Shown: in pieces, positions 1 to 36,766 of the stretch | How positions within the stretch are numbered: position 1 is the first letter of the stretch | Layout: each line of letters begins with the position of its first letter | Source: a bacterium | GTDB taxonomy: Bacteria; Vulcanimicrobiota; Vulcanimicrobiia; Vulcanimicrobiales; SCRA01 | Direction of reading: 5' to 3' | DNA: 36,766 bases | NCBI GenBank assembly: GCA_004298665.1 | Contig: SCQY01000089.1 | Coordinates: forward strand, 1-36,766 | Made by a program: the position numbers and the translations under genes | The notes under the pieces: generated by a model | The model's database searches: none | Told to the model about the DNA's origin: nothing | What the model saw: only the letters and a program-made list of their open reading frames with translations

Positions 1-1
1 C

Positions 2-1504
2 GGGATCGACGGCTACGTCGTGCGCGTCGAGGCCGACGCCTCGCCGGGAACGCCTTCGTTCGTCCTGGTCGGCCTTCCCGATCGCGCACTCGGCGAGGCG
101 CGCGAACGCGTCCGTGCCGCCATCGCCAACTGCGGCTTTCGCTATCCCGCGGGACGATTGATCGTCAACCTCGCCCCAGCCGACATCCGCAAGGAGGGCC
201 CCGGCTTCGATCTCGCACTGGCCTGCGCGCTGCTAGCCATCGACGAGCAGATCGAGCGCGCGCTGCTGCAGGAGTTCGTGGTTATCGGCGAGCTGGCGCT
301 CGACGGAGCGGCGCAGGCGGTGACAGGCGTGCTGCCGATGGTGCTCGGAGCGAAGGCCTGCGGCTTCACCAAGATCGTGCTGCCCGAGCGCAACTTCGAA
401 GAAGCGGCGCTCGTCGAGGGGATCGAGCTCTTCCCGGTGCGCACGCTCAGCGACGCCGTCGCCGTCTTCTGTGGCCACGGCGCGAAATATCGCCGCACCA
501 TCGAGGCGCGGCCGAGGGGTGAAGCGGCAAGTTTCGTGCACGATTTCTCCGACGTTCGCGGACAGGAGGGCGCCAAGCGCGCGCTGGAGATCGCTGCCGC
601 CGGCGGTCACAACGTGCTGCTGGTCGGTCCGCCCGGCTGCGGCAAGACGATGCTCTCGCGCTGTCTGCCGTCCATCCTGCCATCGATGACCGGCGACGAA
701 GCGCTGGAGGTCACCAAACTCTACAGCGTCACCGGGCTGCTCTCCGCCGGCTCGGGCTTGGTGCGTGCACGCCCATTCCGCATGCCGCACCACACCGTCA
801 CGCAGATCGCGCTGGTCGGCGGAGGGTCGCCGCCCAAGCCCGGTGAGATCAGCCTCGCGCACCATGGCGTGCTCATGCTGGACGAACTCTTAGAATTCGG
901 ACGCGCCACCATCGAAGTGCTGCGCCAACCATTGGAGGAGGGCGCTGTCACCGTGGCGCGCGCTAGCGGCACGTTCACTTTCCCCGCGCGCTTCATGCTG
1001 GTCTGCAGCGCCAATCCCTGTCCCTGCGGGTACCGCGGCGACCCGCTGCGCGAGTGCCGCTGCGACGGCGCTACCGTGGCACGCTACGCCGCCAAACTCT
1101 CCGGGCCGCTGCTCGACCGGCTCGATCTCCAGATCGACGTGCCGCGCGTCCCGCTCGACGATCTCATGGGCCGCACCTCCGCCGAGCCTTCCAGCGCCGT
1201 GCGCGCGCGGGTCGAAGAGGCGCGCGCCCGCCAACAGGCGCGCTACGCCGGCAGCGGGATCTTCGCCAACGGCCAGCTCCCAAGCGCACTGGCTGCGCAG
1301 CACTGCCGCCTCGACGCGGAAGGTGCGGCGCTGCTGCGCACCGCTACGACGGCCAAGCGTCTCTCGGCGCGAGGCTACGACCGCATCCTGCGCGTGGCGC
1401 GTACCATCGCCGATCTCGCGGGCGTAGACCGCATCGATGCGGGGCACGTTGGTGAGGCTATCCAGTACCGCTCGCTCGAGCGTCTCTCGGCAAAGGCGGC
1501 GTAG
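2..1504 (+). CDS. comM: YifB/ComM family Mg-chelatase-like AAA+ ATPase (5' truncated)
   Basis: The reading frame is already open at the window edge: G-I-D-G-Y-V-V-R-V-E matches the start of ComM proteins, so only roughly the first dozen residues are missing. The first in-window GTG (position 20) is internal. The N-terminal ChlI-like domain (about residues 1-160) is followed by an AAA+ Mg-chelatase domain with Walker A GPPGCGKT near nt 630, a Walker B region VLMLDELLEF, the typical CSANPCPCGY loop, and a C-terminal Mg-chelatase lid domain. ComM is known as a hexameric helicase that extends heteroduplex joints by branch migration during natural transformation. dprA, another transformation gene, lies 16 kb downstream. 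The stop at 1504 sits inside the antisense end of the methyltransferase gene. Family assignment is firm; involvement in transformation here is inferred. Confidence 0.95.
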   Translation, partial: GIDGYVVRVEADASPGTPSFVLVGLPDRALGEARERVRAAIANCGFRYPAGRLIVNLAPADIRKEGPGFDLALACALLAIDEQIERALLQEFVVIGELALDGAAQAVTGVLPMVLGAKACGFTKIVLPERNFEEAALVEGIELFPVRTLSDAVAVFCGHGAKYRRTIEARPRGEAASFVHDFSDVRGQEGAKRALEIAAAGGHNVLLVGPPGCGKTMLSRCLPSILPSMTGDEALEVTKLYSVTGLLSAGSGLVRARPFRMPHHTVTQIALVGGGSPPKPGEISLAHHGVLMLDELLEFGRATIEVLRQPLEEGAVTVARASGTFTFPARFMLVCSANPCPCGYRGDPLRECRCDGATVARYAAKLSGPLLDRLDLQIDVPRVPLDDLMGRTSAEPSSAVRARVEEARARQQARYAGSGIFANGQLPSALAAQHCRLDAEGAALLRTATTAKRLSARGYDRILRVARTIADLAGVDRIDAGHVGEAIQYRSLERLSAKAA

Positions 1505-2324
1505 CGGCGCTACGACTGCCTTCTGAACGAGACGACGGACGGCGTCCCCAGGCAGAGATCATCGGCGGCTGCGCGAGGTCGAGCCGCCCAGCGGCGACGT
1601 TCGCAAGATGCGTCTCGATCTCTTCGGCCGTAGCAATCCCGTTGCCGATGAGCTGGTCCCGGATCAGGTTGATCGTCGCCGTCTCGAGTGGACGGCACGC
1701 GGGCAGGGCCAGTGGGAAATAGGCATCGGCAGCCACGTCCACCAAACCCGCATCACGCAGCAGACGCGGCAACTTCCGCCCGTAGGCAAGATCGACCCCG
1801 CGCTGCGACATGAGCGCACGGAACCCTTGCCTTATCGTGTTGGCCAACTCCTGATCCGAACCGTGCACGTCCGGACAACTCAAGGGCTGCAGCGCAGGAT
1901 CCGCATCTTCGATGAGCAGCCACCCGCCCGGGCGCAGTGTCTGGACCATCGATCGCAGCGCCCGGTCCCGCTCCGCGACGTGGACGAGAACGAGCCGCGC
2001 GTGAACGAGATCGAACAGCTCCGCCGGCGGTTCATCGCGCGCTACGTCGTGGCAGCGCACTTCCACCGTGGGTCCAGCGGCATGCGTTGCCCACGAGATG
2101 TCGATGTCCGTCGCCAGCACGCGTCCGGTAGGGCCGGCGCGCTCTGCCAACCAGCGAACCACCGACGTCCCACCAGCTCCGATCTCCCAGCAGCGCCACC
2201 CGCGATCGATCCCGAGCTCGCTCAGGTGTCGGAACGTCGAAGGATCGAAGAGCGCGGAGAGCGCCTCGAAGCGACGCCCCGCCTCCGCCGCCCGATTGTC
2301 CAGCAGATACTCCTGATCACCCAC
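1458..2324 (-). CDS. SAM-dependent class I methyltransferase
   Basis: A 288-aa protein with a Rossmann methyltransferase fold. Motif I is WEIGAGGTS (about residues 46-54), an acidic residue follows in ATDID, and motif IV/post-motif residues are in LVHARLVLVHV and LRPGGWLLIED. The N-terminus (EYLLDNRAAEAGRRFEAL) is typical of small-molecule methyltransferases often annotated only as class I SAM-dependent; the substrate is unknown. The start is GTG, preceded by a strong GAGGAGG with about 10 nt spacing, which decides it. The last ~30 residues (after AWGRRP) are Ser/Arg/Pro-rich, and about half of them lie antisense to the 3' end of comM, so they may be a non-conserved extension produced by loss of an earlier stop. 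It is divergent from the cyclic-di-GMP gene at 2568. Confidence 0.85.
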   Translation of the reverse strand: MGDQEYLLDNRAAEAGRRFEALSALFDPSTFRHLSELGIDRGWRCWEIGAGGTSVVRWLAERAGPTGRVLATDIDISWATHAAGPTVEVRCHDVARDEPPAELFDLVHARLVLVHVAERDRALRSMVQTLRPGGWLLIEDADPALQPLSCPDVHGSDQELANTIRQGFRALMSQRGVDLAYGRKLPRLLRDAGLVDVAADAYFPLALPACRPLETATINLIRDQLIGNGIATAEEIETHLANVAAGRLDLAQPPMISAWGRRPSSRSEGSRSAATPPLPRDARASGTG

Positions 2325-2416
2325 GATCCGTGTGCCTCCTCGCGCTGCCGCCGGCGGGGTTCTGCGCGGGGGCCAGCGGCCATTTTTTCAAGAAATGCCA
2401 GGGCACCGGCGCAATG

Positions 2417-2458
2417 CGAACGAAGGGTCGAAACACTGTTCGAACGGTAGCTCGTTCG
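2417..2458. promoter_or_regulatory. Cluster of CGAACG half-sites (candidate operator)
   Basis: In the 243-bp divergent intergenic region, CGAACG occurs at 2417-2422 and 2441-2446 and its inverse CGTTCG at 2453-2458. The last two form a perfect inverted repeat with a 6-bp spacer, and the two CGAACG copies are 24 bp apart. TGTTCGAACG around 2438-2446 is also palindromic. A TATCCT hexamer about 15 bp downstream could be a -10 element for the GGDEF/EAL gene, but no good -35 is visible. The arrangement resembles a TetR-type operator; no cognate regulator is seen in the window. The rest of 2325-2567 shows only the ribosome binding sites of the two flanking genes. Confidence 0.4.
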
Positions 2459-2567
2459 TATCGCATGGTATCCTGAACCCATCGGCGTCGTCCCAGCATC
2501 CGGGCAAGAGTCGAGCGGAGCACGGGGACGGTCAGACCGATACGGCGTATTCCGGGGAGACGACCGT

Positions 2568-4847
2568 ATGGCCAATGATTCGCCTTTAGACGCCGAAGAA
2601 CGCATACGCAGCGCGGAGCAGGAGACACGCCGGCAACGCAACCTCATGCGCGCCGTCACCGCCACGCTGACCGACGGCCTGCTGGTCATCGACGAGCATC
2701 TCGCCGTCACCTTCGCGAACGAGGCGGCCGAACGCATGCTAGGCATGAACGCGGGCGAGATGCTCGGCCGCAACGTCTACGATATCACGCGCCCCAGCCG
2801 CCACGACGGGACGCCCATCACCGCCGTCGACTCGGGCATGCCGGCCGCACTACGCCGCGGGAAGAGCTCCTCGAGCGATCCCGTACGCCCGACGTCGTAT
2901 GCGCGGCGAGACGGCACGCGCTTTCCCGTGCTCGTGATCGCAACTCCCATCGCCGGAGAAGACGGCTCCAGCGGCGCAGTCCTCTCCTTTCGCGACATCA
3001 GTGATACGCACACGATGAAAGAGGAGCTGGTCGCGGCCACGGAACGCGCCCGCAGACGCGAGTTGGCGCTCACCACGCTGTGGCGCCTGGTGGGCCGACA
3101 GGACCTGGACCACGGAACGCTCTCACATGCCATCCTCGTCGAAGGCGGGCGCGCCTTGGGGCTGGAGCGCGGCAGCGTGGTGCACGTGGACGGAGATCTC
3201 TGCGTGGTCGACTACCTCGAGAACTTCGGCGACCCCTCGCGCTATTCCGGACTCCCGCTTGCGGAGTCCGCCGCCGACATGGTGCTCTCGTACGGCGACA
3301 CCTACTCTTCGCCCGATCTCGCACAGCTAGAGAACGTCCGCAACCGGCGTGCCGTGAAGGAGCACGGAATTCGAGCCTACATCGGCGCGATGTTTTGGGT
3401 GGGCAAGCGCACGTACGTGCTCTCGTTCGCCTCCGCGACGCCCCACGAGAAGCCGTTCGACGAAGAGGATCACACCTATATCGAACTGCTCGCCGGCTTC
3501 TTCTCGCGCCATCTCCTGACGCGCCAGCAGCAGGAATGGATCGTCGAGCTGGCGTCGATCGATCCCTTGACCGGCCTGCCGAACCGCACGTTCTTCTCGC
3601 GTTACGTCTCGGATTGCATTGCGAACGGCCAGGAAGGCGAGGCGGCTCTCGCCGTCCTGGCCATCGGGCTGGATCGCTTCAAAGCCGTCAACAGCGCGCT
3701 CGGCCACAGCGCCGGCGACCGCATCCTGCTCGAGGCCAGCGCGCGCATGCGCGGCATCATACGCGGCGATGCCGTTCTCGCGCGCCTAGGCGACGACGAG
3801 TTCGCGGTTCTTCTCCCGCGCCTGTCCTCGCGTTATGCCGGTGAGTACGTGGCGCGGCGCATCTGCGAGGCGCTATCCGCGCCGTTCATCGTGGGTGAGG
3901 AAACGGTGCACCTCTCGGCCAGCGTGGGCGTCGTCATCGCCGAGGATGATGCGCGCACCGACGAGCTGCTGCTCCAGGCGGACGTCGCGATGCACCGCGC
4001 CAAAGATGACGGGCGTAACCGCTTCCGCGTCTACAGCGGTGATCTCGCACTGCAGGTTTCGCGCCGGCGCCGCCTCGAGACGGGACTGCGCAAGGCAATC
4101 GCCAACCAGGAGTTCACGCTCGTTTTTCAACCGTTCGTGAATCTCATCTCACGATCCGTCGTCGGCGCGGAGGCGCTCATTCGCTGGCAGCGTCCCGGGT
4201 TCGGCCTCGTCAACCCGGATGAGTTCATCGGCTTAGCGGAGGAATCCGGACTGATCGTTCCCATCGGCTCGTGGGCGCTTGCGGCCGCTTGCGCGCAGGC
4301 CCAGCACTGGAGCACGATGGGGATGGCCCTGCGTGTCGCCGTCAATATCTCCGCGCGCCAGCTCCAGGACCCCTCGTTCCTCTCCGAGATCGAGGAGGCG
4401 CTCGCGCAGAGCGGCGTCGACCCGTCGATGATCGGGCTCGAGATCACCGAGAGCGTGGCGGTCGTCGATCTGTTGGCTACACGGCGCATCCTCCAGCACT
4501 GCCGCGACCTTGGGCTGCGCATCGCGCTGGACGATTTCGGCACCAGCTACTCCTCGCTGGCCTACATCCGGGAGCTTCCCATCGATACGATCAAAGTCGA
4601 CCGCCGCTTCGTGGAGGGCCTCCCCGCGGACCGCACGTCCGCCGCGATCACGCGCGCCATCATCGCCTTCGGCACCAGCCTGGGTTTCGACACGCTCGCC
4701 GAGGGCATCGAAACGCCAGAGCAGGAGCACTGGCTTGCGCGCGAAGGCTGTCGCACGGCGCAGGGTTACCTCTTCGCCAAGCCGATGCCGCCCGAGGCCT
4801 TCGAGCAATGGCTCGGCGTTTGGCCCCATCGAAGCACCGTCGTATGA
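2568..4847 (+). CDS. PAS-GAF-GGDEF-EAL cyclic-di-GMP signalling protein
   Basis: A 759-aa cytosolic protein with no membrane segment. Domains in order: PAS (about 22-145), GAF-like sensor (about 165-315), GGDEF (about 335-485) and EAL (about 500-745). The GGDEF signature is degenerate: RLGDDEF, residues 408-412 being GDDEF, and no RxxD inhibitory site is evident. The EAL half looks intact: EAL at 535-537 within GAEALIRW, EITES, DDFGTSYSSL, IKVDRRFVEG, AEGIET and QGYLFAKP, which together supply the usual metal and substrate ligands. The best prediction is a c-di-GMP phosphodiesterase in which the GGDEF domain binds GTP or is regulatory; weak cyclase activity cannot be excluded. The ATG follows GGGGAGA at a good distance. 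Its stop overlaps the next start (ATGA), so the glycosylase is translationally coupled. Confidence 0.95.
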   Translation: MANDSPLDAEERIRSAEQETRRQRNLMRAVTATLTDGLLVIDEHLAVTFANEAAERMLGMNAGEMLGRNVYDITRPSRHDGTPITAVDSGMPAALRRGKSSSSDPVRPTSYARRDGTRFPVLVIATPIAGEDGSSGAVLSFRDISDTHTMKEELVAATERARRRELALTTLWRLVGRQDLDHGTLSHAILVEGGRALGLERGSVVHVDGDLCVVDYLENFGDPSRYSGLPLAESAADMVLSYGDTYSSPDLAQLENVRNRRAVKEHGIRAYIGAMFWVGKRTYVLSFASATPHEKPFDEEDHTYIELLAGFFSRHLLTRQQQEWIVELASIDPLTGLPNRTFFSRYVSDCIANGQEGEAALAVLAIGLDRFKAVNSALGHSAGDRILLEASARMRGIIRGDAVLARLGDDEFAVLLPRLSSRYAGEYVARRICEALSAPFIVGEETVHLSASVGVVIAEDDARTDELLLQADVAMHRAKDDGRNRFRVYSGDLALQVSRRRRLETGLRKAIANQEFTLVFQPFVNLISRSVVGAEALIRWQRPGFGLVNPDEFIGLAEESGLIVPIGSWALAAACAQAQHWSTMGMALRVAVNISARQLQDPSFLSEIEEALAQSGVDPSMIGLEITESVAVVDLLATRRILQHCRDLGLRIALDDFGTSYSSLAYIRELPIDTIKVDRRFVEGLPADRTSAAITRAIIAFGTSLGFDTLAEGIETPEQEHWLAREGCRTAQGYLFAKPMPPEAFEQWLGVWPHRSTVV

Positions 4848-5740
4848 GTCAGACGCTGATCCATCGCCTGCCGTTCGACGCACCGGCCATGCTGGAATAT
4901 TGGCGGCGCGATCCGCACGATGCCGTGGACGTGGTCGAAGGGGCAATGTACCGCCGGGTCGTCGCTTTGAACGGCAACCGCGCCGCACTGGAGCTGCGCC
5001 TCGAGGACGGGGTGATCGCGCTGCGCTGCGCCGCTTGGGAGCGAGCGCCGCGCTCGAGCGAACGCGCCGCCCTGCGCGAGGTCGCCGCGCACATGGTGGG
5101 CGCGAACGTCGATCTCGCGGCCTTCGCGCGGGCCGTTGCCGGGGACCCCACGATGGCAGCGCTGGAGCGGCGCTTCGGCGGCGTCAAGGTGCCGCAGACG
5201 CCCACGCCCTTCGACGCGCTGCTGTGGGCGATTCTCGGCCAGCAGATCACCACGGCCTTGGCCCACACGCTCAAACGCAGGCTTGCCACGACCTACGGCG
5301 AGCCGATGCTCGTACGCGGCACGGCGCGTTCTGCGCTTCCCTCGCCCGAGCGTCTAGCGGCGCTCGATCCCGAAGCGCTCGGCGCTATCGGCACCACGCG
5401 CGCGAAGTCGCGCGCTATCGTGGAAGCCGCGCGCGCCGTCGTCGACGGCAGCCTCGATCTCGAAGCGATCGCGCGCCTGGAGACGGAGGCGCTCATCGCG
5501 CAACTCTGCAAGCTGCGCGGCGTCGGACGCTGGACGGCGGAGTACGTGGCGATGCGCGGCTTCGCGCGCACCGATAGCCTGCCCGCAGGCGACGTGGCGC
5601 TCCAGCGCGCGGCGGGTATCGCGTACGGCAAGCGCTACGCCGATCCCGACGGCTTGCGCCGCCTTGCCAAGCGCTGGAGCGGCTGGGAGTCGTATGCCAC
5701 CTTCTACTTGTGGAGAACGCTCAGCAAGCCGGCCGGCTGA
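4844..5740 (+). CDS. AlkA-like DNA-3-methyladenine glycosylase II
   Basis: A 298-aa HhH-GPD superfamily glycosylase that would excise alkylated bases from DNA in base-excision repair. An AlkA N-terminal-like domain covers about residues 1-110. The HhH-GPD core begins at TPFDALLWAILGQQIT (about 121-136). The helix-hairpin-helix is LCKLRGVGRWTAEY (about 221-234), and the catalytic aspartate is D250 in LPAGDVAL, matching the conserved Asp of AlkA. No Cys-rich iron-sulfur loop is present, unlike MutY or Nth. The same frame stays open upstream inside the GGDEF/EAL gene, but homology begins only after the ATG at 4844, which overlaps the upstream stop by ATGA. Coupling of a repair glycosylase to a c-di-GMP protein is probably positional rather than functional. 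Confidence 0.9.
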   Translation: MSQTLIHRLPFDAPAMLEYWRRDPHDAVDVVEGAMYRRVVALNGNRAALELRLEDGVIALRCAAWERAPRSSERAALREVAAHMVGANVDLAAFARAVAGDPTMAALERRFGGVKVPQTPTPFDALLWAILGQQITTALAHTLKRRLATTYGEPMLVRGTARSALPSPERLAALDPEALGAIGTTRAKSRAIVEAARAVVDGSLDLEAIARLETEALIAQLCKLRGVGRWTAEYVAMRGFARTDSLPAGDVALQRAAGIAYGKRYADPDGLRRLAKRWSGWESYATFYLWRTLSKPAG

Positions 5741-5775
5741 ATCTTTGCACGTACGCCCGCGTCTCGTATCCGCGG

Positions 5776-6210
5776 CTACGCCGGAGTGAGGCCGTAGCGG
5801 AGCATCGTTTCACGAATCTTCGCTAGATCGGGTTTGCCGCCGGCATTGACGATCGACCCGACCTCGCGAAAGAACTCTGCTCCAATATCACCGGGCGTCA
5901 AGACGATCAATGCACGAGCCGGGGCTTGAGCATCGTTCTTGAACGCGTGGACATGGCCGCGCGGTACGATCAGGCTGTCGCCGGACGCCAGGACGTGCGG
6001 GACGCCGTCGAGCGTATACGTCAGAGCTCCCTCGAGGCCGTACACGAGTTCGTCGACATCGTTATGGAAGTGCGCTTCGGGGACTGCCGCGCTGGAGCCG
6101 ACGGTCAACTCGAACGCGGTCCTGCTCGTGCCCTCGCCTCCCTCGGCGAGAAACAGGCACTCGACTTTGCCGATCCGGACGACTTCGCTTGGCGCCGTTT
6201 TCGTAGTCAT
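5776..6210 (-). CDS. Cupin-domain protein
   Basis: A 144-aa single-domain cupin. Cupin motif 1 is PEAHFHNDVDELVYGLEG, with metal-ligand candidates H47, H49 and E54; motif 2 is SGDSLIVPRGHVHAF, with H86 (and H88). The full 3-His-1-Glu set suggests a metal-binding cupin, but the substrate cannot be told; related proteins include small quercetinase-like dioxygenases and sugar- or antibiotic-associated cupins. AGGGAG, 8 nt before the ATG, supports the start. It is transcribed away from a MarR regulator, and the shared 98-bp intergenic region carries two palindromes, so control by that regulator is likely. It converges with the AlkA gene, leaving 35 bp without recognisable signals. Confidence 0.85.
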   Translation of the reverse strand: MTTKTAPSEVVRIGKVECLFLAEGGEGTSRTAFELTVGSSAAVPEAHFHNDVDELVYGLEGALTYTLDGVPHVLASGDSLIVPRGHVHAFKNDAQAPARALIVLTPGDIGAEFFREVGSIVNAGGKPDLAKIRETMLRYGLTPA

Positions 6211-6255
6211 TTGTAATTCTCCCTAACGACGAGCAGGAAGGTTGGTACAGGATTA

Positions 6256-6274
6256 TGGTAAAATGACTTTACCA
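6256..6274. promoter_or_regulatory. Operator palindrome 1, MarR type
   Basis: TGGTAAA-atgac-TTTACCA is a perfect 7-bp inverted repeat with a 5-bp spacer. It contains GTAAA-N5-TTTAC, the same core as the second site, and overlaps a TAAAAT hexamer (6259-6264) that could be a -10 element for the plus-strand regulator. Size and dyad symmetry fit MarR operators. Confidence 0.65.
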
Positions 6275-6288
6275 GAACGAGTCAATAA

Positions 6289-6305
6289 AGTAAAGGGTCT
6301 TTACT
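6289..6305. promoter_or_regulatory. Operator palindrome 2, MarR type
   Basis: AGTAAAG-ggt-CTTTACT is a perfect 7-bp inverted repeat with a 3-bp spacer; its core is again GTAAA-N5-TTTAC. It ends 3 bp before the ATG of the marR-like gene, so bound protein would block transcription or translation start. Its centre is 32 bp (about three helical turns) from that of site 1, which would place two dimers on the same DNA face. Confidence 0.65.
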
Positions 6306-6308
6306 CAA

Positions 6309-6782
6309 ATGAGCGGCAGCCTGCCAGTCAAAGAAAGCGCAATCCCAGGCCCACCATACGTCGGTGCGCTCTTGCGGCTGTCGTGGCAAGCGGTGCGCAA
6401 GCGTCTGCTTCGGGCGTTCAGTGAGGCCGGCTTCAGCGACATCGGGGTGTCACACTTCGCCGTGATCCAATATCCGCCACCCGATGGCGTCCGGCCGATC
6501 GAGATCGCTGCGAAGGGGCAGATGTCGAAGCAAGCCGCGAACTACCTCATCTCGCAGCTGGAGGACCGGGGCTACCTCGAACGGCGGACATTGCCTGGCA
6601 AGGGCCGGATGGTTTTCCTCACGGCGAAGGGCCAAGAAGTCGTCGAAGTGGCGCACGCGACAATGCGACGGATCGAACGCGAGTGGCAGCAGGCTCTCGG
6701 CAGAGAGCGGTATCAAGCGTTTCGCCAGGCCTTGACGGAGCTCGGCGAGATCGCTTGCGCCGATCGCGGAGTCGAGCCGTAG
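6309..6782 (+). CDS. MarR-family transcriptional regulator
   Basis: A 157-aa winged-helix protein of normal MarR length. The recognition-helix region is IAAKGQMSKQAANYLISQLEDRGYLERR (about residues 60-87), followed by the wing PGKGRMVFLTAKGQEVV and a C-terminal dimerisation helix. No conserved redox-sensing Cys is apparent, so a small-molecule ligand is more likely. It is divergent from a cupin gene, with two palindromic sites between them and one abutting its own start, which points to autoregulation plus control of the cupin. The ATG at 6309 has no strong ribosome binding site because the operator occupies that stretch. A short AAGCC/GGCTT stem just after the stop (6796-6809), followed by a pyrimidine-rich run, could be a weak terminator. 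Confidence 0.9.
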   Translation: MSGSLPVKESAIPGPPYVGALLRLSWQAVRKRLLRAFSEAGFSDIGVSHFAVIQYPPPDGVRPIEIAAKGQMSKQAANYLISQLEDRGYLERRTLPGKGRMVFLTAKGQEVVEVAHATMRRIEREWQQALGRERYQAFRQALTELGEIACADRGVEP

Positions 6783-6879
6783 CCGCTCGCTGATCAAGCC
6801 AGCCGGCTTACTTCTTCGCGCCTTCGCGTGCCCTTCAAGCAGCGCGGCTACGGTAGGCGCGTACGGGAGGGCAAGGCGC

Positions 6880-7647
6880 ATGAAACGAGTCGAGGGCAAG
6901 GTGGCGATCGTCACCGGCGGGGCGATGGGCATCGGGAGAGCATGCTCCCTTCTTCTGGCGCGCGAGGGGGCACAGGTCGTCGTCAGCGATATCGACGAAC
7001 GCGATGGGACGCAGACGGCGCGTGAGGTTGCAGCGCTCTCGGAGGGGATCTTCGTCGCGCACGACGTGGCCTCCGAGGCGGCGTGGGAAGCCGTGATGGA
7101 CCAAACCCTGCGGCGCTTCGGCCGCCTGGACGTGGTGGTGAATAACGCCGGCATCGGGACAACGGGCAACGTCGAGGAGGCCACGCTGGAGAGCTGGCGC
7201 CGTCTCATGGCGATCAACTGCGACGGCGTCTTCTTGGGAACCAAGCACGCAATCCGCGCGATGAAGGCTTCCGGCAGCGGCTCGATCATCAACCTCTCGT
7301 CGATCTTGGGACTGGTCGGCGACGCCGGCACCGCGGCCTACGGCGCAAGTAAGGGAGCCGTGCGGCTCCTCACCAAGTCCGCCGCCCTCTACTGCGCGCG
7401 CGCCGGCTATCGCATCCGCGTCAACTCCGTGCATCCCGGCTACATCGTGACGCCGATGGTTGAGCACTTCCTGAGCGTGCAGAGCGATCCGGTGGCGGCG
7501 CGCAAGGCTATCGAAGCCCTGCACCCCATTGGCCGGCTAGGCGAGGCGGACGACGTAGCCTACGGTGTCCTCTACCTGGCCTCCGACGAGTCGCGATTCG
7601 TCACCGGGTCCGAATTGGTGATCGACGGCGGGTACACCGCGCAGTAG
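6880..7647 (+). CDS. Short-chain dehydrogenase/reductase (classical SDR)
   Basis: A 255-aa classical SDR. The dinucleotide-binding motif is TGGAMGIG (residues 12-19), NNAG is at 88-91, and the catalytic residues are S140 or S141, Y154 and K158 (YGASK). D37 in VVVSDID, after the second strand, favours NAD(H) over NADP(H). The C-terminus, FVTGSELVIDGGYTAQ, is typical of the family. It most resembles cyclopentanol or hydroxysteroid dehydrogenase-type SDRs, but the substrate cannot be assigned. The ATG follows GGGAGGGCAAGG, a strong ribosome binding site. It is followed after 52 bp by a histidine kinase on the same strand. Confidence 0.92.
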   Translation: MKRVEGKVAIVTGGAMGIGRACSLLLAREGAQVVVSDIDERDGTQTAREVAALSEGIFVAHDVASEAAWEAVMDQTLRRFGRLDVVVNNAGIGTTGNVEEATLESWRRLMAINCDGVFLGTKHAIRAMKASGSGSIINLSSILGLVGDAGTAAYGASKGAVRLLTKSAALYCARAGYRIRVNSVHPGYIVTPMVEHFLSVQSDPVAARKAIEALHPIGRLGEADDVAYGVLYLASDESRFVTGSELVIDGGYTAQ

Positions 7648-7699
7648 CGACGCGTTCCATGCAAATGATCGAAGGAGCGGCGCAGGGAATACCCGGCGC

Positions 7700-8560
7700 A
7701 TGGAGCGCCTGCTGCATGGGATCGACGCCCTCTTGCTCGGCCGAATCGAAGAGGCGCGCGCCAACTTCGAAAGCCTCCTTCACGATGTGGAGGAAGAGCC
7801 GATTGCTTGCCGTCTCCGTGATCTGGCGGAGTCGCTAAGCCGGCGCGAGCGGTTGCAGACGACCTATCTTGCGACGCTGCGCCACGAGATCGGCAATCCG
7901 CTCTCCGTTGCGCAGGCTACCCTCGAAGGCATCGTCGACGGTGTCATGGAGCCGCAACGCGAGCGCATGCGAGGCGTGCTGGCCTCCGTTCAAGCGGCAA
8001 GCGCTCTGCTCAACGACATGGAGCGCGAGCCCAAGGCCGCCGACGAACTGATGCCGATCCGCCTGGAGACCTTCAACATCTGCGCGTTGATGAACGAGCA
8101 GGCGGAATCGGTTACCGGAGCAGCGCGGGCCAAGGGCGTCGAGCTGGTCTACCGTCAATGCAGCGTCGCTGAGTGCGGAGAGTGCATGTACTTTCACGGC
8201 GACGCTCGACGCGTTGGCCAGATCCTGCAGAACGTGCTGCTCAACGCCGTGCGCTACACGCCCCCCGGGGGCACGATCGAGTTCGAGTGCGACAACCCGG
8301 AAGACGATCTCGTCGTCACGATCACCGATACGGGCCCAGGCATCGCGGACGCCGATCTGCCTCACGTCTTCGAGCAGGGCTATCGAGGCGAGCGAGCGCA
8401 CCGCGCTCACGGTTCGGGCCTGGGCTTGGCTGTCGTGGCCGATCTCCTGACGAAGCTCGGGGGATCGGCACGCGTTGCCTCGCGCGAGGGGAAGGGGACG
8501 ACGTTCGTCATCTCTTTGCCCGCCGCGCGCCTGGAGCGAGTCCCCAGAAGCGCCTCCTAA
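7700..8560 (+). CDS. Soluble sensor histidine kinase
   Basis: A 286-aa kinase with no transmembrane segment or recognised sensory domain. The first ~50 residues are helical (LLHGIDALLLGRIEEARANFESLL), perhaps a TPR-like or dimerisation stretch. The HisKA H-box is LRHEIGNPLSV with H62. The HATPase domain has the N-box NVLLNAVRYTPP, G1 DTGPGI, an F-box near HVFEQGY, and G2 GSGLGLAV. The motifs look complete, so autophosphorylation is expected. No response regulator lies beside it, so it is an orphan in this window. Cytosolic location and the short N-terminus suggest input through protein partners. The start is the ATG at 7700; no strong ribosome binding site is visible, so it may be slightly off. 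Confidence 0.9.
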   Translation: MERLLHGIDALLLGRIEEARANFESLLHDVEEEPIACRLRDLAESLSRRERLQTTYLATLRHEIGNPLSVAQATLEGIVDGVMEPQRERMRGVLASVQAASALLNDMEREPKAADELMPIRLETFNICALMNEQAESVTGAARAKGVELVYRQCSVAECGECMYFHGDARRVGQILQNVLLNAVRYTPPGGTIEFECDNPEDDLVVTITDTGPGIADADLPHVFEQGYRGERAHRAHGSGLGLAVVADLLTKLGGSARVASREGKGTTFVISLPAARLERVPRSAS

Positions 8561-8651
8561 ATCCCTTCACCGCTTCTTCGCGAGCGCCCCTTACCGCTCT
8601 GGTATCTCCTCTCTCAACCGACGCACACAGGTTTCAAGTGAGGTACACGCC

Positions 8652-9083
8652 ATGGCGACGGGACACGTTGCACTTTTCGACAGCGCCGCGCAGGACGCCG
8701 GCTCCTGGCTCAACGACATCATGATCGAGCTCGAGTGGAGCGATCGCCATCTCGCGCTGCAGGCGCTGCGCGGTACGCTGCACGCAGTGCGCGATCTGCT
8801 TCCCCTCGAGTTGTCGGCGCATCTCGCGGCGCAACTTCCCACGCTGATCCGCGGCATCTACTTCGAGAGCTGGAGGCCGAGCGAGATGCCGGTGCGCGAT
8901 CGCAGCCGGGCAGACTTCCTGATGCGCGTCTCCGAGGCCATCACGCAGGACGTCGACGAAGACGAGATCGCGGCGATCGTAGGCGCAGTGCTGCGCGTGC
9001 TGGAGCTGCGCATCTCCGAAGGCGAGGCGCTGAAAGTTCTCGAGGCTCTGCCGAAATCGATCCGCGAACTGCGCGGCGACTAG
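8652..9083 (+). CDS. DUF2267 family protein
   Basis: A 143-aa protein that matches DUF2267 by pattern: helical, with [21 protein letters not shown] (about residues 33-53), a middle helix around [16 protein letters not shown], and a C-terminal ALPKSIREL. The biochemical role of this family is not established to my knowledge; members are often stress-associated. The ATG at 8652 follows GTGAGGT. The frame is open for another 59 codons upstream, but that part overlaps the kinase 3' end and has no family similarity. Its stop overlaps the stop of the convergent acyl-CoA synthetase gene (TAG against TAG, 9080-9083). The 91 bp before it show no clear promoter. Confidence 0.85.
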
Positions 9084-11803
9084 CGCGCGTCCAAGCGCGC
9101 CACCATCAGTCCCTCGGCAGGGACGAAGCGCACGGAGAATCCGAGCCGGCGGCAGACGTCCTGCATCACGAGGTTCTCCTGCATGATGTAGCCGATCACT
9201 GCGCCCCAGCGCTCCTCGCGTGCGATCTCCGTCAGTCGCGAGAGCAACTCGCTCCCTAGCCCACGGTGCTGGTACCCATCGCTCACGAGGACGGCGAACT
9301 CGGCACCGTCCTCGTCGCGCAGACGCACGAGCGTGCCCACGCCCACCACCGTGCTCTCCCCGGCTGCCGGATTGGTACGCTCCGCCACCAGCGTCATCTC
9401 GCGGTCGTAGTCGATGAAGCACATGCGGCTCAACTGCTCGTGCGCAACGCGCTCGTCGAGCGTCTGGATGCCGCCGTAGCGCAAGTAGACGCTCGTTTCC
9501 GAGAGGGTGCGTTGGAATGCCCGCATCGCCGGCTCGTCCTCCGGGCGGATGGGGCGAATCCGCAGCCGCTCGCCGTTCTGCAGCGGCCACGTCCAGACAT
9601 AACGCTCGGGGAAGGCCCGGATCACCGGGCGCGGGAGGTCCTCATCGGCGATCGCGTGATCGTGGAGCACGATGCGCGCGTCGAGCGCGAGCGCGCCGCC
9701 CCCCGAGACGAGCAGCGGATTGACGTCGATCTCTTTGATGCGCGGGCGATCGACGACCAGCTGCGCAAAGCGTACCACCAATTCTTCGAGCTGGGCGAAG
9801 TCGAACGTCTCGGCACCGTTCTCGCGCACCATGGCCTGGTAGATGCGCGTGCGCTCCATCATGCGGCGCGCAAGCGTCGTCGTGAGCGGCGGCAGAGCGA
9901 TGGCGCGATCGGCAACGACTTCTACAAGGCTCCCGCCAAGCGCAAAGGCGATCGCAGGCCCGAACTGCGCGTCGACGCTGCTGCCGAGCATCACTTCGTA
10001 GCCGCGGCTGGTCACCATCGGCTGGACCGAGACGCCTTCGAAGGCCTCTCCCGTCTGCTCGGCGATCTCCCGATAGGCGATGCGTACGCTCTCCGCCGTC
10101 GCGACGTTGAGGCGTACGCCGCCGGCGCGCGCCTTATGCGTCACGCGCGTGGAATTGAGCTTGATGACCACCGGATAATTCAGACGTTCGGCGGCCGCAA
10201 CGGCATCATCGGCATTTGCGGCGAGCAGCGTCTGCGTGACGGGGATTCCGTAGGCTTCGAGGATCTGCTTGGACTCGATCTCCGTCAGCAGCACGCGCCC
10301 CTGGGCGCGCGCCGCGGCGAGAACGGCATCGGCTTGCACGCGGCGGCCAACGTCGTGCGGATGAAGCGGCTCCGGAGTCTCGTAGAGGGCGCGAATCGCC
10401 TGACGCCGCTTCCAGAGATAATTGAACATCCGCGCCGCCGTGTCGGCGTAGGCGAAATGCGGTATTCCGGCATGCTTGAGGATCGAGACCCCCTGTTCCG
10501 TCGTAAGGCCGCCCATCCAGCTCGCAAGCACCGGCTTCCCGGCAAGGTGCGCAAAAGGCTCCAAGCGCCGCGCCACCGCGCTCGCCTCGGTCATCCCCTG
10601 CGGCGCAAAGATCACCAGCAGGCCGTCGGCGCCGGGATCGTTTGCCGCCAGGTCGATGGCCTTGGCATAGCGCTCGGCATCGGCATCTCCCAAGAGGTCG
10701 ACGGGGTTGCCGTGGCTCCAATGCTTGGGGAGCATGGCATCGAGCGCCGCCAGCGTCTGCGCGCTCAGCGTGGCGAGTTCGCCGCCGCCGGAGATCAGCG
10801 CATCGGTTGCCAGAATGCCTGGGCCGCCGGCATTGCTCACGATGGCCAGCCGGCGCCCGGCAGGTGCGGGCTGCTTGGAAAGGATGTCGGCCATCATGAA
10901 GAGCTCGTCGATACGCTCGACCCGCAGAACGCCGCAGCGGCGGAAGGCCGCGTCCAGCACGTCGTCGCTGCCGGTCAGCGCGCCGGTATGCGAGGCCGCT
11001 GCTTTGGCTGCCTCCCCGGTACGCCCGGATTTGATGACGATGATGGGCTTGGCCAGAGCTACGGCGCGGGCGGCGGAGAGGAAGGACGCGGCGTCGCCCA
11101 CCGACTCCATGGCTAGCAGGATGCTATCCGTCTGCGGATCGTCGCCGAGGTAGGAGATGATATCGCCCCAACCGACGTCGAGCATCGTACCGATCGAGAC
11201 GAACTTGCTGAAGCCGACGTTGGCCTCCAGGCTCCAGTCGAGAATGGCCGTACAGAGCGCGCCGCTCTGGCTGACGAAGGCGACGCGCCCCGGCAACGCG
11301 CTCGTTCCGGCGAACGTGGCGTTGAGACCGCGTACGGGATCGATTACGCCCACGCAGTTTGGGCCGACGATTCTCATCTTGCCGCGCCGCGCCTCACTGC
11401 GAATGCGTTGCTCGAGCTCCAGGCCGGCGGGACCGATCTCGCGGAAGCCCGCGGAGATGATGACGGCCGCGCGCACGCCGCGATCGGCGCAGCCGCGCAC
11501 CACGCCGGGAACGCTGGCAGCGGGCGTAGCGATGACGGCGAGATCCACCACGCCGGGAACCTCTGCGATCGACGGGTACGCTTTGATGCCCAGCACCTGC
11601 TCGTGCGCCGGGTTGACGGGGTAGACCGTGCCGCCGAACGGACGCTCGATCATGTTGCGCAGCAGCGTGCGCCCGACGCTGCCTTCGCGATCGCTGGCGC
11701 CGATCACCGCAACGCCGCGAGGGGCGAAGACGGCGTCGAGACCGGAGCGGCGGCTGACGGCCGGCTCGCGTCCGCGTGAAGAGGCCGATTGTGGAGACTC
11801 CAT
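9080..11803 (-). CDS. Acyl-CoA synthetase (NDP-forming)-like protein with C-terminal GNAT acetyltransferase (Pat/PatZ-like)
   Basis: A roughly 907-aa fusion: CoA-binding Rossmann domain ([15 protein letters not shown], about 30-42), succinyl-CoA-ligase-like domains, ATP-grasp (about 500-720, with [14 protein letters not shown]), and a C-terminal GNAT domain (about 740-900, with the acetyl-CoA loop HRGLGSEL). This is the order of Salmonella Pat and E. coli PatZ, which acetylate lysines such as that of acetyl-CoA synthetase. The ligase half keeps a histidine in ASHTGAL (about residue 272), the position phosphorylated in ADP-forming acetyl-CoA synthetases, so acyl-CoA synthesis may be retained. 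The ATG at 11803 has GAGG 9 nt upstream; the ATG at 11812 has no usable spacing. It lies downstream of rocD on the same strand with a 82-bp gap. Confidence 0.9.
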
Positions 11804-11885
11804 CGTGCGCATCCTCGCATGCGCCTAGGTATCGCCGATGAAGCCCTTTCTCGGGTTCTTCCCGAGCGCTTCCTGCGGCCCGGCG

Positions 11886-13091
11886 CTAGAGCGCGGCGAG
11901 CGCCTCGCCGAAGGCGTTCACCAAGAACTCGATCTCCGCATCTTCGATCACCAGCGGCGGCGCGATGCGCAGCACCGTGCGGTGGGTGTCCTTCGCCAGC
12001 ACGCCGCGAGCTTGCAGTGCATCCGCCAGCGGGCGGGCCGGCATCCCGAGCTCGACGCCGATCAGCAGGCCGCGGCCGCGTACCTCGCGCACATGCGAGC
12101 CCCCTGCCAGCCGCAGGCCCTTGCGCAGACGCTCCCCGGCGCTCCTGGCGCGCTCGGCCAAGCGCTCTTCCACCACCACGTCGAGTGCCGCCTCGCCGAC
12201 CGCACAGGCCAGCGGATTGCCGCCGAACGTGCTGCCGTGGTCGCCGGGGCCGAAGAGCGACATGATCTCGCGTGAAGCCAGAGCCGCCGAAACCGGATAG
12301 AGGCCGCCGCCCAGCGCTTTGCCGACGATGAGAATATCGGGCGAGACATCTTCGTGGTCGCAGGCGAACAGGTCCCCCGTGCGCCCGAAGCCCGTCTGAA
12401 TCTCGTCTGCGAGAAACAGCACGTTGTTCTCGCTGCAGAGTTGGCGCACGGCACGCAGGTAGCCGTCCGGCGGGACGACGACGCCCCCTTCGCCCTGCAC
12501 CGGCTCCAGCATCACCGCGCAGGTCTGCGGGCCGATGGCGGCTCGCAAGGATTCGATCTCGCCGAACGTCACGTGGTCGAAGTTCGGGGTGAAGGGGCCG
12601 AAGTCGGCGCGATACTGCGGCTCGCTGGAGAAGCCGATCACCGTGGTCGTGCGGCCGTGGAAGTTGTTGCGCGCAACGACGATACGCGCCTGGCCGGCGG
12701 GGATGCCTTTGACGCGGTAGCCCCAGCGGCGCGCCAGCTTGATCGCCGTCTCCACCGCCTCGACGCCCGTGTTCACCGGCAACGCCATCTCCTGGCGGCA
12801 GACTGACGTCAACTTCTCCAAGAACGGCGCGAAGCGGTCGTGGCGCATGGCGCGGGAGGTCAGCGTTACGCGCTGCGCCTGCTCCATGAGCGCGGCCACG
12901 ATGCGCGGATGACGGTGGCCTTGATTGACCGCGGAGTATGCGCTGATGCAATCGAGATAGCGGCGCCCCTCGACGTCGTAGAGCCAGACGCCCTCGCCAT
13001 GCGAGATCACCACGTCGAGCGGGCGATAGTTGTGTGCGCCGAGGCGTTCCTCGGTTTCGATATACGCGGACGCGCGCTGCGTCGTCATCAT
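11886..13091 (-). CDS. rocD: Ornithine--oxo-acid aminotransferase
   Basis: A 401-aa class III PLP aminotransferase converting ornithine and 2-oxoglutarate into glutamate semialdehyde and glutamate. Features are YSAVNQGHRHP (about 52-62), NTGVEAVETAIKLARRWGY (about 107-125), LADEIQTGFGRTG with the PLP aspartate D229, and the Schiff-base lysine K258 in VGKALGGG. The NTGVEAVETAIKLARRWGY block is characteristic of ornithine rather than N-acetylornithine aminotransferase. Tandem ATG codons are available; GGTGA is better spaced for the second (13088). It follows a BFD-like iron-sulfur gene by 4 bp, so the two are co-transcribed. The role is arginine/ornithine breakdown or proline supply. Confidence 0.93.
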   Translation of the reverse strand: MMTTQRASAYIETEERLGAHNYRPLDVVISHGEGVWLYDVEGRRYLDCISAYSAVNQGHRHPRIVAALMEQAQRVTLTSRAMRHDRFAPFLEKLTSVCRQEMALPVNTGVEAVETAIKLARRWGYRVKGIPAGQARIVVARNNFHGRTTTVIGFSSEPQYRADFGPFTPNFDHVTFGEIESLRAAIGPQTCAVMLEPVQGEGGVVVPPDGYLRAVRQLCSENNVLFLADEIQTGFGRTGDLFACDHEDVSPDILIVGKALGGGLYPVSAALASREIMSLFGPGDHGSTFGGNPLACAVGEAALDVVVEERLAERARSAGERLRKGLRLAGGSHVREVRGRGLLIGVELGMPARPLADALQARGVLAKDTHRTVLRIAPPLVIEDAEIEFLVNAFGEALAAL

Positions 13092-13095
13092 GATG

Positions 13096-13320
13096 TCACC
13101 AATCGTCGCAATGCGGAACGTCCATCACGTCGAAGGACGTCTGGCCGGTCTGCAGCATCCGCACCACGTACGGCCGGCACATGCCGCAGCCCAGCGTGGC
13201 CCCCGTCTGCTCCGTCAACTCTGCGAAGTTCCAACCGCGCTCGCGCGCGAGGCGCAACAGATCGGCGAACGACACGTTCGCACAGATGCAGCGCGTGACC
13301 ACCAGCCGTCTCTTCCGCAC
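13096..13320 (-). CDS. BFD-like [2Fe-2S]-binding small protein
   Basis: A 74-aa protein with the four-cysteine pattern of bacterioferritin-associated ferredoxin-like domains: C11-x-C13 (CIC) and C45-x-x-C48 (CGMC), about 31 residues apart, with helices around LLRLARERGWNFAELTEQTG. Such domains bind a [2Fe-2S] cluster and occur alone (Bfd) or within amino-acid and opine oxidoreductases. The start is ambiguous: GTG at 13320 has no clear ribosome binding site, while GTG at 13302 lies 6 nt after GGAAGAGA and still precedes the first cysteine. It lies 4 bp upstream of rocD on the same strand, suggesting a redox or iron-linked role with ornithine catabolism, or simply co-regulation. Another cysteine (C72) sits at the end. 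Confidence 0.8.
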   Translation of the reverse strand: MRKRRLVVTRCICANVSFADLLRLARERGWNFAELTEQTGATLGCGMCRPYVVRMLQTGQTSFDVMDVPHCDDW

Positions 13321-13377
13321 CGCACTTGGAAGGGCCTGGTCGCCGGAAACGCGCGCCTCGACGCGAACATCAAGCGC

Positions 13378-13764
13378 ATGCGCGACGAGCTGGCGGCGTT
13401 CTCACGACTCTGGAACGGCGAGCGTTACTTCGAGGCGCACGAAGTCCTGGAGGATCGCTGGCGCCGCACGGGTGACCCTGGAGAGCGCGCGCTCATCCAG
13501 TGCGCCGCGGCCCTGCTGCACCTCCAGCGCGGCAACACGGGCGGCGCCGCCAAACTGCTGCGCGCCGCGGCTCCGCCTCTTCGCGCCTTCGCCGCCCGAG
13601 AGGGTGCCCTGCTGGCCTTGGCGGCCTGGGTTACTGCGGCATCCGCGGCCTCCACGCCGGATGCAGCGCTGCTGTTGAACGAACGCCCGCCGCTGCATCT
13701 GCGCGTGCGCGAAAACGAACCGGGGAGGCGAAACGGCAACGCAGAAGGGGAGCGACATGCGTAA
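13378..13764 (+). CDS. DUF309 domain protein
   Basis: A 128-aa protein. The DUF309 signature is clear: WNGERYFEAHEVLEDRWRRTG (about residues 12-32), then ALIQCAAALLHLQRGNTGGAAKLL (about 39-62). DUF309 proteins are small helical proteins of unknown function. The C-terminus after LLNERPPLHL is polar and probably disordered. The frame is open upstream, but that stretch is antisense to the iron-sulfur gene and rocD, so the ATG at 13378 is preferred although its ribosome binding site is weak. Its last 8 nt overlap the start of hemQ, which implies co-transcription and coupling. Confidence 0.82.
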   Translation: MRDELAAFSRLWNGERYFEAHEVLEDRWRRTGDPGERALIQCAAALLHLQRGNTGGAAKLLRAAAPPLRAFAAREGALLALAAWVTAASAASTPDAALLLNERPPLHLRVRENEPGRRNGNAEGERHA

Positions 13765-14608
13765 CCCCGACGTCAACGAGACCCTCGATAGCTGGAGCAT
13801 CCTCCACCGCCTCTACGCCTTCGATCGCCGCCGCTGGGCGGCGCTCCCGGCGGAGCGCCGCACCGCCATCGCGCGCGAGGCAGAGGCATGTTTCGCCGAG
13901 CTCGCCGAGGATCCGGATCGCGATCTCGCGCCCGTGCAGGTGCTGGGCACCAAAGGCGATCTCTTGCTGGTGCACTACGCGCGGGGCTTCGAGGCGCTGG
14001 CCGAAGCCGAGATGCGCGTCGACGGCCTTGCGCTCAACGACTACCTAACGCCCCGATCGTCGTACGTCTCCGTGCTCGAGCTGGGTCTCTACGATGCCAG
14101 CGCCAAGATCCACGCGCAACTGCGCGAGCGCGGACTGAAGCCGTACTCGCCCGCGTGGCACCAGGCATTCGACGAACTCCTGGCCCAGCAGGCCGAAGGT
14201 GCCGCCGCGCGCCTGTGGGGGAAGATCCCGCGCCGGCGCTACTACTGCTTCTATCCGATGAACAAGCGCCGCGGCGAGCAGGTGAACTGGTACGCGCTAT
14301 CTTACGACGAGCGCCAGGCGCTCATGCGTGACCACGGCACCATCGGCCGCTCCTACCACGGGCTCGTCACCCAGGTGATCTCAGGATCCACCGGCTTCGA
14401 CGACTGGGAGTGGGGCGTCGATCTCTACGCGGACGACCCGCTGACGTTCAAGCATCTCATCTACGAGCTGCGCTTCGATCGCGCAAGCGCACTCTACGCG
14501 GAGTTCGGCCCCTTCACCACGGGACTCAGGTTCTCGATCGACGAGCTGCCGGCGTTTCTCGAAGGGTCCGCCGTGCCGCGCTTGCACAGTCAGCCGGCGG
14601 CGGTTTGA
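13757..14608 (+). CDS. hemQ: Coproheme decarboxylase (HemQ/ChdC, chlorite dismutase family)
   Basis: A 283-aa protein of the chlorite dismutase superfamily, close to the ChdC type, which decarboxylates coproheme III to heme b in the coproporphyrin-dependent pathway. CFYPMNKRRGEQVNWY contains the catalytic tyrosine of ChdC (Y166), RDHGTIGRSYHG contains the likely proximal heme histidine (H193), and VISGSTGFDDWEWGVDL is the typical core. True chlorite dismutases carry a distal Arg where ChdC has a Gln; that residue cannot be placed here without alignment. The start overlaps DUF309 by 8 nt, and an AAGGGGAG motif lies 5-6 nt before the ATG. It converges with panE, leaving 17 bp between stops. Its presence suggests the monoderm-type heme route. 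Confidence 0.92.
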   Translation: MRNPDVNETLDSWSILHRLYAFDRRRWAALPAERRTAIAREAEACFAELAEDPDRDLAPVQVLGTKGDLLLVHYARGFEALAEAEMRVDGLALNDYLTPRSSYVSVLELGLYDASAKIHAQLRERGLKPYSPAWHQAFDELLAQQAEGAAARLWGKIPRRRYYCFYPMNKRRGEQVNWYALSYDERQALMRDHGTIGRSYHGLVTQVISGSTGFDDWEWGVDLYADDPLTFKHLIYELRFDRASALYAEFGPFTTGLRFSIDELPAFLEGSAVPRLHSQPAAV

Positions 14609-14625
14609 GCAAGCAGCGATTAACC

Positions 14626-15585
14626 CTACCAGCGTCCCCGCGTCGCTTCGTCGACCCGCGCGATCAGCGCTTCGGGGCGCTCGCGATACTTCGCCCACAG
14701 CGCGTGGGAACGAACGATGTCCTCCAGCGTGTCGGTCAGCACGGCGTTGACGGGCGTCGGCACGCCCAGCACCTTGCCGGCGCGCACCACCGCGCCGTTG
14801 AGCGCCCCCACCTCGGAGCGTTGACGCCCGGCGCGCAGGTCGACGAGCAGCGACGGCGGCTTCTCCCCGCGCGCACCGGCCACGCGCGAGGCCAGCAGCA
14901 GGCGCGCCCCCGCCGAAGGTAGGCGCAACACCGCCGCCAACGCCCGCACGGGGTAGCGCGGAAGATCCACGAGCGGGATGCGCTGCGCACGGATGACGCC
15001 CAGCGCCTCGCGCAAAGCATGCACCTCGACGCGGAAGGCACCCGGATGCTTGACGAGATTCGTCGGCAGGCTGTCGAGAATGGCACAGGTGGCATTGGCC
15101 ATCGCGTTGATGAGCAGCTTCGACCACTTGAGCGCGCGGAAGTCTGCGTACGATCGAACCTGCAGCCCGGCGGCGGCGAAGGCGGCAAGCAGCCAGTTGA
15201 TCGACCCGCCTCCCACCGGCGCGAGGCCCAGGCCTCCGCTGCCCGCGACACTGACTCCTTCGCCGTCGAGCTGAACGGGCACCGTCAGCGCCCCCGCGAC
15301 GACGTTATCGGCGCCGAAGGCCTCCGCCAACTGCTCCTCGTTGCCGACACCGTTCTGCACGCTGAGGATCGTCGTCGCCGCGGCGGTGCCCAGCGCACGC
15401 CGCAGCGTAGCGATCGCACCGGCGGTATCGAAGGCTTTGACGGCTACGATGGCCAGATCGACGTTCTCGACGGGAACGACCTCGTCGAGGGTGCGCGGCG
15501 CATAGCTCACGTCGCCGCCATGATCGGCCAACAGCCCGCCCAAGTAGCGGCCGACGGCGCCGGCCCCCACGACGTAGACCTTCAT
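14626..15585 (-). CDS. panE: 2-dehydropantoate 2-reductase (ketopantoate reductase)
   Basis: A 319-aa NADPH-dependent reductase of the ApbA/PanE family, making pantoate for coenzyme A synthesis. The N-terminal nucleotide-binding motif is VGAGAVG (residues 6-12), followed by [14 protein letters not shown] and [10 protein letters not shown]. The C-terminal catalytic domain has the conserved lysine in [13 protein letters not shown] and the glutamate in [11 protein letters not shown]. Length and order match the family, although several ApbA paralogues act on other 2-oxo acids, so pantoate synthesis is likely rather than certain. The ATG overlaps the dut stop by 4 bp, placing it third in an nrdR-dut-panE operon. 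Confidence 0.9.
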
Positions 15586-16022
15586 CGCCCCGTGGACCCG
15601 AAACCGGCCCCGGCACGCTCGGACTCTGGCAGGTCATCGGCCACCTGAAACGAGGCCCGCGCCACCGCCGCGATGACCATCTGCGCGATGCGGTCACCAC
15701 GCCGCACGGTGAACGGCTCGGCGCCGAAGTTTGCGAGGATCACGCCGACCGGACCGCGATAGTCGGCGTCCACCGTTCCCGGGCTGTTCAGCAGCGTCAC
15801 CCCATAACGGAGCGCGAGGCCACTCCGCGGGCGGATCTGGGCCTCGTATCCCCGCGGCAGGGCCATCGCGAAACCGGCGGGCACGAGCGCGCGGCTGCCG
15901 GGCTGGAGCACGAGCTCCCCGTCGACGGCGGCGTAGAGATCGGCACCGGCCGCGTCGGGACTCATATAAGCGGGCATCGGGAGGCCCTCGCCTTCGGGAA
16001 GCATCCGAATCGCAACGATCAC
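15582..16022 (-). CDS. dut: dUTP diphosphatase
   Basis: A 146-aa trimeric-type dUTPase hydrolysing dUTP to dUMP and pyrophosphate. All five motifs are recognisable: [39 protein letters not shown] (with the catalytic aspartate and the uracil-binding hairpin), [13 protein letters not shown], and [10 protein letters not shown] at the C-terminus, a variant of the usual RGSGGFGSTG with a shortened arm. It lies 12 bp after nrdR and overlaps panE by 4 bp. Pairing a dUTPase with the ribonucleotide reductase repressor makes sense for control of deoxynucleotide pools. Confidence 0.95.
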
Positions 16023-16034
16023 GCCTCGTGCCGC

Positions 16035-16481
16035 CTACTGCTTGAGGAGCTGCGAGAGCTCCGCTTGGAACGACTCGACGTCGCGAAAGGCGCGGTAGAC
16101 GCTGGCATAGCGAATATAGGCAACCTTGTCGAGACCCTTGAGCGCCTCCATGATCTTCTCCCCAACCATCGACGTGGGGACCTCGGTCTCACCGCGCGCG
16201 AAGAGCTCGCGCTCGATCGAGGCGACGATCTCCTCGAACTGCGCGTCGGAGACGGGGCGCTTCTCGCAAGCCTTACGCAGCCCGATCAAGACTTTCTCGC
16301 GGTTGTACTGCTCGCGGCGGCCGTCTTTCTTGACGACAAAGAGGCGCGGCGCCTCCATCCGCTCATACGTCGTGAAACGGTGCTTGCAGGCGAGGCATTC
16401 GCGGCGCCTGCGAACCACGCTTTCATCGTCGCGCGAGTCAACGACCCGCGTCTCGCTCTTCTGGCAGCTCGGACAGATCAC
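16035..16481 (-). CDS. nrdR: Transcriptional repressor NrdR
   Basis: A 148-aa nucleotide-sensing repressor of ribonucleotide reductase genes. The N-terminal zinc ribbon is CPSC...CLACKHRF, preceded by the family signature ETRVVDSRDDES, and the ATP-cone domain spans about residues 49-139 (FVVKKDGRREQYNREKVLIGLRKAC). Family proteins begin one or two residues before the first Cys, which favours the GTG at 16481. An in-frame ATG at 16520 would add 13 residues and would be near-leaderless from the promoter at 16535-16564, so it remains an alternative. No clear NrdR-box pair is seen at its own promoter. No ribonucleotide reductase gene is in the window. Confidence 0.94.
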   Translation of the reverse strand: MICPSCQKSETRVVDSRDDESVVRRRRECLACKHRFTTYERMEAPRLFVVKKDGRREQYNREKVLIGLRKACEKRPVSDAQFEEIVASIERELFARGETEVPTSMVGEKIMEALKGLDKVAYIRYASVYRAFRDVESFQAELSQLLKQ

Positions 16482-16534
16482 GACCCTGCTCGTCTCGCCG
16501 TGGAAGCACCCACGACCCATAGTGGTGTGCGAAC

Positions 16535-16564
16535 AGTATAGCCACCAGCCGTTGCGGCGGTCAA
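16535..16564 (-). promoter_or_regulatory. Sigma70-like promoter of nrdR-dut-panE
   Basis: Read on the minus strand: TTGACC (16564-16559), 18-bp spacer, TATACT (16540-16535). These match the -35 and -10 consensus at 5 of 6 positions each. Transcription should start near 16528, giving a leader of about 7 nt to the ATG at 16520 or about 47 nt to the preferred GTG at 16481. Confidence 0.7.
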
Positions 16565-16624
16565 ATCATTCCCCACTCGTTCCGCTGCGCTCCACTCGCG
16601 GGGACCCCGAAGACTCCAAAGCTT

Positions 16625-16663
16625 CCGGGCCACTCGGCCCGGCTTTCATTGCCGGCGGAAAGC
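16625..16663. repeat. Two adjacent hairpins in the intergenic region
   Basis: CCGGGCC-actc-GGCCCGG (16625-16642) is immediately followed by GCTTTC-N10-GAAAGC (16642-16663) with an internal GCCGGC palindrome. The heptamer CCACTCG occurs three times nearby (16573, 16592, 16630), and a TCCCC/GGGGA pairing brackets the first two copies. The interval 16565-16678 has no gene; it may be a palindromic interspersed repeat or the structured 3' tail of the DUF5679 transcript. Confidence 0.45.
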
Positions 16664-16678
16664 GGGCATGCAAACGGC

Positions 16679-16703
16679 GAGGGCGGGCCGATGGCCCGCC
16701 CTC
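16679..16703 (-). terminator. Strong hairpin after the DUF5679 gene
   Basis: GAGGGCGGGCC-gat-GGCCCGCCCTC is a perfect 11-bp stem with a 3-nt loop, beginning 13 nt after the minus-strand stop at 16717. Only a short TTT follows on the minus strand, so it is a U-poor (I-shaped) terminator or an mRNA-stabilising stem rather than a textbook intrinsic terminator. Confidence 0.6.
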
Positions 16704-16716
16704 ATGCGCCTGCGCC

Positions 16717-16857
16717 TTAGGCGCCGATCTTGAAGAGCTTGGTCCCACACTCTGGGCATTTCCCCTGCGTGGCAGGGCGCCCGTTCTTCATCGTGATCTT
16801 CTCTTCGTTCTGCATCTGGCGCTTAGTCTTACATTTCACGCAGTACGCTTCTGCCAT
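16717..16857 (-). CDS. DUF5679-like zinc-ribbon protein (46 aa)
   Basis: A very short gene encoding MAEAYCVKCKTKRQM...CPECGTKLFKIGA. C6/C9 and C34/C37 form two CxxC knuckles of a zinc ribbon, and the central NGRPATQGKCPECGTK resembles DUF5679 proteins, which are conserved small proteins of unknown role, possibly nucleic-acid binding. A strong GGAGG lies 5 nt before the ATG. A hairpin lies in its leader (16879-16898) and another just after its stop. It is on the same strand as, and between, nrdR and a probable 81-aa gene. Basic charge and size resemble ribosome-associated zinc ribbons, but that is inference. Confidence 0.85.
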   Translation of the reverse strand: MAEAYCVKCKTKRQMQNEEKITMKNGRPATQGKCPECGTKLFKIGA

Positions 16858-16878
16858 GCATCCTCCAACGGCTTGATC

Positions 16879-16898
16879 CGGGGTGACCATCCACCCCG
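16879..16898. other. Hairpin upstream of the DUF5679 gene
   Basis: CGGGGTG-accatc-CACCCCG is a perfect 7-bp inverted repeat with a 6-nt loop, 22 bp upstream of the DUF5679 start. On the minus strand it would form a leader stem just above the ribosome binding site, or it could attenuate read-through from the small gene upstream. The remainder of 16858-16958 shows nothing recognisable. Confidence 0.45.
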
Positions 16899-16958
16899 CG
16901 TTGGCGCGCTTTATTCCCTGGGGGCGCCGCGCGTCCTGGTAGGGAGAACCTCCAGGCC

Positions 16959-17204
16959 CTAGTTCAGGGAGAGCGGGAGGAGGCGCGGGCGGCTAGGAGC
17001 CGAGTGGCTGAGCAGCCGGCCAACGCAGCGCCGCAGGCGGCGCTCCTGGCAACGCTGGACCTCGGCTACCGTCATCAAGAGGCGCCGATGGTGGCCGCGA
17101 AGGCGCCTGGCTTCCAGATCCGAGGCGGTCATGATCGCCACCTCGACTTGGGCCAGCTCGTCGTGGAGGGCCCGGAGGAGGTCGTCCGTGCGGTGCTGCT
17201 CCAT
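16959..17204 (-). CDS. Probable small helical protein (81 aa), unknown
   Basis: An 81-aa frame starting at an ATG (M-E-Q-H-R-T-D-D-L-L). The first ~65 residues read as two amphipathic, charged helices (DDLLRALHDELAQVEVAIM and LEARRLRGHHRRLLMTVAEVQ), giving a basic protein; the tail is Pro/Ser-rich. I do not recognise a family. Support comes from strong G/C third positions and a very good promoter (17216-17245) whose -10 ends 11 nt before the ATG, so the message would be nearly leaderless with no Shine-Dalgarno sequence. It is divergent from dprA and upstream of DUF5679. The opposite strand is also open here, so coding is not certain. Confidence 0.5.
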   Translation of the reverse strand: MEQHRTDDLLRALHDELAQVEVAIMTASDLEARRLRGHHRRLLMTVAEVQRCQERRLRRCVGRLLSHSAPSRPRLLPLSLN

Positions 17205-17215
17205 GGTCAATTTCG

Positions 17216-17245
17216 AGTATACGCCCGCCCCTTCGCCGGAGACAA
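17216..17245 (-). promoter_or_regulatory. Sigma70-like promoter, near-leaderless
   Basis: On the minus strand: TTGTCT (17245-17240), 18-bp spacer, TATACT (17221-17216), then 11 nt to the ATG at 17204. It has the same -10 and spacer length as the nrdR promoter. The predicted start site leaves only about 4-7 nt of leader. Confidence 0.65.
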
Positions 17246-17282
17246 GCCTTTCCAACCGCCCGCCGGCACGCAGAGGGCCGAA

Positions 17283-18323
17283 GTGAGCGATCGATGCAAC
17301 GACCTCCTCGCCCTCGCCTCCCTGGCGCGCCGGGGCGGACCATTGGCGGCGCGGCGCGCGGCGGCCGATGGAGCCCGTCCCGTCGAGGTGCTTGTGCGCC
17401 TGGGGCTCGCCCCCGAACGAGAGCTCGATGAGCTGCGCGCGGAGCTCGCAACGGCCAACGTCGAGCTTCTGGACCCCGTCTGCCTTCCCAGCCTGAGCGG
17501 CCTTGCCGACCCGCCGGCCGTGCTCTTCGCTTGGGGGGCTCCGGGAGAGGACTGGACGGGGGTCGCCGTGGTAGGCACGAGGGCGGCAACTCCGGCCGGC
17601 ACGTCACGCGCCGCGGGGATCGCGCAGGGACTGGCGCGTGCCGGCGTCGTGGTGATCTCCGGCTTGGCGCTGGGCATCGACGGCGCTGCCCATCGCGGCG
17701 CCTTGGCGGCAAAGGGAAGGACGATCGGCATCCTGGGCGGCGGCCACGGGCGCTTCTTTCCGCCGGCCAACCGTGCGTTGGCACACGAGATCGTCGCCGC
17801 AGGCGGCTGCGTGCTCTCGGAGTACGCGCCGCTGCAGGCCGCCTTCCCGCACCAATTCCTCGAACGCAACCGCCTGGTGGCGGCCCTGGCCCGCGGCGTG
17901 GTGGTCGTGGAGTCGGGGCGGCGCGGCGGTGCCATCAACACGGCGGGGTGGGCCATGGAGATGGGGCGTGAGGCGTTCGCCGTCCCTTGGGACGTCGACC
18001 GCCCCAAGGGCGCGGGCTGCCTGCGTCTCCTGCGCGAAGGGGCGCGGGCCGTGGCGGGGGCCGAAGACATCTGCGAGGATCTCGGCCTGGTCATGCCTCC
18101 CTCCGCGCAGCGCGCGCGGCGTAGGCTGGCGGAGATTGCGGGCGTCGAGGGCGGTCTGGGGCAACGCATCGTGGAGGCACTGGCCGGCGGCGAATGCCTC
18201 CACGACCAGCTCGCGGAACGCTGCGGGGCTCCCATCGGCCTGCTGCGCGGGGCCCTCTCGATCCTCGAGATCCACGGCGTGGTCGAGGACCGCGGCGGAG
18301 GGCGGGTAGCCCTGGCGCCATAG
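17283..18323 (+). CDS. dprA: DNA-processing protein DprA
   Basis: A 346-aa protein that loads RecA onto incoming single-stranded DNA in transformation. The Rossmann-like core (about residues 95-300) has VGTRAATPAG, VVISGLALGIDGAAHRGAL, TIGILGGG, FPHQFLERNRLVAALARGVVVVESGRRGGAINTA and FAVPWDVDRPKGAGCLRLLREGA. A C-terminal winged helix follows (QRIVEALAGGECLHDQLAERCG). The frame is open further upstream to 17004, but family similarity begins after the GTG at 17283, which is preceded by AGAGGG; the upstream part is antisense to the small gene. It is first of a dprA-rlmH-argS-GH57-like run. comM also lies in the window, so transformation capacity is plausible. Confidence 0.93.
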   Translation: MSDRCNDLLALASLARRGGPLAARRAAADGARPVEVLVRLGLAPERELDELRAELATANVELLDPVCLPSLSGLADPPAVLFAWGAPGEDWTGVAVVGTRAATPAGTSRAAGIAQGLARAGVVVISGLALGIDGAAHRGALAAKGRTIGILGGGHGRFFPPANRALAHEIVAAGGCVLSEYAPLQAAFPHQFLERNRLVAALARGVVVVESGRRGGAINTAGWAMEMGREAFAVPWDVDRPKGAGCLRLLREGARAVAGAEDICEDLGLVMPPSAQRARRRLAEIAGVEGGLGQRIVEALAGGECLHDQLAERCGAPIGLLRGALSILEIHGVVEDRGGGRVALAP

Positions 18324-18336
18324 CCAACATGGGGAA

Positions 18337-18798
18337 ATGCGCGTCCTCGTGCTCGCCGTCGGCCGAATCAAAGAGCGCTACGTCGCTGCAGCCGTCGAGG
18401 ACTTCGCCCGCCGCCTGCGGCCCTATCTCCCGCTAGAGCTGGCCGAGGTCCAGGCCGCGCACGGCGGCGACCCAGCCGCGGCCATGCGCGAGGAGGGGGA
18501 GCGCATCCTCGCGCGCCTCGCGCCAAACGACACGATCTGGCTGCTGGAGCGCGACGGCGAGGAGTGGTCGAGCACGGAACTCGCGCAACGCCTCGAAGGG
18601 GTGCTGCACGGCGGCGCAAGCCGCTTGGTGGTGGTCGCGGCGGGAACATACGGTGCCGATACCGCGCTGCGCTCGCGCGCCACGCGCCTGTGGAGCCTTT
18701 CGCGCCTCACGCTTCTGCACGAATGGGCACGGGCGCTTGCGCTGGAGCAGATCTACCGCGCGATGAAGATCCTGCGCAACGAGCCCTACCACCATTGA
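18337..18798 (+). CDS. rlmH: 23S rRNA (pseudouridine1915-N3)-methyltransferase RlmH
   Basis: A 153-aa SPOUT-class methyltransferase that modifies pseudouridine 1915 in helix 69 of 23S rRNA. The C-terminal trefoil-knot signature is clear: AAGTYGADTAL, then LWSLSRLTLLHEWARALALEQIYRAMKILRNEPYHH, including the invariant YHH end. The N-terminus MRVLVLAVGRIKERYV is also typical. Length matches the family (about 155 aa). It starts 13 bp after dprA, with GGGGAA directly before the ATG, an unusually tight spacing, so coupling to dprA translation may matter. Confidence 0.95.
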   Translation: MRVLVLAVGRIKERYVAAAVEDFARRLRPYLPLELAEVQAAHGGDPAAAMREEGERILARLAPNDTIWLLERDGEEWSSTELAQRLEGVLHGGASRLVVVAAGTYGADTALRSRATRLWSLSRLTLLHEWARALALEQIYRAMKILRNEPYHH

Positions 18799-18878
18799 CG
18801 CGCGAGGCAGGGCGCGGCGGCGGAGCCTCGGAAAGGGGTGCGCTCCGAACTACGTCAGGAACCCAGCGGGAGCACGTC

Positions 18879-20570
18879 GTGTCCATCCTTCAGAGACTCG
18901 AGCAGATCGTCGATGCGCGGTTGGGCGCTGCCGTCCGACGTGCCCAGCCGGGTCTCAACGGCGGCGTAGCGCTTCCGGCGGCCAGCTTCGCGCCGGCACG
19001 CGACGCGCGGTTCGGCGACTACTCCACACCCGTGGCCATGCAGGCGGCGAAGGCGGCGCGCACCAATCCGCGCGCGGTCGGCGAAGCGCTGCGCGCCGCG
19101 CTCGAGGAGGCCGTGGCCGCCGACGCCGAGTTGGCCGGCGCCGTTACGGCGATCTCGCTGGCCGGCGCAGGCTTCCTCAACCTCACCATGGCCCCAGCCT
19201 ACTGGCAGTCGATCGTCGCGCAGGTGCTGCGTGAAGGTGCGGACTATGCCCGCCCGGCGAAGACGGGGCGCAAGATCAGCCTCGAGTTCGGCAGCGCCAA
19301 TCCCACCGGCCCCGTGGTGGTGGTGCAGGGCCGCTCCACGGCCGCCGGCTCGGCCTTAGCCAACGTGCTGCGTTTCTGCGGCAACGACGTCACCGTCGAG
19401 TGGGTCCAGAACGACGCGGGGACGCAGTCGGAGACGCTCGGGCGCTCGCTCCACGCACGATACTGCCAACTGTGGAAGCCCGCGCACCCGTTCCCCGAGG
19501 ACGGCTATCCCGGCGACTATCTGCTGCCGGTGGCCCAGGCGCTGCTCGCGCGCGACGGCGACCGCTGGCTGGATGCCGGCGAGGCCGCGTGGCTGGAGCC
19601 GCTCTCGATCTTCGCGCGCGACCAACTCGTGGCCGACCAGAAGCGGGACATGCACGACTTCGGCGTCGACTTCGACATCTGGCAGTCGGAGCGGGAGCTG
19701 CACCAGCAGGGGCGCGTCCAGCAGGCTCTCGAGGCCTTGAACGACGGCGGCCACTGCTACGAGCGCGACGGCGCGCTCTGGTTCCGCGCAACCGACTTCG
19801 GCGACGACAAGGACCGCGTGCTCGTCCGCAGCGACGGGCGCCCCACGTACTACGCCGGCGATACCGCATACCATTGGGAGAAGCTGCGCCGCGGCAACGA
19901 GCGGCTGATCGACATCTGGGGCCCCGACCACCATGGCTACATCCAGCGCATGAAAGCGGTCGTCGAAGCCCTAGGGCACAAAGATGCGCTGGAAGTGCTC
20001 ATCGCGCAGCAGGTCACGCTCAAACGCGGTGATGAGATCGTCTCATCCTCGAAGCGCCAGGGACAGGTCCTCACGCTGCGCGAGATCTTCGAGGAAGTGG
20101 GCGTCGACGCGGCGCGTTTCTTCTTCCTATCGCGCGCGCTCGACTCACATCTCACCTTCGACCTTGACCTCGCCAAACAACAGACACAGGACAACCCCGT
20201 CTACTACGTGCAGTACGGCCACGCCCGCATCGCAAGCGTACTGCGCAAGGCACCGGCGCAGCTCTTGGAGCGCGCGCGGCGTGCGCAGGATCTCGGGCTG
20301 TTGGAGCACTCCGCCGAGCTGGCGCTCATCAAGCGCTTAGCCCAACTGGGTGAGCGTACCCGCGCCGCCGCACACGCACGCGAGCCGCATCAGCTCACCG
20401 TGTACGCGCGCGAGTTGGCCACGGACTTCCACCACTTCTATACGGAGTGTCAGATCTTGGGCGAGGATGCCGCGCTCTCATCGGCCCGCTTGGCGCTCTG
20501 CCTAGCGGCCAAGCGCGTCTTGGCGACGACGCTCGAGCTCATGGGAATCTCCGCGCCAGACACGATGTGA
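18879..20570 (+). CDS. argS: Arginyl-tRNA synthetase with a degenerate HIGH motif
   Basis: A 563-aa class Ia synthetase charging tRNA-Arg. It has an N-terminal Add-1-like domain (about 1-115), a catalytic core from GSANPTGP (139-145) through NDAGTQ, YAGDTAYHWEKL and IDIWGPDHHGYIQRMKAVVEAL, then the KMSKS-loop region VSSSKRQGQVLTLREI (K392) and the DALR anticodon-binding helix bundle (YYVQYGHARI onward). The ATP-binding HIGH signature, normally NPTGPxHVGH, here reads NPTGPVVVVQ: both histidines and the glycine are replaced. Everything else looks intact. The GTG start at 18879 is preceded by GGGAG with 7 nt spacing; the frame is open upstream but lacks similarity. Its stop shares a base with the next ATG (TGATG). 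Confidence 0.92.
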   Translation: MSILQRLEQIVDARLGAAVRRAQPGLNGGVALPAASFAPARDARFGDYSTPVAMQAAKAARTNPRAVGEALRAALEEAVAADAELAGAVTAISLAGAGFLNLTMAPAYWQSIVAQVLREGADYARPAKTGRKISLEFGSANPTGPVVVVQGRSTAAGSALANVLRFCGNDVTVEWVQNDAGTQSETLGRSLHARYCQLWKPAHPFPEDGYPGDYLLPVAQALLARDGDRWLDAGEAAWLEPLSIFARDQLVADQKRDMHDFGVDFDIWQSERELHQQGRVQQALEALNDGGHCYERDGALWFRATDFGDDKDRVLVRSDGRPTYYAGDTAYHWEKLRRGNERLIDIWGPDHHGYIQRMKAVVEALGHKDALEVLIAQQVTLKRGDEIVSSSKRQGQVLTLREIFEEVGVDAARFFFLSRALDSHLTFDLDLAKQQTQDNPVYYVQYGHARIASVLRKAPAQLLERARRAQDLGLLEHSAELALIKRLAQLGERTRAAAHAREPHQLTVYARELATDFHHFYTECQILGEDAALSSARLALCLAAKRVLATTLELMGISAPDTM

Positions 20571-21655
20571 TGCGCTGGTGCGCCGTCTTCAGTCTCCACC
20601 TGGCGCCGGATCTCGACGCTGAAGCCGTTGCGCGGATGGCGGAGCGGGCTTATCGCCCGTTCGCGCGCCTGCTGTTACGCCGCCCCGCGCTGCGCGGCGG
20701 GCTCATCATCGAAGCCGGAGTCAGCGAACGGCTGTGGCGCCAGGGCCACGAAGACGTCATCATCGCCCTGCGCACGCTGATCGAACGCGGCCAGCTCGAG
20801 CCTGTCGACACCGCCGCCTACGGCGCCCCGCTCCCGCTGCTCCCCGAGGAAGAGATACGCCGTCAACTGGCGCGCAACGCCGCCATCAACCGCACCTACT
20901 TCGGTTTGGCCTACCGTCCGGCAGGCATGGTGGCGCGCGCCTATGCCGCCTCGCCCGCGCTGGCGCGCGCCGTACAGGACGAGGGGTACCGCTACCTGCT
21001 CTGCGATACGCGGGCCCTGCCCGCCCACGACCGCGCGACGTCGCACCTGCGCACACCGCGCGGTCTCGCCCTCCTGGGATGCGATCGAATGCTGGCCGAG
21101 GAGATCGCCGACCGTACGGCGCCGCGCGTGGAGACGCTTCGCGCCGCCTTTGCACGCGCCGGCGAGGACGCGCTCTCCATTCTGCCCGTCGAGCGGCTGA
21201 CCGAGGACCCCGCACGGATGCGGCGGCTGCTCACCGCCATCGAGCGCCAACTCCTGCGTTGCGGCACGCCGAGCGAGCTGTTGGCGGAAGCCCAGCGCAC
21301 TGGGCGAGCAACGGAGACGTGCGAGCCCGACGGCGGTCCATGGCTGCTTTGGCACGATCCCGGGAACCCCGTTCACCGCATGCAGTGGCGCTTCATCACG
21401 CACGCGCGCGCGCTGGTCACACGCGATCCCGAAGGCCATCCGCGCGCCCGCGAGTGCCTGGACCGCGCGCTCTGCGCCGATTTTCTCGCCGCTGCAGCGC
21501 CGCCGCCCCTCTGGGACCGTGCGCGCATCGAGCGCGGAGCAAGCCTGCTCTTGGAGAGCGCACTGGGCGCTCTGGGCGATGAGGAAGAACAGGCAGAGGC
21601 ACGTTTCTATGCGCTGGAGATCGGCGAGCGCGCCGCTACGATCGGGTCTCCCTGA
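20570..21655 (+). CDS. GH57-like (beta/alpha)7-barrel protein, probably catalytically altered
   Basis: A 361-aa protein whose first ~160 residues follow glycoside hydrolase family 57: an early His in FSLHLAP, YRPFARLLLRRPALRGGLIIEAGVSERLWRQGHEDVI, RTLIERGQLEPV, and PLLPEEEIRRQLARNAAINRTYFG. GH57 enzymes (alpha-amylase, glucanotransferase, branching enzyme) place the nucleophilic Glu shortly after this, in a G-x-x-P-P-E type motif; here the aligned stretch is PAGMVARAYAAS with no Glu. The protein is also shorter than typical GH57 enzymes. It is therefore likely a non-hydrolytic relative or one with a different reaction. The ATG overlaps the argS stop (TGATG), and the 3' end overlaps the convergent permease gene by 20 bp. 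Confidence 0.65.
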   Translation: MRWCAVFSLHLAPDLDAEAVARMAERAYRPFARLLLRRPALRGGLIIEAGVSERLWRQGHEDVIIALRTLIERGQLEPVDTAAYGAPLPLLPEEEIRRQLARNAAINRTYFGLAYRPAGMVARAYAASPALARAVQDEGYRYLLCDTRALPAHDRATSHLRTPRGLALLGCDRMLAEEIADRTAPRVETLRAAFARAGEDALSILPVERLTEDPARMRRLLTAIERQLLRCGTPSELLAEAQRTGRATETCEPDGGPWLLWHDPGNPVHRMQWRFITHARALVTRDPEGHPRARECLDRALCADFLAAAAPPPLWDRARIERGASLLLESALGALGDEEEQAEARFYALEIGERAATIGSP

Positions 21656-22721
21656 CGAGCATGGGAGCGATGAAGAACATCCACAGCGTCTTGATCAGCG
21701 CGGCGACGGGGATCGCCAAGAGCAGTCCCCACAGCCCGAAGAGCTCCCCGCCGGCGAAGACGGCGAAGATGATGGCGATCGGCGAGATGCCGACGTGAGC
21801 CGACATGACCTTCGGTACCAGCACGTAGTCGCTGATGCGCGACACGAGGAAGACCACCAGCGCCACCCAACCCGCCATCGCTCCGCCTTGGAGCGAGCCT
21901 AAGAGCGCCCCCAGCAGCAGCGCCAACAGTGGTCCGATGTAGGGGATCGCATAGAAGACGCCGGCGATCACCGCTACCAAGATAGCGTAGTTGAAGCGCA
22001 GCAGCCAAAGCGCGATGAACGTCAGCGCGCCGGTGGCCGCGCAGAGGATGACTTGACCGATGATGAAGCCGCCGAAGATCGCTGCGATCTCGTGCGCCAG
22101 CCCCCGCGCCTCCGCGCGCCGCGACTCCGGAAAGAGGCTGTTGAAGCCTTCGAGGATCGCCGTCTCGTTGACCAGCAGGTAGTAGGAGAGAATCAGCGCG
22201 GTCACCCCGATGACCAGCGCGTTGACGGTGTTGAGCACGAGCTGGCCGAGCGACGAGACCAAGCGCGAGAGCAGCGCGCTGACCTCGGTGAGCGCATGCC
22301 CTTGGAGGTCCGAGAGCGCCGGCGGCAACGGGAAGCGCCCGAAGTGGCTCTGGATCGAGCGGTCGAGGTTGGCCAGCAGCCCTTGGACGACCACGAAATA
22401 CTCTGAAGAGTTGGCGAAGACGAGCTGGGTCTGGAGAACGGCCTCGGGGATCACCACCAGCAGCAACAGGACCAAGAGCGTCAACAGCGCCGCGTAGACG
22501 ATGGCGATCGCCGCGCCGCGCGCCATGCGCCGAGAGAGCAGCTCCACGACGGGGTGAACGCCAAACGCCACCAGCGTGGCTATCACGAAGACCGTCGCCG
22601 TCTTGGGGATGTGCAGCAGCACGGCCAAGGCTAGCGCGATCGCCGCCAGCACGAAGAGGACGGTGCCGCCCTTGCGAGCCAGGCGCTGCCACGTCTGCGC
22701 CCCGCTCACAGGTTCTTGCAT
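21636..22721 (-). CDS. AI-2E family transporter (UPF0118 permease)
   Basis: A 361-aa membrane protein of the AI-2E family, with about eight hydrophobic segments: two near the N-terminus (about 20-60), one around 72-95, a long soluble loop (about 100-160), then a cluster from 163 onward. Family marks are VIGVTALILSYYLLVNE, YAIPYIGPLLALLLGALLGSL, and the C-terminal VLVPKVMSAHVGISPIAIIFAVFAGGELFGLWGLLLAIPVAAL. Members are variously linked to autoinducer-2 export or Na+/H+ antiport, so the substrate is open. The start overlaps the GNAT gene by 16 bp; it is the last gene of the pyrE-led run. Confidence 0.93.
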   Translation of the reverse strand: MQEPVSGAQTWQRLARKGGTVLFVLAAIALALAVLLHIPKTATVFVIATLVAFGVHPVVELLSRRMARGAAIAIVYAALLTLLVLLLLVVIPEAVLQTQLVFANSSEYFVVVQGLLANLDRSIQSHFGRFPLPPALSDLQGHALTEVSALLSRLVSSLGQLVLNTVNALVIGVTALILSYYLLVNETAILEGFNSLFPESRRAEARGLAHEIAAIFGGFIIGQVILCAATGALTFIALWLLRFNYAILVAVIAGVFYAIPYIGPLLALLLGALLGSLQGGAMAGWVALVVFLVSRISDYVLVPKVMSAHVGISPIAIIFAVFAGGELFGLWGLLLAIPVAALIKTLWMFFIAPMLVRETRS

Positions 22722-23161
22722 CGCACCGTCCGCTCGACCGCGTACTGCAGGGAGTCGTACAGACGAATCGCGGGTTCGTTACCCTCGGTGACGATCAAGC
22801 TCATCTGCCGCATGCCGTATCGCCGCGCCTGGGCCTCAGCGGCCGTCAAGAGCGCGCGCGCAACGCCGCGACGCCGCTCCTCGGGTACAACCGCCATGTA
22901 GGCGACGTACCCTTCGGGGAGTCCCGTCACCTCGTTGGGAAAATTGAGCAGCAGGAGCAGAAATCCGATCGGCCGCCCATCCCGATCGGCGATCAGCAGA
23001 CGATGTTCGCGCACGCGGCAGAACGCGAAGAGGCGTTCCACGTTCACAGCCAGGAGCGGGCCGGCGGCATCGCGCGTAGGCGGCACTTGGTCCCCCGCTA
23101 CGCGAATGGCGAGGTCGAGCGCCCATGCGTCCTCCCCGGGGAGCGCCTCCCGTATGGTCAC
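22706..23161 (-). CDS. GNAT family N-acetyltransferase
   Basis: A 151-aa GNAT. Motif A, which binds acetyl-CoA pyrophosphate, is VVPEERRRGVARALLTAAEAQARR (about 95-118), preceded by the strand GYVAYMAV and followed by MSLIVTEGNEPAIRLYDSLQY, the usual motif B. The acceptor substrate is unknown. The GTG start overlaps the hisC stop as GTGA, which identifies it and rules out the long upstream extension that is antisense-like within hisC. The end overlaps the start of the AI-2E permease, so translation is coupled on both sides. Confidence 0.88.
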   Translation of the reverse strand: MTIREALPGEDAWALDLAIRVAGDQVPPTRDAAGPLLAVNVERLFAFCRVREHRLLIADRDGRPIGFLLLLLNFPNEVTGLPEGYVAYMAVVPEERRRGVARALLTAAEAQARRYGMRQMSLIVTEGNEPAIRLYDSLQYAVERTVRCKNL

Positions 23162-24273
23162 GTCGGAGTGACCGCCGTCCACGACTCCAGTGCTTGTTCG
23201 AGCGCCTCGACGAAGATCTGGTTCTCCGCGGGTGTGCCGATCGTCACGCGAATGTGGTGGGGCAGATGGAAGCTGGTACCCGCGCGCACGATGACGCCGC
23301 GACGCATCAGATCGAGATGGGCGCGATCGGCGGCTACCGGCAGGTGCACGCAGAGAAAGTTCGCCGCACTGCGGTAGGCCCATAGGCCTAGGCGCTCCAG
23401 ATGCCGGTAGAGATACGCCTTTCCCTGCTCGTTGTTGGCTCGCGTGCGCTCCATGAAGGCGTGATCTTCGATGGCGGCGAGCGCCGCGCGCGCGCTGGGC
23501 AAGGTGATGTTGAACGGGACGTGGGCGCGCATCAGCCATGAGACGATAGCCGGATCGCCCACCGCGTAGCCCAGACGAACGGCAGCCAGGCCGTAGAGCT
23601 TGGAGAGCGTGCGCAGCACCAGCATGTTGGGGCGCATGCCTAGATCCAGCGTGGCGTCGACGGCATCTTCGTCGGCGAACTCCACGTACGCCTGATCGAC
23701 CACCAGCAGCACCTCGGGCGGCAGGTCGCTCAGAAAGCGCCGGTAGGCCTCGCGGCTCACGCGCGTTCCGGTGGGATTGTTGGGGTCGCAGAGCACGGCG
23801 ACCTTGGTGCGCGGCGTGACGGCGGCGAGCATCGCGGACAAATCGTGGACGCCGTCGCGCAGCGGAACCACGACGGCGCTCGCGCCGAGCATGCGCGCAT
23901 CATGATGGTAGAGCGAGAAGGTTTCCTTGGCGCAGACGAGTTCGTCGCCGGGTTCCATGACCAGCGTAAAGAGATAGCGCAGCAGCTCGTTACTGCCGTG
24001 GCCGAGCGCTACGGATTCGGCCCCCACGCCGCAGCGCTCGCCCAGGCGGCGGCGCAACTCGACGTTGACGTCGTCGGGGTAGACGTTGAGCGCTTCGATC
24101 GACCGCAGCGCCTCGATGGCGAGCGGCGAGGTGCCCAGAGGATTCTCGTTCGAGGCGAGCTTGATGACCCGCTCCAGACCGAAGCGGCGGCGGACCTCCT
24201 CGATGGGCGTGCCGGGAACATAGGGCGGGACTTCGCGCATGGCCGTACGCACGAGACGATCGAACGGGTGCAT
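23158..24273 (-). CDS. hisC: Histidinol-phosphate aminotransferase
   Basis: A 371-aa class I/II PLP aminotransferase converting imidazole-acetol phosphate into histidinol phosphate; related enzymes act on aromatic amino acids. Features: IKLASNENPLGTSP (about 37-50), LGHGSNELLRYLF (90-102), CDPNNPTGT (162-170), VVDQAYVEFAD with D193 and Y196, and the Schiff-base lysine K225 in RTLSKLYGLA. A conserved Arg lies near the C-terminus in HHIRVTIGT. It sits 14 bp after a C39-like peptidase gene and overlaps the following GNAT. No other his genes are nearby, so an aromatic aminotransferase role is also possible. Confidence 0.92.
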   Translation of the reverse strand: MHPFDRLVRTAMREVPPYVPGTPIEEVRRRFGLERVIKLASNENPLGTSPLAIEALRSIEALNVYPDDVNVELRRRLGERCGVGAESVALGHGSNELLRYLFTLVMEPGDELVCAKETFSLYHHDARMLGASAVVVPLRDGVHDLSAMLAAVTPRTKVAVLCDPNNPTGTRVSREAYRRFLSDLPPEVLLVVDQAYVEFADEDAVDATLDLGMRPNMLVLRTLSKLYGLAAVRLGYAVGDPAIVSWLMRAHVPFNITLPSARAALAAIEDHAFMERTRANNEQGKAYLYRHLERLGLWAYRSAANFLCVHLPVAADRAHLDLMRRGVIVRAGTSFHLPHHIRVTIGTPAENQIFVEALEQALESWTAVTPT

Positions 24274-24287
24274 GCGGCTTCTCTTCG

Positions 24288-25364
24288 CTACTCGGCGACG
24301 AGCGTCATGCGCCAGCGCAGCGCATCGGCCAGGAACCCCACGTCGTCAAGCTCCACGGCGCGCCGATAGGCCGCGCGCGCGCCGTCGCGGTCGCCCGCGA
24401 GCCGCCGCGCGTCACCGAGCTCCATCCAGCCTGCGGCGTCGAGCTGCCCTACCGCCCGCTCCAACACGGCACGCGCCTGCGTCGCCTCGTTCCGCTCGAG
24501 GAGCAGCCGCGCGCGAAACGCGACATTATCGCGGAAGAGGCCGCCATCGAGAACGCCGAGAGCGAGCCGTGTCTGCCCCGCACGCTCCGCCCAGAGGCTC
24601 ACCCACGACGCCGCGACGCGCCGGTCGTCCGCGCCGGCAAAGCTCCGCGCCTCCGCATCGAGACGTCGGGCCGCACCGCTGGGATCGCCCTGCTGCGCGC
24701 GGCCGTAGGCGCGCTCGAGCGATCGCACGGCAAGCTGATGCGCCGTCGGCTCCGGCCAGCGCGGCAGCGTCCTACCCACCACGTCGTGCAGACGCTCCGG
24801 GGGCCAGTCGCGCCAGACGACCAGATATTCGTTGGAGCCTCCTTCCATGGTGCGCCGGAAGTCCGCGCGCGAGAGGACGAAACCCGGGCCGTAGAGGGGA
24901 TCGACCATCCACACGTCTCGTTCGTCGATGCCCACCACGACGCGGTAATGCGGTGCGGAGTCGATCAGACTCGCCGTACCCGCCACGATCACCGGCCGCC
25001 CGAGAGCCAATTGCTGTTCGAGGAAGTCCTGCCGCGGGTCCACCGCGCTGGCGAAGTAGACGTGCTGGACGTTGAAGCGTAACGCCGCCGCTTCCTCGGC
25101 CATGCGTACCGTGAACGTGGAGTCCGTCACACGGTCGTAAACGCGCGCGAAGATCGCCTCGTAACTGATCGCCGGATCGTAGAACCGTACCACGTCCGTA
25201 AGCGCGGCGGGGCCGCAGTTCGCAGTCCACTGTGCCTCGGGCACATTGGGAACTCCGCTGAGATAGACGCCGGCGGCATGCGCCGGCGCGGCGATCAGGA
25301 ACGCGCCGAGGAGAAGCGCGAACCCGGTTCCTGCAACGCCTCGCCGCGCGCGCATAGCGGACAC
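24288..25364 (-). CDS. Secreted C39-like peptidase with TPR-like C-terminus
   Basis: A 358-aa exported protein. A signal peptide is clear: basic MSAMRARRG, a hydrophobic stretch TGFALLLGAFLIA, and an APAHA cleavage site near residue 30. A papain-like C39 domain follows, with catalytic candidates C50 (TANCGPAAL), H139 (APHYRVVVGID) and D155 (VDPLYG). Residues about 215-355 are helical and look like TPR-type repeats (GWMELGDARRLAGDRDGARAAYRRAVEL). Substrate unknown; C39 enzymes often remove leader peptides, but no transporter is fused. The first 70 nt, covering most of the signal peptide, overlap the pyrE 3' end in another frame. The start could also be the ATG at 25355. Confidence 0.87.
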   Translation of the reverse strand: MSAMRARRGVAGTGFALLLGAFLIAAPAHAAGVYLSGVPNVPEAQWTANCGPAALTDVVRFYDPAISYEAIFARVYDRVTDSTFTVRMAEEAAALRFNVQHVYFASAVDPRQDFLEQQLALGRPVIVAGTASLIDSAPHYRVVVGIDERDVWMVDPLYGPGFVLSRADFRRTMEGGSNEYLVVWRDWPPERLHDVVGRTLPRWPEPTAHQLAVRSLERAYGRAQQGDPSGAARRLDAEARSFAGADDRRVAASWVSLWAERAGQTRLALGVLDGGLFRDNVAFRARLLLERNEATQARAVLERAVGQLDAAGWMELGDARRLAGDRDGARAAYRRAVELDDVGFLADALRWRMTLVAE

Positions 25365-25873
25365 TCCTTTGCGGGGTAGTCCTCGATGGGGAGATCCAAC
25401 AGCACCTCAGTGGGGCGGCCGAGATCCACAGCGCCGCGGCGCACGATGACGCCGGCGGCGACGACCTTTCCGCCCGCCTTCTCGACCACGTCGATCGTCT
25501 CGCGGACCGAGAGTCCTGTCGTCATCACGTCCTCGACGACGGCGACGCGTTGGCCGGGGCGCAATGTAAAGCCGCGCCGCAAAGTGGGAACGCCCTGCTC
25601 CTTTTCCACGAAGATAGCGAGCGTGCCGAGCTGTCGCGCGACTTCGTACCCCAACACGATACCGCCGACGGCCGCGCTCACGACGATCTGCGGTTCGAAA
25701 CGGCGCAAGCGGCGCGCCAGCTCTCGCGCGATCGGTTCCACCGCGGAAGGGTCTTCGAGGATGCGAAATTTTTGAACGAAGCGGCCGCTGTGGCGGCCGC
25801 TGGAGAGGCGAAAGTGGCCGCTCAAGAGCGCACCGCGGCGCTCGAGCTCTTCGCAGAGATGGAGATCGGACAT
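25295..25873 (-). CDS. pyrE: Orotate phosphoribosyltransferase
   Basis: A 192-aa enzyme of de novo pyrimidine synthesis that makes OMP from orotate and PRPP. The PRPP loop is VAVVEDVMTTGLSV (about 117-130), with SAAVGGIVLGYEVAR and FVEKEQG upstream as in the family. The C-terminus carries CPLCARGEALQEPGSR, a common ending in PyrE. The frame is open upstream to 26005, but similarity begins at the ATG at 25873 (M-S-D-L-H-L), and the extension would overlap the divergent phosphatase gene. No well-spaced ribosome binding site is seen. The 3' end overlaps the C39-like gene by 70 bp. pyrF and pyrD lie within 4 kb. Confidence 0.92.
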   Translation of the reverse strand: MSDLHLCEELERRGALLSGHFRLSSGRHSGRFVQKFRILEDPSAVEPIARELARRLRRFEPQIVVSAAVGGIVLGYEVARQLGTLAIFVEKEQGVPTLRRGFTLRPGQRVAVVEDVMTTGLSVRETIDVVEKAGGKVVAAGVIVRRGAVDLGRPTEVLLDLPIEDYPAKECPLCARGEALQEPGSRFSSARS

Positions 25874-25928
25874 CCTCGCTGCGTTCGGTCCCCAAAGGGC
25901 GTCCTCCCGCCGCGGAGAATCGTTATTC

Positions 25929-26957
25929 GTGGTCACTCTGGAACGCTTCTCGCCCGGGCGCCGAACAGTCGTCGTCTGCCTTTGCGTTCTCTTGCTGATC
26001 GCCATCGCGGCAGGCGATTACACGCTTTCGGTGATCCAGCTCTCGCCGCTCGCCGCAGTCCCCATCCTCATCATCGCCGCCGTCACCAACATGCGCGTGG
26101 GACTGGCCCTCGCGCTCTTGAGCGGCGTCGTCTTCGCCGACATCGAGCGGGTGTTAGGATTCGCGCGCCAAGGCGATGTCTTGGTCAACGGGGCGGTGCT
26201 CGCCATCGACTACAGCCTCTCCGTCGTCTTGGTGCTGCTGGCGCGTGATAGCGCCGCCAGCGCTGCGCGCATGGCCGCGGAGATTCACGACGCCAAAGTC
26301 ATCCACGATCATCTCTTCGTGGATCGTATCCCGCAGAGCCGTTCGTGGCACGTCAATGTCGCACACGTCCCGTTGCGCGAAGTCGGCGGCGACTTCTACG
26401 AAGTCACGGCCTTCGACGGCGGCTTCCACGTGATGGTCGCCGACGTCTCCGGCAAGGGCGTGCGCGCCGCGATGCTCCTCTCGGCGATCAAGGCCTCGCT
26501 TCATGGCGATGTCAACCTTTCGCCATCGGTTACGATGGCCGATCTCAACCAGCGGCTCTCGCCGATCTGCGGCAGCGATCTCTTCTGTTCTGCTTGGTAT
26601 GGGCGCTTCTTCGACGACGGCCACGTGCGCTTCAGTTCCGCGGGCCACGAACCAGCGATCCTGCGCCGGCGCGACGGCAGCATCACGCAAGTGCAACTCG
26701 ACGGCTTGCCTCTGGGCGTGGCCGAACAACCGCCTTTGAAGGACGGTGAGCTGTGGCTAGAGACCGGCGAGTCGCTCCTGCTCTACAGCGACGGACTTAC
26801 CGAGCTCATCGCCGACGGCCAGGTCTCCACCGAACTGGCGGTCACCGACTTCGCTGCATTCGAGCAGGTCTTGCGTGCGGCGCACCGGCGTGACGACGTG
26901 CTGGCCGTACTGGTGGAGCGCACGGCGGACGTGCCGCAGCTCACCGCGGTTGAGTAA
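25929..26957 (+). CDS. Membrane-anchored SpoIIE-type PP2C protein phosphatase
   Basis: A 342-aa protein. About four hydrophobic segments (roughly residues 13-30, 36-55, 57-75, 86-105) are followed by a short linker and a SpoIIE/RsbU-type phosphatase domain (about 130-335). Metal-binding motifs are present: VGGDFYEV, VADVSGKGVRAAML, FSSAGHEPAIL, LYSDGLTEL and the late DDVLAV. Such enzymes dephosphorylate anti-sigma-factor antagonists in partner-switching stress pathways; no partner gene is nearby. GTG start at 25929, 55 bp from the divergent pyrE, with weak ribosome binding. The last 17 nt overlap the convergent pyrF. Confidence 0.9.
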   Translation: MVTLERFSPGRRTVVVCLCVLLLIAIAAGDYTLSVIQLSPLAAVPILIIAAVTNMRVGLALALLSGVVFADIERVLGFARQGDVLVNGAVLAIDYSLSVVLVLLARDSAASAARMAAEIHDAKVIHDHLFVDRIPQSRSWHVNVAHVPLREVGGDFYEVTAFDGGFHVMVADVSGKGVRAAMLLSAIKASLHGDVNLSPSVTMADLNQRLSPICGSDLFCSAWYGRFFDDGHVRFSSAGHEPAILRRRDGSITQVQLDGLPLGVAEQPPLKDGELWLETGESLLLYSDGLTELIADGQVSTELAVTDFAAFEQVLRAAHRRDDVLAVLVERTADVPQLTAVE

Positions 26958-27663
26958 CGGAGCCCAGCTCCTCGAGAATCGCGCGCGCCGCCCCTGCAGG
27001 ATCGGGTGCCTGTAGAATCGGCCTTCCGACCACGATGAAGTCCGCGCCCAGCTCCGCCGCATCACGTGGGCTGACGACGCGCTTCTGGTCGCCGTGCGGG
27101 CTGCCCGCGGGCCGGATGCCCGGGCAGATCGTCTGGAAGCCGGCACCGCACGCAGCCTTGATGCGCGGCACTTCGAGTGCGGAGCAGACGACGCCGGCGC
27201 AGCCCGCCGTACGTGCCAAGAGAGCCAGGCGCACCACGTGATCGGCCGCTTCGCCGTGTAAGCCGATGTCGTCGAGATCCTCGCCGGCCACGCTCGTCAG
27301 TACGGTGACGGCGAAGACCCGCGGCGGCACCGTCATAGCGAGCTCTTGGGCGCGCCGCGCGGCGGCGGCAACGGCGGCGCGCATCATTGCCGCGCCGCCG
27401 AAAGCGTGCACGTTGATGATCTCCACGCCGGGCTCGATCAACGCCCGCATGGCCGCTTCGACGGTGCGCGGGATGTCACACAGCTTCGCGTCGACGAAGA
27501 CACGGGCACCTAGCTCGCGAAACGTCGCGCGAATCTCCCCGGGATAGCCGAAGAGTCCTTCGTAGCCGACCTTGAGGAGCGCACCAACCGGTGCCAGACG
27601 GCGCGCAAGGTTAGACGCCGCCTGCCCATCGGCGATATCGAGGGCTATGATGAGTTCGGTCAT
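26941..27663 (-). CDS. pyrF: Orotidine 5'-phosphate decarboxylase
   Basis: A 240-aa (beta/alpha)8 enzyme converting OMP to UMP. The catalytic quartet is visible: K31 in LLKVGYE, then D58-x-K60-x-x-D63 in VDAKLCDIPRT, the family's DxKxxDI signature. Phosphate-binding elements lie in GDQKRVVSPRDAAELGADFIVVGRPI at the C-terminus. Length matches the bacterial PyrF type 1 (about 240 aa). The ATG has no strong ribosome binding site. It is transcribed away from the 47-aa gene at 27802; the 138-bp gap contains an AT-rich stretch (27715-27735) with a TACAAT hexamer, but no promoter I can assign firmly. Confidence 0.95.
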   Translation of the reverse strand: MTELIIALDIADGQAASNLARRLAPVGALLKVGYEGLFGYPGEIRATFRELGARVFVDAKLCDIPRTVEAAMRALIEPGVEIINVHAFGGAAMMRAAVAAAARRAQELAMTVPPRVFAVTVLTSVAGEDLDDIGLHGEAADHVVRLALLARTAGCAGVVCSALEVPRIKAACGAGFQTICPGIRPAGSPHGDQKRVVSPRDAAELGADFIVVGRPILQAPDPAGAARAILEELGSVTQPR

Positions 27664-27801
27664 GGTTGCGCCGTTCGTCCCACCGGCGTCCGTCTCCGCC
27701 CCCAGCAGCGTTCAGTAAATATTCCTACAATGCACGAAACTTTTGCCGGATTCGACCGTTACTCAAGTAGGATAGGATTGAATCGGAAGGAGGGAACGGA
27801 G

Positions 27802-27945
27802 ATGCAAGGCTTGATCGTCTTCAAATCGCTGGCCGAAGCACTAAAAGCAGGCTACCAGGTCTGCGATCGAACTACTACTGGATACTTGGTCCGCACACGC
27901 ACCGAGGCCGGCTGGGCGCTTGCCGTCGTCGAGTGCCGTTCCTAG
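27802..27945 (+). CDS. Orphan small protein (47 aa), unknown function
   Basis: A 47-aa protein beginning MQGLIVFKSLAEALKAGYQV and ending GWALAVVECRS. It reads as a compact alpha/beta unit: strand (GLIVF), helix (SLAEALKAGY), then strands around GYLVRTRT and WALAVVEC. I recognise no family. The gene is well supported: AAGGAGGG lies 7 nt before the ATG, coding composition is good, and a 13-bp hairpin follows the stop by 42 nt. Two in-frame starts upstream (27730 onward) lack a ribosome binding site. A TTGCCG-N19-TAGGAT pair (27743-27773) is a weak promoter candidate. It sits alone between pyrF and pyrD on the opposite strand, so it appears monocistronic. Confidence 0.8.
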   Translation: MQGLIVFKSLAEALKAGYQVCDRTTTGYLVRTRTEAGWALAVVECRS

Positions 27946-27987
27946 CGCCTTCCCAGTAGGCGTCATCCGCGTTCTTCCTCTCTATCG

Positions 27988-28018
27988 AGAAGGGCACCCC
28001 ACGGCGGGGTGCCCTTCT
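27988..28018. terminator. Bidirectional terminator hairpin
   Basis: AGAAGGGCACCCC-acggc-GGGGTGCCCTTCT is a perfect 13-bp stem with a 5-nt loop, between the 47-aa gene and the convergent pyrD stop (28027). It can serve both strands; neither side has a U-tract. Confidence 0.75.
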
Positions 28019-28026
28019 GCCGTCGT

Positions 28027-29070
28027 TCACGGGCGCGCGCGCAGCCGTGCCGCCAACTGCTTGAGCATCTGGCGAGGCCACGCCGGACCGCCGTAGATGA
28101 ACGCCGTATAGGCCTGCACGAGATCGGCGCCCGCTTCCAAACGCTCCCAAAGGTCATCGAACGTCGCGATGCCGCCCACCCCCACCAGCACCGTCGGACG
28201 GGGCAGCAGCGTGCGCAGCGTGCGCAGCACCTCGAGCGAGCGCGCCCGCAGCGGGGCCCCGGAAAGGCCGCCGCTGCCGCACCGTTCCACGGCGCCGCGT
28301 TGCGTCCGCAGGCCCTCGCGACCCACCGTGGTGTTCGTCGCCACCACGCCCTCCACGCCGTAGCGCCGTACCACGCCGGCCACGTCCGCCAAAGCGCTCT
28401 CGTCGAGTTCCGGCGCGATCTTCAGCAGCAGCGGCGGCCGGTGCGCTGCGCGGGCGCGCGCCGTGCAGAGCGCCTCGATCAGCCGCTCCAGCTCACCGCG
28501 TGCCTGCAAGCTGCGCAGACCCGGCGTATTGGGCGAGCTGACGTTGACGACGGCGTAGTCGGCGAGCGGGGCAAGACGCTCCCAAGCACGCACGTAGTCG
28601 CCGGCGGCGAGCTCCAACGGCGTCCCGATGCCTTTGCCGACGTTGACGCCAAGCGCCGCCCGCCGCGGCGCCGCTAGGCGCGCCGCCACCGCCTCCGCGC
28701 CATCGTTGTTGAAGCCTAGCCGGTTGACGAGTGCGCGGTCCGCCGGCAAGCGGAAGAGACGCGGCTTGGGATTTCCCGGCTGCGGGAGCGGCGTGACCGT
28801 ACCGACTTCAACAAAGCCGAAGCCGAGCGCCGCCAGAGATTCGAAGGCACGCCCGTTCTTGTCGAAGCCGGCTGCCAAGCCGAGCGGATTGGGGAAAACA
28901 ACGCCCGGCCACGGCTCCACGCGCAGGATGGGATCGTCTGCGGGCTCGAGCATGCGGCGCAGCATCGGCATCCCCTGCAGCGTCTCCAGCACGCCCAAGC
29001 CCAGCTCGTGGGCGCGCTCGGCGTCGAGCGCGAAGAGCCCACGTTTGGCGATCTCCCACCATAGGCTCAC
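28027..29070 (-). CDS. pyrD: Dihydroorotate dehydrogenase (quinone), class 2
   Basis: A 347-aa flavoenzyme oxidising dihydroorotate to orotate with quinone. The N-terminal helical extension (WWEIAKRGLFALDAERAHELGL) marks the membrane-associated class 2. Core motifs are PNPLGLAAGFDKNG, GTVTPLPQPGNPKPRLFRL, NRLGFNN, the catalytic serine region VNVSSPNTPGLR, LLKIAPEL, NTTVGREGL, GGLSGAPL, and the FMN phosphate site VGVGGI with YTAFIYGGP. The GTG at 29070 is preferred: it overlaps the thpR stop as GTGA and has GGTGGGAG upstream. An in-frame GTG at 29085 is the alternative. Confidence 0.94.
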   Translation of the reverse strand: MSLWWEIAKRGLFALDAERAHELGLGVLETLQGMPMLRRMLEPADDPILRVEPWPGVVFPNPLGLAAGFDKNGRAFESLAALGFGFVEVGTVTPLPQPGNPKPRLFRLPADRALVNRLGFNNDGAEAVAARLAAPRRAALGVNVGKGIGTPLELAAGDYVRAWERLAPLADYAVVNVSSPNTPGLRSLQARGELERLIEALCTARARAAHRPPLLLKIAPELDESALADVAGVVRRYGVEGVVATNTTVGREGLRTQRGAVERCGSGGLSGAPLRARSLEVLRTLRTLLPRPTVLVGVGGIATFDDLWERLEAGADLVQAYTAFIYGGPAWPRQMLKQLAARLRARP

Positions 29071-29603
29071 GCGCCCAGCTCCCACCTGCCGAGCGTGGTA
29101 TAACGGGCGCCGCTGGCCAGCGTCGTGCTTTCCACCAAGGCGATCTCCCGCACCGCCCAGCGCACGGGAGCGACGTCGAGTGGCGCCAGCTGCACGGGGA
29201 GCTTGGCGCGCGCGATCGTTACGTGCGGGAGGGCCTCCTTCTCGTCGAGCGCGATGCCGCGATCGCGCAAGCGCTCGCGCAGCGTGTGCACCGCAGCGCG
29301 AAAAGGCGCATCCTCACCGCCGGCTCCCAACCACAGCACGTTCGCCCGCTGCTCGCTGGGAAAGCCGCCGACGCGGTCGATCACGAGATCGAAAGGCGCC
29401 TGCGCCGCCGCCCACGCGCAGGCACGCGCGACCTCCTCCACGCGTCCCCGCTCGACCGTTCCCAGGAACGCCATCGTCGCGTGCAGCTGGTCGGGCGCAT
29501 AGAAGCGTAAAGCAAGTCCTCGGGCTCGAAGCGCCGCCTCCGCGTCGACGGCGCGCGCTCGCACGGCTTCGTCGACCCAGGCGGCTATGAATAATCTGGG
29601 CAT
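29067..29603 (-). CDS. thpR: RNA 2',3'-cyclic phosphodiesterase (2H family)
   Basis: A 178-aa 2H phosphoesterase of the LigT/ThpR type, which opens 2',3'-cyclic phosphates on RNA and was first described as a 2'-5' RNA ligase. The two catalytic HxT motifs are HATMAFLG (about residues 42-49) and HVTIARAK (about 125-132), with the usual N-terminal MPRLFIAAWVDE. The ATG at 29603 sits 10 bp after the MBL gene stop; the frame is open further upstream, but that part is antisense-like inside the MBL gene. The 4-bp GTGA overlap with pyrD implies co-translation; no functional link to pyrimidine synthesis is known to me. Confidence 0.9.
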   Translation of the reverse strand: MPRLFIAAWVDEAVRARAVDAEAALRARGLALRFYAPDQLHATMAFLGTVERGRVEEVARACAWAAAQAPFDLVIDRVGGFPSEQRANVLWLGAGGEDAPFRAAVHTLRERLRDRGIALDEKEALPHVTIARAKLPVQLAPLDVAPVRWAVREIALVESTTLASGARYTTLGRWELGA

Positions 29604-29613
29604 CGCCTGGAGG

Positions 29614-30408
29614 TTAGGGGCTGGCGGCGGCCAGCTCCTCTTCCACATCGAGCTCCCAGTCGTCGTGAGCGGCATAGACGCGCAGCCCAAGCTCTTGCTC
29701 CAGCTGGCGCGCCAGCAGCCACGGCTTGCGATCGAGCATCTGCGTGCCGAAGTGCGTCAATACGGCGATGCGCGGGCGAACGGTTCCCAAGATCTCGCGC
29801 GCGTCGTCGAAGGTGAGATGGTCGACGTCCATGCGGTCGCGAAAGCGCAAGACGTTCACGATCAGCACGTCGGGCCGAGCCTGCGCATAGTGCTCGGCCA
29901 AGCCGTCGAAGCGCCGCGTGCACGGCAGATACGAGATGCGCGTACCGGCGTGCAGGAAGTGGAGGCCGAACGTATCGACGCCGTGGCGATGGCGCACGGA
30001 GCCGCGGATCTCCACGTCGTTGACCGAATAGGGACCGCCGAATTCCGTCAGGTGCTCGATGCGGCTCAAGAAGCCTCGCACGTACGGCAGCACCACGCCT
30101 TCCTGGTCGAACGCGTCCGCCGGAGCCAACAGCATGCCTCGACGCTTCCAGCCGCCGTGAGTCATCGCCTCGATCATCACGTTGACGTCGCACGAGTGAT
30201 CGAGGTGCTTGTGCGAGAGCACGAGCGCGTCCAGACGCGGCGGATCCAGCGGCGGCTGATGCGAGAGCGCGCGCACCAGCGCCCCAGGCCCGGGATCGAC
30301 GTGGATATGCGTCGCGCCGAGCTCCAGCCAGATACCGCCGGAGGCGCGCAACTGCTTGGCGACGACGAAGCGTGCCCCGCCGGTGCCGAGAAAGATGATG
30401 CGGCTCAT
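29614..30408 (-). CDS. MBL-fold metallohydrolase (PhnP/RNase Z-like)
   Basis: A 264-aa metallo-beta-lactamase-fold protein. The metal site is HxHxDH at H66, H68, D70 and H71 (LSHKHLDHS), with a further acidic/His segment MDVDHLTFDDA and a late histidine in VLTHFG. The N-terminus MSRIIFLGTGGAR and HVDPGPGAL resemble PhnP and RNase Z-like phosphodiesterases acting on cyclic phosphate or nucleotide substrates. It is first of a run with thpR and pyrD (spacings of 10 bp and a 4-bp overlap). Two neighbouring enzymes able to act on cyclic phosphodiesters may cooperate; that is inference. Start ATG at 30408; divergent from the DUF2721 gene. Confidence 0.87.
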   Translation of the reverse strand: MSRIIFLGTGGARFVVAKQLRASGGIWLELGATHIHVDPGPGALVRALSHQPPLDPPRLDALVLSHKHLDHSCDVNVMIEAMTHGGWKRRGMLLAPADAFDQEGVVLPYVRGFLSRIEHLTEFGGPYSVNDVEIRGSVRHRHGVDTFGLHFLHAGTRISYLPCTRRFDGLAEHYAQARPDVLIVNVLRFRDRMDVDHLTFDDAREILGTVRPRIAVLTHFGTQMLDRKPWLLARQLEQELGLRVYAAHDDWELDVEEELAAASP

Positions 30409-30499
30409 GGGGCGTTATCCGCGCCTGCGCATACGCTCACCTGCGCTGGGGCGTGCAGACCCCAGGGGGGAGCTCATTGCCCCGCGAACCCGCAGGCCC

Positions 30500-30985
30500 A
30501 TGGCGGTGAACCCCTTTGGAGGCCACGATGCGCTCGCCGGCGTGGTCTCGCAGATGATCACGCCGGCCGTGCTGATCCTGGCCTCGGGGTCGCTGGTCTC
30601 CTCCACGCTGACGCGTCTAGCCCGCAGCGTCGACCGCGCACGCGTGCTCCTGCGTCAAGGGCAGGAAGCCCGCGCCGGCGGCGACCGGGCCAAGCAGACG
30701 CGCATCGAACGCATTCTCGTCACGCAGCGGCGGCGCGTCGAGCTCTCGGAGCGCGCGCTCTCCGCCTTCTACCTCGCGATCGGCTTCTTCGTGGCCTGCA
30801 GCCTTGCCATTGCCATCGACGCCCTCGTCGACGGGCGCATCGCGTGGGTTCCCGGTCTCTTGGCGATCCTCGGCGGCCTCGTGCTGCTGTTGGGCTCGGG
30901 CATGCAGGTACTCGAGACGAATCTCGCCACGGGCGGCGTGCAAGACGCGATCAACGAATACCACGCCGGTCTCGACGTCGAATAA
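30500..30985 (+). CDS. DUF2721 family membrane protein
   Basis: A 161-aa protein with three hydrophobic segments: VSQMITPAVLILASGSLVSS (about 16-35), FYLAIGFFVACSLAIAIDALV (about 91-111) and WVPGLLAILGGLVLLLGSGMQVL (about 116-138). The loop RLARSVDRARVLL and the final ETNLATGGVQDAINEY fit DUF2721, a family without known function. Between TM1 and TM2 is a basic coiled-coil-like stretch. The ATG at 30500 is the first reasonable start; the ribosome binding site is poor. The 91-bp gap to the divergent MBL gene holds no obvious promoter. It converges with the DUF1501 gene, 11 bp apart. Confidence 0.8.
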   Translation: MAVNPFGGHDALAGVVSQMITPAVLILASGSLVSSTLTRLARSVDRARVLLRQGQEARAGGDRAKQTRIERILVTQRRRVELSERALSAFYLAIGFFVACSLAIAIDALVDGRIAWVPGLLAILGGLVLLLGSGMQVLETNLATGGVQDAINEYHAGLDVE

Positions 30986-30996
30986 CGTTCGCCGCG

Positions 30997-32220
30997 CTAC
31001 CCGAGCATGGGCAGCATCGGCCAATCTCCCGCCAGCACGCCGGAAGCCGACCGCCCCAGCCACCGCTCGATGATCGTGGCGTAGATGCTGCGAAAATCCG
31101 TGCTGTAGGCAAGGTTCCCCTCATGGAGCCGCTCGAGGGACGGCGGCGTTCCGTAGAGCCCGCCCCTGACGGGGCCGATCACGAACATCGGGCCCGCCTC
31201 GCCGTGGTCGGTACCGCGGCTGGCGTTCTCCTCCACGCGCCGCCCGAACTCCGAGAACGTCATGGTCAGCACGCGCTGATCGTTACCGTGGGCCGCAAGA
31301 TCGTCGTAGAATGCGGCGAGCGCGTCGGAGAGCTGACCGAGGAGGCGATCCTGCGTCGCCTTCTGCGAGACGTGCGTGTCGAAACTGCCGTGCGCGACGT
31401 AGATGATGCGCGTCCCCAACGCAGGCGTGCCGATGATCTGCGCCGCGAGCGCCAGGCTGCGGCCGATGCCCGTGGCGGAATAGCTAGCCGTCGCCTTATA
31501 GCCGGCCACGAGCTTAGGCAGCTCCTCGCTGCCGCGCTGCGTGTCGCGTTGCACCTCGGCGATGGTGGGCAGGAAGGGGCTGCGGAACGGCAGATCGGCG
31601 GCATCGCTCTGCGCGGCGAAATCCTGCGCGCCGCCGCGCGTGCCGTCGATGGCCAGGCGGAAACCACGCACGCCCGCATCGATGGCGGGAACGTCGTGGC
31701 GCTCGGCGATGAAGAGCTCGGGGAGCACGGGCGAGACGGCGACGCCGGTGAAAAGGCTCTTGGGCCAATCGGCGCGATCGAGGAGGCGGCCCAGCCAGCC
31801 CGTAGCGTCGTATCCCACGGGGTCGGCCGTCTGCCAGATCTCCGTCGAGCGGAAGTGCGAGTGATCGGGATTGGGATAGCCGGCACCCTGGACAATGGCC
31901 ACGCGACCTTTGTCATACATCGCCTTCAACGCACGCATGGCCGGATTGAGGCCCACCGCGGCATCGATCGCGAGGACGTCATGAGGCGTGAGGGCGAGAT
32001 CCGGCCGCATGCGCTGGTAGACGGGATCGCCGTAGGGCACCAGCGTGTTGAGGCCGTCGTTCCCGCCTTGCAGGTTGAGCACGACCAGCACGCGGTTGCC
32101 GGGGCCCGCGCCGCCAACGAGCGTCTGCGCAAGGGCTCTGCCGAAGACGCCTTGGCCGCCGCCGATCAGCGCCAGGCCCGAGACCGTGCCGAGAAGGAAC
32201 TGCTTGCGTGCGATCGTCAT
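30997..32220 (-). CDS. DUF1501 family exported protein
   Basis: A 407-aa protein with an N-terminal export signal (MTIARKQFLLGTVSGLALIGGG ending near GRALAQ); most DUF1501 proteins use the Tat pathway, but only an R-K pair is present here. Family motifs include VLVVLNLQGGNDGLNTLVPYGDPVYQ, GYPNPDHSHFRSTEIW, YVAHGSFDTHVSQ and TFSEFGRRVEENASRGTDHGEAGPMFVIG, rich in His/Asp as in alkaline-phosphatase-superfamily relatives (sulfatase-like). Function unproven. The second of two tandem ATGs (32220) has AAGGAG 6 nt upstream. It lies 10 bp after a DUF1800 gene, its usual partner. Confidence 0.9.
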   Translation of the reverse strand: MTIARKQFLLGTVSGLALIGGGQGVFGRALAQTLVGGAGPGNRVLVVLNLQGGNDGLNTLVPYGDPVYQRMRPDLALTPHDVLAIDAAVGLNPAMRALKAMYDKGRVAIVQGAGYPNPDHSHFRSTEIWQTADPVGYDATGWLGRLLDRADWPKSLFTGVAVSPVLPELFIAERHDVPAIDAGVRGFRLAIDGTRGGAQDFAAQSDAADLPFRSPFLPTIAEVQRDTQRGSEELPKLVAGYKATASYSATGIGRSLALAAQIIGTPALGTRIIYVAHGSFDTHVSQKATQDRLLGQLSDALAAFYDDLAAHGNDQRVLTMTFSEFGRRVEENASRGTDHGEAGPMFVIGPVRGGLYGTPPSLERLHEGNLAYSTDFRSIYATIIERWLGRSASGVLAGDWPMLPMLG

Positions 32221-32230
32221 CATGCGCTCC

Positions 32231-33619
32231 TTACGCGAGCTGGTAGGCGGGGGTGGCCATGGCGAGATAGACGGCGCCGCGCACGCGCTGCTGATCGTCT
32301 CGCGAGTTGGCGCTGAGATAGGCGGCGATGCGCGCGCGCTGGGCGGGCGAGGCATCTCCTTGGAGCACCAGCTCCACGATAGCGCTCGCCAACGGCTGCG
32401 CGTCGAGCCCGCCGATGCTGGGCACGTAGTCAGCCGGATCGCTGGTCATCGGCGTCATCGCCACGGCGTCGGCAAAGTTCTGCCGCGCGAGCATCGTCGC
32501 CGAGTTGATCCACGCCGCGCCGCCCGGCCACCCCGCGACGTTTGGCGGAATGAAGAGCATCTGCCCCATGCGTGCCATCGCGGCCACCAGCGGCGCAGGC
32601 TCCGGGAGCGTGGCGCGCTCGACCATCCGCAGCATACCGATCACGAACTCCACCGGGCTCTTCACCAACGCGCGGTAGGCACGCGGCGAATAGAAGAGGC
32701 GCGAGCGCAGGAGCGTGCCCATGAACGAAGAGACCCGCCAGCCGTTGCCCGCGAGCAACTGGCCGTAGGCATCGACCAACTCGGGCTCGGGGTCCCAGTA
32801 CAGAAAGTAGGCCAACAGCTTCCCCGTCAGAAAGCGCGGCGTAGCCGTCTGCTGGTAGATGATGGAGATGACGTCGTCGCCGCTCCAGTTGCCGGTCCGC
32901 CCGAGAAACGTCTTGGGACCCGCATCGTGGCGGCGCGCCAGAAAGACGGCGCCGCCGCGATCGGCGAAACGCCCGCCGGTGAGCCCGTAGCCCGTGAAGG
33001 CACGCGCACTCTCGCGCACGTCCTGCTCGGTGTAACCGCTGCCGTGGCCCATCGTGAAGAGCTCCATGAGCTCGCGTGCGAAGTTCTCGTTGGGGCGGCG
33101 ATCGGAACTGCTCGCCGTATCGAGGTAACGCATCATCGCCGGATCGCGCACGAGCCGCCGCGTCAGGTCCTGGAGGCTGCCCAGCGCCATGCGGTGGTAG
33201 AGATTGATCTGGTCGATCATCTCCAGCGGCCGGGTACCCTTCTGAAAGACGGCCGAGGTGAAATGGCCGTGGTAGAAGAGCGCGAGTTTCTCTTGCAGCG
33301 GAGCGGGCGACGTCTGCATCCGCCCGAGCCACCAGCCCGCCATCGCCAGATAGCTCGCGCGACGTTCGTGCGGTTCCCATCCTAGCGCCCCGCCCGGCTG
33401 CGCTGGAAGCTCCGCCGCCGCCGAGAGATCCAGCAGCGAGTCCACGGCACGATCCATGCCCAGCGCCGCCAAGCGAGCGATGTCGTCGCGCGAGCCGCCG
33501 AAGCCCGCGCGGCGCAGCAAGTGGGCGGCATGGCGCTCCGTCCACGGTCCGCGATACGGCAGCAGCGCCGTACGCAGATCGAGCGCACCGGCAGGGCGAA
33601 ACGTCCTGGTGACATCCAT
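32231..33619 (-). CDS. DUF1800 family protein
   Basis: A 462-aa protein. Family features: HAAHLLRRAGFGGSRDDIARLAALG near residue 30, LQEKLALFYHGHFTSAV, DPAMMRYLD, RPNENFARELMELFTMGHGSGYTEQDVRESARAFTGY, and the C-terminal MGQMLFIPPNVAGWPGG. DUF1800 genes are regularly paired with DUF1501 genes; the proteins are large and of unknown activity, with conserved His/Asn/Glu suggesting an enzyme. No convincing signal peptide. A short palindrome (TCCGTT-acgata-AACGGA, 33643-33660) lies in the 87-bp leader and could be an operator; GGAGGACGTGGGA precedes the ATG. Confidence 0.9.
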   Translation of the reverse strand: MDVTRTFRPAGALDLRTALLPYRGPWTERHAAHLLRRAGFGGSRDDIARLAALGMDRAVDSLLDLSAAAELPAQPGGALGWEPHERRASYLAMAGWWLGRMQTSPAPLQEKLALFYHGHFTSAVFQKGTRPLEMIDQINLYHRMALGSLQDLTRRLVRDPAMMRYLDTASSSDRRPNENFARELMELFTMGHGSGYTEQDVRESARAFTGYGLTGGRFADRGGAVFLARRHDAGPKTFLGRTGNWSGDDVISIIYQQTATPRFLTGKLLAYFLYWDPEPELVDAYGQLLAGNGWRVSSFMGTLLRSRLFYSPRAYRALVKSPVEFVIGMLRMVERATLPEPAPLVAAMARMGQMLFIPPNVAGWPGGAAWINSATMLARQNFADAVAMTPMTSDPADYVPSIGGLDAQPLASAIVELVLQGDASPAQRARIAAYLSANSRDDQQRVRGAVYLAMATPAYQLA

Positions 33620-33642
33620 CGTGTCCCACGTCCTCCGTGCTT

Positions 33643-33660
33643 TCCGTTACGATAAACGGA
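33643..33660. promoter_or_regulatory. Palindrome upstream of the DUF1800-DUF1501 pair
   Basis: TCCGTT-acgata-AACGGA is a 6-bp inverted repeat with a 6-nt spacer, 24 bp before the DUF1800 start, in a locally AT-richer stretch. It could be an operator or a leader stem. No promoter elements can be assigned around it. Confidence 0.3.
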
Positions 33661-33706
33661 GAGCGTTCCGAAGACGTTACGCCAAGGGGTCTGCTCTCAT
33701 CTCGCC

Positions 33707-35329
33707 CTACCCTCGCGACTCGATCAGCGAGAGGATCACGTCGCCCTCTTCGGGTTGCTCGCCGTTGCGATAGACGAAGGCGCGCCCGCCGCGCGCTCCG
33801 CACAGCGGCGGCAGGGGACGCTCGCGGCGGCGCACCACCGTGAAGGGCGTGCCGTGGATGCGCACGCGGTCGAGCACGTCGTGGCCGGCCACGCGCTCGG
33901 CGACGAGGGGGGCGGCCAGGTCGCGCAAGGCATGCACCGTCCCGGCATCGAGGTGGCGCTCCACGGCGCGGCCGAGTGCGGCGTTGTTGAAGCGCAAGAC
34001 CACGCGCGTATCGCGGCGCAGCGCACGCGCCGTCAGGGCGACTTTGAGATTGGTGGTGTCGTCGTTGGCCAGCGCCACCACGCCCAGCGCGTTCTCCACG
34101 CCGGCATACTCAAGCGTGCGCTCGCGCGTGGCGTCGCCCGTGAGGACGCTCGCACCGCGGTCGCGTGCCTGAGCCACGAGCGCCGGATCGGGGTTCCGCT
34201 CGACGATCACCACGGGCACGTCGAGCGCCAACAGGTACTCGACCACGCGCGAGCCCACCACGCCGGAGCCGCAGACCACGACGTGGCCATGCGCACCGAT
34301 GCGGCGCATCCCCGCAACGGACTCCTCGCGGCGGCGCACGACGGCGTTGGTCAGCAGCGCAACGACGCTGCCCATCAACGCGATGCCGCCGATCATCACC
34401 GCAATGGTGAAGCTTTCCACGGGCGCCGAGGCATGCCAGAACGAAACGTCGCCGTTCTCGGCGATGCGGCTGGTGACGACGTAGAACGCATCGAGCGGGC
34501 TCAAGCGGAGAACGACGCTGTAGAAGACGGCGGAGACGAGGTAGAGCAGCAGCAATGCCGCGCCTACCCAGAACGAGATCGGGTCCAGGTGACGCAGCAT
34601 CGTCCGCAGCGAGCGCCGGCGGCGGCGCCTGGGCTGCGGGACGACGGGGCGACGAGCACGGGCGATCTGCGCCAAGCGCCCGACGGGCGCGAAGACGATC
34701 AGCTCGTCTCCCGACTCCAGCGGCGCATCCTGCGGCGGATGTCCGTTGATCTCCATCACGCGGCCCCGCAGATGCTCCTCCGCACCGCGCAGGCTCTGGC
34801 CCGCGCACTCGAACTCCTCGGCGCGCCCCGCCGCGAAGGCCAAGAGCGCGTCACTCGCCTCGGGAAAGCGGAACGCGGAGATGATGTGCGGATCGAGGAC
34901 GGCGGCTGCGAAGGTAGCCGCGGCGACGTCGGCGATCGCCACGACGCCGGCATTGGGGAGGACGCGCTCCAGCTCGGCGGCCATGCGGCGGTCGAACTGG
35001 CGTAAGATCAAGCGCACGTCGGGGTGAGCCTCGCGCGCCAAGAGGCCGACGGTCAAGTTGAAGTCGTCGGCCTGCGCGATGCACACCACCACGGCACCCA
35101 AGGGAAGCGGGAGGTGCTCCCACGTCGAGTGGTGCTCGGGATCGGCGTCGCGGTAGCGCGCCCCCAAACGCGTCGCCTCCTCGGCGATGCGGCACGGCGC
35201 GCACCAGAGAAGTTCGACATCGTCCCCCGCCGCGCGCAATTCGCGCAGCACGTCGAGTGCGAGCTCGTCACCGCCCACCAAGACCACGTGGAGTCCGCCG
35301 CTCATCTCCGTGGCGTTCACCTGCCGCAT
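33707..35329 (-). CDS. RCK-2TM-RCK potassium-channel-like protein with an altered filter
   Basis: A 540-aa protein. A first TrkA-N/RCK domain (about 14-140; [11 protein letters not shown], a degenerate nucleotide loop) with a TrkA-C-like part (about 165-215) precedes a basic linker, TM1 (about 251-274), a pore-loop region, TM2 (about 306-331) and a second RCK domain with an intact loop [11 protein letters not shown] (352-362). The pore loop reads [18 protein letters not shown] where homologous channels have a T-x-G-Y-G-D filter, so K+ selectivity is doubtful. It may be a sensor, a non-selective pore or an inactive channel. Start ATG 35329; ATG 35305 is possible. Divergent from the carboxylase gene by 50 bp. 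Confidence 0.85.
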
Positions 35330-35379
35330 CGCATCGCCTGCCGGCAAGAGAGGCGGGCCTGGTCCCCGAAGCCTGCCGC

Positions 35380-36766
35380 GTGGCCATACTCGAAACGTAC
35401 GTTGACACGCACTCCGAGGAATACGCACGCAACCGCGAGCGCATGGAGACGCTCTCGGCGCAGCTGCGCGACACCCTCGCCGACGTTCACCAGGGCGGCG
35501 GCCCCAGCGCCGTTGCCAAACACCGCAAGCGCGGCAAGATGACGGCGCGCGAGCGGGTGGACCGGCTGCTCGACGCAGGCTCACCCTTCCTCGAGTTCGG
35601 CGCTTTGGCTGCCTGGGAGATGTATGGCGGCGACGCCCCAAGCGCCGGCATCATCACCGGCATCGGCGTCGTGGAAGGCCAGGACTGCATGATCGTCGCC
35701 AACGACGCGACGGTCAAAGGCGGCACCTACTACCCGCTGACCGTGAAGAAGCACCTGCGCGCCCAGGAGGTCGCCGAGCAGAACTACCTGCCGTGCATCT
35801 ACCTGGTGGACTCTGGGGGCGCCTTCCTGCCCTTACAGGCCGACGTCTTCCCGGACCGCGACCACTTCGGGCGCATCTTCTACAACCAGGCCCAGATGAG
35901 CGCCAAAGGCATTCCACAGATTGCCGCAGTCATGGGCTCGTGCACAGCCGGCGGTGCCTACGTGCCGGCGATGAGCGACGAGACGGTGATCGTCAAAGGC
36001 AACGGCACGATCTTCTTGGGCGGACCGCCGCTGGTAAAGGCGGCCACCGGAGAGGTGGTCAGCGCCGAGGAGCTGGGCGGCGCCGACGTCCATACGCGCA
36101 TCAGCGGTGTGGCCGATCACTTCGCGGAAGATGACCTCCACGCATTGGCGATCGTGCGCGGCGTCGTCTCCGAGCTTCATCGCGAGCACCCGCGCCTCTG
36201 GGACCTCGCCGAACCGGAGCCTCCCGTCTACGATCCCGCCGAGATCTACGGCATCATCCCGCACGACGCGCGCCGCTCCTACGACGTACGCGAGATCATC
36301 GCGCGTCTGGTGGACGGCTCGCGCTTCCACGAATTCAAAGCACGCTACGGGACGACGCTAATCTGCGGCTTCGCGCGCATCGAGGGCCACCCCGTCGGCA
36401 TCATCGCGAACAACGGCATCCTCTTCAGCGAAAGCGCGCTCAAAGCGGCACACTTCATCGAGCTCTGCGCGCAACGCGGCACGCCGCTGGTCTTCCTGCA
36501 GAACATCACCGGCTTCATGGTCGGCAAACAGTACGAGAACGGCGGCATCGCCAAAGACGGCGCCAAGATGGTGACGGCCGTGGCCACCGCCAACGTGCCG
36601 AAGTTCACGGTGATCGTCGGCGGCAGCTTCGGCGCGGGCAACTACGGCATGTGCGGGCGCGCCTACGCGCCTCGTCAGCTCTGGATGTGGCCAAACGCAC
36701 GCATCAGCGTCATGGGCGGTCCGCAGGCGGCCAGCGTCCTCTCCACCGTTAAAGGCGAGCTCACGG
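35380..36766 (+). CDS. Acyl-CoA carboxylase carboxyltransferase subunit, MccB-like (3' truncated by the window)
   Basis: At least 462 residues, open to the window end. It matches the biotin-dependent carboxyltransferase beta subunits of 3-methylcrotonyl-CoA carboxylase (leucine breakdown) or geranyl-CoA carboxylase: [110 protein letters not shown], then [20 protein letters not shown] and NITGFMVG...[16 protein letters not shown]. The start is probably GTG at 35380 ([10 protein letters not shown]); no strong ribosome binding site, and an in-frame ATG follows at 35443. The biotin-carrying alpha subunit would be expected downstream, outside the window. Confidence 0.92.

Follow-up and report, generated by a model that had tools for sequence, protein, structure and literature searches.

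The arginyl-tRNA synthetase (ArgRS) described here is encoded on a stretch of 36,766 nucleotides of a bacterial contig, which is called the window below. The organism belongs to Ca. Eremiobacterota / Vulcanimicrobiota, a group of about 48 genera that we refer to as the class. The features of the window on which the analysis relies are the following:

18337..18798, forward strand: rlmH, SPOUT methyltransferase (PF02590), the conserved upstream neighbour of argS
18879..20570, forward strand: argS, arginyl-tRNA synthetase, GTG start, 563 aa, HIGH-less
18927..19187, forward strand: Arg_tRNA_synt_N (Add1) domain of argS (PF03485, 45.6 bits)
19299..19313, forward strand: NPTGP, residues 141-145, the retained lead-in to the HIGH helix
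19317..19328, forward strand: HIGH equivalent V147-V148-V149-Q150 (canonical H-V-G-H), at the N-terminus of predicted helix 148-166
19923..19925, forward strand: P349 of GPDHHG, coupled partner site (GADHH to GPDHH)
20010..20012, forward strand: Q378, coupled partner site before the KMSK loop (L/M378Q)
20043..20054, forward strand: KMSK equivalent S389-S390-S391-K392, first Lys and Met lost
20208..20567, forward strand: DALR anticodon-binding domain of argS (PF05746, 111.5 bits)

Apart from the class I signatures, all tests place the argS product in the ArgRS family. It scored 353.7 bits against the TIGR00456 argS profile (cut-off 261.65) over residues 40-562, and its gene is the single ArgRS catalytic-domain gene of the window, as the preliminary description of this DNA had said. 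The translation gene rlmH directly precedes argS in gene order, and an RlmH C-terminal signature was found upstream of argS at 51 of 68 class loci. When we scanned the window for RNA genes, no tRNA genes and no Rfam matches were obtained. Adjoining argS downstream (20570-21655, forward strand) lies a gene with a glycosyl hydrolase family 57-like domain (PF03065, 58.7 bits), and at 29587-32316 on the same strand there is a 909-aa ORF with no Pfam matches at E<=0.001. The DNA here is GC-rich and has long overlapping ORFs on the opposite strand, so that this ORF may not be a gene. In a genome of the same order (G026:C3:1142405-1144090), the argS match falls into two blocks about 84 bases apart at query residue 363/364; one open frame runs across the gap, which gives an apparent insertion of about 28 residues.

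The catalytic signature by which class I synthetases are said to be defined is the HIGH motif (H-x-G-H). Where the class I ArgRS consensus reads NPTGP-LHVGH, the window protein reads NPTGP-VVVVQ (bases 19299-19328, AATCCCACCGGCCCCGTGGTGGTGGTGCAG, in the argS frame), so that VVVQ stands at the position aligned with HVGH. The preliminary description had reported four GTG codons and a CAG for V146-V149 and Q150, with both histidines and the glycine of HIGH missing, and both statements agree with our direct reading of the frame and with the alignment. It had also allowed for a canonical HxGH elsewhere in the protein; we found neither HxGH nor HxxH across the 563 aa. Its further statement that the remaining features are intact holds for the argS profile, Add1 and DALR but not for KMSK, which is eroded to SSSK. 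Indeed, the KMSK region of the window protein is SSSKRQG, where the second Lys, the Ser and the Arg are present; the site is S-S-S-K-R in the window's genus, whereas S-M-S-K-R prevails elsewhere in the class. Over an alignment of 102 sequences, S391, K392, R393 and G395 (SKRxG) are invariant, as are N141, P142 and G144 of the lead-in. The same is true of E136, N141, Y324 and D328, which, as their spacing corresponds to that of the arginine-binding residues of yeast ArgRS, we take to be the arginine pocket.

All class relatives in which the motif was read have the HIGH-less form in common, with L/V-[V/N/L]-V-V-Q at the motif and synonymous codons that vary freely. An exact degenerate DNA pattern for NPTGPxxVVQGR matched 91 of 117 class genomes, and the pattern-negative ones that were read carry the near variants NVVQ, VIVQ, AIVQ and SAVQ. 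Among 69 distinct class sequences position 149 is Val in every one, with all four Val codons in use, and position 150 is Gln throughout (CAG in 32, CAA in 37). Since the amino acids at both positions stay constant despite this codon turnover, selection on them is purifying, and the HIGH-less replacement is conserved under it. The low complexity of the run GTGGTGGTGGTG could suggest an assembly or base-calling error among the GTG codons, which the preliminary description had named as a ground for refutation. However, both congeners with an argS match (G001 and G003, 86% and 92% identical) carry VVVVQ in independent assemblies, G001 with GTC for one Val codon of the motif, and the motif recurs class-wide with varied codons. 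Chance and sequencing error are thereby ruled out, and we give an error next to no probability. Conservation of VVVQ among relatives had been proposed beforehand as a sign of a functional variant, and the HIGH-less variant is indeed conserved over the whole class.

In an AlphaFold model computed without ligands (mean pLDDT 96.8, pTM 0.94), the window ArgRS has a class I Rossmann fold in which a helix begins at the HIGH position: the motif starts helix 148-166, and P349 starts helix 349-364. The best Foldseek match in the PDB was Campylobacter jejuni ArgRS 3fnr (TMt 0.93), followed by other ArgRSs and then by CysRS and MetRS, and the ArgRS fold is predicted to be kept despite the loss of HIGH. 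Compared with bacterial ArgRSs of the KMSK type (NPTGPLHVGH...VKMSKR; 3fnr, TIGR00456), homology extends over the whole length, and Add1, class I core, DALR, the putative arginine pocket and SKRxG are common to both. The differences are VVVQ for HxGH, GPDHH for GADHH, QQ for QL/QM and SSSK for KMSK.

A PF00750 search found one ArgRS in the window's genome, whose assembly is 90% complete, and exactly one match in most of 60 relatives; 14 of 14 control genomes matched. A profile made from 102 ArgRS sequences gave no second ArgRS in 12 genomes, namely the window's and 11 others, the residual matches in other genomes (18-24 bits over 31-49 positions inside other long ORFs) not being taken as ArgRS. 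A second ArgRS was also absent in the large majority of about 90 other genomes. The paralogue with another role beside a second argS, one of two options in the preliminary description, thus lacks its second gene in the 12 profile-searched genomes. The single contig of G004 (3,508,363 bp), which we took, by its identical length, as the complete chromosome of Vulcanimicrobium alpinus WC8-2, holds one ArgRS, NPTGPLVVVQGR (VVVQ), which scored 346 bits against TIGR00456, above the argS equivalog cut-off. This cultured isolate has a complete circular chromosome of 3,508,363 bp (PMC9758169). In named HIGH-less genomes of other phyla an ArgRS match was obtained in 29 of 30, at a single locus in 28 of the 29.

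The exception among those genomes is G160 (Bacillota MAG YP2.bin78), in which L120 and L297 are two ArgRSs, one with NVVS and the other with HVGH and on a long branch; this pair is either a natural two-copy case or contamination. We also observed two VVVQ-type ArgRS genes in G104 (C1:456341-457933 and C4:64620-66185), probably from two strains, in an assembly with 7% contamination. Three ArgRS-like proteins of distant phylum members (L083:967-2841, L088:545-2443 and L079:621-2291) have NVDD or NFDD for HIGH and no KMSK; all three fall below the argS cut-off, and they are candidate ArgRS-derived proteins with another role.

The damage to both class I signatures, together with the presence in the same phylum of dead-looking paralogues such as L083 and L088 (NVDD, no KMSK), could suggest that the window ArgRS is itself a catalytically dead paralogue, in a regulatory or some other role, and that some unrecognised enzyme charges tRNA-Arg. 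We consider this highly improbable. It is disfavoured because the window ArgRS is the sole one in its genome and the VVVQ enzyme the sole one in V. alpinus, and a second ArgRS is likewise absent from the other genomes searched. Side paralogues such as NrtL (NF045898), L083 and L088 are also ArgRS relatives that lack HIGH. However, unlike the window ArgRS, L083 and L088 fall short of the argS cut-off of 261.65 (102-108 bits) and have no SKRxG, and the L088 genome additionally holds a normal ArgRS, L089. Neither of these marks of a dead paralogue, a normal ArgRS alongside or a score below the argS cut-off, is seen for the window ArgRS, which passes the equivalog cut-off and reached 121 bits against NF045898 (cut-off 340). 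Its putative arginine-pocket and SKRxG residues are invariant, and a dead paralogue would need a second, unrecognised ArgRS in roughly 15 phyla. We infer from its status as the sole ArgRS gene that the window ArgRS would aminoacylate tRNA-Arg. It is very probably a functional housekeeping ArgRS in which a histidine-free, bulkier replacement of HIGH goes with a rebuilt ATP site.

The HIGH-less form is not confined to the class, a breadth that the preliminary description does not mention. With each species represented by one genome, a scan for HIGH positions without His in the NPTGP context gave at least 119 records. Among the matches listed, the form N/V-x-V-S/N/Q is spread over roughly 15 phyla and is nearly always the only ArgRS present. 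These listed matches include Spirochaetes, Leptospiraceae, Cloacimonadota, Eisenbacteria, Krumholzibacteriota, Poribacteria, Zixibacteria, KSB1, Calditrichota, Latescibacterota, Rokubacteria/Methylomirabilota, Deltaproteobacteria, Bacillota including Sulfobacillus, WOR-3, FCPU426, Armatimonadetes, Actinomycetota and Eremiobacterota, and the motifs among them are NVVS, NIVS, NVVN, VIVS, VVVN and VVVQ. Since these public sequences satisfy the argS model, database entries presumably call them argS with no remark on the motif. In the open-access literature we found no description of a HIGH-less ArgRS, though a report that we have not seen may exist elsewhere, and nothing for the motif peptide string or on the essentiality of argS in Leptospira.

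When we aligned 161 NPTGP-type ArgRSs in which position 149 is G or V, residues 147 and 149 were found to have switched together in all 161, with H..G in 62 and a non-His residue followed by Val in 99, so that the third motif position is Val in 99 of 99 HIGH-less members. Two further sites follow the motif. At position 349 every one of the 62 canonical enzymes has A or S and none has P, which occupies this position in 92 of the 99 HIGH-less enzymes. At position 378, 76 of the 99 have Q or H, as do none of the 62, where L or M mostly occurs. On quick trees built with the coupled columns masked, at least 3 to 6 switches between H.G and N/V.V were counted; they fall within Spirochaetota, Bacillota, the Actinomycetota sample and the window's own phylum, which has both HVGH and NVVN. 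Where the motif is in a partial state, it is nearly always the last position that differs (HMGN, HLGN, HIGN). For A349P the independent events amount to 2 that are well supported and 6 over all branches, and the sign test is not significant; the direction of the association is consistent, but the events are too few for it to become formally significant. An exception to the coupled switch is a HIGH-less clade of Actinomycetota, where A349 is kept in 6 of 7 members and Q378 is absent. This clade (L102, L346, L347, L352, L353, L355 and L356) is nested among HxGH enzymes, L355 having the motif SVVL; L357, which lies outside it, has LVSH.

The first His and the Gly of HIGH change together, in association with A349P and often with L/M378Q, and we argue that these coupled changes and the repeated coupled switching point to a defined alternative state of the enzyme. 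The other option in the preliminary description, a lineage with a variant ATP site, is supported by this coupling at second sites and by the occurrence of the variant class-wide and in about 15 phyla, as the sole ArgRS of genomes that are complete or nearly so. One could suppose instead that constraint has been relaxed, a declining and merely slow enzyme being tolerated by oligotrophic slow growers with nothing to compensate. V. alpinus and its phylum are indeed described as oligotrophic (PMC9758169), and KMSK is without its first Lys and its Met as well in the genus of the window (SSSK). However, purifying selection at the motif is strict (V149 in 69 of 69 class sequences), and the coupled P349 and Q378 changes and the repeated coupled switching speak for the alternative state. 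We hold relaxed constraint to be very improbable.

The closest published parallel to the HIGH-less ArgRS is IleRS2, whose natural non-canonical G/AxHH signature was called exclusive to that enzyme (Brkic et al. 2023, PMC10485003). Its activity is only mildly affected, and the Gly can be replaced by a bulky residue because the helix tip has moved 1.7 A away from adenine (PMC10485003). Both systems share the natural loss of HxGH, a bulky residue at the site where Gly packs on adenine, and polyphyletic gain and reversion. They differ in that IleRS2 keeps two histidines, at motif positions 3 and 4, whereas the ArgRS form has none and a Val at the third position, and in that IleRS2 is a resistance form of IleRS while the HIGH-less ArgRS is the sole housekeeping enzyme. 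In ArgRSs of the Bacillota type (NIAKPF-G/S-x-GH, KMSTR) the first HIGH His is likewise absent (GIGH, SMGH) from a standard ArgRS; these keep the Gly and the second His and form a different subfamily, with a Lys before the motif. When HVGH was changed to AVGA in P. horikoshii LeuRS and the LeuAC urzyme, a class I core without the HIGH histidines still catalysed (Tang et al. 2023, PMC10450160). Much of the rate was attributed to the backbone, and the full-length mutant was weaker than wild type (PMC10450160). That LeuRS is engineered and retains the Gly, unlike the natural Gly-less ArgRS.

Activity of the HIGH-less enzyme has to be set against what is reported for other class I enzymes, in which mutating the first HIGH His lowers activation about 1000-fold and the Gly is described as needed for adenine (PMC10485003), so that one would expect the loss of all three residues to leave an ordinary enzyme crippled. 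A mechanism that dispenses with the histidines is nonetheless plausible given that HIGH contacts the ligand mainly with ATP bound (PMC5919687), that the AVGA LeuRS core is active (PMC10450160) and that the tip is shifted in IleRS2 (PMC10485003). With its putative arginine-binding residues, DHHG region and SKRxG loop kept, the window ArgRS should still form Arg-AMP and charge tRNA. Arginine would still be activated with ATP, and the transition state would be stabilised in the absence of the HIGH histidines. Candidate substitutes for these are the backbone of the HIGH-helix tip, the SKRxG loop (K392) and tRNA-dependent closure. ArgRS requires tRNA for amino acid activation, which makes tRNA-assisted closure a candidate. 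If P349 and its neighbours let the helix tip shift, Val149 may find room at the adenine-packing Gly site; the obvious candidates for bringing about such an IleRS2-like displacement are P349 and Q378. Living sequences suggest an order of erosion from HVGH through HxGN, NVVN/NVVS and NVVQ to VVVQ, the direction being a reading only.

As to why HIGH was replaced, antibiotic resistance could have been the driver, the altered tip excluding a natural mimic of arginyl-adenylate. We know of no natural ArgRS-directed adenylate mimic, which counts against this idea. In its favour, H.G and N.V have been exchanged repeatedly within phyla, and in IleRS2 the altered motif gives mupirocin hyper-resistance (PMC10485003). 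However, very deep clades have the HIGH-less form as their single housekeeping copy and not as a mobile second one, and resistance is on balance an unlikely driver. It does not conflict with an active ArgRS, since it addresses why the motif changed and not how the enzyme works.

More broadly, we define a second version of the ATP site as N/V-x-V-S/N/Q together with GPDHH and a Q before the KMSK loop. Bacterial ArgRSs in a large and polyphyletic set may have a second, histidine-free class I ATP site, with a shifted ATP pose and stabilisation mainly by backbone, SKRxG loop and tRNA closure, which is reached repeatedly by one coupled and reversible switch; we give this proposal an even chance of being right. 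If the two versions do interconvert in this manner, HIGH would be no universal class I requirement. A survey had found HIGH in every class I protein examined (PMC6366043), and its partial alteration in IleRS2 was termed a major surprise (PMC10485003). Were our reading true, the signature could be lost even from an ArgRS that is the only one, and presumably essential, in whole bacterial classes, and a reversible coupled switch in a class I ATP site would be defined. Motif-based annotation and HIGH-directed inhibitors may miss HIGH-less ArgRSs, and these would be natural enzymes in which to weigh the shares of the backbone and the KMSK loop in catalysis, the question raised by urzymes.
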